In this document: in pieces, positions 1 through 46,690 of the stretch
How positions within the stretch are numbered: position 1 is the stretch's first letter
Layout: each line of letters opens with the position of its first letter
Assembly: GCA_016789865.1 (NCBI GenBank)
Contig: JAEUPC010000228.1
Coordinates: 1-46,690 of the forward strand
DNA from: Rubrivivax sp.
GTDB lineage: Bacteria > Pseudomonadota > Gammaproteobacteria > Burkholderiales > Burkholderiaceae_C
Direction: 5' to 3'
DNA length: 46,690 nucleotides
Notes under the pieces: generated by a model
Told to the model about the DNA's origin: nothing
Seen by the model: the letters and a program-made list of their open reading frames with translations, nothing else
Database searches by the model: none
Program-made: the position numbers and the translations under genes

Positions 1-837
1 GCACACGTGCTCGTAGTCGGCGTTGGCCTTGCTCTCTTCGGGCTTGAAGCGCTTCTGGCGCAGCATCAGCTCCTTGAAGTCGACCTGGTGGCCGTCGAAG
101 TCGGGGCCGTCGACGCAGGCGAACTTGATCTCCTTGCCCACCGTGACGCGGCACGAGCCGCACATGCCGGTGCCGTCGACCATGATGGCGTTCAGCGACA
201 CCATCGTCTTCACGCCGAACGGCCGCGTCGTCTCGACGCAGGCGTTCATCATCGGCAGCGGGCCGATCGCCACCACGAGGTCGGGCCGGCCCGGCCCGGC
301 CGGGCGCTCCAGCACCTCCTGCAGCGCGGCGGTCACGAAGCCCGGCTTGCCGTAGCTGCCGTCGTCGGTGCAGACGAGCAGCTCGTCGCAGTAACGGCCG
401 AACTGCTGCTCCCAGAAAACCAGGTCCTTGGTGCGAAAGCCGATGATGCCGGTGGTGCGGTTGCCGGCCTCCTTGAACGCACGCAGCTGCGGGTACACCG
501 GCGCGATGCCCAGCCCCCCGCCGACCAGCACGACGTGGCCGACATCGGCCACGTGCTGCGGCAGCCCGAGCGGGCCGACGAAATCGGCGAACGTGTCGCC
601 TTCCTCGTAGTGGTCGCGCATCTCCAGCGTGGTCTTGCCCAGCGCCTGCACCACCAGCGTGACGGTGCCGCGCGCACGGTCGTAGTCGGCCACGGTCAGC
701 GGGATGCGCTCACCCCCTTCGCGCAGCCGCAGCATGACGAAGTGGCCGGGCAGCGCCGACTTCGCGACATCGGGCGCCAGCACTTCCCACAGGAAGGTGG
801 TGGGCGAGAAGGCCTCGCGGCGAACGATCTGGTACAT
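1..837 (-). CDS. Sulfide/dihydroorotate dehydrogenase-type FAD/NAD-binding reductase subunit, C-terminal end cut by window
   Basis: Reads from an ATG at 837 to the window edge without a stop (279 residues seen; relatives are about 280-300, so only the tail is missing). Features in order: flavin-binding beta-barrel with GHFVMLR (31-37) and RIPLTVAD (44-51), a nucleotide-binding VLVGGGLGIAP motif (103-113), and a C-terminal cysteine cluster (Cys200, MCGSC at 225-229, Cys241) like the [2Fe-2S] site of PyrK and of the small subunit of NADH-dependent ferredoxin:NADP oxidoreductase. Family members pass electrons between NAD(P)H and a partner glutamate-synthase-like subunit, normally encoded next to it and here expected just outside the left edge. 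Cytoplasmic. Family placement is firm; the physiological electron pair is inferred. Confidence 0.85.
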   Translation of the reverse strand, partial: MYQIVRREAFSPTTFLWEVLAPDVAKSALPGHFVMLRLREGGERIPLTVADYDRARGTVTLVVQALGKTTLEMRDHYEEGDTFADFVGPLGLPQHVADVGHVVLVGGGLGIAPVYPQLRAFKEAGNRTTGIIGFRTKDLVFWEQQFGRYCDELLVCTDDGSYGKPGFVTAALQEVLERPAGPGRPDLVVAIGPLPMMNACVETTRPFGVKTMVSLNAIMVDGTGMCGSCRVTVGKEIKFACVDGPDFDGHQVDFKELMLRQKRFKPEESKANADYEHVC

Positions 838-1231
838 GACGGGCGCCCCTTCCTTGTCCAGGCGGGTTGGCGGTCGGGTCAGCGTGGCAGCGGGCCGGCG
901 GGGCGCAACAGCACCCACCCGCTGGGCAAGCCTCAACGGTTGTCTCTGCTCTTCTTTCACCTGTCGCGGTGCGATGCCATGTTGCGAATCGCGCCCGGCC
1001 CGCGTGTTGCCGCAGATCAACGATGGGGCGATGTGCGCTCACGTTCTCGGATGCCGAAATCGCATCGGCGGTGCGGCAACGGTCGCGCGCCGGCAGGGAG
1101 CCCGCGGGCTTGGGGCCCGCGACGACTTCACCGATGTTTACGCGGCACCCCCGCGCAAGGGTGTGCGCCGGCGCGCCCACCTGCCGTTGTGTGCGGGAGG
1201 CCCGGCGGTTCCGGGCTGATCCGGAGCCCCC
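838..1231. other. Intergenic region between divergent genes
   Basis: 394 bases between two divergently transcribed genes. No reading frame here has a convincing start, ribosome site and family match. The stretch must hold both promoters, but I could not pick a reliable -35/-10 pair. GC-rich inverted segments around 1098-1122 (GCCCGCGGGC and GGGCCCGCG) could fold but have no clear role. Confidence 0.4.
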
Positions 1232-1741
1232 ATGAGTTCAAGCAGGTACACGCTGGCCGCGGCCACGGCGGCCATCGCCATCGCCGGCACCTTTGGCATG
1301 ACGGCCGCCCGGGCGCGCGGCGCCGATGTGCAATGGTCGGTGACGATCGGCGCGCCCGTGTTGACGATCCCCGTGCCGGCCCCGGGGGTGGTGGTCGCCC
1401 CGGCGCCGCGGCCAGCGGTGGTCCACTCGCCGGCCCTGCGCGTGGCGCAGGGAGTGCCTCAGCACCTGCACGGCCGCTACTACCGCGAGCCGACGCGCTG
1501 GGACGTGGATGGCGATGGCATCCCCAACCGCCACGACCCGCTCTACAACCCCGCCTGGGACCGCAACGGCAACGGCGTGCCCGACATGCGCGAGCACCGC
1601 CGTGACCCCCGCTACGGACCCTATGGTGATCACGATCGCGATCGCGACGGCATCCCGAACCGCTACGACCGGCACGACGACCGCTACGACGATCGCCATG
1701 ACCACCGCCCGTGGCGCGGCGACGGGCGCGGGCCGCGCTGA
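1232..1741 (+). CDS. Exported Asp/Gly-rich protein with thrombospondin-type-3-like repeats
   Basis: 169 residues. A hydrophobic N-terminus (about 8-28) ending in AARA looks like a signal peptide, so the product is probably periplasmic or secreted. A Pro/Val/Ala-rich linker (41-65) follows. Then come three acidic loops, DVDGDGIPNRHD (91-102), DRNGNGVPD (110-118) and DRDRDGIPN (135-143), resembling calcium-binding thrombospondin type 3 repeats, and a His/Asp/Arg-rich tail (144-169). GGAG lies a few bases before the ATG. I recognise no named family. Calcium or metal binding is inferred from the D-x-D-x-D-G pattern only. A hairpin follows the stop. Confidence 0.7.
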   Translation: MSSSRYTLAAATAAIAIAGTFGMTAARARGADVQWSVTIGAPVLTIPVPAPGVVVAPAPRPAVVHSPALRVAQGVPQHLHGRYYREPTRWDVDGDGIPNRHDPLYNPAWDRNGNGVPDMREHRRDPRYGPYGDHDRDRDGIPNRYDRHDDRYDDRHDHRPWRGDGRGPR

Positions 1742-1750
1742 ATCTCACCC

Positions 1751-1766
1751 GGCCGCGCAAGCGGCC
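1751..1766 (+). terminator. Possible terminator hairpin after the Asp/Gly-rich gene
   Basis: Perfect 6-base GC stem (1751-1756 with 1761-1766) closed by a GCAA tetraloop, starting ten bases after the stop codon at 1741. No T-run follows, so an intrinsic terminator is only possible, not certain. Confidence 0.35.
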
Positions 1767-2005
1767 TGGTCCGGTGGGCGTGGGGACGAAGGGGTGCAGC
1801 GGCGCAGCGGCGCGCCTGGCCGACAATGCGCCGTCCCGCTCCAGGGCCTGCACCGCCTCCTCCCCAGCGTGCCCTGGCCCACCCTCGTGCTGCATACCTG
1901 CGCTGCGAGCCGGGTCGAGCGCCCGGCCGTGCGGCCGCCTTGACGCAAGCGCCGCACGGCGGCTGCCCAGCCAGGCCGCAGCATGCAGCGCTGCGTTGGC
2001 CGACG

Positions 2006-2434
2006 CTACTTCTTCAGCGGCGCGTCGACATACGTCCCTGTCAACTCGTCGAAGCGGTGCGTGCGCATGAAAGCTGCGGTCTCCTTCTGGACCTCGGCAC
2101 GCGACAGCTTGGAGATGTCACGCGGCGCGCCCTTCAGCGGCACCCACGCGCCCTTCGACTCGTCCCAGCGGTTGACGCGCATGAACTTGTCGCGCTCGGC
2201 GCGGATTTCCTCCCGCGTGAACACGCCCTCCGGCGGCTTCGCGCCGGACTTCAGCACATAGTTGCCGACCTGCTCGTCCCAGGCATGCGTCTTCAGGAAC
2301 GCGATGCACTCGGAGCGCACTTCCGCTCTCGTGCGCGGGCAAGTCGGGTCGGCCGAGGCCTGTGCAAACGCGGCACCCGCAGCGAGCACACCGGCTCCGG
2401 CCAGAAGCGCGGTCACCCAATCCCTGGTCTTCAT
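2006..2434 (-). CDS. Small exported protein made of three 38-residue repeats
   Basis: 142 residues from the ATG at 2434, chosen because AAGGAG sits six bases upstream; a longer frame from 2467 has no such site. Residues 1-25 form a signal peptide ending AAFAQA. The mature part is three copies of one unit starting at residues 35, 73 and 111, exactly 38 apart. The consensus is [TS]R-x-E-[VI]-x-x-E-x3-F-[ML]-[KR]-x-[HN]-x-[WF]-D-E-x2-G-x-[YW]-V. The start of each unit recalls short exported DUF4148-type proteins of Burkholderiales, but I am not sure of the match. Likely periplasmic; function unknown. It is convergent with the Asp/Gly-rich gene. Confidence 0.75.
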   Translation of the reverse strand: MKTRDWVTALLAGAGVLAAGAAFAQASADPTCPRTRAEVRSECIAFLKTHAWDEQVGNYVLKSGAKPPEGVFTREEIRAERDKFMRVNRWDESKGAWVPLKGAPRDISKLSRAEVQKETAAFMRTHRFDELTGTYVDAPLKK

Positions 2435-2573
2435 CTTCGACTCCTTCTCATGCCGTTCATCAGGCACGCAGGGTCATGCTAGGGAGCAGCGAGCCGGCCC
2501 TGTTGCGTGCACTCAATGAACGCAGCCGCGCCGATGTGCGGCGCGGGCCTGCGAGTGGCCGGCGCGGCGCGCC

Positions 2574-4574
2574 TCAACGCGTGACGATCGGGAAGGTGCC
2601 GGTCGGCTTGTCCAGCAGCGTGAAGAAGCGGCCGAGGTCGAGCCGGCTGCCGTCGATCTTCGTCTCGTCGGACAGCAGCAGGTCCTTGGCACCGGCGCGG
2701 CCCGTCATCATGCGCAGGAAGAAGGCCTTGGTCAGCGTCAGCGTGGCGTTGGCGGTGGCGTCCGGTGGCGCCTTGCGGTGGTGCAGCACGCCGTTGCCCA
2801 GCCGCAGCACGTGGCTTTCATTCAGGTCGGAGAAGACGAGGTTGATGGTCAGCTTCGCGTCGGCCGCCTTCGGTGCGTTCAGCGCCGCGGCCATCGCGTC
2901 GAGAAAGCGTTCGATCGGCGTGTGCTGCAACATGTCCACCACGGCGTCGCGGCCCAGGCCCTTGTCGGGCGGGCCCTGGCGCAGTTCCAGCGCACCGGTG
3001 AGATAGAAGTTGCGCCACGGCGCACTCTCGGCGAGATAGCCCAGCTGCTCGAAGCTGCGCGCCATCAGTTCCTTGGCCGCGGCGTGCTGCGGGTCGGCGA
3101 AGACCACGTGCCTGGTGACCTCGGCCGCCCAGCGGAAGTCGCCGGCATCGAACGCCTTCTGCGCCGCGGCCAGCGCCCGGTCGGCGCCGCCGGCCAGTTC
3201 CACGTAGCGCCGGCCGGCTTCCACCGGCGGGTGCGCGTCCAGGCTCGCCGGGTGCGCGTCGAACCAGCCGAGATACGCCTGGTAGACGCCCTTCACGTTG
3301 TGGCGCACGGTGCCGTAGTAGCCGCGCACGTTGAGGTGGTCTTGCAGCGGCTTGGGCAGCGTCAGCGTCTCGGCGATCTCGCTGGCGATGAGGCCGGCGT
3401 TCATCATCCGCACCGTCTGGTCGTGGATGTACTTGTAGGTGTCGCGCTGCTTGGTGATGAAGTCGGCGATGCGCTCGCGGCCCCACACCGGCCAGTGGTG
3501 CTGGTTGAACACCACCTCGGCGCCTGCCACCTGCGCCAGCGAAGCGTCGAGGTAGGCCGCCCACTTCAGCGCGTCGCGCACCTTGGCGCCGCGCAGCGTG
3601 TACAGGTTGTGCAGCGTGTGGCTCATCATTTCGGCGCCGCAGAAGGCCTTGAGCTCCGGCAGCGCAAACACGAACTCCGAGGGCGCCTCGCTGCCCGGCA
3701 CGTTGTGGAAGACGATGCGCACCCCGTCGATCAGGTGCTCTTCGGTGGGCTTTTCCACCAGCAGCGTGGGCGGCAGGATGCCCACGCTGCCGAACGCCAC
3801 CGCCTTGCCCAGGCCCGTGTCCACGGTGCCCTTGGCGTTGCGCGGCAGCCGGTTGCCGTACATGTAGGCGGCGCGGCGGCCCATCGCGATGCCCATCATC
3901 ACGTTTTCGCTGGTCGCCTCCTCCATGAAGCCGGCCGGCGCCACCACCGGCACGTGGCGTTGTCTGGCTTGTTCGGCAGTGATGACACCGAGCGCGCCGC
4001 CGAAGTGGTCGATGTGGCTGTGCGTGAAGATCACCGCCGAGACGGGCTTGTCGCCCAGGTGCTGGCGCGCGAACGCCATCGCCGCGGCGGCCGTCTCGCG
4101 CGCGGTGAGCGTGTCGACGACGATCCAGCCGCTCTGTCCTTCGATGAGCGTGATGTTGGCGAGATCAAAGCCGCGCAGCTGCCAGATGCGATCGGCCACC
4201 TTGAACAGCCCGACCTGATTGTTCAACAGCGCCTGCCGCCACAGGCTCGGGTTGACGGTGGGCGGCGCGGCGCCTTGCACGAAGGCGAAGGCGTCGAAGT
4301 CCCAGATCACCTCGCCCGCGGCGTTCTTCACCTGGCCCTTCGGCGCGGCGGCGAAGCCGCGCTTGGCGTCGGCGAACGAAGGAGCGTCGGCCAGATCAGC
4401 CGCCGCGGCCACAGCGCGGTGGGCGCTGGCCACCGCGGCACTCACCTCGCCGGCGGGCGCCCCGGCCGCCGCCGGCGGCGCCGGGGCCGGCACCGGCGTG
4501 CGCGAGCAGCCCGCGAGCAACGCGATGCCGGCCATCGCCAGCAGCGCGCGGAGCGAAAACCGTGGTGCGCGCAT
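2574..4574 (-). CDS. SdsA1-like alkylsulfatase lipoprotein (metallo-beta-lactamase fold)
   Basis: 666 residues, matching the usual length of class III linear alkylsulfatases (SdsA1, yeast BDS1). Residues 1-23 are a lipoprotein signal with lipobox LLAGC (Cys23), so the enzyme should be membrane-tethered in the periplasm. The zinc-binding motif THSHIDHFGG is at 184-193. The catalytic beta-lactamase fold spans roughly 120-400, then an all-helical dimerisation domain, then an SCP2-like C-terminal domain (about 540-666) thought to help bind hydrophobic substrate. It hydrolyses primary alkyl sulfate esters to alcohol and sulfate. The start follows the Bug gene by 47 bases on the same strand, suggesting co-transcription. 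The exact substrate is not visible. Confidence 0.9.
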   Translation of the reverse strand: MRAPRFSLRALLAMAGIALLAGCSRTPVPAPAPPAAAGAPAGEVSAAVASAHRAVAAAADLADAPSFADAKRGFAAAPKGQVKNAAGEVIWDFDAFAFVQGAAPPTVNPSLWRQALLNNQVGLFKVADRIWQLRGFDLANITLIEGQSGWIVVDTLTARETAAAAMAFARQHLGDKPVSAVIFTHSHIDHFGGALGVITAEQARQRHVPVVAPAGFMEEATSENVMMGIAMGRRAAYMYGNRLPRNAKGTVDTGLGKAVAFGSVGILPPTLLVEKPTEEHLIDGVRIVFHNVPGSEAPSEFVFALPELKAFCGAEMMSHTLHNLYTLRGAKVRDALKWAAYLDASLAQVAGAEVVFNQHHWPVWGRERIADFITKQRDTYKYIHDQTVRMMNAGLIASEIAETLTLPKPLQDHLNVRGYYGTVRHNVKGVYQAYLGWFDAHPASLDAHPPVEAGRRYVELAGGADRALAAAQKAFDAGDFRWAAEVTRHVVFADPQHAAAKELMARSFEQLGYLAESAPWRNFYLTGALELRQGPPDKGLGRDAVVDMLQHTPIERFLDAMAAALNAPKAADAKLTINLVFSDLNESHVLRLGNGVLHHRKAPPDATANATLTLTKAFFLRMMTGRAGAKDLLLSDETKIDGSRLDLGRFFTLLDKPTGTFPIVTR

Positions 4575-4621
4575 GTCCGCTCCACTCGTTCCTGCCGGCC
4601 GACGATGGCCGGCGCGCGGCC

Positions 4622-5587
4622 TCACTGCGGCTCGATCTTCGCCTCGCGGATGGCGCGCTCCCACTTCACCGTCTCGGCCTTGTTGCGCGCCGCCAGCTGC
4701 TCGGGCGTGCCGGGGTCGATGTCGAAGCCGATCGAATCGAACCTGGCCTGCAGGTCCTTGGCGTTGGCCGCAGCGTTGATCGCCTGGTTGACCTTGGCGA
4801 TGACCTCGGCCGGCGTGCCCGCCGGCGCGAACACCGCGAAGTAGGCGATCAGCTCGTAGTCCTTCAGGCCCAGCGCTTCGTTCACCGTGGGCAGCTCGGG
4901 CACGGCGGCCGCACGCTTGGTGGAAGTCACCGCCAGCCCGCGGATCTTGCCCGCCTTGTGCTGAGGCACCGTCACGCCGAAGTCGGCGGTGAAGATGTTC
5001 ACCTGGCCGCCGATCAGGTCGGTCATCGCCGCGGGGCCTGCCTTGTAGGGAATGGCATTGAGCTTGATGCCGGCCATGCTGGCCAGCATCTCCGAAGACA
5101 CCTGCTGCGAGGTGCTGGCGTACGCGAAGCTCACCTGCCCGGGCTTGCTCTTGGCCAGCGCGACGAGGTCTTTCAGCGTCTTGGCCGGCACGTCGTTGTT
5201 CACCGCCACCATCAGCGGCACCGAGCCGAGAAAGCCCACCGGCACGAACGCCGTGTCCTGGTCGTACGGCAGCTTCTTCATCAGGAACTTCAGCGCCGCG
5301 TTGGTGCTGTTGGTGCCGACGAGGAAGGTGTAGCCGTCGGGCGCGGCCTTGGCCACCTCGGCGGCGCCGAGCATGCCGTTGGCACCCGGCTTGTTCTCGA
5401 TGACGATTCCCTGGCCGAGCGTGGCCGCCATCTTCTCGGCGAAGGCACGGCCGATCTGGTCGGTGGCGCTGCCGGGGGCGAAGGGCACGACGAAGCGGAT
5501 GGGCGTGTTCGGCCAGGGCTGGGCGGACGCAGTGGCGCCGGCCAGGGCCAGCGCGGCGCAAGCGAGCCAGCGGGCGGTGGGCTTCAT
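4622..5587 (-). CDS. Bug-family tripartite tricarboxylate transporter substrate-binding protein
   Basis: 321 residues. Signal peptide 1-22 (cleavage after ATASA), then the typical Bug opening WPNTPIRFVVPFAPGSATDQ and the ENKPGANGMLGA loop (64-75) that shapes the ligand site. These periplasmic proteins bind carboxylates or other small organic anions; many Burkholderiales have dozens, most without a nearby TctAB permease, as here. It lies between the AtuA-like gene (91-base gap) and the alkylsulfatase (47-base gap), all on the minus strand, suggesting it feeds the same pathway. Ligand unknown. Confidence 0.92.
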   Translation of the reverse strand: MKPTARWLACAALALAGATASAQPWPNTPIRFVVPFAPGSATDQIGRAFAEKMAATLGQGIVIENKPGANGMLGAAEVAKAAPDGYTFLVGTNSTNAALKFLMKKLPYDQDTAFVPVGFLGSVPLMVAVNNDVPAKTLKDLVALAKSKPGQVSFAYASTSQQVSSEMLASMAGIKLNAIPYKAGPAAMTDLIGGQVNIFTADFGVTVPQHKAGKIRGLAVTSTKRAAAVPELPTVNEALGLKDYELIAYFAVFAPAGTPAEVIAKVNQAINAAANAKDLQARFDSIGFDIDPGTPEQLAARNKAETVKWERAIREAKIEPQ

Positions 5588-5678
5588 GGGGTGTTCTCCT
5601 GTCGGGGCGAATCGATGCGGGTTCGGCTGGGGCAGCCGGCGGCGGAGTCTACGGGGCGGCGATGGGCGCTCACGGCGC

Positions 5679-6029
5679 TCACGGCGATAGCGGCAGAGGT
5701 GGCCAAGGCGGCAATGGCAGCGCCAGCAGCGCCGAGGCGAGCGTCTTGCCGTGCGCGTCCAGCGCCAGCGAGCGCGTCACGCCGCCGGCCAGCGCCTCGT
5801 CCATCACGAAGTGCAAGGCGGCCAGCTGCGGCAGCGCATGGCGCACCACGGCGCCGTGCACCACGCCGCGGTAGGCTTCTCGCACGCGCTCGGCAGTGAG
5901 CCAGCGCTCGAGCAGCGGGTAGTCGGCCGGGTCGAGCGGAATCACCGCGAGCGTCGCGCGGTTGCCCTTGTCGCCGCTGCGCGCGATGGCGATGTCGCCC
6001 AGCCGCCGGGCGCTGCGCGCCGGGGTCAT
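5679..6029 (-). CDS. AtuA-like ferredoxin-fold small protein
   Basis: 116 residues. Carries the ARSGDKGN signature (16-23) of the small domain that in many AtuA proteins is fused to the C-terminus and in others, as here, is separate. It overlaps the preceding atuA gene by the four bases ATGA (6026-6029), so translation is probably coupled and the two products likely act together as a complex. Cytoplasmic. The last 15 residues are Pro/Leu-rich. The biochemical role of this domain is not settled. Confidence 0.85.
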   Translation of the reverse strand: MTPARSARRLGDIAIARSGDKGNRATLAVIPLDPADYPLLERWLTAERVREAYRGVVHGAVVRHALPQLAALHFVMDEALAGGVTRSLALDAHGKTLASALLALPLPPWPPLPLSP

Positions 6030-7417
6030 CGCACCCACTCCAGCACCTGCACCTGTGGGCGCACGGCCGCGCGGGGCACCAGGCACGACGCCACGGCCAG
6101 CACCTCGCGCACCGACTGCGTGACGCCGCCGCCGCCGGCCGGGCCGTTGAGGTACAGCGCCTCCACCTCGCGGCCGATGCGCTGGGCCTCGCTGCGCGTG
6201 GCGCAGCGCGCGGCCAGGCGCAGGCGCACTTCGTACGGCTGGCCTCCCGCTTCGTTGCCCGGCTCGCTGCCCGGCGTGCCGATCGGCGCCGACGCGGCCC
6301 CGTGCATCGCATTCACGCCGATCAGCTCGGCGCGCTGCTCCAGCGCGCCCAGGCCGGCGCCGCGCAACCGGTGGGCCAGCACGCGCAGCGCCAGTTCGCC
6401 GCGTTCGCGCGCGCCGGGCCCGGCGTAGGAGATCTGGCCTTCGCCGATGAAACCGTCGCGCACGCCGAGGCTGGCCTTCAGGTGCAGCGGCCGCTCGCTG
6501 CCCGAAGCGCCTGTCACCGCCACGCGGTCGGCGCCCACCTCGTGCAGCCGCACCTGCGAGAAGTCGGCCGTGACGTCGGGCTGCAGGTAGCGCGCCGGGT
6601 CCTCGATCTCGTACAGCAGCTGCGCGGTGCAGGTGAGGCGGTTCACGCGCCCGCCGCTGCCTTCGAGCTTGGTGATCACCGCATCGCCTTGCACACCGAC
6701 CTCCGCCAACGGAAAGCCCACCTCTTCCAGCCGCGGCACGTCGAAGCGCCCGGGCTCGGCGATGTAGCCGCCGCTGACCTGCGCGGCGCATTCGAGCAGA
6801 TGCCCCACCGCGATGCCGCGGCCGAGCAGCGGCCAGGCGTCGGCCGCCCAGCCGAAGTGGTGCATCAGCGGCGCGAGGAACAGCGCCGGGTCGGCGACGC
6901 GGCCGGTGATCACCACGTCGGCCCCCGTGCGCAGCGCCGGCAGCAGCGCCTGGGCACCCAGGTAGGCGTTGGCCGACACCAGCCGCCCGGCCAGCGCGGC
7001 GCTGCTGCGCGCGCCGCCGATGTCGTCTTGCAGCGGCACCTCGTTCTCTTGCAGCCACGGCAGCACGTCGTCGCCGGTGAGCACCGCCACGCGCAGGCGC
7101 GGCAGGCCCAGCGCGCGCGCCACCTGCAACGCCGCCTGCCCGGCCGCCTCCGGATGCGCCGCGCCCATGTTGGTGACGATGCGCGTGCCGTGCCGCAGGC
7201 AGGCCGGCAGCACGGCATGCAGACGCTCGGCCAGCAGCGGGTCGAAGCCCGCGCCGGGGTCGCTCAGCCTGGCCAGCTGCGCCAGCGCGATGGTGCGCTC
7301 GGCCAGGCACTCGAACACCAGCGCGTCGAGCTGCCCGCGCTCGGCGAGGTCGCGCGCGGGCTCGATGCGGTCGCCGGCGTAGCCGGCGCCGGCACCGATG
7401 CGGAAGGGTCGTGTCAT
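6026..7417 (-). CDS. AtuA-family (DUF1446) acyclic terpene utilisation protein
   Basis: 463 residues, the usual length for a stand-alone AtuA large domain. Recognisable family segments are the N-terminal IGAGAGYAGDRIEPA, TNMGAAHPEAA, DVVITGRVADPALFLAPL, GGYIAEPG and KLEGSGG. AtuA is required for citronellol/geraniol breakdown in Pseudomonas, but the other atu genes (geranyl-CoA carboxylase, acyl-CoA dehydrogenases) are absent here. The protein probably serves another branched or hydroxylated acid; this is inference. It heads a minus-strand run with the AtuA-like protein (ATGA overlap), a Bug protein and an alkylsulfatase. No strong ribosome site precedes the ATG at 7417. Confidence 0.88.
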   Translation of the reverse strand: MTRPFRIGAGAGYAGDRIEPARDLAERGQLDALVFECLAERTIALAQLARLSDPGAGFDPLLAERLHAVLPACLRHGTRIVTNMGAAHPEAAGQAALQVARALGLPRLRVAVLTGDDVLPWLQENEVPLQDDIGGARSSAALAGRLVSANAYLGAQALLPALRTGADVVITGRVADPALFLAPLMHHFGWAADAWPLLGRGIAVGHLLECAAQVSGGYIAEPGRFDVPRLEEVGFPLAEVGVQGDAVITKLEGSGGRVNRLTCTAQLLYEIEDPARYLQPDVTADFSQVRLHEVGADRVAVTGASGSERPLHLKASLGVRDGFIGEGQISYAGPGARERGELALRVLAHRLRGAGLGALEQRAELIGVNAMHGAASAPIGTPGSEPGNEAGGQPYEVRLRLAARCATRSEAQRIGREVEALYLNGPAGGGGVTQSVREVLAVASCLVPRAAVRPQVQVLEWVR

Positions 7418-7471
7418 GGGCGGGATGCGGCCCGCAGCCTAACCGACGCGGCCGCCGAGCTCCATCGGGGC

Positions 7472-7555
7472 GGCAAACGGGCTGACAAGCGGTGCGGCAA
7501 ACGGGCCGGCAAACGGGCCGGCATGCGGGCCGGCATACGGGCCGGCACCGGGGCG
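7472..7555. repeat. 12-base tandem array, seven units
   Basis: Unit GGCAAACGGGCC. The second-last five units (7496-7555) are nearly identical and two more diverged units (7472-7495) continue the same register. It sits in the 261-base gap between divergent atuA and the monooxygenase-ligase gene. The reverse strand would read as a four-residue protein repeat, but no gene is supported there. Confidence 0.85.
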
Positions 7556-7678
7556 CAAGCAGGAGGCGAGAAGGCCGCGACAAGCCGGCGCTGCCGTAGC
7601 ATGCGGCTGCCCCGGGAGCCTGGCGTTCGGCGCGGGGCGATGACCGGCCATGCTCCTGCACACCTGACTCCGCAATAG

Positions 7679-10534
7679 ATGCGCACGGCCATCCTCGGCG
7701 GCGGCCCCGCCGGCCTCTTTCTCGCGCTGCTGCTCAAGCGCCGCCGCCCGCATGACGAGGTGCTCGTCCTCGAGCAGAACGCGCGCGGCGCCACCTTCGG
7801 CTTCGGCGTGGTGTTCTCCGAAGGCGCGCTGGACTTCCTGCGTGCCGGCGAGCCCGAGGTGTTCGCGCGGCTCGAAGCCGGCATGGAGCGCTGGCCCGAG
7901 CAGAAGATCGTGCACCGCGACGAAGCCGTGCTCATCGACGGCAACGGCTTCTCGGCCATCGGCCGCCTGGCCCTGCTCGATGCGCTCTTGCGTCTTTGCG
8001 AGCCGGCCGGCGTGCAGGTGGCCTGGGGCCGCAGCGTCACGTCGCTCACCGAGCTGGCCGGCTTCGACCTCGTCGTCGCCGCCGATGGCGTCAACTCGAT
8101 GGTGCGGCGCACGCTGGCACCGCTGCTGCAGCCGCGCACGCAGTGGCTGACCAACAAGTTCGCCTGGTACGGCACGACGCGGGCGTTCGATTGCCTGACG
8201 CTGACCTTCCGCGCCAACGAGCACGGCCACTTCGTCGCGCACCACTACCGCTACGCACCCGACATGAGCACCTTCATCGTCGAATGCGACGCGGCCACCT
8301 GGCACCGCGCCGGCCTGGCGCAGATGAGCGACGACGACAGCCGCCGCTACTGCGAGCGCGTGTTCGCGCCCGACCTGGATGGGCACGCGCTGGTCTCCAA
8401 CCGCTCGATCTGGCGCAACTTTCCGCTGCTGTGGACGCCGCAGTGGACGCTGGCACCGGGCGTGGCAGGCGCAGGCCTGGGCGGTGTGGCGCTCATCGGC
8501 GACGCGGTGCGCACGGGCCACTTCTCCATCGGCTCGGGTACGCGGCTGGCGATGGAAGACTCGATCGCGCTGGCCGCGGCGCTGGCCGCGCACGGCGACG
8601 ATGTCGCCGCGGCGCTGGCGGCCTTCGAGCGCGAGCGCAAGCCGGTGGCCGGGAAGATCGTGCGCGCGGCCAACGCCAGCAGCTTCTGGTACGAGCGGCT
8701 GGCCGACAAGATGCGGCTTGCGCCATGGCAGCTGGCCCATGACTACATGACGCGAAGCGGCCGCATGAGCGACGAGCGCCTGCGCGCGCTGGCGCCGCGC
8801 TTCATGGCGCGCGTGGACGGCGCGCGCGCCGCGGCGCCGCGGCCGGACCTCGCCGCGCACCCCGAGCGCCAGGCCGACCCCTGCGGGCCGCACACCCCCG
8901 GGGCGCAGGAGATCGCCTTCGCGCTGCCCGAGCAATACAACGCGAGCCGGCTGCTCTATGACAACCTGGCCGCCGGCCGGGCCGACAAGACCGCGCTGGT
9001 CTGCGAAGGCCGCCACGTCAGCTACCGGGAGCTGGCCGCGTTGGCCAGCCGCGCGGGCCACGCGCTGGCGGCGGCCGGCCTGGCGCGCGGCAGCCGCGTG
9101 CTGCTGCTGATGCACGACACGCCGCAGTACGTGGCCGCGATCTTCGGCGCCATGCGCGCGGGCTTCGTGCCGGTGCTCGTCAGCACGCAATCGCCGGCCG
9201 AGCTGGTGGCCTACTGCCTGGCCGACAGCGGCGCCGAGGCGGCCATCGTGCACGGCGCGCTGGCGCCGCTGCTGGCGCATGCCGACGTGCGCGCGACGCG
9301 GCTGAGGGAGCTCGTCATCGCCGGCGACGATGCGCTGCCCGAGGAGTGGCTGGCCGGCGAGAAGGCGCTGGAGGCGCTGGCAGCGCCGCAGGTCGTGCAT
9401 GTCTCGCGCTGGGACGAGGCGGTGGCCGCCGCGCCCGCGCAGCTGGACGAGGCGCCCACGCACCGCGACGAGATGGCGTTCTGGATGTACAGCTCGGGCA
9501 GCACCGGCCGCCCCAAGGGCGTGGTGCACCTGCACCACGACGCGCCCTACACCCACGCCGCCTACGGCCAGCGCGTGCTGGGTCTGCGCGAGAGCGACAT
9601 CGTCTTCTCGCCGCCGAAGATCTTCTTCGCCTACGGCTTCGGCAACGCGCTCACGTTCCCGTTCGCGGTGGGTGCCACCACGGTGCTGCACCCGGGGCGG
9701 CCCGACCCCGAAGCGGTGTTCACGCTGATCGAGCGCCACCGGCCCACGGTGCTGTTCGGCCTGCCCACGCTGTACAACGCGCTGCTCGTGCACCCGGGCG
9801 GCGAGCGGCGCGATCTGGCGAGCCTGCGGCTGTGCGTCTCGGCCGCCGAGACGCTGTCGCAGGAGATGTTCAACGAGTGGCAGCGGCGCTATCGCCTGCC
9901 CATCGTCGAGGGCCTGGGGTCCACCGAAGTGCTGCACATCTACCTCAGCAACCGCGCCGACCGCCACAAGCCCGGCGCCAGCGGCGCGCGCGTGCCCGGT
10001 TACGAGGTCCGGCTGTGCGACCCCGAGGGTGTGGAGGTGCCGCGCGGCGAGCCCGGCATCCTGTGGGTGCGCGGCGACTCCAACGCCCCCTTCTACTGGC
10101 GCCGCCCCGACAAGACCGCCCAGACGATGCGCGCCGGCGGCTGGGTCTGCACCGGCGACCGCTTCCGCGAAGACGCCGAGGGCTTCTACGGCTTCGAGGG
10201 CCGCGCCGACGACCTGGTGAAGGTCAGCGGCCAATGGGTGCACCCGCTGGAGGTGGAACGCGCGCTCGCCGAGCACCCGGCCGTGCGCGAATGCGCCGTG
10301 CTGGCGGTGGAAGACGCCAACCGCCTGATGACGCTGCAGGCCTGGGTGGCCCTGCGCCCGGGCCACGCCGCCGGCGCGCAGACGACGCGGGCCTTGCAGC
10401 AGTTCGTCAAGCGCGCGCTCGTGCCGTTCAAGTATCCGCGGCTCGTGCACTACCGGGACGAACTGCCGAAGACCGGCACCGGCAAGATCGACCGGCAACG
10501 GCTGCGGGCCGGCGCGGGGCCCGGGGCGGGCTGA
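7679..10534 (+). CDS. Fused flavin monooxygenase / benzoate-CoA-ligase-like protein
   Basis: One uninterrupted 951-residue frame with two enzymes. Residues 1-385 are an FAD monooxygenase of the salicylyl-CoA 5-hydroxylase / 2-aminobenzoyl-CoA monooxygenase group: GGGPAG (7-12), FGFGVVFS (40-47), DG motif ADGVNS (135-140), GDAVRTGHFSIGSGTRLAMED (from 274). After a linker (386-420), residues 421-951 are an AMP-forming ligase closest by eye to benzoate-CoA ligases: DNLAAGRADKTA, P-loop YSSGSTGRPKG (604-614), acceptor Lys936 in GTGKIDR. Probable activity: activate an aromatic acid to its CoA thioester and hydroxylate it in one polypeptide. The known relative with this monooxygenase domain is fused to an Old-Yellow-type reductase instead. 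The substrate is inferred. No good ribosome site before the ATG. Confidence 0.88.
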   Translation: MRTAILGGGPAGLFLALLLKRRRPHDEVLVLEQNARGATFGFGVVFSEGALDFLRAGEPEVFARLEAGMERWPEQKIVHRDEAVLIDGNGFSAIGRLALLDALLRLCEPAGVQVAWGRSVTSLTELAGFDLVVAADGVNSMVRRTLAPLLQPRTQWLTNKFAWYGTTRAFDCLTLTFRANEHGHFVAHHYRYAPDMSTFIVECDAATWHRAGLAQMSDDDSRRYCERVFAPDLDGHALVSNRSIWRNFPLLWTPQWTLAPGVAGAGLGGVALIGDAVRTGHFSIGSGTRLAMEDSIALAAALAAHGDDVAAALAAFERERKPVAGKIVRAANASSFWYERLADKMRLAPWQLAHDYMTRSGRMSDERLRALAPRFMARVDGARAAAPRPDLAAHPERQADPCGPHTPGAQEIAFALPEQYNASRLLYDNLAAGRADKTALVCEGRHVSYRELAALASRAGHALAAAGLARGSRVLLLMHDTPQYVAAIFGAMRAGFVPVLVSTQSPAELVAYCLADSGAEAAIVHGALAPLLAHADVRATRLRELVIAGDDALPEEWLAGEKALEALAAPQVVHVSRWDEAVAAAPAQLDEAPTHRDEMAFWMYSSGSTGRPKGVVHLHHDAPYTHAAYGQRVLGLRESDIVFSPPKIFFAYGFGNALTFPFAVGATTVLHPGRPDPEAVFTLIERHRPTVLFGLPTLYNALLVHPGGERRDLASLRLCVSAAETLSQEMFNEWQRRYRLPIVEGLGSTEVLHIYLSNRADRHKPGASGARVPGYEVRLCDPEGVEVPRGEPGILWVRGDSNAPFYWRRPDKTAQTMRAGGWVCTGDRFREDAEGFYGFEGRADDLVKVSGQWVHPLEVERALAEHPAVRECAVLAVEDANRLMTLQAWVALRPGHAAGAQTTRALQQFVKRALVPFKYPRLVHYRDELPKTGTGKIDRQRLRAGAGPGAG

Positions 10535-10604
10535 GAACCTCGGCAGCCACACCCGCTTCGCGAAGGCGCTGAGGAAGGACAAGCGGCGCCAGGCGCCGGC
10601 CGCT

Positions 10605-11417
10605 TCAGCCGAACATGTCCGGCTGCGTCTTCGCCAGCCGCTCGTAGATCGGCTGGAAGTGCAGCCAGCCGATGTACTCGCTGCCCACGTGCTCGCGGCT
10701 GTAGCGCGCCTTGTCGGGCGGCACGAGCTTGGGCGCGATGCCGGTGGCTTCCAGCATCAGCTGCTGCTGGCAGCAGCGCTCCAGCGCGATGAACCAGAAC
10801 GCCGCCGCCTCGATGCTGTGGCGGCTGGCGGTGATGAGGCCGTGGTTCTGGTGGATGGCCGCCTTCACGCCCTTGAAGGCGGCGGCGAAGTGGTGGCCGG
10901 CGTCTTCTTCCACCGCGACCTTGCCGCCCTCGTCGGTGACGACGACGTGGTCCTCGAAGAAGGCGCAGGCGTCCTGCGTCACCGGCGGCAGCGGCCGGCC
11001 GAGCGCCGCGTAGGCCACGCCGTACACCGTGTGCGCGTGGCACATCGCGACGATGTCGGGGTGCGCTTCGTGCACCGCGGCGTGCAGCACGAAGCCGGCG
11101 CGGTTGATCGCGTATTCGCCCTGCACGACGCGGCCCTTGTGATCGGCGAGGATGAGGTTGCTGATCTTCACGTCGGCGAAGTGCACCGCCATCGGGTTGG
11201 TCCAGTAGAGCTCGGGGCGCTCGGGGTCGCGGATCGTCAGATGCCCGGCAAAACCGTAATCCAGCCCGTGCACCGCGAACGCGCGGCACGCCGCCACCAG
11301 GCGCCGCTGGCGGTGCGTGCGCTCTTCGGCGTGGGTGGCGAAGGTGGGCTTGTCCGGAAACTTCAGGCCGGGCTGCAGCGGCTGGTAGATCGATTCGCGT
11401 TGTGTCACTTCGAGCAT
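10605..11417 (-). CDS. Class II aldolase/adducin-family protein
   Basis: 270 residues. Zinc-ligand pattern HAH (127-129, in MCHAHTVYG) and His192 in HQNHGLIT are intact, plus HEAHPD (116-121). Such enzymes catalyse retro-aldol or decarboxylation-type cleavage of hydroxy-carbonyl compounds. Long members with this N-terminus are often annotated as aldolase-like proteins of unknown substrate. AGGAG lies about eight bases before the ATG at 11417. It follows the epoxide hydrolase gene by 63 bases on the same strand and ends convergently 70 bases from the fusion gene. A shared pathway with these neighbours is plausible. Confidence 0.88.
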   Translation of the reverse strand: MLEVTQRESIYQPLQPGLKFPDKPTFATHAEERTHRQRRLVAACRAFAVHGLDYGFAGHLTIRDPERPELYWTNPMAVHFADVKISNLILADHKGRVVQGEYAINRAGFVLHAAVHEAHPDIVAMCHAHTVYGVAYAALGRPLPPVTQDACAFFEDHVVVTDEGGKVAVEEDAGHHFAAAFKGVKAAIHQNHGLITASRHSIEAAAFWFIALERCCQQQLMLEATGIAPKLVPPDKARYSREHVGSEYIGWLHFQPIYERLAKTQPDMFG

Positions 11418-11480
11418 CGCGGACTCTCCTGCGGAATTGGGTGGAAGGCAGTAGTGCGACGGGTGGGCGCGGTCGCGGCG

Positions 11481-12644
11481 TCAGAGCCGCTGGCGGAAGA
11501 AGGCGCGAATCTCGCCGGCCAGCGCATCGGGCTGTTCCCAGGCCGCGAAGTGGCCGCCCCGAGGCATCTCGCTCCAGCGCTGGATGTTGAACTGGCGCGC
11601 GGCCGCCTCGCGCGGCGGGCGCAGGATCTCGCGCGGGAATGCGGCATAGCCGGTGGGCACCTCGACGCGCCCCTCGATCGGCCAGCGGCCGTGCAGCCGC
11701 GCGCAGTAGGGCCAGAACGAGCTGCCAATGCAGCCGGTGAACCAGTACAGGCTCACGTTGCCGAGCATCTCGTCCATCGACAGCGCCTCGCGCGGGTCGC
11801 CGGCGTTGTCGGTCCAGGCGCGGTACTTCTCGGCGAACCAGGCGGCCAGACCCGCGGGTGAATCGCTCAGCGCGAAGGCCAGCGTCTGCGGCCGTGTGCC
11901 CTGGATGGCCTGGTAGCCGGCCTCTTCCTTCATGAAGTGCGCCAATTCCTGCAGGTAGCGCGCCTCGTCGGGGCTCGGGCTGGCGAACGCCGTCGCGTCG
12001 CGCTTCAGCGGCATCATGTTCAGGTGGATGCCGGCGAGCGAACCGGCGCGGTGGGCGCCCAGCCACGCGGTGATGAACGAGCCCCAGTCGCCGCCCTGTG
12101 CGGCGTAGCGCGGGTAGCCCAGGCGCTCGCGCATGAGCGTGTCGAAGATCGCGCCGATCTCGGCCACGCCCACGCGCCGCTGGTGTTCGGCGAACGACAG
12201 CGTGTAGCCCGGCAGCGAAGGCACGACGACCGTGAACGCGTCGCGCGCGTCGCCGCCGAACGCGGCGGGGTCGGCAAGCCGCGGAATCAGCTTCATGAAT
12301 TCCAGCACCGAGCCCGGCCAGCCGTGCGAGAGCAGCAGCGGCCGGCGGGCCGCCGCCGGCCCCCGCCCCGGCACGTGCAGGAAGTGCACGTCGATGCCGT
12401 CGATGCGCGTCTTGAACTGCGGCCAGGCGTTGAGTTGTGCCTCGGTGATGCGCCAGTCGTGGCGGTGGCGCCAATGCGCGACGAACTCGCGCATGAAGGC
12501 CAGCGACGTGCCGTAGGCCCAGGGCGCGCCCTGCCCGGCCGGCGCCTCGTCGGGCCAGCGCACGCGCTCCAGCCGCGCGTGCAGGTCGGCAACGGCCGGC
12601 TCGGGAACGGCAAGGCGGAAGGGTTCGATGGCAGGAGCGTTCAT
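11481..12644 (-). CDS. Epoxide hydrolase, alpha/beta-hydrolase with EHN domain
   Basis: 387 residues, normal length for the microsomal-type (EHN) family. The EHN lid covers about 3-105 (EPFRLAVPEPAVADLHARL). The oxyanion-hole motif HGWPGS is at 107-112, nucleophile Asp186 in GGDWG, and catalytic His364 in MPRGGHFAAWEQP. It opens epoxides to vicinal diols by water attack. Cytoplasmic; no signal peptide. It is on the minus strand between an acyl-CoA synthetase and the class II aldolase. The 326-base gap upstream carries a 13-base tandem array. An aromatic-ring epoxide substrate would fit the neighbouring monooxygenase, but this is a guess. Confidence 0.9.
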   Translation of the reverse strand: MNAPAIEPFRLAVPEPAVADLHARLERVRWPDEAPAGQGAPWAYGTSLAFMREFVAHWRHRHDWRITEAQLNAWPQFKTRIDGIDVHFLHVPGRGPAAARRPLLLSHGWPGSVLEFMKLIPRLADPAAFGGDARDAFTVVVPSLPGYTLSFAEHQRRVGVAEIGAIFDTLMRERLGYPRYAAQGGDWGSFITAWLGAHRAGSLAGIHLNMMPLKRDATAFASPSPDEARYLQELAHFMKEEAGYQAIQGTRPQTLAFALSDSPAGLAAWFAEKYRAWTDNAGDPREALSMDEMLGNVSLYWFTGCIGSSFWPYCARLHGRWPIEGRVEVPTGYAAFPREILRPPREAAARQFNIQRWSEMPRGGHFAAWEQPDALAGEIRAFFRQRL

Positions 12645-12694
12645 CGCGCGAAGGGTCGGGGCAGCGCCGGGTACATCGGCTTCGGGCGCTCATG

Positions 12695-12772
12695 GTCGCA
12701 GGCGCCGGTCGCAAGGGCCGGTCGCAAGGGCCGGTCGCAAGGGCCGGTCGCAAGGGCCGGCCGCGGGCGCCG
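12695..12772. repeat. 13-base tandem array, six units, in a gene-free gap
   Basis: Unit GTCGCAAGGGCCG repeated perfectly four times (12708-12759), flanked by one degenerate unit on each side. It occupies part of the 326-base gap 12645-12970 upstream of the epoxide hydrolase. I saw no gene or clear promoter in the rest of that gap. Confidence 0.9.
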
Positions 12773-12970
12773 GCCGCGACCCTAGTGTGAAGTGTCGCCG
12801 CGCGCGAAGTCGAGACATTCGATTCTCGGCAAGGCCGGGTCGCACGGCGGGCCACGCGGCCGGCAGCCGACCCCGGCGCACCTGGCACCGGGGCCGTCGG
12901 CCCGTCGGGCGGGAATCCGGCGCCCGGCGGGTGCAGGCTGCGGGTCGACTGCCACCAGTCCGCCGCCCGT

Positions 12971-14512
12971 TCAGTCGCGCCCCGCCTCCCACTCGCGCAG
13001 CGTCGTCTTCAGCACCTTGCCGTAGTTGTTCTTCTGCAGCTCAGCAACGAAGCGGTAGTGCTTGGGCCGCTTGAAGCGCGCGATGTGCTGCAGGCAATGC
13101 GCATCCAGCGCCGCGGCCAGGTCGGGGGCGGCAGCGGCGCGCGCCACGACATAGGCCACGACGACTTCGCCCCATTCCTCGTCGCGCCGGCCGATCACCG
13201 CCACCTCGGCCACCTGCGGGTGCATGAGCAGCGCCTCTTCCACCTCGCGCGGGTAGATGTTGCTGCCGCCGCTGACCACGAGGTCCTTGCTGCGGTCCAA
13301 GAGCGTGAGGAAGCCGTCGGCGTCCAGGCTGCCGACGTCGCCAGTGTGCAACCAGCCGTCGCGGATGGCAGCCGCAGTGGCGGCGGGGTCGTTCCAGTAG
13401 CCTTCCATCACGACATCACCGCGCACGCAGACCTCACCCCGCTCGCCGGCGGGCAGCGCCTGACCCGCGGCGTCGCGCACCGCCACTTCGACCATCGACT
13501 GCGCCACGCCCACCGAGGCCAGGCGGGCGCGGAAGTTCGGCTGCGCAGCGTCGTTGATCACGCTGCGCGGCAGCACGGTGATCGTCATCGGGCTCTCGCC
13601 CTGGCCGTAGATCTGCGCGAAGTGCGGGCCGACGACGGCGAGCGCCTGCTCGATGTCGGCCAGGTACATCGGCCCGCCGCCGTAGACGATGGTGGCCAGG
13701 CCTTCGGGCCGCGGGCCACCTTGCCGCTGACGCTCGCGCGCCGCGTCGACGAAGCGCCGCACCATCGTCGGCGCACCGAAGAACGAGGCACGGCGCCAGT
13801 GCGCGGCAAGGTCCAGGCACTCGGCGCCGTCGAAGCCGCCGGAGGCCGGCACGACGTTGACGCCGCCATTCAGCACGTAGGGCAGGTGATACAGCCCGCC
13901 GCCGTGCGACAGCGGCGCGGGGTGCAGCATCACGTCGCCCGGCGCCACGCCCTGCACGCTGGCCAGGTAGGCCATCGTGCACCAGCGCAGCTGCCGCGCC
14001 GCCAGCGTCACGCCTTTGGGGCGGCCGGTGGTGCCGCTGGTGTAGAAGAGCCAGGCGGCGTCGGCCTCGCCACGCGGGGCGGGGGCCTCGGTGGCCGTGC
14101 CGGCCGGGCCCGGCAAGGCCTGCGGCTCGGCGAGCCGCGTCGCATCGAGCCCGACCTCGCCGAACGCGGCACGCAGTTCGTCGTGGCGGGCAGCTTCGCT
14201 CACGACGAGCCGGCTGCCGCTGTGGCCGACGATCCACGCCAGCTCGCGCGGGTGCAGCTTGGCATTCACCGGCACCGCCACCGCGCCCGCCCACCAAGTG
14301 CCCCACAACGCCACCAGGTACTCCGGGCAGTTGGCCATGAACAGGGCCACGCGCTCGCCCGGGCCGAGGCCGCCGGCGCGCAGCGCCGCCGCCCAGCGCG
14401 CCGCGCGGGCGGCGAACTCGGCATGACTTGCCCACACCGCCTGCCCATGGGCAATGGCCGGCCGCTGCGGGTGCAGCCGCGCGGTGCGTTCGAGCCAGTG
14501 GGCGAGGTTCAT
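12971..14512 (-). CDS. Acyl-CoA synthetase (AMP-forming, class I adenylate-forming)
   Basis: 513 residues. P-loop YTSGTTGRPKG (157-167), IYGQGESPM in the A5 region, GWLHTGDVG (A7), SKDLVVSGGSNIYPREVEE (A8), and acceptor Lys499 in NNYGKVLKT. Cytoplasmic; joins a carboxylic acid to CoA via an acyl-adenylate. The start at 14512 is preferred over the in-frame one at 14620 because the extra 36 residues have no family counterpart and low-quality codon use. Divergent from the GntR gene. A substrate cannot be read from sequence; it may serve the epoxide hydrolase/aldolase genes downstream or the regulated cassette opposite. Confidence 0.9.
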   Translation of the reverse strand: MNLAHWLERTARLHPQRPAIAHGQAVWASHAEFAARAARWAAALRAGGLGPGERVALFMANCPEYLVALWGTWWAGAVAVPVNAKLHPRELAWIVGHSGSRLVVSEAARHDELRAAFGEVGLDATRLAEPQALPGPAGTATEAPAPRGEADAAWLFYTSGTTGRPKGVTLAARQLRWCTMAYLASVQGVAPGDVMLHPAPLSHGGGLYHLPYVLNGGVNVVPASGGFDGAECLDLAAHWRRASFFGAPTMVRRFVDAARERQRQGGPRPEGLATIVYGGGPMYLADIEQALAVVGPHFAQIYGQGESPMTITVLPRSVINDAAQPNFRARLASVGVAQSMVEVAVRDAAGQALPAGERGEVCVRGDVVMEGYWNDPAATAAAIRDGWLHTGDVGSLDADGFLTLLDRSKDLVVSGGSNIYPREVEEALLMHPQVAEVAVIGRRDEEWGEVVVAYVVARAAAAPDLAAALDAHCLQHIARFKRPKHYRFVAELQKNNYGKVLKTTLREWEAGRD

Positions 14513-14620
14513 CGTGCCAGCCGAAGACAGGTTGTGCCGGCAACGATAGTCGCAGAGGCACAGCGGAAGAGTCCAGGCCGCCGCGACGCCCCGTCGGTTC
14601 CTGCTGTCGGCTCCGACCAT

Positions 14621-14672
14621 CGGGTTGCGCCGTCGGGTTGCGCCGTCGCGCTGCGCCGTCGCCTTGCGCCAT
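14621..14672. repeat. 13-base tandem array, four units
   Basis: Units CGGGTTGCGCCGT (twice, perfect), then CGCGCTGCGCCGT and CGCCTTGCGCCAT. Same period as the array at 12695-12772 but a different sequence. The two arrays flank the acyl-CoA synthetase gene. Confidence 0.8.
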
Positions 14673-14780
14673 CAGCTTGCCTCGGCACCGCCACCGCGGC
14701 CCGTAGCGCGTTTGCGCTGCCCGCACCGCGGCCGGCCGAACCGGCGCGCCGAGCGGCCGCCCGGCTCATCACATCGGCCG

Positions 14781-14876
14781 CTAGCTCCTGGTGGTCATCT
14801 TCAGCAGCCCCTTGCCCCAGCGGCGCAGGGCCGCGCGCACCCACTGCCCGATCTCCCACCCGGTGGGCCGGCGCAT
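14781..14876 (-). CDS. Possible 31-residue basic small protein
   Basis: ATG at 14876, stop at 14781; a purine-rich GAGAGGGGG lies a few bases upstream of the ATG. The product is Trp- and Arg/Lys-rich (begins MRRPTGWEIGQWVRAALRRW) and could form an amphipathic helix. I know no family for it. In such GC-rich DNA short chance frames are frequent, so this is a weak call. Confidence 0.2.
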   Translation of the reverse strand: MRRPTGWEIGQWVRAALRRWGKGLLKMTTRS

Positions 14877-14953
14877 GGCACCCCCTCTCGCCGCGCCGCC
14901 GGGCGCACGCCGGCGACCCGCGGCGTGGCGCAGCGGCTGGCTACCATCCCGCC

Positions 14954-15637
14954 ATGCGCGCCGCCCTCGCCCCCATCGAAGCCGCGCCCGACTATGTCGA
15001 GCAGGCCTGCCGCGCGCTGGTGGACGCCATCGCCACCGGCCGGCTCGCCCCGGGCGAGCGGCTGACGCAGGAAGACCTGGCGCGGCGGCTGAACGTCTCG
15101 CGCCAGCCGGTGCTGCAGGCGCTGCGCCTGCTGAAGAACGACGGCCTCGTCGAAGATGCCCCCGGCCGCGGGCTGCAGGTGGCGCCGCTGGACGAACAGG
15201 TGATCGCCCGCGTCTACGAGGTGCGCGGCGCGCTCGACCGGCTGGCCGCGCGGCTGGCGGCCGCATGCCGGATGCCCGTCGACCCGCAGCTGCTGGCCGA
15301 GGGCCGGCGCGCCGTGGCCGCCCACGACATCCAGGCCATGATCGAGGCCGACATCGCGTTCCACCGCGGCATCTATGCGGCCTCGGGCAACCCGCTCATC
15401 GAACAGGCCGCGCAGCGCTACTGGGCGCAGGTGCGCCGCGCGATGGGCTCGGTGCTGCGGCGCTCGGAAGGCCGCGACACGGTGTGGGACGAGCACGAAG
15501 CCATCGCGCGCGCCATCGCCGCCGGCGACGCGGACGAGGCCGACCGCCTGATGACTGCGCACACCGCCTGGGCCGGCCGGCACATGTGCTCGCGCCTGCA
15601 GCAGGCGCGCCCCGGCGCCGCCGCGCCGCACCCCTGA
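14954..15637 (+). CDS. GntR-family regulator with FCD ligand domain
   Basis: 227 residues. N-terminal winged helix (about 12-78) with the standard GRLAPGERLTQEDLARRLNV and SRQPVLQALRLL elements, then an all-helical FCD domain (about 85-215) with candidate metal ligands in the DIAFHRGIY segment and the final TAHTAWAGRHM helix. FCD regulators usually repress until a carboxylate binds. It is transcribed with the dioxygenase gene, which begins 20 bases after its stop, and divergently from the acyl-CoA synthetase. It most likely controls one or both. Confidence 0.9.
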   Translation: MRAALAPIEAAPDYVEQACRALVDAIATGRLAPGERLTQEDLARRLNVSRQPVLQALRLLKNDGLVEDAPGRGLQVAPLDEQVIARVYEVRGALDRLAARLAAACRMPVDPQLLAEGRRAVAAHDIQAMIEADIAFHRGIYAASGNPLIEQAAQRYWAQVRRAMGSVLRRSEGRDTVWDEHEAIARAIAAGDADEADRLMTAHTAWAGRHMCSRLQQARPGAAAPHP

Positions 15638-15657
15638 ACCTGCAAGGACCGCACGCC

Positions 15658-16530
15658 ATGCTTCTGAGCCCCGACCAGAAGGCTGCCTTCGACCGCGACG
15701 GCTACCTGTTCTTCCCCGGCCACTTCAGCGGCGCCGAGATCGCGCTGCTGAACGCCGAGGTGCCTGCGCTGTATGCGCGGCGCGAGGCCTACAACGTGCG
15801 CGAGAAGGGCCGCGACGCGGTACGCACGAACTTCGCCGCGCACCTGTACAGCGCGCCGTTCGCGCGCCTGGCGCGCCACCCGCGCATGGTGCGGCCGGTG
15901 CAGGAGCTGCTGGGCGAGAAGCTCTACATGCACCAGTTCAAGATCAACGGCAAGATGGCCTTCGAGGGCGACGTGTGGCAGTGGCACCAGGACTTCGGCA
16001 CCTGGACCAACGACGACCGGATGCCCGAGCCGCGCGCGATGAACATCGCCGTGTACCTGGACGATGTGAACGAGTTCAACGGGCCGCTGATGTTCATTCC
16101 CGGCAGCCACAAGCAGGGTGTGCTGGAAGCCGGGCACGACTTGAAGACGACGAGCTACCCGCTGTGGACCATCGACAACGCGTTGATCACGCGGCTGGTC
16201 GAGCGCGCGGGCGGAAAGAACGGCGGCATCGTCGCGCCCCAGGGCCCGGCCGGCTCGATGCTGGTCTTCCACAGCTGCCTGGTGCACGCCAGCACCAGCA
16301 ACCTGAGCCCGTGGAACCGCGTCAGCGTCTACCTCAGCCTGTGCGCGGTCAGCAACCACATCCGGCGCTTCAAGCGGCCGGAGTACATCGCGCACCGCGA
16401 CTTCACGCCCATCGAGTGCCTGGGCGACGACTGCCTGCTGCGGCAGTCGCCGGTGGAACTGCCCTGGGCCCAGGGCATGCCGGCCAGCGCGCTTCAGACC
16501 TCGCTCGAAGAGATCGCGGTGGCGGCATGA
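15658..16530 (+). CDS. Phytanoyl-CoA dioxygenase (PhyH/EctD-like) 2-oxoglutarate oxygenase
   Basis: 290 residues. Iron ligands H-x-D at His110/Asp112 (WQWHQDFGTW), distal His210 (HSCLVHAS) and 2-oxoglutarate-binding Arg221 (SPWNR) match the ectoine hydroxylase/PhyH pattern. Other family marks are FDRDGYLFFPG (11-21) and FIPGSHKQG (146-154). It couples oxidative decarboxylation of 2-oxoglutarate to hydroxylation of an unidentified small substrate. There are no ectoine synthesis genes nearby, so ectoine is unlikely. It overlaps the next gene by ATGA (16527-16530) and follows the regulator by 20 bases: a tight operon. Confidence 0.9.
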   Translation: MLLSPDQKAAFDRDGYLFFPGHFSGAEIALLNAEVPALYARREAYNVREKGRDAVRTNFAAHLYSAPFARLARHPRMVRPVQELLGEKLYMHQFKINGKMAFEGDVWQWHQDFGTWTNDDRMPEPRAMNIAVYLDDVNEFNGPLMFIPGSHKQGVLEAGHDLKTTSYPLWTIDNALITRLVERAGGKNGGIVAPQGPAGSMLVFHSCLVHASTSNLSPWNRVSVYLSLCAVSNHIRRFKRPEYIAHRDFTPIECLGDDCLLRQSPVELPWAQGMPASALQTSLEEIAVAA

Positions 16531-17912
16531 ACCTGCACGCCAAGTTGCAGCAGCGCGCCGCCGCCGGCAAGCCGGTGCGCGTGGGCCTCATCGGCGCGGG
16601 CAAGTTCGGCTCGATGTACCTGGCGCAGGTGCCGCGCACGCCGGGCATGCAGGTGGTGGCGATCGCCGACCTGTCGCCGCTGGGCGCGAAACGCAACCTG
16701 GCGCGGGTGGGCTGGCCCGAGGCGCAGACCGAGGCGAGTTCCATCGACGAAGCCGTGAGGCTGGGCCGCACCCATGTGGGTGAAGACTGGCAGGCGCTGG
16801 TCGCGCACCCGGCGGTCGATGTCGTCGTCGAGTGCACGGGCCACCCGATCGCGGCGGTCGAGCATTGCCTGGCCGCGTTCAAGCAGGGCAAGCCGGTGGT
16901 CAACGTCACGGTGGAAGCCGATGCGTTCTGCGGCCCGCTGCTGGCGCGCCGCGCCGCCGAGGCCGGGGTCGTCTATTCGCTGGCCTTCGGCGACCAGCCG
17001 GCGCTCATCTGCGACCTGGTGGACTGGGCGCGCACCTGCGGCTTTCCGGTGGTGGCCGCCGGCCGCGGCCACAAGTGGCTGCCGCACTTCGCGCAGAGCA
17101 CGCCGCAAACGGTATGGGGCCACTACGGGCTCACGCCCGAGCAGGCGGCACGCGGTGGCCTGAACCCGAAGATGTTCAACAGCTTCCTCGATGGCAGCAA
17201 GCCTTCCATCGAAAGCGCCGCGGTCTCCAACGCCACCGGACTGGGCGTGCCATCCGACGGCCTGCTCTACCCGCCGGCCAGCGTGGCCGACATCCCGCGC
17301 GTCACGCGGCCCAAGAGTGAAGGCGGCATGCTCGAACGCAAGGGCATGGTGGAAGTCATCTCCAGTCTGGAGCCCGACGGCCGCGTGATCCCCTACGACA
17401 TCCGCATGGGCGTGTGGGTCACGGTGGAAGGCGAGACCGACTACATCCGCCACTGCTTCGAGGAATACAACGCCCACACCGACCCGAGCGGGCGCTACTT
17501 CACGCTGTACAAGCGCTGGCACCTGATCGGGTTGGAGGTGGGCGTATCGGTGGCCAGCGTGGCGCTGCGCGGCGAGCCCACCGGCGTGGCCACGGCGTGG
17601 AACGCCGACGTGGTGGCCACCGCCAAGCGCGACCTGAAGCCCGGCGAGATGCTCGATGGCGAAGGCGGCTGCACGGTGTGGGGCAAGCTGCTGCCGGCGG
17701 CAAAGTCGCTGGCACTGGGCCCCGGCGGTGCAAACCCCGGCGGGCTGCCGCTCGGTCTGGCGCACGACGTCAAGGTGGTGCGCCCGGTCAGGCAGGGCCA
17801 CAGCTTGAGTTGGGACGACGTGGCCATCGACACCCGCACCGAGGCCTACCGGCTGCGCCGCGCGATGGAAGACCTGTTTGCGCCCGCCCGGCCGACCCAC
17901 GTTGCGCGCTGA
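16527..17912 (+). CDS. DRL/SAF-type NAD(P)-dependent oxidoreductase
   Basis: 461 residues. A Rossmann NAD(P) motif VGLIGAGKFGSMYLAQ (about 19-34) leads a homoserine-dehydrogenase-like domain. The central block (RGHKWLPHF, NPKMFNSFLDGSK, MLERKGMVEV) and an SAF-like C-terminal domain (LKPGEMLDGEGG) fit the family of DXR-like (DRL) proteins. The Brucella member makes methylerythritol phosphate from deoxyxylulose phosphate, but most members sit in catabolic clusters and are uncharacterised. Overlap ATGA with the dioxygenase gene implies the hydroxylated product may be its substrate. It is not likely to be the isoprenoid enzyme in this operon; that is inference. Cytoplasmic. Confidence 0.8.
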   Translation: MNLHAKLQQRAAAGKPVRVGLIGAGKFGSMYLAQVPRTPGMQVVAIADLSPLGAKRNLARVGWPEAQTEASSIDEAVRLGRTHVGEDWQALVAHPAVDVVVECTGHPIAAVEHCLAAFKQGKPVVNVTVEADAFCGPLLARRAAEAGVVYSLAFGDQPALICDLVDWARTCGFPVVAAGRGHKWLPHFAQSTPQTVWGHYGLTPEQAARGGLNPKMFNSFLDGSKPSIESAAVSNATGLGVPSDGLLYPPASVADIPRVTRPKSEGGMLERKGMVEVISSLEPDGRVIPYDIRMGVWVTVEGETDYIRHCFEEYNAHTDPSGRYFTLYKRWHLIGLEVGVSVASVALRGEPTGVATAWNADVVATAKRDLKPGEMLDGEGGCTVWGKLLPAAKSLALGPGGANPGGLPLGLAHDVKVVRPVRQGHSLSWDDVAIDTRTEAYRLRRAMEDLFAPARPTHVAR

Positions 17913-17979
17913 CGAACCTTTGCCCGCCGGCGGCGGCACCGACAGCGCCCGCGGCGGCGCAGCGTTCCCGCGCAGCGGC

Positions 17980-18918
17980 ATGGCCGTTGCCCCGCCGGGC
18001 TGGTGGCGCCACGCCCAAGCACGCGCGGCAAGCTGGAACCCCACCACCCGCGCGCTGATGTGGACCATCGCGGCGGGTCTGCTGTTCACCGGCCTCAATG
18101 CGCTGATGCGCGCGCTGGCGCTGGCCATCGACCCGATGCAGTCGCAGTTCCTGCGTTATGCGATGGGCCTGTTCGTGCTGCTGCCGGTGGTGGCGTGGCG
18201 CGGCGTGCGTCACTACCGGCCCAAGAGCATCCAGGGCCAGTTCTGGCGCGGCAGCTTTCACACCGCGGGCCTCGTGTTGTGGTTCCTGGCGCTGCCGCGC
18301 ATCCCGCTGGCCGACACCACCGCCATCGGCTTCACGACGCCGCTGTTCATCATGATCGGCGCTCGGCTGTTCTTCGGCGAGGCGATGCACTGGGAGCGCT
18401 GGCTGGCCGTGGGGCTGGGCTTCGCCGGCGTGCTCATCGTCGTCGGCCCGCGGCTGGGGCTGGGGATGGGCGCCGGCGGCGGTGCGCAGCTGTGGCACCT
18501 GGTGATGCTGGCCAGCGCGCCGCTGTTCGCCGGCAGCTTTCTCATCACCAAGGCGCTGACGCGGCACGAGACGGCCGGTGTCATCCTGCTGTGGCAGTCG
18601 ATCACGGTGACGCTGTTCAGCCTGCCGCTCGCGTTGGTGAACTGGGGGCCGCTGACGGCGCTGCAGTGGTTCGCGTTCCTGGTCTGCGGGCTGCTGGGCA
18701 GCAGCGGCCACTACTGCCTGAATCGCGGGCTGGCCGCCGCCGACATCTCGGCCACGCAATCGGCGAAGTTCCTGGAGCTCATCTGGTCGGCGTTCTTCGG
18801 CTTCGCCTTCTTCGGCGACGTGCCCACCGAGACCACGCTGCTGGGCGGCACGGTCATCGCCGCGGCCACGCTGTGGGTGGCGCGGCGGGAGGGGCAGCGC
18901 TCGCGGGACGTGGCTTGA
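17980..18918 (+). CDS. DMT-superfamily (EamA) transporter
   Basis: 312 residues from the ATG at 17980; the frame opens as far back as a TTG at 17878 inside the previous gene, so the true start is uncertain, and another ATG lies at 18058 just before the first helix. About ten hydrophobic helices in two EamA repeats; typical family segments are FRGSFHTAGL-like text around 18245-18270, IPLADTTAIGFTTPLF and the C-terminal ADISATQSAKFLELIWSA. Inner-membrane carrier for a small metabolite. As the last gene of the GntR-dioxygenase-oxidoreductase cassette, it probably moves the substrate or product of that pathway. Confidence 0.85.
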   Translation: MAVAPPGWWRHAQARAASWNPTTRALMWTIAAGLLFTGLNALMRALALAIDPMQSQFLRYAMGLFVLLPVVAWRGVRHYRPKSIQGQFWRGSFHTAGLVLWFLALPRIPLADTTAIGFTTPLFIMIGARLFFGEAMHWERWLAVGLGFAGVLIVVGPRLGLGMGAGGGAQLWHLVMLASAPLFAGSFLITKALTRHETAGVILLWQSITVTLFSLPLALVNWGPLTALQWFAFLVCGLLGSSGHYCLNRGLAAADISATQSAKFLELIWSAFFGFAFFGDVPTETTLLGGTVIAAATLWVARREGQRSRDVA

Positions 18919-18982
18919 GGGCGCCGGCGCCAGCGGCTGGGTTGCATGTGATCCGCTGCGTTTGCTCCGCAGGTTCGGGCGA

Positions 18983-19097
18983 GATCGGGCCGACGGGGTG
19001 CCCAGCTCCGCGAATGTCCTCTTCCGAGGGCCTGGCTTCGCAAGGCCCTCGGATGCCCCCTTGATTTCGCTGCGCTGGGCACCCCGCCGACCCGATC
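18983..19097 (+). repeat. Palindromic repeat unit, copy A
   Basis: Outer arms 18983-19005 and 19075-19097 are inverted copies with 21 of 23 bases matching. An inner hairpin 19024-19036 / 19040-19052 matches 12 of 13 bases with a 3-base loop. Its interior aligns along its whole length with the reverse complement of copy B. Confidence 0.75.
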
Positions 19098-19144
19098 CGG
19101 CACTCGGGTTGGGGTACGAGTGCTCGTACTCCGACGCGCGTGCT

Positions 19145-19259
19145 CGCCAAGGCCACCAGGTGGTCGCCGCAGCGAAGCAAAGGATGCATTCGAGTGACCG
19201 GCAGAGCTGGGCACTCGAAAAAGGACATGAGCGGCGGCGACCACCCGGCGGCCTTGGCG
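19145..19259 (-). repeat. Palindromic repeat unit, copy B (inverted)
   Basis: Outer arms 19145-19170 and 19234-19259 pair at 24 of 26 bases. An inner pair TTCGAGTG/CACTCGAA is at 19189-19196 and 19212-19219. It has the same 115-base span as copy A, in the opposite orientation; shared blocks include ATGTCCT near one end and TTTCGCTGCG / TTCGCTGCG near the other when read in the same sense. Confidence 0.7.
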
Positions 19260-19397
19260 CGCCACTACGGCACCCGCTGCACACCACGCCCTGCGCCACC
19301 TCCTGGGCGCTCACACCAACGCAGCGGGTGAATCCCCCGAGTAACACAGCCCACCCCCGCAGCGATACTGCGCGCCAAGCGATCGGAGCGCGCACCC

Positions 19398-20429
19398 ATG
19401 GACGCCTGGTACAGCGACCACCACCTCGGCCACCAGGGCCACACCGAATTCTTCGGCGCGCAGCTGTTGCCCAGCTTCGAGCTGCCGGTGCGCGCCGAGC
19501 GTGTGCGCGACGCCTACCTGATGGCCGACCTCGGCCGGCTGGACACGCCCGACGACGCGGGGCTGGCGCCCATCCTGGCCGTCCACGAGGCCGACTACGT
19601 GGAGTTCCTGCGCGGCGCGTGGGAGGCCTGGCGCGCCATCGACCGCAAGCACCCGGCGCTGGGCATGGTGTGGCACGCGGGGCTGGGCATGCCGAAGGAA
19701 TGCCCGCGGCACATCGAGGGGCAGCTCGGCTACTACTCGATGGACGCCGGCTGCGCCATCGTCGCCGGCACCTGGACCGCCGCCTACTGGAGCGCGCAGT
19801 GCGCCATCACCGCCGCCGACGCGCTGGGCCGCGGCGCGCCGGCCGCCTTTGCCATCTGCCGCCCGCCCGGCCACCATGCCGCCGCGCGCACGATGGGCGG
19901 CTACTGCTACCTCAACAACGCCGCCATCGCCGCCGAGCGCCTGCGCGGCCAAGGCCACGCGCGGGTGGCCGTGCTGGACATCGACTACCACCACGGCAAC
20001 GGCACGCAGGCCATCTTCTGGCGGCGCGACGACGTCTTCTTTGTCAGCCTGCACGCCGACCCGCACGACGACTACCCGTACTTCAGCGGCCACGCCAGCG
20101 AGCGCGGCGAGGGTGAGGGCCAAGGTGCCACGCTCAACCTGCCGCTGCCCGCCGGCACCGCGGCACCGCAATACCTGGCCGCGCTCGACCAGGCGCTGGA
20201 CGCCGTGCAGGCTTCGGGCAGCACCGCGGTGGTGGTGTCGCTCGGCGTGGACACCTTCGAGCGCGACCCGATCTCGCGCTTCCTGCTGCGCGAGGGCGAC
20301 TACCTCCAGATCGGCCGGCGCCTGGCGCGCCTGCCGCGCCCGGTGCTGTTCGTCTTCGAAGGCGGCTACGCCACCGACGAGGTGGGCCGCAACGCGGTGG
20401 CGGTGCTGCAGGCGTTCGAGGGCGCGTAG
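19398..20429 (+). CDS. Histone deacetylase-family amidohydrolase (acetylpolyamine deacetylase-like)
   Basis: 343 residues. Zinc ligands Asp196 and His198 (DIDYHHGNGTQ) and Asp285 (SLGVDTFERDP), general-base pair His159/His160 (CRPPGHHA), and a catalytic Tyr in EGGYATDEVG all present. Bacterial members of this length deacetylate acetylated polyamines or similar small amides. Start ATG 19398 fits the family N-terminus (tyrosine and HxxGH elements). It stands alone after the repeat region; the patatin gene follows by 84 bases but is functionally unrelated by eye. Confidence 0.9.
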   Translation: MDAWYSDHHLGHQGHTEFFGAQLLPSFELPVRAERVRDAYLMADLGRLDTPDDAGLAPILAVHEADYVEFLRGAWEAWRAIDRKHPALGMVWHAGLGMPKECPRHIEGQLGYYSMDAGCAIVAGTWTAAYWSAQCAITAADALGRGAPAAFAICRPPGHHAAARTMGGYCYLNNAAIAAERLRGQGHARVAVLDIDYHHGNGTQAIFWRRDDVFFVSLHADPHDDYPYFSGHASERGEGEGQGATLNLPLPAGTAAPQYLAALDQALDAVQASGSTAVVVSLGVDTFERDPISRFLLREGDYLQIGRRLARLPRPVLFVFEGGYATDEVGRNAVAVLQAFEGA

Positions 20430-20513
20430 CGCAGCGGCGCCGGCGTGGTGCCGGCAACATGCCTTCGCGCCGGCGCGACCGGGGCCGCCAGAGTGCCGAA
20501 CGAGGAAGACCCG

Positions 20514-23273
20514 ATGACCACGATCCAGGATGTCGTCGACAGCGCCCGCCACTACCTGCACACCAAGCAGGGCGAGCCGCATCAGGTGCTCGCGTGGCGA
20601 GATCGGTTGCGCCAGGCCGGCCAGCCGTTCCTGGCGCGCCAGTTGTCGCGTCGGCTGGCCAACGGCTTCATCCAAGGCGACGAGGTGGCCGAGGACGATG
20701 TCGATGCGCTGTGGAAGGCCTGCAAGGCCGACGAGGCGTTCTCGCAGGCGCGGCGCGTGCTGCGCCGGCGCGCGGCAGGCGTGGCGCACATCCTCCCCCG
20801 GCGCACGCCCGTCGATCCGAAGCGCCCGCCGCCCAGCGCGCAGAGGCTGCGTGAACAGCTCGCGCTGATGACCTCGAAGGACCCGGACCTCGCGGCCTCG
20901 GTGCGCCACGACTGGGCGCTGCAGCTGCTGCAGCCTGATCTCGAGAGCGGCACCGCCGAGACGCTGGGCATCGCCGGCGGCATCTGGAAGCGGCGCTGGG
21001 AGTTCGACGGCAAGCCGGCGAGCCTGGAGCGCTCGCTGCGCTGCTACCTCGCACCGGTGGAGCGCGGCCGTGCCGAAGGCTGCGACGACGCCGGTCACGA
21101 CCGCGACGGCCGCGGCGCCACGGCCGAGAACGGTTACCCGGCCGTCAACGCGGCCTTCATCAGCGACCTGCTGGCGCTGCACACCGAAGATGAAGCGAGC
21201 TGGCGCGTGCACGTCGGGCGCGCGCTGTCGCTGCGGCAGCGCGTGTGCAATGCGGTCAAGGGCAACGGCTACTGGGAAAGGGTGACACGCGCCGAGGCGC
21301 ACTTCGGCCTTGGCCAGGTGGAAGCGGCGATCGCGCAGCTCGACGGCATCTGGTCCCTGCAGCCCGACCCCTGGGAGCGCGAGACCACCGCGCGGCAACT
21401 CGCTCGCCTGGGCGACCTGCTCGGCCGCGACGGGCCGCACCGCTCGCTGCGCACCAAGCTCGGCGCAACCGGCCACCCCTCGCCGCACGACACGCGGCGA
21501 CTGATCACCGCGCTGTACGGTGACCGGCCCGCCGACAGCGCCGCCACGTTGGCGCGCTCGGTGCTCGTGGGCAAGGTGGGGCTGGCGCTTTCCGGGGGCG
21601 GCTTTCGCGCCTCGCTGTACCACCTGGGCGCACTCGCGCGCCTGGCCGAGGCCGACCTGCTGCGCCACGTGGAGGTGCTGTCGGCCGTCTCGGGCGGCTC
21701 GATGGTCGCCGCCCCCTATTACCTGCGGCTGCGCCGGCTGCTGCAGCGCCAGGGCTCACCCAGCCGCGCCGACTATGTGCAGCTGGTGCGTGAGCTGATC
21801 GACGACTTCCGCCACGGCACCGCGGCCAACCTGCGCAACGCCCTGCTCACCGACTGGCGCACCTGCCGCGCCGTGCTCGGCGGCGACGACGAGGCCTACG
21901 CCCGCGGCATGGCGCGCGCCGTGCACGACAAGCTGCATGCGCGCATCGAGGCGCAAGACCTGCCGATGCATGCCCTGCGCACCGTGCCCGCAGGCGAACC
22001 GGCCGACTTCCATCCGCACTACCACAATCTGTCGCGCGCGGCGAAGGTGCCCACGCTGATGCTGAACGCCACCACGCTGAACACCGGGCACTCGTGGCAG
22101 TTCACCGTCACCTCGATGGGCGAATCGCCCTGGTCGATCACGCGCGGCGCCGACCCGCTGCCGCGGCTGCGGCGCGCCAACTACACCGACGCCCACGGCA
22201 AGCCGGTGCGCGAGGTGACGCTGGCACAGGCGGTGGCGGCCAGCGCGTGCGTGCCGGGGCTCTTCGCGCCGCTCACGCTGCCCAGCCTGTACGACGGCTA
22301 CAAGGTCAGCCTGGTGGATGGCGGCGTCTACGACAACCAGGGCGCGCTCGCGCTGCTGCAGGAGGACTGCAACGTCTTGGTCGTCAGCGACGCCTGCGGC
22401 CAGCTCGGCCTGGACCGCAACGCCTCCGAAGGCCACGCGGCCCCGTTGATGCGCAGCTTCGGCGTCTTCCAGGAGCGCATGCGCCAGCTGAGCTACGAAC
22501 GCCTGCAGGCCGCCCACGACAGCGGACGCGTCACCGGCCTGGCCTACATCCACCTCAAGCAGGGCTTGAGCGCGCTGCCCGAGAACTGGGTCGCCTGCGA
22601 AGACCCCAGCCAGCCCGACGACCAGCAGCCCGGCGACGCCGAGCGCGGTTCGACCACGGGCTACGGCGTGTGGAAGGCTCACCAGGCGGCACTGGCCGAA
22701 ATCCGCACCGACCTGGACGTGTTCAGCGAGATCGAGGCGGCCGCGCTGATGGCCGACGGCTACCTGGCAATGAAGGCGCGGCTGGCCGGCCTCGCGCGGG
22801 ACGTGCCGGCGCTGGCGATGTGCGAGCACACCGAGCGCGGCTGGTTCTTCGAGCCGTTGCTGGCGCGGCTGCAGGCCGCCGACCCGGTGCTCGGCGCGCA
22901 CCTGGAGGCCGGCAAGCAGATGTTCGGCCGCATCACCAAGCTCGACACCACCGTGCGCCGGGTGGTGCTGGCGGCGCTGGCTGCGTTGGCCGGGTTGGTG
23001 TTGGGGCTGGTCGTCGCCTTTCACCGCGTGTCGTTCACGCTGACGCTCGGCGGCATCGCGCTGGCCCTGGCGATCGCGGCCGTGCCCTGGCTGCTGCCGC
23101 GGCTGCGCCGGCCCTGGCGCTGGGCGCGGGCGTTGGCCAACCCGCGCGCCGCGTTGCGCTCGGCGGGTCTGGGGTGGGGTGCCAGCGTATTCACCTGGGC
23201 GCTGGCCCGCTGGCTGGTGCCGCGCCTGACGCGGCGCTACCTGGACGCGGGTTCGCTCGGCAAGCTCGGCTGA
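20514..23273 (+). CDS. Patatin-like phospholipase with DUF4071-like N-terminus and membrane anchor
   Basis: 919 residues from the ATG at 20514, preceded by GAGGAA; a GTG at 20493 is possible. Residues 1-340 are helical and contain an NGYPAVNAAFISDLLAL block (206-222) and ERVTRAEAHFGLG, typical of the DUF4071/TRAFs-binding TPR-like domain. The patatin domain follows: oxyanion glycines SGGGFRAS (360-367), nucleophile Ser393 in AVSGGS, NATTLNTGHSWQFT, and dyad Asp602 in VDGGVYDN. Two hydrophobic helices (about 817-836 and 842-862) and a basic tail anchor the C-terminus. Predicted lipid acyl-hydrolase working at a membrane, with a protein-sensing N-terminus. Role unknown; a defence or signalling effector is conceivable. 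Confidence 0.85.
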   Translation: MTTIQDVVDSARHYLHTKQGEPHQVLAWRDRLRQAGQPFLARQLSRRLANGFIQGDEVAEDDVDALWKACKADEAFSQARRVLRRRAAGVAHILPRRTPVDPKRPPPSAQRLREQLALMTSKDPDLAASVRHDWALQLLQPDLESGTAETLGIAGGIWKRRWEFDGKPASLERSLRCYLAPVERGRAEGCDDAGHDRDGRGATAENGYPAVNAAFISDLLALHTEDEASWRVHVGRALSLRQRVCNAVKGNGYWERVTRAEAHFGLGQVEAAIAQLDGIWSLQPDPWERETTARQLARLGDLLGRDGPHRSLRTKLGATGHPSPHDTRRLITALYGDRPADSAATLARSVLVGKVGLALSGGGFRASLYHLGALARLAEADLLRHVEVLSAVSGGSMVAAPYYLRLRRLLQRQGSPSRADYVQLVRELIDDFRHGTAANLRNALLTDWRTCRAVLGGDDEAYARGMARAVHDKLHARIEAQDLPMHALRTVPAGEPADFHPHYHNLSRAAKVPTLMLNATTLNTGHSWQFTVTSMGESPWSITRGADPLPRLRRANYTDAHGKPVREVTLAQAVAASACVPGLFAPLTLPSLYDGYKVSLVDGGVYDNQGALALLQEDCNVLVVSDACGQLGLDRNASEGHAAPLMRSFGVFQERMRQLSYERLQAAHDSGRVTGLAYIHLKQGLSALPENWVACEDPSQPDDQQPGDAERGSTTGYGVWKAHQAALAEIRTDLDVFSEIEAAALMADGYLAMKARLAGLARDVPALAMCEHTERGWFFEPLLARLQAADPVLGAHLEAGKQMFGRITKLDTTVRRVVLAALAALAGLVLGLVVAFHRVSFTLTLGGIALALAIAAVPWLLPRLRRPWRWARALANPRAALRSAGLGWGASVFTWALARWLVPRLTRRYLDAGSLGKLG

Positions 23274-23286
23274 ACGCCGCGGCCGC

Positions 23287-23318
23287 GCCTGGCCCCAGGC
23301 TTGCACCCCGGGCCGGGG
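23287..23318. terminator. Two GC hairpins between convergent genes
   Basis: GCCTGG-CC-CCAGGC (23287-23300) and CCCCG-GGC-CGGGG (23306-23318) lie in the 52-base gap between the convergent patatin and cupin genes. They may act as a two-way terminator; there is no T-run on either side. Confidence 0.4.
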
Positions 23319-23325
23319 CTTCAGT

Positions 23326-24180
23326 TCAGTCGAACCGCGGCAGCTCGAAGCCGTAGAAGAGCGACTCGCGCGCCGCCGACAGGCGTGGCGCCTCGCCGGG
23401 TTCCACGCGCAGCGAGGTCAGGCGCGCGTAGGTGCGGCCTTCGATGGTGCCGCCGCCTTGCACACACACCAGCAGCAGCACCTGCTCGCCGCGCGGCAGC
23501 TCCAGGCTCATGCCCGGGGCGATCTTCAGCTGCGTCAGCGCCAGGCCGCGGTCGCTGAAGCGGCCCAGCGTGCGCAGCCACACGCCTTCGCGGCCGGTGG
23601 CCGGCACCCAGCCGAAGCGCTCGGGCTCCATCAGCACCGGCGTCGCGTACTGCGGCCGCGCGTACTGCATCGGCCGGCCGTTCACGTGCTCCCACACCGC
23701 CTCATAGCGGTCTTTCTGGTAGCGCATGCCGTTCGCGTCGTACCAGGTGAAGCGGCTGTCGGAGAACTCGCCCTTGCCGCGCAGCGCCGCCAGCCCCTCG
23801 GCCAGCTGGCGGCGGCTCAGGTAGCCCGAGCCCGAGGGCCCGCCCAGCTGCAGCAGCAGCGTCAGGCTGCGGCCGGCGCCTTCCTGCTCGTACCAGGTGC
23901 CCTCGCAGAAGTAGCCCACGCTGCCGGCGCCCTGCACGAGCCCGGGGCCGAAGCCGAACTGGCCTTCGAGCACCACCCGCACCTGATCGAAGTTATGTCG
24001 GTGGCGCCCGGCGCAGTAGCCGCCGCTGATTTCCACCAGTTGCAGCCGGTGGTTGTCGAGCGCGCCCTCGGTACCGCAAAGCAGGTCATGGAAGGCCACC
24101 CCCTCGCCATCGGAGGCGACGTGCACGCCCGCCGGCAGCGGTTCGAAGCGCGTGCTGTCCTGCAGCCTGACGAGTTGCAT
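23326..24180 (-). CDS. Cupin-domain protein of unknown function
   Basis: 284 residues from the ATG at 24180. Two beta-barrel halves can be seen. The first has the metal-site pattern in GGYCAGRHRHNFDQVRVVLEGQF (about 54-76; His residues in RHRH). The second, near 215-255, reads LPRGEQVLLLVCVQGGG. This fits a bicupin with perhaps only the first metal site complete. Possibly a dioxygenase or isomerase-like or sensor protein; no substrate can be assigned. Divergent from yaeQ across a 271-base gap in which I see no gene. Longer in-frame starts upstream (to 24501) lack family-like sequence. Confidence 0.75.
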   Translation of the reverse strand: MQLVRLQDSTRFEPLPAGVHVASDGEGVAFHDLLCGTEGALDNHRLQLVEISGGYCAGRHRHNFDQVRVVLEGQFGFGPGLVQGAGSVGYFCEGTWYEQEGAGRSLTLLLQLGGPSGSGYLSRRQLAEGLAALRGKGEFSDSRFTWYDANGMRYQKDRYEAVWEHVNGRPMQYARPQYATPVLMEPERFGWVPATGREGVWLRTLGRFSDRGLALTQLKIAPGMSLELPRGEQVLLLVCVQGGGTIEGRTYARLTSLRVEPGEAPRLSAARESLFYGFELPRFD

Positions 24181-24451
24181 GTCTCCTGCGTGCGGTGTCC
24201 TGAGCCTGGCACCGATTTTGCGGGGCGCGTCGTGCGCGCCACCCCCTCCACTCCCGGGGCATCCCCAGGTGTTCGGTGCCCTTGCACACACCACCATGGC
24301 CACCCGACGGCCGGCGGCCACGCCTGCGGGGCGTGCAGAATCCGCGCCGCTGCGTCGGCCCGACAGCGGCCCGCCGATGAACGCCACCGAGCGGTGCCGC
24401 GGGTGGCGACGCTGCCGATCTGCAGCGCGCCCTGTGATCCCCGCTTCCACC

Positions 24452-25012
24452 ATGGCCCTCAAATCCACCGTCTTCAAGGCCCAGCTGCAAGTGGCCGACA
24501 TCGACCACGGCTACTACGCCGACCATGCCGTGACGCTGGCGCGCCACCCGAGCGAGACCGACGAGCGGCTGATGGTGCGGCTGGTGGCACTGGCGCTTCA
24601 GGCGCACCAACTGCAAAGCCTGGCGGGCGGAGATGCCACCTGGACCTTCGGCCGCGGCCTGTCCGACCCCGACGACCCCGATGTCGTGCTCACCGATTAC
24701 ACCGGCCGCCCGCGCGTGTGGGTGGAGGTCGGCCAGCCCGAAGACAAGCCGGTCGCCAAGGCCTGCAGCCGCGCCGATGCGGTGGTGCTCTACGCCTACG
24801 CCCCCACCGCCGAGGTGTGGTGGCGCGGCATCGAGAGCAAGCTGGCGCGGCTGCCGCGCCTCGAGGTATGGCGGCTGCCTGCCGCGGCCACGCAGGCGCT
24901 GGCCGGCATGGTCGAGCGCAGCATGATCTGGCAGGCCACGGTGCAAGACGGCGCGCTCGCGCTGAGCGGCGAGGCCGGCCATGTCGACATCGAACCGCAG
25001 CGCTGGAAGTGA
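24452..25012 (+). CDS. yaeQ: YaeQ-family protein
   Basis: 186 residues, close to the 181 of Escherichia coli YaeQ. Opens MALKSTVFKAQLQVADIDHG and keeps the family motifs HPSETDERLMVRL (33-45), DDPDVVLTDYTGRPRVWVEVG and DAVVLYAY. The fold is a PD-(D/E)XK nuclease-like core with the acidic residues in the DVVL and WVEVG strands. E. coli YaeQ has been linked to suppression of RfaH-type antitermination defects, but its biochemical role is unclear. Cytoplasmic. Stand-alone gene on the plus strand. Confidence 0.92.
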   Translation: MALKSTVFKAQLQVADIDHGYYADHAVTLARHPSETDERLMVRLVALALQAHQLQSLAGGDATWTFGRGLSDPDDPDVVLTDYTGRPRVWVEVGQPEDKPVAKACSRADAVVLYAYAPTAEVWWRGIESKLARLPRLEVWRLPAAATQALAGMVERSMIWQATVQDGALALSGEAGHVDIEPQRWK

Positions 25013-25169
25013 CGCGGCCTGCCGCGCCCGGACGCGCCGCGCAGCTCGCCCGGCGCGGCACGATTGCACTGGCGGCAGCCGCGCCGCCCCCCGCCGGGCC
25101 ACGCCCTCGCCGCGCACCGTGGCAGGATGGCTCATCGAGCACCGGGACGCGGCCGCAGGGAGGCAAGCC

Positions 25170-26072
25170 ATGGAAATCAGATCGCCGGCGGTCGGCCGCC
25201 ACTCGAGCCTAGTCGCCCGCCACCTCGGGCCCGCGCTGGTCGCGCTGCTGGCGGCTGCGGCACTGAGCACAGCGGCCACTGCGCAGCAAGGCATGAGCGC
25301 GGAGCAGCGCCGCGCCGAGTTCGCCAAGCTGCCCTGGCAGGCCGGGCCGGCGCAAGGGGCCATCGGGAGCAAGGCAAGCCTGAAGGTGCCCAAGGACGCC
25401 AGGCTGCTGCCCGAGTCGCACGGCGCGCGCTTCCTCGAGCTGACCGGCAACCTGCCCGCGCCCGGCCACAGCATCCTCGTGGTGGGCAACTGGTGGGCAG
25501 TGTTCACCTTCAGCGACGTGGGCTACGTCAAGGACGACGAGAAGCTCGACGCCGAGCAGCTGCTGCGCTCGCTGAGGGAGGGCGACGCGGCGGCCAACGA
25601 CGAACGCAGGAAGCGCGGCATCCCTCAGCTGACGACCGAGGGCTGGGCGGTGCCGCCGCACTTCGACGCGCAGACCAAGCAGCTGGAGTGGGGCCTGAAG
25701 CTGCGCGCCGAGGGTGACCCGAATCCGGTCATCAACTACACCGTGCGCATGCTCGGGCGCAGCGGCTACGAGAGCGTCACGCTGGTGTCCGACGCGGCCA
25801 CGCTGCAGCGCGACGTCGCCGAGCTGAAGGCCCTGCTCGAGGGCTTCTCGTTCAATGGCGGCCAGACCTACGCCGAGTTCAAGCCCGGCGACCACGTGGC
25901 CGAGATCGGCCTGGGCGCGCTGGTGCTGGGCGGCGCCGCTGCCGCCGCGGTGAAGAGCGGGTGGTGGAAGAGCCTGCTCGCCGCGCTGGCTGCCGGCTGG
26001 AAGCTGATCGCCGGCGTTGCGGTGGCCGCGGTGCTGGGGCTGGGCAAGCTGTTCGGTCGCAAGAAGGCCTGA
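25170..26072 (+). CDS. DUF2167 membrane protein
   Basis: 300 residues. AGGGAGG lies seven bases before the ATG. Signal peptide about 18-39 (ending TAATAQ), a soluble exported domain carrying the DUF2167 hallmarks GNWWAVFTFSDVGYVKDDEK (106-125) and WAVPPHFDAQTKQLEWGL, then C-terminal hydrophobic segments (about 245-295) ending in the basic GRKKA. Probably anchored in the inner membrane with the main domain in the periplasm. Function of the family is unknown. A hairpin overlaps the stop codon. Confidence 0.85.
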   Translation: MEIRSPAVGRHSSLVARHLGPALVALLAAAALSTAATAQQGMSAEQRRAEFAKLPWQAGPAQGAIGSKASLKVPKDARLLPESHGARFLELTGNLPAPGHSILVVGNWWAVFTFSDVGYVKDDEKLDAEQLLRSLREGDAAANDERRKRGIPQLTTEGWAVPPHFDAQTKQLEWGLKLRAEGDPNPVINYTVRMLGRSGYESVTLVSDAATLQRDVAELKALLEGFSFNGGQTYAEFKPGDHVAEIGLGALVLGGAAAAAVKSGWWKSLLAALAAGWKLIAGVAVAAVLGLGKLFGRKKA

Positions 26073-26087
26073 CCCGGGCCTTCTTGC
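26059..26087 (+). terminator. Hairpin terminator overlapping the DUF2167 stop codon
   Basis: Perfect 11-base stem (26059-26069 with 26077-26087) around a 7-base loop that contains the TGA stop. The stem is formed by the last codons of the gene. No clean T-run follows, so termination strength is uncertain. Confidence 0.5.
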
Positions 26088-26176
26088 CGAGGCCGGGGTG
26101 CCGGGTTGCTTCGCATGAGCGCGCCGGGCGGTTCCCAAGCGCTCGTCCCGATGGGCGCAGCGCGCAGCGTTGTCCG

Positions 26177-26980
26177 ATGAGCCTGCCGGCCGAGGCGCTG
26201 CTGGCCGCGCTGATCGTCGGCCTGTACCTGAAGGACTCGCTGCTGCTGCTGGCGCCCGACGAGGCCGTGCTCGTGCGCGGCCTGGGGGGGCGTTGGCACG
26301 CCGGCTTCGGCGCCCGCGGCTACAAGCTGGCCGGCCGCGAGCCCTATCTGGCCAACCCCCTGACGCCGCATGCACCGGTGTACCGGCTGCGGTGGTGCAT
26401 GACCAGCGAAGCCCCAGACCCCGGCGTCGCGCGTGATGGCGCCGCGGGTGGTGGCGCCGCGGGTGGTGGCGCCGCGGTCGACGGTGCCGAGGGTGCGGCA
26501 CTGCGGCTGGCGCCGGCGTCGCTGGCGCGGCTGGCACCCTTCGCATGGGCATGCTGGTTGCTGCTGTTCGCGGTCATCCCCGGGGCGGTGCTGGCGCAGT
26601 GGGGCGTGACGTTCGTGTTGTGGGCACTGGTCGCGCTCTACGCCGGCATCGCCGTGGCGCTGGCCTTGCTGTGGTCGCTGCGCGAGCCGTTGGGCCTGAG
26701 CGCGCGGGCCTGCGCGCTGCTGGCGTTCGAATGCCTGGTGTGCCCGCCGTACGCGGCCAACATCGTGCGGCGCGCGGCGGCCGCGCGGACGGTGTCTGAC
26801 GATTTCGTTGCCTTGGCCGGGCAACTGCTGCCGCCGGCCGCGCAAGCGCAGATGCGCCGCGAGTGCCTGGCGCGCATCGATGAGCAGCTCGAGGCACTCG
26901 ACGACGGCGGTGCCACTGCTGAACAGCTGCGGCGCGCCCGTGTGCGCTTTGCTCCCGGGAGCGCCGACGATCTGGATTGA
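26177..26980 (+). CDS. Unknown membrane protein with Gly/Ala-rich linker
   Basis: 267 residues. One N-terminal hydrophobic segment (about 5-26), a short soluble region with conserved-looking APDEAVLVRG and NPLTPHAPVYRLRW, a Gly/Ala linker (88-103) encoded by a 15-base tandem repeat, two hydrophobic helices (about 121-140 and 145-165), and a C-terminal region that resembles a coiled helix pair (ECLVCPPYAANIVRR then EQLEALDDGG). I do not recognise a family. It follows DUF2167 by 104 bases and precedes the M81 gene by 74, same strand. Confidence 0.7.
   Translation: MSLPAEALLAALIVGLYLKDSLLLLAPDEAVLVRGLGGRWHAGFGARGYKLAGREPYLANPLTPHAPVYRLRWCMTSEAPDPGVARDGAAGGGAAGGGAAVDGAEGAALRLAPASLARLAPFAWACWLLLFAVIPGAVLAQWGVTFVLWALVALYAGIAVALALLWSLREPLGLSARACALLAFECLVCPPYAANIVRRAAAARTVSDDFVALAGQLLPPAAQAQMRRECLARIDEQLEALDDGGATAEQLRRARVRFAPGSADDLD
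26438..26482 (+). repeat. 15-base in-frame tandem repeat
   Basis: GGCGCCGCGGGTGGT twice, then a third copy with three changes at its end. It encodes a Gly/Ala linker in the membrane protein and keeps the frame. Confidence 0.8.
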
Positions 26981-27054
26981 ATGGCTCACGCAACCCGACT
27001 GGCGGGCCGGCTGCAACCGGGAGCCGGCGCGCCTGCCCCCACAATCCCGGCCCC

Positions 27055-28566
27055 ATGACGCGCATCCTCATCGCCGGCTTCCAGCACGAGACCAACACCT
27101 TCGCCCCGAGCCTGGCCGACTGGGCCGCGTTCACGCGCGGCGATTCGTTCCCTGCCTTCGTGCGCGGCGCCGCCATGCCGCAGCAGCTGGGCGGCATCAA
27201 CATCCCGGTGGCCGGCTTCATCGACAGCGCCAAGCGCCGCGGATGGACACTCGTGCCCTCGGCCTGGGCCGGCGCCATCCCGTCGAGCTACGTCACCGAG
27301 GACGCCTTCGAGCGCATCGCCGGCGCCATCTGCGAAGACGTGCGCGAGGCCAAGGACCACGGCGGGCTCGACGCCATCTACCTCGACCTGCACGGCGCCG
27401 CGGTGGCCGAGCACGCGCTCGACAGCGAAGGTGAACTGCTCGCGCGGCTGCGCGCCATCGTGGGCCCCGGCCTGCCCATCGTCGCCAGCCTCGACCTGCA
27501 CGCCAACGTCACCGCGCGCATGCTGGAGCTGGCCGATGCGCTGGTCTCGTACCGCACCTACCCGCATGTGGACATGGCCGACACCGGCGCGCTGGCCGCC
27601 GAGCTGCTGGCGCGGCGCTTCAAGGCCGGGCGCAAGGAACCGATGCACGCGCGGCGCTTTCCGTACCTCATCGCGCTGAATGCGCAGAGCACATTCCTCG
27701 AGCCCGGGCGCTCGATCTACGAGGAGCTGAAGGCGCTGGACCGCGAGTTCGGCTGCGTGCTCAGCTTCTGCCCCGGCTTCCCGGCCGCCGACTTCGACGA
27801 GTGCGCGCCGGTGCTTTGGGGGCACGGCGAGCGCGCCGAGGCCGCGGTGGAACGCCTCTTCGCGCGCGCCGGCCAGCCGGCGCAGTGGCGCATCGAGGTG
27901 CTGCCGGCGCGCGACGCGGTGGCGCAGGCGATGAACCTCGCGGGCAGCACCGCTGCCGCCGGCAAGCCCGTGGTGCTGGCCGACACGCAGGACAACCCCG
28001 GCGCCGGCGGCGACAGCAACACCACCGGCATGTTGCACGCGCTGCTGGCGCAAGGCGCGGGCCGGCGCTTCCCCGGGCAGGTGGCGCTCGGCCTGATGTT
28101 CGACCCGGCCGCCGCGCGCGCCGCGCACGAGGCGGGGCTGGGCAGCGAGATCGACATCGCACTGGGCAAGGCCGTGCCCACCTTCACCGGCCAGCCCAGC
28201 GATGCGCCAGTGCGCGGCCGCTGCAAGGTGCTGGCGCTGGCCGACGGCAAGTGCACGCTGAAAGGGCCGATGATGACCGGCCTCACCGTGGGCCTGGGCC
28301 CCAGCGCCTGCCTCGAGATCGACGGCGTGCGCATCGCCGTGACCAGCGGCAAGAAGCAGCTGCTCGACCGCGAGCTGCTGCGCATGGTGGGCATCCACAC
28401 CGAGCAGATGCGCATCGTGGTGGTGAAGAGCTCGGTGCACTTCCGCGCCGACTTCCAGCCCAACGCCAGCCACGTGCTGGTGGGCAAGGCCGCTGGGCCG
28501 ATGGCCGCCGACCCGGGTGACCTGCCCTGGCAGCGCCTGAACCCGGCGACCCGCACACGGCCCTGA
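27055..28566 (+). CDS. M81-family metallopeptidase (MlrC-like), first copy
   Basis: 503 residues, normal for MlrC/M81. N-terminal HETNTF (11-16) gives the Glu ligand, LDLHGA (110-115) follows, and the zinc site D-x-H at Asp147/His149 (SLDLHAN) is followed 22 residues later by His171 (TYPHVD), as in microcystinase. The C-terminal MlrC domain (about 310-495) includes ADTQDNPGAGGDSNTTG. The founding MlrC opens linearised microcystin; most relatives in Burkholderiales have unknown peptide or amide substrates. A second, diverged M81 gene lies 4 kb away. Cytoplasmic, no signal peptide. Confidence 0.9.
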   Translation: MTRILIAGFQHETNTFAPSLADWAAFTRGDSFPAFVRGAAMPQQLGGINIPVAGFIDSAKRRGWTLVPSAWAGAIPSSYVTEDAFERIAGAICEDVREAKDHGGLDAIYLDLHGAAVAEHALDSEGELLARLRAIVGPGLPIVASLDLHANVTARMLELADALVSYRTYPHVDMADTGALAAELLARRFKAGRKEPMHARRFPYLIALNAQSTFLEPGRSIYEELKALDREFGCVLSFCPGFPAADFDECAPVLWGHGERAEAAVERLFARAGQPAQWRIEVLPARDAVAQAMNLAGSTAAAGKPVVLADTQDNPGAGGDSNTTGMLHALLAQGAGRRFPGQVALGLMFDPAAARAAHEAGLGSEIDIALGKAVPTFTGQPSDAPVRGRCKVLALADGKCTLKGPMMTGLTVGLGPSACLEIDGVRIAVTSGKKQLLDRELLRMVGIHTEQMRIVVVKSSVHFRADFQPNASHVLVGKAAGPMAADPGDLPWQRLNPATRTRP

Positions 28567-28663
28567 GGACACGCGGCCCGCTCGCAGGGGGCGTGGCGCG
28601 TCGGGGCCCACCCCCCGCGACCGCGCGCCGCCACGCAGGTGCCGCTTTCCGCTGCGCGGCCCT

Positions 28664-29632
28664 CTAGGCCGGCCGCGCAGCGAAGCGCGCCCGGTACGTC
28701 GCAGGAGCCACCCCGACGACACGCCGGAACGCCGCGCGAAAAGTCTCCATCGATTCGTAGCCGCACTGCGTGGCGATGTCGCCGGTGCCCATCGCCGGCT
28801 GTGCCTCCATCAGCTGGCGCGCCCGCGCCATGCGCTGCTGCTGCAGCCAGGCCAGCGGCGGCATGCCGGCCGCGGCGCTGAAGCGGCGCAGGAACGTGCG
28901 CTCGCTCATCGCCGAGCGCGCGGCCAGCTCGGCCACGCTGACCGGTTGGTCGAGGCGCACGCGCGCCCAGTCCATCGCCGGGCCGATGCCGCGGTTGGCG
29001 CGCGGTGCCACCGGCGCTTCCACATACTGCGCCTGCCCGCCCTCGCGGTGCGGCGCCACCACCATGCGCCGCGCCACCGTGTTGGCCACGCGCGCGCCGA
29101 AGTCGCGGCGCACCAGGTGCAGGCAGGCATCCAGCCCGGCGGCGCTGCCGGCCGAGGTGATGACCGGGCCTTCGTCGACGTAGAGCACATCGCGCTCGTA
29201 GCGCGCCAGTGGAAAGCGGCGCTTGAACTCGTCGGCGAACAACCAGTGCGTGGTGGCGCGGCGGCCGTCCAGGAGCCCCGCGCTGCCCAGCACGAAGGCG
29301 CCCGAGCACAGTGACAAGAGCCGCGCGCGGCGCCGCGCCGCGGCACGCAGCGCGTCCAGCAGGCGTGCGGGCGGCGTCTCGGTCACATCACGCCAACCGG
29401 GGATGACGATGGTGGCCGCGCGCGCGATGGACTCGAAGGGCGCGCTGGCCCGCACCTCCACGCCGCCCACGCCGCGCAGCCGGCCACGGTCGGGCGTGAC
29501 GACGATGGTGTCGTACCAGTCGACGCCGAGATAACTGCGCTCGGCCGCGAACAGATCGGCGGCGATCGAGTATTCGAAGGTGCGCAGGCCGTCGTAGGCC
29601 ACCAGCGCGAGCAGCGGGCGCTTCTTGCTCAT
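28664..29632 (-). CDS. GlxA/FtrA-type AraC regulator with DJ-1/PfpI domain
   Basis: 322 residues. The N-terminal glutamine-amidotransferase-like domain (about 5-175) has the nucleophile-elbow Cys109 (SLCSGAFVLGSAGLLDGRRA) and TTHW. Two AraC helix-turn-helix units are in 215-318, with SVAELAARSAMSERTFLRRF and GTGDIATQCGYESMETFRAAF. Such proteins usually activate a divergent or nearby gene in response to a small amide or amine compound. It is divergent from the DUF885 peptidase gene with only 89 bases between, so it most likely regulates that gene and itself. Confidence 0.9.
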   Translation of the reverse strand: MSKKRPLLALVAYDGLRTFEYSIAADLFAAERSYLGVDWYDTIVVTPDRGRLRGVGGVEVRASAPFESIARAATIVIPGWRDVTETPPARLLDALRAAARRRARLLSLCSGAFVLGSAGLLDGRRATTHWLFADEFKRRFPLARYERDVLYVDEGPVITSAGSAAGLDACLHLVRRDFGARVANTVARRMVVAPHREGGQAQYVEAPVAPRANRGIGPAMDWARVRLDQPVSVAELAARSAMSERTFLRRFSAAAGMPPLAWLQQQRMARARQLMEAQPAMGTGDIATQCGYESMETFRAAFRRVVGVAPATYRARFAARPA

Positions 29633-29721
29633 GGTTTGAAGTCCGGATTGGCGGAATCTAACCGTACATTGTCATTTGCGCCACTGCCCGTCACGGCGGC
29701 CGCTGCCTATCGTCCTCGGCC
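29633..29721. promoter_or_regulatory. Divergent promoter region between the GlxA-type regulator and the DUF885 gene
   Basis: 89 bases; the part 29653-29686 is the most AT-rich stretch nearby (contains AATCTAACCGTACATTGTCATTTG), as expected for promoters in this genome. I cannot place -35/-10 boxes with confidence. The regulator's binding site is likely here. Confidence 0.4.
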
Positions 29722-31638
29722 ATGAACCCACGCCGCCGCCGTTTCCTCGCCACGCTGCCTGCCCTGGCTGCCGCCGGTGCCAACGGCGCCGGCGGCGCTG
29801 CCAGCTCTGCTGCCGGTTCTGCTGCCGACCCCGCCGCCGTCACTGCCGCCGTCACTGCCGCCACGCCGCTGCGCGCCCAAGCCGCATCGCAACCGCCCCC
29901 CGGCCCCACGCCGATGGGCCGGCGCCTGATGGCCTTCCTCGACGAGGTCGACCAGGAAGACCTGGCGCTCAACCCGCAGGCCGCGGTGCTGCGCGGCGAC
30001 CTGAAGCGCGCCGGCGAGTTCGGCGACCTCATCAGCGACGAGCATTGCCGCGCGGCCGAGGCGCTGCTGCGCGCGCAGCTGGCGCGCTTCGCGGTCATCG
30101 ATCGGCAGCGGCTTTCCAGCGCCGAGCAGGTGGCCTACGACATGTGGCAGTACCTGGCGCGCTTTGCGCTGCGCCAGTACGACGAGGGCCACGTGCGGCT
30201 GGCGCAGCAGCTGCCCATCGACCACCTGTTCGGCCAGCACATCGCGTTTGCGCAGTTCTCGTCGGGCAGCGCCGGTGCGCCGTACCGCACGGTGGCCGAC
30301 TACGAAGCGGGCCTGGCGCGCATCGACGGCTTCGTCGTGTACCTCGACCGCGCCATCGGCCGCATGCGCCAGGGCCTGCGCGCGCGGCGCGTGCAGCCGG
30401 GCTTCATCGTCGACAAGGTCATCGCCCAGCTCGACGAAGCGCTGGCGCTGGCGCCCGAAGCCAGCCCCTTCCACGGGCCGATCCGCGCGCTGCCGGCCTC
30501 GTTCAACGAGGCCGAGCGCCAGCGCTTCACCGCCGCGTACCGCGATGCCATCACCGGGAAGATCCACCCGGCCTTCGCGCGCCTGCGCGAGTTCATGCAT
30601 GCCGAGGTCCGCGCGCCCAGCCACCGCCTGCGCGGCGACCAGGCGCCGGGCCTCGCTGCACTGCCCGGCGGTGCGCGCTGGTACGAGGTCCTGCTCGAGT
30701 CGCACACCACGCTGCGCTTGGGCGCCGATGAGATCCACCGCACGGGCCTGGCCGAAGTGAAGCGCATCCGCGGCGAGATGGCACGGGTGCAGGCCGAGGT
30801 CGGCTTCAAGGGCACGCTGGCCGAGTTCTTCCAGCACCTGAAGACCGACGCCAGGTACAAGTTCGCCACGCCCGAAGCGATGTTCGCCGCCTACGAGGCG
30901 GTGCAGCGCCGGGTGGCCGAGGTGCTGCCGCGCTTCTTTGCCGCGGCGCCCAAGAGCCGCCTGGTCTTCGCGCCGGTGCCCGCCGAGCAGCAGGCCAGCG
31001 CCGGCGGCGCCTACTACATCGTCGGCACGCCCGACGGCACGCGGCCCGGCACCTTCTACCTCAACACCAGCGAGCTGCCCACGCGCACCGCCACGCGCAC
31101 CACGGCGCTGTTCCTGCACGAAGGGGTGCCCGGCCACCACCTGCAGGGCTCACTGGCGCAAGAAGACGCCACGCTGCCGCCGATGCTGCGCTTTGCATGG
31201 AACGCCGGCTACGGCGAAGGCTGGGCGCTGTACGCCGAGTGGCTGGGCCACGAGATGGCGCTGTACGCCGGCGACCCCATCCAGCACTTCGGCCAGCTGG
31301 ACATGGAGATCTTCCGCGCCGCGCGGCTGGTGGTGGACACCGGCCTGCACACGCAGGGCTGGAGCCGCCGGCGCGCCACCGACTACCTGGTGGCCAACAC
31401 CTCGCTGGAGCGCACGTTCTGCGAGGGCGAGGTCGACCGCTACATCGTGTGGCCCGGCCAGGCCTGCGCCTACAAGCTGGGCGAGCTGCGCATCCGCGCG
31501 CTGCGCCAGCGGGCTGAACGCACGCTGGGCAGCCGCTTCGATGTGCGCGAGTTCCACACGCAGGTGCTCAACACCGGCGCGGTGGCGCTGGCGGTGCTGG
31601 AACGCAAGATCGACAACTGGATGCGGAGCAAGGCATGA
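29722..31638 (+). CDS. DUF885-family metallopeptidase-like protein, Tat-type leader
   Basis: 638 residues. It starts MNPRRRRFLATLPALAAAG, a twin-arginine-like signal, followed by an Ala/Gly/Ser/Thr-rich low-complexity spacer (20-60) encoded by short repeats. The body is the DUF885 domain, with the gluzincin-like metal motif HEGVPGHHLQ near residue 467 and a distal EGWALYAEWLGHEMALY segment supplying the further Glu/His ligands. Predicted exported zinc peptidase. The stop overlaps the next start (ATGA), so the two are co-translated. Substrate unknown; the divergent amidotransferase-like regulator suggests an amide or amino-acid-derived inducer. Confidence 0.88.
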   Translation: MNPRRRRFLATLPALAAAGANGAGGAASSAAGSAADPAAVTAAVTAATPLRAQAASQPPPGPTPMGRRLMAFLDEVDQEDLALNPQAAVLRGDLKRAGEFGDLISDEHCRAAEALLRAQLARFAVIDRQRLSSAEQVAYDMWQYLARFALRQYDEGHVRLAQQLPIDHLFGQHIAFAQFSSGSAGAPYRTVADYEAGLARIDGFVVYLDRAIGRMRQGLRARRVQPGFIVDKVIAQLDEALALAPEASPFHGPIRALPASFNEAERQRFTAAYRDAITGKIHPAFARLREFMHAEVRAPSHRLRGDQAPGLAALPGGARWYEVLLESHTTLRLGADEIHRTGLAEVKRIRGEMARVQAEVGFKGTLAEFFQHLKTDARYKFATPEAMFAAYEAVQRRVAEVLPRFFAAAPKSRLVFAPVPAEQQASAGGAYYIVGTPDGTRPGTFYLNTSELPTRTATRTTALFLHEGVPGHHLQGSLAQEDATLPPMLRFAWNAGYGEGWALYAEWLGHEMALYAGDPIQHFGQLDMEIFRAARLVVDTGLHTQGWSRRRATDYLVANTSLERTFCEGEVDRYIVWPGQACAYKLGELRIRALRQRAERTLGSRFDVREFHTQVLNTGAVALAVLERKIDNWMRSKA

Positions 31639-32204
31639 CTGAACACGCGACCCCTGAACTCGGCGGCGCCGCTGCCCACGGCAGCATCGAGGGCCAGATG
31701 AACCACCCGCGCCACCCGGCGGCTCGCCGGGCCGGCACCGGCCGCGCCGGCGACTTCAACTTTCTCGCCGGCCGCTGGAGCATCAAGAACCGCCGCCTGA
31801 AGACCCGCTGGTCGGGCACCGGTGACTGGGAAGAGTTCGACGGCGAAGCCACCTGCTTCACCGTGCTCGGCGGCCTGGGCAGCATCGAGGAGCTGTGCAT
31901 CCCGCCCGGCCAGCCGCGCGGGTTGGGCATCCGCCTTCTCGACACCGGCACGGGCCTGTGGAGCGACTACTGGTCGTCCAGCGGCAGCGGCGTCGTGATG
32001 CCGCCGCCGATGACCGGCGTGTTCGAGGGCGGCGTGGGCACCTTCGTCGCCACCGACGACCGTGACGGCGACATCCCCATCCACAGCCGCGGCGTGTGGG
32101 ACCGCATCACGCCCACCGGCTGCCGCTGGCACCAGGCCTTTTCGCGCGACGGCGGGCGCACCTGGGAAGACAACTGGTTCATGGACTGGACCCGCATCGG
32201 CTGA
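31635..32204 (+). CDS. Unknown protein, DUF1579-like lipocalin-type fold
   Basis: 189 residues. After a charged N-terminus (1-38) it has GDFNFLAGRWSIKNRRLKTR and ends with GGRTWEDNWFMDWTRI, a layout typical of small beta-barrel (DUF1579-like) proteins. The start overlaps the DUF885 stop by ATGA, so it is translationally coupled, although its own ATG could also be a later Met at residue 22. No signal peptide. Function unknown; partner role to the peptidase is inferred from coupling only. Confidence 0.7.
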   Translation: MTEHATPELGGAAAHGSIEGQMNHPRHPAARRAGTGRAGDFNFLAGRWSIKNRRLKTRWSGTGDWEEFDGEATCFTVLGGLGSIEELCIPPGQPRGLGIRLLDTGTGLWSDYWSSSGSGVVMPPPMTGVFEGGVGTFVATDDRDGDIPIHSRGVWDRITPTGCRWHQAFSRDGGRTWEDNWFMDWTRIG

Positions 32205-32231
32205 GCGCCAGGCCCAAGGCCCGCCCCGACG

Positions 32232-32501
32232 ATGCTTGCGCTGCGCCCGAACTGCGAGTGCTGCGATGCCGACCTGCCGCCCGAATCGCCGGCTGCACGC
32301 ATCTGCTCTTTCGAGTGCACTTTCTGCGAACGTTGCGTGCAAGAGCGGCTGAGCGGCATCTGCCCCAACTGCGGCGGCGAGTTCGTGCGCCGGCCACGGC
32401 GGCCGGCGGCCAAGCTGGCCAAGCGGCCGGCTTCCACCAAGCGTGTGTTCAAGCCGCGCGGCTGCCATGCGGCCGCCACTCACAACGGGTCGAGCGGATA
32501 G
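32232..32501 (+). CDS. DUF1272 zinc-ribbon protein
   Basis: 89 residues. Cysteine pairs typical of DUF1272: CECC (8-11), CSFECTFCERC (25-35) and CPNCGGEF (44-51), so one or two structural zinc sites. The C-terminus (52-89) is a basic low-complexity tail. It starts 27 bases after the previous gene. Its last 22 bases overlap the end of the convergent second M81 gene (stop at 32480). Confidence 0.88.
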   Translation: MLALRPNCECCDADLPPESPAARICSFECTFCERCVQERLSGICPNCGGEFVRRPRRPAAKLAKRPASTKRVFKPRGCHAAATHNGSSG

Positions 32502-33970
32502 ATCGGCCTTCTCACCTTCTCGAATGCCAGCAGCTCGTAGTCCGACGTGCACACCCCCGTGCCCGCGCATTCCACCACCGCGTGCGCCAGGCTGCGCAGC
32601 CCGGCGCGCCAGTGCACGCGGCTCTTCAGCATGAGAAAGCGCAACGTGTGCGGCGCGATGCCCAGCGCCGTGAACGCCGCCAGATCGTGCGGCTCGACGT
32701 GGTCGCTGATCACCGCCACCTGGATGCCCGCCACCTCGAACACCGCCGACAGGCCCATGTCGTTGTGCTCGCCGCGCGCCATCGGACCGAAGTTGCGATA
32801 ACGCCCGTCGGACAGCCGCCGCACGCGGCCGGTGACGGTGCGCGGCCGGCCCTTCAGCCCGATCGACGGCATGTCCAGCTTGCCGCCCAGCGGCAGCGTG
32901 AGCTCGGCGCCGATGCCGGCCGCGGCCATCGCGCGCACCGCCTCGGGGTCGTAGACGGCGAAGGCGGCAGCGTCGGTGAGGCCGGCGTCGAGCATGGCGC
33001 CCAGCACCGTCATCGTGTCCATCGTGCCGCCGCTGGCGCAGTTGTCGCTGTGGTCGAGCAGCACGACCGGCCCGCTGCCTGCGGGCTTGTCGGCCGCCAG
33101 CCGCTGCGCACGCGCCATCGATTCGGCCAGCGGTTCGAGGCGATAGACGAACTGCTTGCGCTCGTGCCACGCCATCTCCAGCAGCTCGTCGCACCAGCGG
33201 CGCGCCAGCGCCGGGTCGTTGTCGGTGACGACCACCGCCGACAGGCCGGCGAATTCGATGTCGGCGTTCGGGAAGCCGACGAACACGCTGGCCGCCAGCG
33301 CCCCTTCGGCCTCCATCTGCTTGCAGCGGGCCTGCAGCGTGCGGTTGGGTTCGTCGTCGCTGCCCTGGCGCATCACGTGCGGCAGCATCGGCTGGCGGCC
33401 CCAGGCCATCGTCGGCTTGGCTTTGCCCGCCAGCTGGGCCAGCACGGCGCGGCCGGCGCGCAGGCCCGTGCCATGCATGTCCACATGCGGATAGGTCTGG
33501 TAGCCGGCGATGGCCGTGGCGTGCCGGCCCATCGCGTCGTACAGGTTGGTGTGCATGTCCAGCGCCACGCCGATGGGAATGCCGGGCGCGATGGCGCGGA
33601 TGCGCCGCAGCAACTCGCCCTCGCCGTCTTCGTAACTCTCGGTGACCATGGCGCCGTGCAGGTCGAGCAGCACGGCATCGCAGCCCTGGGCCACCGCGGC
33701 ACAGATGCGCGAGGCGATGTGCTCGAAGGCGGCGTTGTGCACCGGCCCGCTCGGCCAGGCCGAGGCGGCAATGGGCAGCACCACCTCGGCGCCAGCCTCT
33801 TCGGCCAGCTCCAGGAAGGCCGCCAGCGCCGAGCCGGTGCCGCGCCAGGCCGCGGCGGCCGCGGCGCCTTCGGGCGGCAGCCGGCCCCCGGTGCCGAAAC
33901 GGCTGATCGGCGTCGGCACCGGCGAGTATGTGTTCGTCTCGTGCTTCATCTGTGCGACCACCAGTTTCAT
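32480..33970 (-). CDS. M81-family metallopeptidase (MlrC-like), second copy
   Basis: 496 residues. HETNTY (10-15), LDLHGA (102-107), zinc pair Asp138/His140 (ALDMHTN) and, 22 residues on, His162 (YPHVD) reproduce the spacing of the first copy. The MlrC C-terminal domain has DHSDNCASGGTMDTM. The two M81 proteins are clearly diverged, so they are not a recent duplication. AAGGAA lies seven bases before the ATG at 33970. It is divergent from the first of three amidase genes, which supports a shared amide- or peptide-degrading theme. Substrate unknown. Confidence 0.9.
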   Translation of the reverse strand: MKLVVAQMKHETNTYSPVPTPISRFGTGGRLPPEGAAAAAAWRGTGSALAAFLELAEEAGAEVVLPIAASAWPSGPVHNAAFEHIASRICAAVAQGCDAVLLDLHGAMVTESYEDGEGELLRRIRAIAPGIPIGVALDMHTNLYDAMGRHATAIAGYQTYPHVDMHGTGLRAGRAVLAQLAGKAKPTMAWGRQPMLPHVMRQGSDDEPNRTLQARCKQMEAEGALAASVFVGFPNADIEFAGLSAVVVTDNDPALARRWCDELLEMAWHERKQFVYRLEPLAESMARAQRLAADKPAGSGPVVLLDHSDNCASGGTMDTMTVLGAMLDAGLTDAAAFAVYDPEAVRAMAAAGIGAELTLPLGGKLDMPSIGLKGRPRTVTGRVRRLSDGRYRNFGPMARGEHNDMGLSAVFEVAGIQVAVISDHVEPHDLAAFTALGIAPHTLRFLMLKSRVHWRAGLRSLAHAVVECAGTGVCTSDYELLAFEKVRRPIYPLDPL

Positions 33971-34405
33971 CTTTGGGGTTCCTTGGGCGGGGGGTGATGT
34001 GCCAAAAGCTCGGGCTCGCCGCGTGCTGCGCGGCGCCCGGCCAGCCAAACCCATCATTGCAGTGCGCCACGCGGGCCCGGCTCAGGGCAATCCCCGGCGC
34101 AGCGCGCTGTTCCCAGCGGTCAAGATTGCCCCCATGTCGGCGTCATGAACTCCACGACGTTTCCTGCTTCCCTCGACACCGGCCCTGCTCAACCCGCCGC
34201 CCCGACCTTCAGCGCGCTGCGCCGGGTGTCGGGCCGCTTTCAAGCTGCGGCGCCCGCCGCCGATCCGGCCGGAGCCAGGCTTCCGATCACAAGCGCCCCG
34301 TTCGACCCTGCTCCGGCTCCGGCTCCCACCCCTGCCGACCCACCTTCGGTTCCACCCCGCCCGCGCTTCCAGCCCAGCCGCCCCGGCCCCCTCTATCAAC
34401 CCGAA
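33971..34405. other. Gap upstream of first amidase, with open but non-coding-looking frame
   Basis: 435 bases between divergent genes. The amidase frame stays open back to an ATG at 34145, but that stretch has an unusually low third-position GC (many CCT, GCT, TTT, CAA codons) and a Pro/Ala-rich translation with no family match. I treat it as promoter/leader DNA rather than protein. Confidence 0.4.
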
Positions 34406-35836
34406 ATGCGCGACCGAGCCACCGACCTGGCCGACTACACCGCCACCGACCTCGTGGTGCTGTACCACTCGCGCGGCGTCTCGCCGGTGGAAGCCACCAA
34501 GGCGGTGCTGGCGCGCATCGACAAGCTGAACCCGCGGCTGAACGCCTACTGCCTGGTCGATGCCGAGCACGCCCTGGAAAGCGCCCGTGCCAGCGAAGAG
34601 CGCTGGATGCGCGGCGCGCCGCTGTCGGTGCTGGACGGCGTGCCGTGCTCGATCAAGGACCTCATCCTCACCGCCGGCTGGCCCACGCTGCGCGGCAGCC
34701 ACACGGTGGACCCGAGCCAGCCCTGGGACGTGGACGCCCCGGTCACGGCGCGCCTGCGCGAAGGCGGCGCGGTGCTGCTGGGCAAGACCGCCACCCCCGA
34801 GTTCGGCTGCAAGGGCGAAACTAACTCGCCCAAGACCGGCATCACGCGCAACCCCTGGAACGCCAAGAAGAGCCCCGGCGGCAGCTCCGGCGGCAGCGCC
34901 GCCGCGGTGGCCGCGGGCATGGGGCCGCTGTCCATCGGCACCGACGGCGCCGGCAGCGTGCGCATCCCGGCGTCGTTCTGCGGCAACTTCGGCCTGAAGC
35001 CCAGTTTCGGCCGCGTGCCGGCATACCCGCTGTCGCCGTTCGGCAGCGTGGCGCACCTCGGCCCGCACACCATGAGCGTGCGCGACGCGGCGCTCGTGAT
35101 GAGCCTCATCACCCGGCCCGACGCGCGCGACTGGACCAGCCTGCCGCCCGAAACCCCGCACGGCGGCGCGCGCGACTACAGCGCCGGCCTGGAAAGCGGC
35201 GTCGCCGGCCTGCGCGTGGCCTTCTCGCCCACGCTCGGCTACGCCAAGAACGTGCACCCCGAGGTGGCCGCCGCCGTGGCCGCCGCGGCACAGCGCATGG
35301 CCGAGCTCGGCGCCATCGTCGAGCAGGTCGACCCCGGCTTCGAAGACCCGCTGGAGATCAGCACCGGCCTGTGGTTCGCGGGCGCGTGGACGTTGTGGAA
35401 CACCCTCAGCCGCGAACAGCAGGCGCGCACCGACCCCGACTTCGCCGCCGAGGCGGCGCTGGGCTCCAAGCTGAGCGCGCTGGAAGTGCAAAGGCTGAAC
35501 CTGCGCCGCGGCGCACTCGGCTCGCACATGCGGCAGTTCATGACCGGCTGGGACCTGCTGGTCACGCCCAGCGTCGCCGTGCCCGCCTTCGACGCCAAGC
35601 CCGCCGGGCACCAGGCGATGGAGCCCGGCGCGATGCTCGGCTGGACGCCGTTCAGCTACCCGTTCAACCTCACCCAGCAACCCGCCTGCACGGTGCCCTG
35701 CGGGCTGACCAGTGAGGGCCTGCCGATCGGCGTGCAATTCGTCGGGCCGATGTTCGGCGATGCACTGGTGCTGCGCGCGGCGCGGGCGTTCGAGAGCGTG
35801 ATGCCGATACAGAGGCCGGATCTGGCGCGGTTGTGA
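34406..35836 (+). CDS. Amidase-signature enzyme 1
   Basis: 476 residues from the ATG at 34406; an ATG at 34145 would add 87 Pro/Ala-rich residues of atypical codon use. The Ser-cisSer-Lys triad is complete: Lys84 (CSIKDL), the GGSSGG serine at about 160 and nucleophile Ser184 (GAGSVRIPAS), with the usual 100-residue spacing. GLKPSFGRVPAYP and the C-terminal NLTQQPACTVPCG, GLPIGVQFVGP are classic. Hydrolyses a carboxamide to acid and ammonia or amine; substrate not predictable. The next small gene follows by four bases and amidase 2 ten bases after that: probable operon. Confidence 0.92.
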   Translation: MRDRATDLADYTATDLVVLYHSRGVSPVEATKAVLARIDKLNPRLNAYCLVDAEHALESARASEERWMRGAPLSVLDGVPCSIKDLILTAGWPTLRGSHTVDPSQPWDVDAPVTARLREGGAVLLGKTATPEFGCKGETNSPKTGITRNPWNAKKSPGGSSGGSAAAVAAGMGPLSIGTDGAGSVRIPASFCGNFGLKPSFGRVPAYPLSPFGSVAHLGPHTMSVRDAALVMSLITRPDARDWTSLPPETPHGGARDYSAGLESGVAGLRVAFSPTLGYAKNVHPEVAAAVAAAAQRMAELGAIVEQVDPGFEDPLEISTGLWFAGAWTLWNTLSREQQARTDPDFAAEAALGSKLSALEVQRLNLRRGALGSHMRQFMTGWDLLVTPSVAVPAFDAKPAGHQAMEPGAMLGWTPFSYPFNLTQQPACTVPCGLTSEGLPIGVQFVGPMFGDALVLRAARAFESVMPIQRPDLARL

Positions 35837-35840
35837 GCCG

Positions 35841-36221
35841 TTGATCGAATTCCTGATCGAGGTCGTTGGTGAATTCGTCCTCCAGTTCCTGCTGGAGGTG
35901 CTTGCCGAGTTCGGCTACCGGTCGGTCACGGAGCCGTTTCGTTCAACGCCGCACCCGGTGCTGGCCGGGATCGGCTACGCAATGTTCGGCGCCGCGGTGG
36001 GCGGGCTGAGCCTGCTGGCGTTCCCGCACCACCTCACGCCTTCGGGCATGGCGCGGGTGCTCAACCTCGTGCTCACGCCGCTTGCGTGCGGCGCCTGCAT
36101 GGCCGTGCTCGGGGCCTGGCGCCGCAAGCATGGGCAGGCGCTTGTGAGGCTCGATCGTTTCTCGTACGGCTTTCTCTTCGCCTTCGCGATTGCCATCACG
36201 CGCTATCACTTTGCCGACTGA
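35841..36221 (+). CDS. Small unknown membrane protein between two amidases
   Basis: 126 residues from a TTG at 35841, four bases after the amidase 1 stop; there is no ATG that gives a better N-terminus. An amphipathic N-terminal helix (1-24, FLIEVVGEFVLQFLLEVLAEF), then hydrophobic segments at about 43-62, 70-92 and 106-122. Similar short proteins are widespread as unknowns in Proteobacteria. Coding is supported by frame composition and tight spacing on both sides. Confidence 0.65.
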   Translation: MIEFLIEVVGEFVLQFLLEVLAEFGYRSVTEPFRSTPHPVLAGIGYAMFGAAVGGLSLLAFPHHLTPSGMARVLNLVLTPLACGACMAVLGAWRRKHGQALVRLDRFSYGFLFAFAIAITRYHFAD

Positions 36222-36231
36222 CGCTGGAACC

Positions 36232-37752
36232 ATGTCCGACACCGCCCTCGCACCCGCCTTCCTCCCCGCCCACGAACTGGCCCGCCGCCTGCGCCGCCGC
36301 GAGCTTTCGGCGCTGGAGTTGCTCGATCACTACCTGGCGCGCATCGAGCGCCTGAACCCGAGGTTCAACGCCGTGGTCGTGCTCGACGCCGAGCGCGCCC
36401 GCGCGCGGGCGCGCGAGGCCGATGCGGCGCTGGCGCGCGGCCAGAGCTGGGGCCCGCTGCACGGCCTGCCGATGACGGTGAAGGAGTCGTTCAACGTCGC
36501 CGGCCTGCCCACCACCTACGGCTACCCGGCGTTCGCCGAGCGCCGGCTCGACGGCGACGCCGTCACCGTGCAGCGGCTGAAGGCCGCCGGCGCGGTGGTC
36601 TTCGGCAAGACCAACGTGCCGGTGTCGCTGGCCGACTGGCAGACCTTCAACCCGGTGTACGGCACGACGAACAACCCGTGGGACGTGTCGCGCACGCCGG
36701 GCGGCAGCTCGGGCGGGTCGGCGGCGGCGCTGGCCGCCGGGCTCACCGGGCTGGAGCTGGGCAGCGACATCGGCGCGTCCATCCGCGACCCGGCCCACTA
36801 CTGCGGCGTGTGGGGCCTCAAGCCGACGTGGGGGGTGGTGCCGCAGGCCGGGCACGAGCTGACGCCGGTGCCTTGCGCCGACAACTACGACATCACCGCA
36901 GTGGGGCCGATGGCGCGCAGCGCCTTCGACCTCGCGCTGGCGATGGAGGTGCTGAACCAGCCGCTGACGATGTTCACGCCGGTGGGCCGCGTGCCGCTGG
37001 CCTGGGCCACGCGCGGCACGCCGCCGCGGCGCTGCCGCGTGGCCATCCTGGCCGACGATGCCCAGGCGCGGGTCGACGCGCCGCTGCGCGCGGCGCTGGC
37101 CCGGCTGGCCGACTTCCTGCGGCGCGAGGGCTGCACTGTCGACGAGCAGGCGCGCCCGGTGGACAGCGCCGAGGCGCATGCCGTGTATCTGCACCTGCTG
37201 CGCGCAGCCACCGGGGCGCGCTTCACCGATGCCGACTACGCGGCCGCCCAGGCACGCGCGCCGCGCTACGCCGCCACCGACATGAGCTACCCCGCGCGCA
37301 TGGACCGCGGCAGCGCCACCGGCCACCGCGACTGGGTGCAGTTCGACCAGCGGCGCGACAAGCTGCGGCAGCAGTGGGCGGCGTTCTTCGAGCGTTTCGA
37401 CCTGCTCATCTGCCCCACCGCCACCACGCCGGCGTTCGTGCAGAACCAGCGCGGCGAGCGCTGGGAACGGCTGATCCCGGTGCGCTGCGCCGACGGCAGC
37501 GTGCTGCAGCAGCCGACCACCGATGCGCTGTTCTGGGCCGGCTATCCGGGCGTCGTCGGGCTGCCGGCGTGCTCGGTGCCGCTGGAGCTGTGCGACGAGC
37601 CGGCCGGCAGCGGCAGCGGCGCCACGGTGCGTCTGCCCGTGGGCGCGCAGATCATCGGCCCGGCCTTCGGCGACCTGGACGTGCTGGCCTTCGCGCAGTG
37701 GCTGGAGCGCGAGTACCACGCGTTCACGCCCCCGGCGCCGGCAGTGGATTGA
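36232..37752 (+). CDS. Amidase-signature enzyme 2
   Basis: 506 residues. Triad: Lys84 (MTVKESFNVAG), GGSSGG serine near 159 and nucleophile Ser183 (GASIRDPAHYCG). GLKPTWGVVPQAG and the C-terminal LPVGAQIIGPAFGD support the family. It is only loosely similar to the amidases on either side, so the three look like old paralogues, not a fresh tandem copy. Cytoplasmic. The ATG at 36232 begins ten bases after the preceding membrane-protein gene. A 9-base tandem array follows the gene. Confidence 0.92.
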   Translation: MSDTALAPAFLPAHELARRLRRRELSALELLDHYLARIERLNPRFNAVVVLDAERARARAREADAALARGQSWGPLHGLPMTVKESFNVAGLPTTYGYPAFAERRLDGDAVTVQRLKAAGAVVFGKTNVPVSLADWQTFNPVYGTTNNPWDVSRTPGGSSGGSAAALAAGLTGLELGSDIGASIRDPAHYCGVWGLKPTWGVVPQAGHELTPVPCADNYDITAVGPMARSAFDLALAMEVLNQPLTMFTPVGRVPLAWATRGTPPRRCRVAILADDAQARVDAPLRAALARLADFLRREGCTVDEQARPVDSAEAHAVYLHLLRAATGARFTDADYAAAQARAPRYAATDMSYPARMDRGSATGHRDWVQFDQRRDKLRQQWAAFFERFDLLICPTATTPAFVQNQRGERWERLIPVRCADGSVLQQPTTDALFWAGYPGVVGLPACSVPLELCDEPAGSGSGATVRLPVGAQIIGPAFGDLDVLAFAQWLEREYHAFTPPAPAVD

Positions 37753-37769
37753 GCGGCGCGGCCATACTC

Positions 37770-37814
37770 CGCGCCCACCGCGCCCACCGCGCCCACCGCG
37801 CCCACCGCGCCTAC
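37770..37814. repeat. 9-base tandem array, five units
   Basis: CGCGCCCAC four times perfectly and once with one change, in the 131-base gap after amidase 2. Confidence 0.9.
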
Positions 37815-37883
37815 CCTCCGCGCCTTGCGCGCACCGCCCCCGCCGGGCGCGTCAACCACTGCCGCCCCCGCGGCCCACGCACC

Positions 37884-38339
37884 ATGTTCGGCCCCATTTC
37901 CATCCCCTTTGGTTGCAAGCTGCTGTTCAACACCGTCAAGCTCAAGCCGGGCGCGACGATCGACGACGTCGAACTGGCGCTGGCCGAGATGTGCAACGTG
38001 GTCAAGGAGACCTACGGCGGAGAGCGCGGCGGGTTCGTCGCCGGGCAGGTGTTCCGCTTCGCCGGCTTCGTGTCGGCCGAGGGCTCGCTGGGCGCCGGCG
38101 CCGCGAACGCCCCCGCGGCCGCGGCCGCGGCCGGCACTGGCGCGGCCGGCACGGGCGCCGACCACGACCTCGTGATCGCCACCTATTGGCGCTCGTTCGA
38201 CCAGCACGAGCGCTCGCACGCCGACCACGTGTTCAAGGACAAGTTTGCGGCGCTGGCCGCGCACTGCACGGAAACGCGCGAGCTGGGCTACGAGCTGCTC
38301 TGGCAAGGCGCCTACGAGGGCGAAGCCCACGCCGGGTGA
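37884..38339 (+). CDS. Unknown 151-residue protein with Ala/Gly insert
   Basis: Starts MFGPISIPFGCKLLF and contains KLKPGATIDDVELALAEM and a C-terminal LVIATYWRSFDQHERSHAD helix/strand pattern. The layout suggests a small alpha+beta barrel (antibiotic-biosynthesis-monooxygenase-like), but I am not certain. Residues 69-92 are an Ala/Gly run encoded by GC-rich repeats that interrupts the domain. Coding is supported by consistent codon use and length. It lies between amidases 2 and 3, same strand. Confidence 0.6.
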   Translation: MFGPISIPFGCKLLFNTVKLKPGATIDDVELALAEMCNVVKETYGGERGGFVAGQVFRFAGFVSAEGSLGAGAANAPAAAAAAGTGAAGTGADHDLVIATYWRSFDQHERSHADHVFKDKFAALAAHCTETRELGYELLWQGAYEGEAHAG

Positions 38340-38540
38340 CCGAGGCCGGGGCGGGGCCCTGGCGCGGCGAGCGGCGAGCGGCGGACGGCGGGCGTCGAGT
38401 GGCGGCCCGCGGTGCACCGCCCGCGCCAATCTGCGCATGGCCCGCGTCGTGGGCCCACCTGCCCACGGCGTTTGCGCTGCCGCTCCAGGCCTGCGCAATG
38501 CGGGGTGAATTCCTCGGGCGCGCCGCGGTAACGTAGCGGC

Positions 38541-40211
38541 ATGCACTCCGCCAGCAGCCGCTCCGGCCCGACCACCGTCAGCCACGCCACCACCGAGGCG
38601 GGCCATGCGACCACCACGCGCCCCGCGGCGCTGGCGTTCGCCCACACCCGGCCGGGTGCCAACACGCGCCCGCAGGGGCTCGGCCCCGGCGCCGAGGGGC
38701 GCGAGCGGGCTGCATCGGTCCCGCCACGCATCGACGACATCACGGCGCTGGACGCCATCACGCTGTCGCGCGCCATCCACGCCCGCCAAGTCTCGTGTCG
38801 CGAGGTGATGCAGGCCTACCTCGCGCGCATCCACCGCCTCAACCCGCAGGCCAACGCCATCGTCAACCTCGTGCCCGACGACGTGGCACTGGCCCAGGCC
38901 GAGCGCTGCGACGCCGAGCTCGGCGGCCCGGGCGGGCGCCACCGCGGGCGCTGGGGCAGCCGCGGCTGGATGCACGGCTTTCCGCAGGCCATCAAGGACA
39001 CGGCGCAAGCCAAGGGCCTGCCTACCACCTACGGCAGCCCGCTGCTGGCCGCCGACGTGGCCACCACCGACAGCCTGTACGTGCAGCGCATGAAGGCCAG
39101 CGGCGCCATCGTCATCGGCAAGACCAACATGCCCGAGCTGGGCCTGGGCTCGCACACCTACAACAACCTGTTCGGCCGCACGCCCAACGCCTACGACGCC
39201 ACGGTCAGCGCCGGCGGCAGCAGCGGCGGCGCCGCGGTGGCGCTGGCGCACCGGCTGCTGCCGGTGGCCGACGGCTCCGACTTCATGGGCTCGCTGCGCA
39301 ACCCCGCGGGCTGGAACAACGTATTCGGTTTCCGCCCGAGCCAGGGCCGCGTGCCGGCGTTCCCCAAGCCCGAGCTCTTCGTCAGCCAGCTGGGCACCGA
39401 CGGGCCGATGGGCCGTACCGTGCGCGACCTCGCGGCGCTGTTGTCCACGCAGGCCGGGCACGACCCGCGCGTGCCGCTGTCGCTGGCCACCGACCCGGTG
39501 AGCTACGTGCCCGCCGACGGCGAGTCCACGGTGAAGGGCCTGCGCATCGGCTGGCTGGCCGATCTCAACCGCTACCTGCCGATGCAGACCGGCGTGCTGG
39601 CCCGCTGCGAGGCCGCGCTGGAACGCATGGAAGCCGCCGGCGCGAAAGTGGAGCCGCTGGGCCGCGAGGTGCTGGGCGAATCGCCCGAGGCGCTGTGGCA
39701 GGCCTGGCTGGTGTGGCGCCGCGCGCTGGTGGCGCCGAACGTCGCCGCGCTGCTGCCCTTGGCACCTGATGTGCACGAAGCCCGCGCGCGCATCAAGCCC
39801 GAGGCGCTGTGGGAATACGACCAGGCGCAGGACCTCGACTTCAACACCTTCATGCGCGCCGCTCAGGTGAGGAGCCGCTTCCACACCCGCCTGGCCGGCG
39901 TCTTCGAGCGCTTCGACCTGCTGGCGCTGCCGGTGGCGCAGGTGTGGCCGTTCGACCTGCAGGCCAGCTGGCCGCGCGAGATCATCGGCATCGAGATGGA
40001 CACCTACCACCGCTGGATGGAGGTGACGATCTACGCCACCTTCGCCGGGCTGCCGGCGGTCTGCGTGCCGGCCGGCTTCCACGCCAATGGCCGCTGGCCG
40101 ATGGGGCTGCAGCTGATCGGGCCGCCGCTGGGCGACGCGGCGGTACTGCGCGCCGCAGCCGGCTATGAAGACCTGGTCAGCGACTGGCTGGCCGTGCGGC
40201 CGCCCGGTTGA
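38541..40211 (+). CDS. Amidase-signature enzyme 3
   Basis: 556 residues, longer than usual because of a Thr/Ala/Gly/Pro-rich N-terminus (1-60) that may be an over-extended start; no nearer ATG exists before the conserved part, which begins about residue 64 (DDITALDAITLSRAI). Triad: Lys152 (QAIKDTAQAKG), GGSSGG serine near 228 and nucleophile Ser251 (FMGSLRNPA), spaced 99 residues. FGFRPSQGRVPAFP and GLPAVCVPAGF are family marks. Related by motif to aryl-amidases and to the other two enzymes here. Substrate unknown. Confidence 0.9.
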   Translation: MHSASSRSGPTTVSHATTEAGHATTTRPAALAFAHTRPGANTRPQGLGPGAEGRERAASVPPRIDDITALDAITLSRAIHARQVSCREVMQAYLARIHRLNPQANAIVNLVPDDVALAQAERCDAELGGPGGRHRGRWGSRGWMHGFPQAIKDTAQAKGLPTTYGSPLLAADVATTDSLYVQRMKASGAIVIGKTNMPELGLGSHTYNNLFGRTPNAYDATVSAGGSSGGAAVALAHRLLPVADGSDFMGSLRNPAGWNNVFGFRPSQGRVPAFPKPELFVSQLGTDGPMGRTVRDLAALLSTQAGHDPRVPLSLATDPVSYVPADGESTVKGLRIGWLADLNRYLPMQTGVLARCEAALERMEAAGAKVEPLGREVLGESPEALWQAWLVWRRALVAPNVAALLPLAPDVHEARARIKPEALWEYDQAQDLDFNTFMRAAQVRSRFHTRLAGVFERFDLLALPVAQVWPFDLQASWPREIIGIEMDTYHRWMEVTIYATFAGLPAVCVPAGFHANGRWPMGLQLIGPPLGDAAVLRAAAGYEDLVSDWLAVRPPG

Positions 40212-40234
40212 GGCGATCTGACGCGGTCTGAGCC

Positions 40235-40267
40235 GGCGCGGCTGCGGCGCGGCTGCGGCGCGGGCAG
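40235..40267. repeat. 11-base tandem array, about three units
   Basis: GGCGCGGCTGC twice then a partial third copy, 24 bases after the amidase 3 stop. It could also form GC hairpins. Confidence 0.65.
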
Positions 40268-40299
40268 GCCGTCGGATTGCACGCCGCCGGGCGGTCCTG

Positions 40300-40355
40300 C
40301 GGCCAGCCGGCCGGGCGGCCACGCGGCCACGCGGCCATGTGACCACGTGGCCAGC
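40300..40355. repeat. 8-base tandem array, seven units
   Basis: Unit CGGCCACG and variants (CGGCCAGC, CGGCCGGG, CGGCCATG, TGACCACG, TGGCCAGC) in register, in the 258-base gap before the lipoprotein gene. The rest of the gap shows no gene. Confidence 0.75.
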
Positions 40356-40469
40356 CTGCCGCATTCACGGGATGGCGCTGCGGCGCCTTGCCGCCTGCAC
40401 GGTATTGCCCGCCGGCGGGGCGTCCGAAGAATCGAGGCCTCATCCAGTGCATCGGAAGGAGACCCGAAC

Positions 40470-41150
40470 ATGAAGCCATCGCAAATGACCCGCCTGCCCG
40501 CCACCCTTCTCGCGGCGGGGGCCGTGGCCCTGAGTGCCGGCTGCGCCGCGCCGCCGGTGGTGGTGCCGGTGGCCGGCCTCGAGGCCTCGGCCACAGTGGC
40601 CCTCACCGACCTGCGCCCGGCCACAGAGCGCGAGAGCCGGATCTTCGCCTTGCTGCCGCTGCAGCCCGGCTTCGGCGTCACCCGCATCGGCGAGGAGAAA
40701 CTCAGCCCGCCGGCGACGCGCCTGCTGCAGCACCGGGTGTTCGAACGCGCGGGTGCCCAGCCGCCGGCTGCGGTCAAGGTGCACCACCTCGCCATCTACC
40801 AGAACACCGCCGTCGCGTCAGTGCGCACGGCGTTCGCCACGGCCATGGGCACCTCCACCCTACGGGCGGGCGGTGAGATCGGCGGCGACGCGGCACGCGC
40901 GGTGAACAACCTCGTCGCGGGTGCGCGCTTCGACGCGCTGACCGGTGACGACGAGTGGAAGCGCGGCACCTACCGGCGGCAGGAAAACCCGAAGGACCTG
41001 CCGGCCATCATCGTGCTGGTCGAGACCGAGATCGATGGCAAGCGCGTCTTCACGCGCACGCTGTACAAGACCACGCTGCACGAGGCCGGCGCGCTGCCCA
41101 ACGCGGTGTCGGCAGCCATCGACTATCACCTGGCGCAGCGTGCGCAGTGA
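40470..41150 (+). CDS. Unknown lipoprotein
   Basis: 226 residues. GAAGGAGA lies 8-9 bases before the ATG. The signal sequence ends in a lipobox LSAGC (Cys25), so it should be lipid-anchored. The mature part has LTDLRPATERESRIF, GEEKLSPPATRLLQHRV and, near the C-terminus, DLPAIIVLVETEIDGKRVFTRT. This resembles small curli-assembly/CsgG-adjacent or LpoB-like lipoproteins only in general layout; I assign no family. It is convergent with iorB (28-base gap). Confidence 0.75.
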   Translation: MKPSQMTRLPATLLAAGAVALSAGCAAPPVVVPVAGLEASATVALTDLRPATERESRIFALLPLQPGFGVTRIGEEKLSPPATRLLQHRVFERAGAQPPAAVKVHHLAIYQNTAVASVRTAFATAMGTSTLRAGGEIGGDAARAVNNLVAGARFDALTGDDEWKRGTYRRQENPKDLPAIIVLVETEIDGKRVFTRTLYKTTLHEAGALPNAVSAAIDYHLAQRAQ

Positions 41151-41177
41151 CCGCCTGCGCCGCGGCAGACGGCACGG

Positions 41178-42845
41178 TCACCCCACCCGGGCCGGCCTGC
41201 GCTTGAACCAGCGCACCGCCTGCTCGCGCGGTGCGCGCACCGGCGCGTGGTGGGCCACCAGCGCGGCGTCGAAGGCGTGGCCGGCATCGTCGGCCAGCGC
41301 CGCCTGGCGCGCCGCGCGCACCGCGGCGCATCGTTCGGCCACGCTGCGCGCCATGCCGCCGGCCACCGCCGGCGCGAGGTGGTCGACGATGTGCAGCAGG
41401 TTCTCCTTGCCGCGCTCGTTGGTGCTGCCATAACCCTTGACCAGCGCGCCGCAGCGCGCCAGCTCCAGGCCGAGCGCGGCGTGCTCGCGCGTACCGGCCT
41501 GGACAGCGGCGAGCCAGCGCTCGATGAGCGCCTGCTCCAGCGCAAAGCGCTGGCCATGGCGGCGCAGGCCCTTCATCGCGGCCACCAGGCGCAGCGCCAA
41601 CGTGCCGCGCAGCCCGTGCGTGCCCAGCGCCAGCGGCAGCGCCCAGGGTTCGCGGCCAGTGGACACACGGCGCCGGTCCCAGGCAACCAGCCGCCCGGCC
41701 CATGCCGCCGGCAGCAGGCCGGCCAGCTCGGCCACGCCCGGCTTGAAGTGGTCGTACACCTTCACCACATCGGCCGGCGCGGCCTTCACCTCGCGGCGCA
41801 CGCGCTGCAATCGTGCAGTGGCGAGCTTCAGCCGGGCCACCTGCACGATGTCGTCGAAGCACATCCACAGCGCGAGCCAGCGTGCGGCTTCGTCGGCCAC
41901 CCCGGGCCCGGCCGTGGCGGAGCTCAGGCCCGTGGGGCCGCCCGGCCGCCTGGCCGCGCCGTTGCCCGCGGGCCCATCTGCGCCCACGGCCGCACCCCTG
42001 GCCGCCGCCTCGGCGGCCTGCAGGCGCGCGAGGCGCTGGTCGAAGAGCCGCGCATAACCTTCGTCCTGATATGCCTGGACCCGCTGCCGCGCGAGCACGC
42101 GCAACTCGTGCGGCGCCACGGCCGGCTTGCCGCCCGCGCGGCCGGCCTGGGCCCGCCGGCCCTCCTTTCGCTGCTGCTGCAACGGCCCCTGCGGCTGCGG
42201 GTCCGGCTGCGGCAACCCCCGCCGTGCCACGAGCGTGTCGTGGGCCAGCGCAAACCCGGCGAGGCTGGTCTGCACGCCCTTGCCGGCGGCGCGGATCGCC
42301 TCTTCATACGCCTGGCGCGGCAGCGGCAGCGCGCCGCTGCCGGCGATGGCGCCCAGCATCACCGCACTCATCGCGGTGCCGGCCTCGCGCGCCAGCGCGT
42401 CGAGATCCAGCAGGTCCACCGCGCGCGCGCTGCCGTGCAGCGCTTCCAGCAGGCGCGCCGTGTCGGCGCGGCCGTCGCCCAGCGCCATCTTCTCGGCCAC
42501 CGTGAGCGCGCGCGTGGTGCTGCTGACGACCCGCGTGCGAGCGCGGCTGACAAAGCCCTGGCCGGCTTGGCGCAACGCCTCCAGCAGCTCGCTGGCAACG
42601 AGCAGGTCCACGCCGCCGGGTACCGGGCTCAGGCTGAACACCGGCCGCGGCGCGCCGGGCGCCGCGGGCTGCGGCGCGATCTCCAGGTAGTACGTGGTCG
42701 CACCGGTGCGCTGCGCGACACCCGGGATGCTGGTGGCCTGCGCCGCGTGGCCGGCACGCACCGCCGCGGTGTACAGCCATTCGGCCAGCACGCCGCCGCC
42801 CTCGCCGCCGAGGGCGCAGACGAGAACGCAGACCGGGCGGGACAT
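41178..42845 (-). CDS. iorB: Indolepyruvate oxidoreductase beta-type subunit with DUF6537 tail
   Basis: 555 residues. The N-terminal pyruvate:ferredoxin oxidoreductase gamma-type domain (about 5-200) has VCALGGEGGGVLAEWLYTAA and SIPGVAQRTGATTYYLE. The C-terminal half is the DUF6537 helical domain (about 240-540) found in Proteobacterial members. Two low-complexity inserts, Gln/Pro/Arg-rich (about 212-238) and Gly/Ala/Pro-rich (about 290-318), are longer than I would expect. With IorA it oxidatively decarboxylates aryl-pyruvates to aryl-acetyl-CoA. It follows the Bug gene by 29 bases on the same strand as iorA. Confidence 0.88.
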   Translation of the reverse strand: MSRPVCVLVCALGGEGGGVLAEWLYTAAVRAGHAAQATSIPGVAQRTGATTYYLEIAPQPAAPGAPRPVFSLSPVPGGVDLLVASELLEALRQAGQGFVSRARTRVVSSTTRALTVAEKMALGDGRADTARLLEALHGSARAVDLLDLDALAREAGTAMSAVMLGAIAGSGALPLPRQAYEEAIRAAGKGVQTSLAGFALAHDTLVARRGLPQPDPQPQGPLQQQRKEGRRAQAGRAGGKPAVAPHELRVLARQRVQAYQDEGYARLFDQRLARLQAAEAAARGAAVGADGPAGNGAARRPGGPTGLSSATAGPGVADEAARWLALWMCFDDIVQVARLKLATARLQRVRREVKAAPADVVKVYDHFKPGVAELAGLLPAAWAGRLVAWDRRRVSTGREPWALPLALGTHGLRGTLALRLVAAMKGLRRHGQRFALEQALIERWLAAVQAGTREHAALGLELARCGALVKGYGSTNERGKENLLHIVDHLAPAVAGGMARSVAERCAAVRAARQAALADDAGHAFDAALVAHHAPVRAPREQAVRWFKRRPARVG

Positions 42846-42874
42846 CGCGCGTCGCAGCTCGCTCGGTCGGCGGG

Positions 42875-43876
42875 TCAGTCGGCGGTGATCTTGTTCTCGC
42901 GGATGAAGGCACCGAAGCGCGTGCGGTCGCGTTCCTGGCCGGCGATGAACTCGGCGCGCGTGCCGAGCTGCGGCTCGGCGCCCAGCGACTTGATCACCTC
43001 TTGCACCCTCGGCGTGCCGAGCGCCTTGTTGATCTCGTCGTGCAGCAGGCTCACCACCGCAGCCGGTGTGGCACCGGGCGCGTAGATGCCGAACACTGTG
43101 TCGGCGTCGAACCCGGTGGCGCCCAGCTCGGCCAGCGTGGGCACGTCGGGGTAGGCGCCGGAGCGCTTCGGGCTGCCCACGGCCAGCATCTTCAGCCGGC
43201 CCTCCTTGGCGTGGCGCAGCCCCGGGCCGGGGTCGAACATGAACTGCAGGTTGCCGGCCAGCAGGTCGGTGAGCGCCGGCGCGGCGCCGCGGTAGGGCAC
43301 GTGCACGGCGAACAGGCCCAGCTGCCGCTTCATCATCTCGGTGGCCAGGTGCGGGCTGGAGCCGCTGCCGGGCGAACCGTACGACAGCCGCCCGGGGTTG
43401 GCCTTCACGTAGGCGATGAACTCCCGCGCGTCCTTCACCGGCACCGCGGGGTGCGTCATCAGGAACACCAGCACGCGCGCGGCGCTGGCCACCGGCGTGA
43501 GGTCCTTGGCCGGGTCGAACGCCATGTTCGGGTAGAGGAACGGGTTCACCGTCACCGCGCCGCCGCTGCTCATCAGCAGCGTGTGGCCATCGGCGGGCGC
43601 CTTGGCCGCCGCCTCGGCGCCGATGTTGCCGTTGGCGCCGGGGCGGTTTTGCACCACCACCTGCTGCTTGAGCTGCTCGGACAGTTGCTGCGCCAGCGCG
43701 CGGCCGATCACGTCGGCCGCGCCGCCGGGCGGAAAGTTGACGATCAGCGTGATGGGCTTGCCGGGGAACGCCTGTGCCAGTGCAGCGCCTGCCGGCACCA
43801 GCAGCGCCAACGCAGCGGCTGCCAGCGCGTGCAGCGATGCGCAGGCCGTCGTGCGCAGCATGTGTCGCAGGTTCAT
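42875..43876 (-). CDS. Bug-family solute-binding protein inserted between iorA and iorB
   Basis: 333 residues from the ATG at 43876, with GAAGGAGA upstream; a longer frame from 43918 lacks this. Signal peptide about 1-35, then the Bug pattern FPGKPITLIVNFPPGGAADVIGR, VVQNRPGANGNIGAEA and VPYRGAAPALTDLLAG. Periplasmic binding protein for an organic acid. Position is the notable point: 59 bases after iorA and 29 before iorB in one transcription direction, implying that it captures an aryl-pyruvate or related acid for the oxidoreductase. That substrate link is inference. Confidence 0.92.
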   Translation of the reverse strand: MNLRHMLRTTACASLHALAAAALALLVPAGAALAQAFPGKPITLIVNFPPGGAADVIGRALAQQLSEQLKQQVVVQNRPGANGNIGAEAAAKAPADGHTLLMSSGGAVTVNPFLYPNMAFDPAKDLTPVASAARVLVFLMTHPAVPVKDAREFIAYVKANPGRLSYGSPGSGSSPHLATEMMKRQLGLFAVHVPYRGAAPALTDLLAGNLQFMFDPGPGLRHAKEGRLKMLAVGSPKRSGAYPDVPTLAELGATGFDADTVFGIYAPGATPAAVVSLLHDEINKALGTPRVQEVIKSLGAEPQLGTRAEFIAGQERDRTRFGAFIRENKITAD

Positions 43877-43935
43877 CGTGGGTCTCCTTCGGTCGATGTC
43901 GGTTCGCTCACGCGGCATGTTGTCCGGCCGGCCGT

Positions 43936-46146
43936 TCAGGCCGTTCGCAGCACGCCGGTGAGCCGCTCACGCAGCCAGGCGGCCAGCCGTTCGGGCCAGC
44001 GCGGGTTCTGGATGATCTCGGCCCGGTAGAAGCTCGGGCACAGGCTGGCCGCGTGCGCGTTCTCGCCGCACAGGCCGCAGCCCACGCAGCCGTCGATGAC
44101 GGTGGCCACCGGGTCGTCGCGCAGCGGGTCGGGGTTGTCCTTCAAGGTCAGCGTCGGGCAGCCGGAAATCCGGATGCAGGCGTGGTCGCCGGTGCACACG
44201 TCTTCGTCCACACCGTACTTCACGCGCACCACGCGTTCGCCGCGGCTGAGCAGCGAGGCCAGCCACGGTTTGATGCGGCGCTGGCGCTCCAGCTGGCACT
44301 CGCCCTCGGCAACGACGACCTTCAGGCCGGCGAACGGTGTCGTCAGCGCCTCCTGCAGCGTGCGGCGCATGGTGTCGACCTCGTAGGTGTGCACCACGCG
44401 CAGCCACTGCACGCCCATGCCCTTCAGCGTGGCCTCGATGGTCTGGTTCTTGTGCGCCAGGCTCTGGTGCAGGCTGCCGCGCGCGGCGGCCTCGGCCTTG
44501 GCCTCGTCGTCGGGGGTGTTCAGGATGTCCTGCGTGCCGGTGGCGCTGGTGTAGCCGTTCTTCATGATCAGCAGCACCGCGTCGTCGCCGTTGAACAGCG
44601 CCGCCTGCACGCCGGTGAGCAGGCCGTTGTGCCAGAAGCCGCCGTCGCCCATCACCGCCACGGTGCGCCTTTGCATCATCGGGCTCACGCCGGCGCGGCT
44701 GGCCAGGCTCATGCCGTAGCCGAGGATGCTGTGGCCGCTGCTGAACGGCTCGAAGGTGGCGAAGGCGTGGCAGCCGATGTCGGCGGCAATGTGCACCGGC
44801 CCCACCTGCTGCTGCGCCAGCTTCAGCGCGCTGAACACCGGCCGTTCGGGGCAGCCGATGCAGAAGGTGGGCGGGCGCGCCGGCAGCGGGCCACCGAGGG
44901 CCTGGGCCACCTCGGCACGGGTGGTGTCGATGCCCTGCAGCCATCCGCGGCCGGCGGCGATGGCACGCTGTGCCGCCGGCCCGGCCGCGGTGGCTTCGGC
45001 AGCGAGGCAGCCGACGAGCGCGCGCACCAGCGCCTCCACCGTCAGCTCGCCGACCGCCGGCACGAACGCCTTGCCATGCACCGCCGTGGGCACGCCGTGC
45101 CGGCGCAGCGACTGCACCACGTCTTTCTCGATGTACTCGGGGCTGCCCTCCTCCACCACCAGCACCGCGCGCCGGCCGGCGCAGAACGCCGCGAGCTCCG
45201 CGCCCGCCAGCGGGTAGGTGACGTTCAGGCAAAGCACCGGCAGCCACGGCTGGCCGCCCTCGTCGGCCAGGCCCAGCATCTGCAGCGCCCGCACCAGTGC
45301 CGGGTAGACGCCGCCCTGCACGACGAGACCGAGGCCCAGGCCAAGGCCGCCTCCTGGCGATGCAGCCGCCTCGGGTGGGCCGAAACGCTCGTTCAGCCCG
45401 CGCTCGACGATGAAGCGCTCGGCCGCCGGCAGGCGCTGCTCGATCTTGAGCTTCTCGTGGCGGAAGGTCACCGGCGGGTGCGCCAACCGCATGTAGTCGA
45501 AGCGCGCCGGCTCGTCGATGAGGTGGCGCGTGCTCGACACCGGCGCCACGTTGTCGGCCGCCGTGAAGCTGCCGCGCACGTGGCAGGCGCGGATGCGCAG
45601 CTCCATCATCGCCGGCATGTTGCTGGCTTCGCTGAGCGCAAACGCCTCGCCGACCAGCCGCACCATGTTGCCCAGATCGGGCCGCGGGTCGAACAGCGCC
45701 AGCGTGCTCTTCAGCGCGTAGGCGTGCGTGCGCTCCTGGATGACGCTGGCGCCCTCGCCATAGTCCTCACCGACGACGATGAGCGCGCCGCCCACCACGC
45801 CCGGCGACGCGAGGTTCGAAAGCGCATCGGCCGCGACATTGGTGCCGACGATGCTCTTCCAGGTGACGCAGCCGCGCAGCGGGTAGTGCAGGCTGGCGCC
45901 CAGCATCGCTGCGGCGCTGGCCTCGTTGCTGCACGCTTCGACATGCACGCCCAGCTCGTCCATCAGCGGCCGCGCCTGCACCAGCACATCGAGCAGGTGC
46001 GACACCGGCGCACCCTGGTAACCGCCGACGTAGGCCACGCCCGACTGCAGCAGCCCCTTCGTGATGGCGAGGATGCCCTCGCCATGGAACGTGGCCCCGG
46101 CGCCGAGCTTCAGCTTCTCGATCTGCTCGGTGAACTGGACTTCCAT
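43936..46146 (-). CDS. iorA: Indolepyruvate ferredoxin oxidoreductase alpha-type subunit
   Basis: 736 residues. N-terminal pyrimidine-type domain (GGYQGAPVSHLLDVL), middle transketolase-C-like domain, and a thiamine-diphosphate site GDGGFWHNG ... MKNGYTSATGTQ (about 495-535). The C-terminal two-cluster ferredoxin domain has C651-x2-D654-x2-C657-x5-C663-P and C687-x2-C690-x2-C693-x9-C703-P. In the first cluster the usual second Cys is Asp. It decarboxylates indolepyruvate or related aryl-pyruvates with CoA and ferredoxin as electron acceptor. Encoded at the head of iorA-Bug-iorB. GGAATTCC precedes the ATG rather than a clear ribosome site. Confidence 0.92.
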   Translation of the reverse strand: MEVQFTEQIEKLKLGAGATFHGEGILAITKGLLQSGVAYVGGYQGAPVSHLLDVLVQARPLMDELGVHVEACSNEASAAAMLGASLHYPLRGCVTWKSIVGTNVAADALSNLASPGVVGGALIVVGEDYGEGASVIQERTHAYALKSTLALFDPRPDLGNMVRLVGEAFALSEASNMPAMMELRIRACHVRGSFTAADNVAPVSSTRHLIDEPARFDYMRLAHPPVTFRHEKLKIEQRLPAAERFIVERGLNERFGPPEAAASPGGGLGLGLGLVVQGGVYPALVRALQMLGLADEGGQPWLPVLCLNVTYPLAGAELAAFCAGRRAVLVVEEGSPEYIEKDVVQSLRRHGVPTAVHGKAFVPAVGELTVEALVRALVGCLAAEATAAGPAAQRAIAAGRGWLQGIDTTRAEVAQALGGPLPARPPTFCIGCPERPVFSALKLAQQQVGPVHIAADIGCHAFATFEPFSSGHSILGYGMSLASRAGVSPMMQRRTVAVMGDGGFWHNGLLTGVQAALFNGDDAVLLIMKNGYTSATGTQDILNTPDDEAKAEAAARGSLHQSLAHKNQTIEATLKGMGVQWLRVVHTYEVDTMRRTLQEALTTPFAGLKVVVAEGECQLERQRRIKPWLASLLSRGERVVRVKYGVDEDVCTGDHACIRISGCPTLTLKDNPDPLRDDPVATVIDGCVGCGLCGENAHAASLCPSFYRAEIIQNPRWPERLAAWLRERLTGVLRTA

Positions 46147-46258
46147 CGAAGGAATTCCGTGGGCGAACTGCCGCCGTCCATCGGCTTCACCGCCCCGCGC
46201 ACGCCGCCCAGTGGCCGCCGCGGAGCCGGCTCTGCCGGGCCGCTGGCGGCGCCCCCCA

Positions 46259-46273
46259 GGACTCGAAGAGTCC
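46259..46273. repeat. GC hairpin in a symmetric intergenic block
   Basis: Perfect stem GGACTC / GAGTCC with a GAA loop, inside a larger imperfect inverted region (about 46240-46315) that also includes the palindrome GGCGGCCGCC. It lies between the SRPBCC gene and iorA (both minus), so it may be a terminator or a dispersed repeat. Confidence 0.5.
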
Positions 46274-46323
46274 CCTCAGGACTCCGGGGAGGCGGCCGCC
46301 AGGCCGCTTCGGGGGGATCGAAG

Positions 46324-46690
46324 TTACTCAACCTCTCCGCCGAACTTCTTGCACAGGTTCTCGATGTACTTCTCGAGCAACCCTTCGAACTCGCTGTTGA
46401 CCACCGGCGCAACGATCATCTTCATCAGCCCGGGCAGCGGCACGTCCACCGTGCCCTGGGTCTTCAGCACGATGTTCGTGCGGTCCTTGCCGTCGGTGAT
46501 CTTCCAGCTGCCGCTGATCTGCGCGTTGCTCTGCTCGTCGGCGTGCGGTGCCCAGGTGATGGTGCCCTTCTTCTCGTCGCTCTTGTACTTGCACGCGTAG
46601 ATGGTCTGGATGCCCACCTGCGCGGTGCCCACCTTCTGCATCTCCCAGCGGTAGGCGTTGTCGCCCAGGTCGTGCAGCTTCTTCACCTTG
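46324..46690 (-). CDS. SRPBCC-family protein, N-terminal end cut by window
   Basis: The last 122 residues are visible; the frame is open to the right edge, and a GTG at 46686 is internal, not a start. The segment KKLHDLGDNAYRWEMQKVG, then ITWAPHADEQSNAQISGSW, and the final amphipathic helix (LMKMIVAPVVNSEFEGLLEKYIENLCKKF) match the polyketide-cyclase/START-like SRPBCC fold with its long C-terminal helix. Such proteins bind hydrophobic ligands; no specific role can be given. It runs in the same direction as iorA, 177 bases upstream, separated by a hairpin block. Confidence 0.75.
   Translation of the reverse strand, partial: KVKKLHDLGDNAYRWEMQKVGTAQVGIQTIYACKYKSDEKKGTITWAPHADEQSNAQISGSWKITDGKDRTNIVLKTQGTVDVPLPGLMKMIVAPVVNSEFEGLLEKYIENLCKKFGGEVE

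Follow-up and report, generated by a model that had tools for sequence, protein, structure and literature searches.

The window (the whole 46,690 bp stretch that was analysed, contig JAEUPC010000228.1 of a Rubrivivax sp. assembly) carries on its plus strand a stop-free translation of 951 residues, in which a FAD-dependent monooxygenase precedes a benzoate-CoA-type ligase. The parts of this fusion are listed below by window position or residue number; the linker boundaries were chosen from the Pfam and NCBIfam matches and the alignment.

7679..10534, plus strand: monooxygenase-ligase fusion ORF, 951 aa, with Pfam and NCBIfam family matches
7679..8824, plus strand: FAD-dependent monooxygenase half, residues 1-382, with NF006101 and VioD-family matches
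7697..7714, plus strand: GGGPAG dinucleotide-binding motif, residues 7-12
residues 135-137, plus strand: ADG motif
8498..8506, plus strand: GDA (the 'GD' FAD motif), residues 274-276
8825..8914, plus strand: linker, residues 383-412, of low model confidence
8915..10531, plus strand: benzoate-CoA-ligase-type half, residues 413-951, with matches to TIGR02262, 4rlf and 4eat
9488..9520, plus strand: AMP P-loop YSSGSTGRPKG, residues 604-614
residues 841-848, plus strand: GRADDLVK motif
10484..10486, plus strand: Lys936 of the PKTGTGK motif, the lysine expected to be catalytic, aligning with PKTATGK of 4eat

Both flanking genes, an AtuA-family gene (6026..7417) and a class II aldolase gene (10605..11417), lie on the minus strand, so the fusion probably has a transcript to itself. 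The spacer 5′ of the fusion gene (7460-7560) contains short imperfect repeats, gcggcaaacgggccgg-like units, recognized by eye. Besides the two flanking genes, the window neighbours scanned include a TctC-type receptor, an epoxide-hydrolase-type gene, a second AMP-binding enzyme and amidases. Two M81/MlrC-type metallopeptidase-family genes and three amidase genes fall in one stretch (26977-28566, 32480-34057 and 34145-40211).

Pfam places FAD_binding_3 at residues 130-330, AMP-binding at 431-807 and AMP-binding_C at 858-936. The ligase half matches the benzoate-CoA ligase family TIGR02262 over residues 419-944 at 528 bits, above the cut-off of 375, with P-loop and C-terminal lysine present; we take Lys936 to be catalytic in this half. 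Searches of the same half against the benzoate-CoA ligases 4rlf and 4eat gave E values of about 1e-115. Residues 1-382 align to positions 1-383 of the 768-position model NF006101, the bifunctional kind with an Old-Yellow-type half. Membership of that kind was rejected: the score is 361 bits against a cut-off of 1078, the Old-Yellow half is missing, and the fusion lies outside that clade in the N-half tree. VioD (8gqr) is the best solved relative of the N half by sequence (E 4.1e-59), and membership of the VioD family (NF053547) was likewise rejected (234 bits against a cut-off of 620). G274 and D275 are invariant across the 14-row alignment A1.

Long frames are common at the 72% GC of the window, the opposite strand included (it has a 1047-codon open frame at 7439..10582), so frame length alone is no proof of a gene. 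Third-position GC in the fusion gene is 0.88-0.98 in every 60-codon block, junction blocks too. Translation, Pfam and NCBIfam families and third-position GC together rule out a chance open frame, and on homology and codon usage the 951-residue frame is a genuine gene. The only in-frame ATG, GTG or TTG codons within 361-430 are 363, 376 and 379; codons 380-430 have none, and a separate ligase start is therefore unavailable in the linker past codon 379. The original prediction, an unbroken 951-codon frame joining two enzymes with all core motifs in both halves, is borne out by translation, family matches and codon usage: the FAD motifs, the P-loop and the C-terminal lysine were all located, the last at the very residue that had been named. 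The stop or frameshift that had been feared at codons 385-420 is not there, and independent assemblies are in frame at the junction. An assembly slip is ruled out by 11 of 11 distinct clade genomes being in frame at that point.

An AlphaFold2 model from a 40-row alignment had a mean pLDDT of 84 and a pTM of 0.62, with the N half well predicted. Block means fall in the linker (70 at residues 381-390, 54 at 391-400, 67 at 401-410), and weak stretches in the ligase half include residues 601-620 and 651-660. Given these weak stretches and the pTM, the placement of the halves relative to each other is unreliable. Foldseek paired the C half with 4rlf at 40% identity and the N half with VioD 8gqr at 34-35%. 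Channelling of a CoA ester between the halves is no more than a possibility.

Eleven distinct genomes make up the window clade. The N-half tree places nine of them (the window, L013-L017 and L021-L023), and L162 (64% identity) and L163 (67%) were assigned by identity alone. L013, L014, L021 and L023 duplicate the records G1358, G1041, G017 and G1292. The fusion is full length in L013, L014, L015, L016, L022, L023 and L162. Three others are broken, by a frameshift in the ligase (L017), a run of N (L021) or a frame change near residue 128-131 (L163), with the junction frame kept. The L015 genome is labelled Acidiferrobacteraceae; the remaining named genomes of the clade are betaproteobacteria.

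A contig scan found 231 relatives; the 79 distinct loci most similar to the fused query, mostly Bradyrhizobium, were kept. Nine of these best 79 are single-frame over the junction (L013-L017 and L020-L023), 67 are split neighbours and three have the ligase only, one of them (L028) truncated by the contig end. Stop and start overlap by four bases in 58 of the 67 split loci (56 ATGA and two GTGA), a count that is not independent, most split loci being close kin. Fetched plasmid loci include fused (L010, L011, L097, L107) and split forms (L009, L012, L093, which is irregular, L095, L103, L108). In genome surveys that scored two candidates per genome and counted the window, the fusion was found at E 1e-150 in two of 299 genomes of the window's family and one of 369 of its class; in its order, six of 399 genomes had a match of full or near-full length, and in its phylum two of 398 had the fusion. 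The second in the phylum, G894 (54% identity, 1014-codon frame), is outside the tree sampling. The fusion is thus rare and scattered, is found also in alphaproteobacteria, and is not unique to the window's genome. Three fused relatives are annotated after the ligase half alone, names that hide the hydroxylase half in databases.

Trees were built for each half. The N-half tree used 46 rows out of 96, with near-copies mainly dropped; the C-half tree used 49 rows, with outgroups added and L017 and L021 omitted. The N-half tree puts the window in a starred clade (99/97) of nine fused rows. A second clade of 28 rows (98/93), mostly alphaproteobacterial, contains CehH, and the Old-Yellow-fused enzymes fall outside the 40-row group (99/97) that unites the window clade with CehH. 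In the C-half tree fused and split ligases and CehG form a 39-row clade (100/99), and six further ligases of the benzoate-CoA type, among them the genome's own L002, lie apart from it. Both halves thus group with CehH/CehG-named proteins and are separated from the monooxygenases fused to an Old-Yellow half and from the remaining ligases of the benzoate-CoA type. The window clade is a neighbour of the CehH/CehG clade and not within it, and the fork joining the two has lower support (84/92 for the N half, 89/75 for the C half).

By parsimony the 'fused' label takes four changes on the N-half tree, where none of 200 bootstrap trees manages with one, and five on the C-half tree, three of them forced by starred branches; these changes pool gains and losses, so that the number of gains is inferred. 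Fusions occur in three places: the window clade, a Rhizobium/Sinorhizobium/Nitratireductor/Pseudosulfitobacter group, and L020. More than one fusion event is the more parsimonious history. In the Rhizobium-containing group split CehH rows nest among fused rows, so reversion to split genes may also have happened. L020 keeps an in-frame ATGA resembling a former ligase start, which fits fusion by a small shift and could alternatively be a sequencing slip in that genome. The monooxygenase of L099 has as its neighbour a distantly related ligase on a very long branch, and the C-half tree drew a long-branch warning. The simplest origin would be an overlapping, co-translated gene pair that lost the intervening stop, more than once, and the family would then be an example of gene fusion out of an overlapping stop/start pair.

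Gentisate genes accompany many of the relatives. A gentisate dioxygenase homologue lies near 53 of the 79 best loci and near four of the five alphaproteobacterial fusions (L011, L097, L107 and L020, with L010 the exception); against a family cut-off of 442 bits, the Bradyrhizobium locus L043 scores 608 and L009 falls below at 266. The RefSeq plasmid record L095 names cehI (gentisyl-CoA thioesterase), cehH (salicylyl-CoA hydroxylase) and cehG (salicylyl-CoA ligase), and has IclR, fumarylacetoacetate-hydrolase-family, maiA, cupin and maleylpyruvate-isomerase genes. Counterparts of these neighbours, and a transporter, surround the fusion of L097. On a Variovorax plasmid (L099, 1084-10690) the monooxygenase is clustered with gtdA, beta-oxidation-type genes, a thioesterase and an AMP-binding enzyme; such a set could trim the side chain of a 2-hydroxyphenylpropanoid to give salicylyl-CoA.

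Queried by tblastn with gentisate-pathway references, the 46.7 kb window gave no gentisate dioxygenase, thioesterase, hydrolase, isomerase or IclR homologue. Within the fetched flanks of eight window-clade relatives, none had a gentisate dioxygenase, thioesterase, fumarylpyruvate-hydrolase or isomerase homologue, and one of the eight had an IclR homologue nearby; the flanks of L162 and L163 have none of these five. A neighbourhood common to the whole window clade was sought and not found, the few shared neighbours occurring only among L013, L014, L017 and L022. This lack of conserved neighbours is a rough result, as gene picking by codon-position GC is imprecise and five of ten neighbour picks had no Pfam match.

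Elsewhere in the window's own genome (77% complete), contig C148 has a gentisate-dioxygenase-like gene (245 bits against the cut-off of 442). It is 55% identical to a gene of L157 that adjoins a standalone monooxygenase (50% identical) and an AMP-binding ligase, with fumarylpyruvate-hydrolase (FPH) and maleylacetoacetate-isomerase (maiA) homologues 5-7 kb further on. The genome also has a fumarylacetoacetate-hydrolase homologue at 41%, and its best thioesterase homologues are weak (32-33%). The remaining pathway steps could be encoded elsewhere in the genome. In the 663-codon frame at L113 6364-8355, the genome's gentisate-dioxygenase-like domain takes up just the C-terminal 331 residues; the N-terminal half, which hit no family in either of two libraries, may be an open stretch of GC-rich sequence.

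Standalone relatives of the monooxygenase half also occur in the order, at 56-64% identity and in separate frames (L152-L156 and others). A gentisate dioxygenase homologue lies near two of L152-L156 (L155 and L156), and none of these five has a CoA ligase directly beside the monooxygenase within the fetched stretch. In L153 (2140-4043) and L156 (9107-10974) a Sir2/CobB-type NAD-dependent deacylase gene lies directly 3′ of the standalone monooxygenase, the gene ends overlapping. Sirtuins reactivate acylated aryl-CoA ligases.

Nei-Gojobori dN/dS ratios between the window and its relatives (N half, C half) were 0.17 and 0.23 for L013, 0.21 and 0.22 for L014, 0.22 and 0.28 for L022, and 0.28 and 0.26 for L015. 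These four pairs of low ratios speak for the reading given below, and the ratios for L016, 0.62 and 0.59, count against it. The L016 ratios are suspect, because the synonymous distance of L016 is smaller than that of closer relatives, perhaps through GC bias.

We consider the fusion to be, with somewhat better than even probability, a bifunctional salicylate:CoA ligase and salicylyl-CoA 5-hydroxylase, both activities and the substrate being read from sequence. The C-terminal half would convert salicylate, ATP and CoA through an acyl-AMP to salicylyl-CoA. The N-terminal half would act as a single-component flavoprotein, taking electrons directly from NAD(P)H and hydroxylating the ring para to the existing hydroxyl to yield gentisyl-CoA. 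Its FAD motifs are those of single-component flavoprotein hydroxylases, and from this family likeness no separate reductase is expected. A separate thioesterase would release gentisate, and gentisate 1,2-dioxygenase would cleave the ring of the freed gentisate. That the halves suit consecutive steps, as originally proposed, holds for an aryl-CoA-type monooxygenase and a benzoate-CoA-type ligase, and the proposed salicylate- or anthranilate-like substrate has been narrowed to salicylate as the favoured one. Salicylate to gentisyl-CoA is favoured because the closest specifically named relatives are the separate CehH and CehG. Their function rests on database names, and neither name was found among the literature matches listed. 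The tree alone leaves the substrate unsettled, since records give the Old-Yellow-fused outgroup the name salicylyl-CoA 5-hydroxylase too. Gene neighbourhoods are divided: the gentisate genes near many relatives speak for this reading, and their absence around the window's own clade, the sub-cut-off score of the C148 gene and the weakness of the thioesterase homologues speak against it.

Sequence cannot tell salicylate from 3- or 4-hydroxybenzoate as the substrate. The same architecture could reach gentisyl-CoA from another acid, either 4-hydroxybenzoate with carboxyl-CoA migration or 3-hydroxybenzoate hydroxylated at position 6. PhgA/PhgB of Brevibacillus reportedly activate 4-hydroxybenzoate and hydroxylate its CoA ester with such a migration to gentisyl-CoA. 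The gentisate context in relatives indicates the product rather than the substrate, and the ligase half does score 371 bits on the 3-hydroxybenzoate-CoA ligase (HbdA) model NF053567; that score is far under the cut-off of 1000, however, and the nearest specifically named relatives are salicylate enzymes, so we regard another hydroxybenzoate as unlikely. Conversion of 2-aminobenzoate through 2-aminobenzoyl-CoA to a 5-hydroxylated product seems less probable again. In structure the C half is related to the anthranilate-CoA ligase AuaEII (4wv3), but the fusion's relatives accompany gentisate genes and the fusion has no Old-Yellow-type half, the half that marks the kind to which the 2-aminobenzoyl-CoA monooxygenase/reductases of Azoarcus belong. 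The Old-Yellow-fused enzymes also branch outside, although in the records they are labelled salicylyl-CoA 5-hydroxylase.

Recent decay or an assembly artefact, with only one half working, would account for the three broken relatives and for L020 as a lone fused row amid split Bradyrhizobium rows. We think it very improbable, given the junction in frame in every distinct window-clade genome, intact core motifs, and dN/dS of at most 0.28 in both halves for four of the five comparisons with the window. For the salicylate enzyme we tentatively offer, at rather less than even chances, a wider proposal: a recurrent single-chain salicylate-to-gentisyl-CoA synthase whose tether would pass on the CoA ester, with about three origins from the overlapping pair and, in the window clade, release of the gene from the gentisate cluster to stand by itself. 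Such a protein would be a candidate compact catalyst for removal of salicylate, a plant hormone and pollutant intermediate, and a natural case for asking whether a tether aids aryl-CoA transfer from ligase to hydroxylase.

The original prediction knew of no described enzyme in which such a monooxygenase has a ligase partner. The pairing is in fact known as adjacent genes; a report of the fusion was not found among the literature matches listed (titles and abstract starts, few subscription journals covered). What is new is the fusion on one chain only, the monooxygenase/ligase partnership being already known as a functional unit. The relatives of the monooxygenase had been described as alone or fused to an Old-Yellow-type reductase; separate CehH is indeed the closest specifically named one, and the Old-Yellow-fused kind lies outside the clade.

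SdgB/SdgC of Streptomyces, separate proteins, are said to convert salicylate to gentisate through salicylyl-CoA and gentisyl-CoA, the same chemistry as we propose for the fusion. The bifunctional salicylyl-CoA 5-hydroxylase/oxidoreductase (NF006101) has a homologous monooxygenase half whose partner is Old-Yellow-type, not a ligase. The benzoate-CoA ligases 4rlf and 4eat and AuaEII (4wv3) share the ligase-half fold at 36-40% identity and are standalone. The fusion and the CehG-named ligase have FGLPTLY and SAAE in place of the YGAPTGY and SAGE of 4eat, at positions that presumably flank the ligase substrate pocket. The step from salicylyl-CoA to gentisyl-CoA is stated for sdgC of Massilia in PMC13215587, and aryl-CoA ligases are the subject of PMC8388817. 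CehH and CehG belong to the same two families in the same gene order as the fusion halves, and the CehH/CehG-type loci L095 and L108 are 45-49% identical to its N half and 50-52% to its C half. They differ in being two genes, set at L095 in a complete gentisate cluster that includes the thioesterase and the IclR regulator, whereas the window has one chain, without the cluster.
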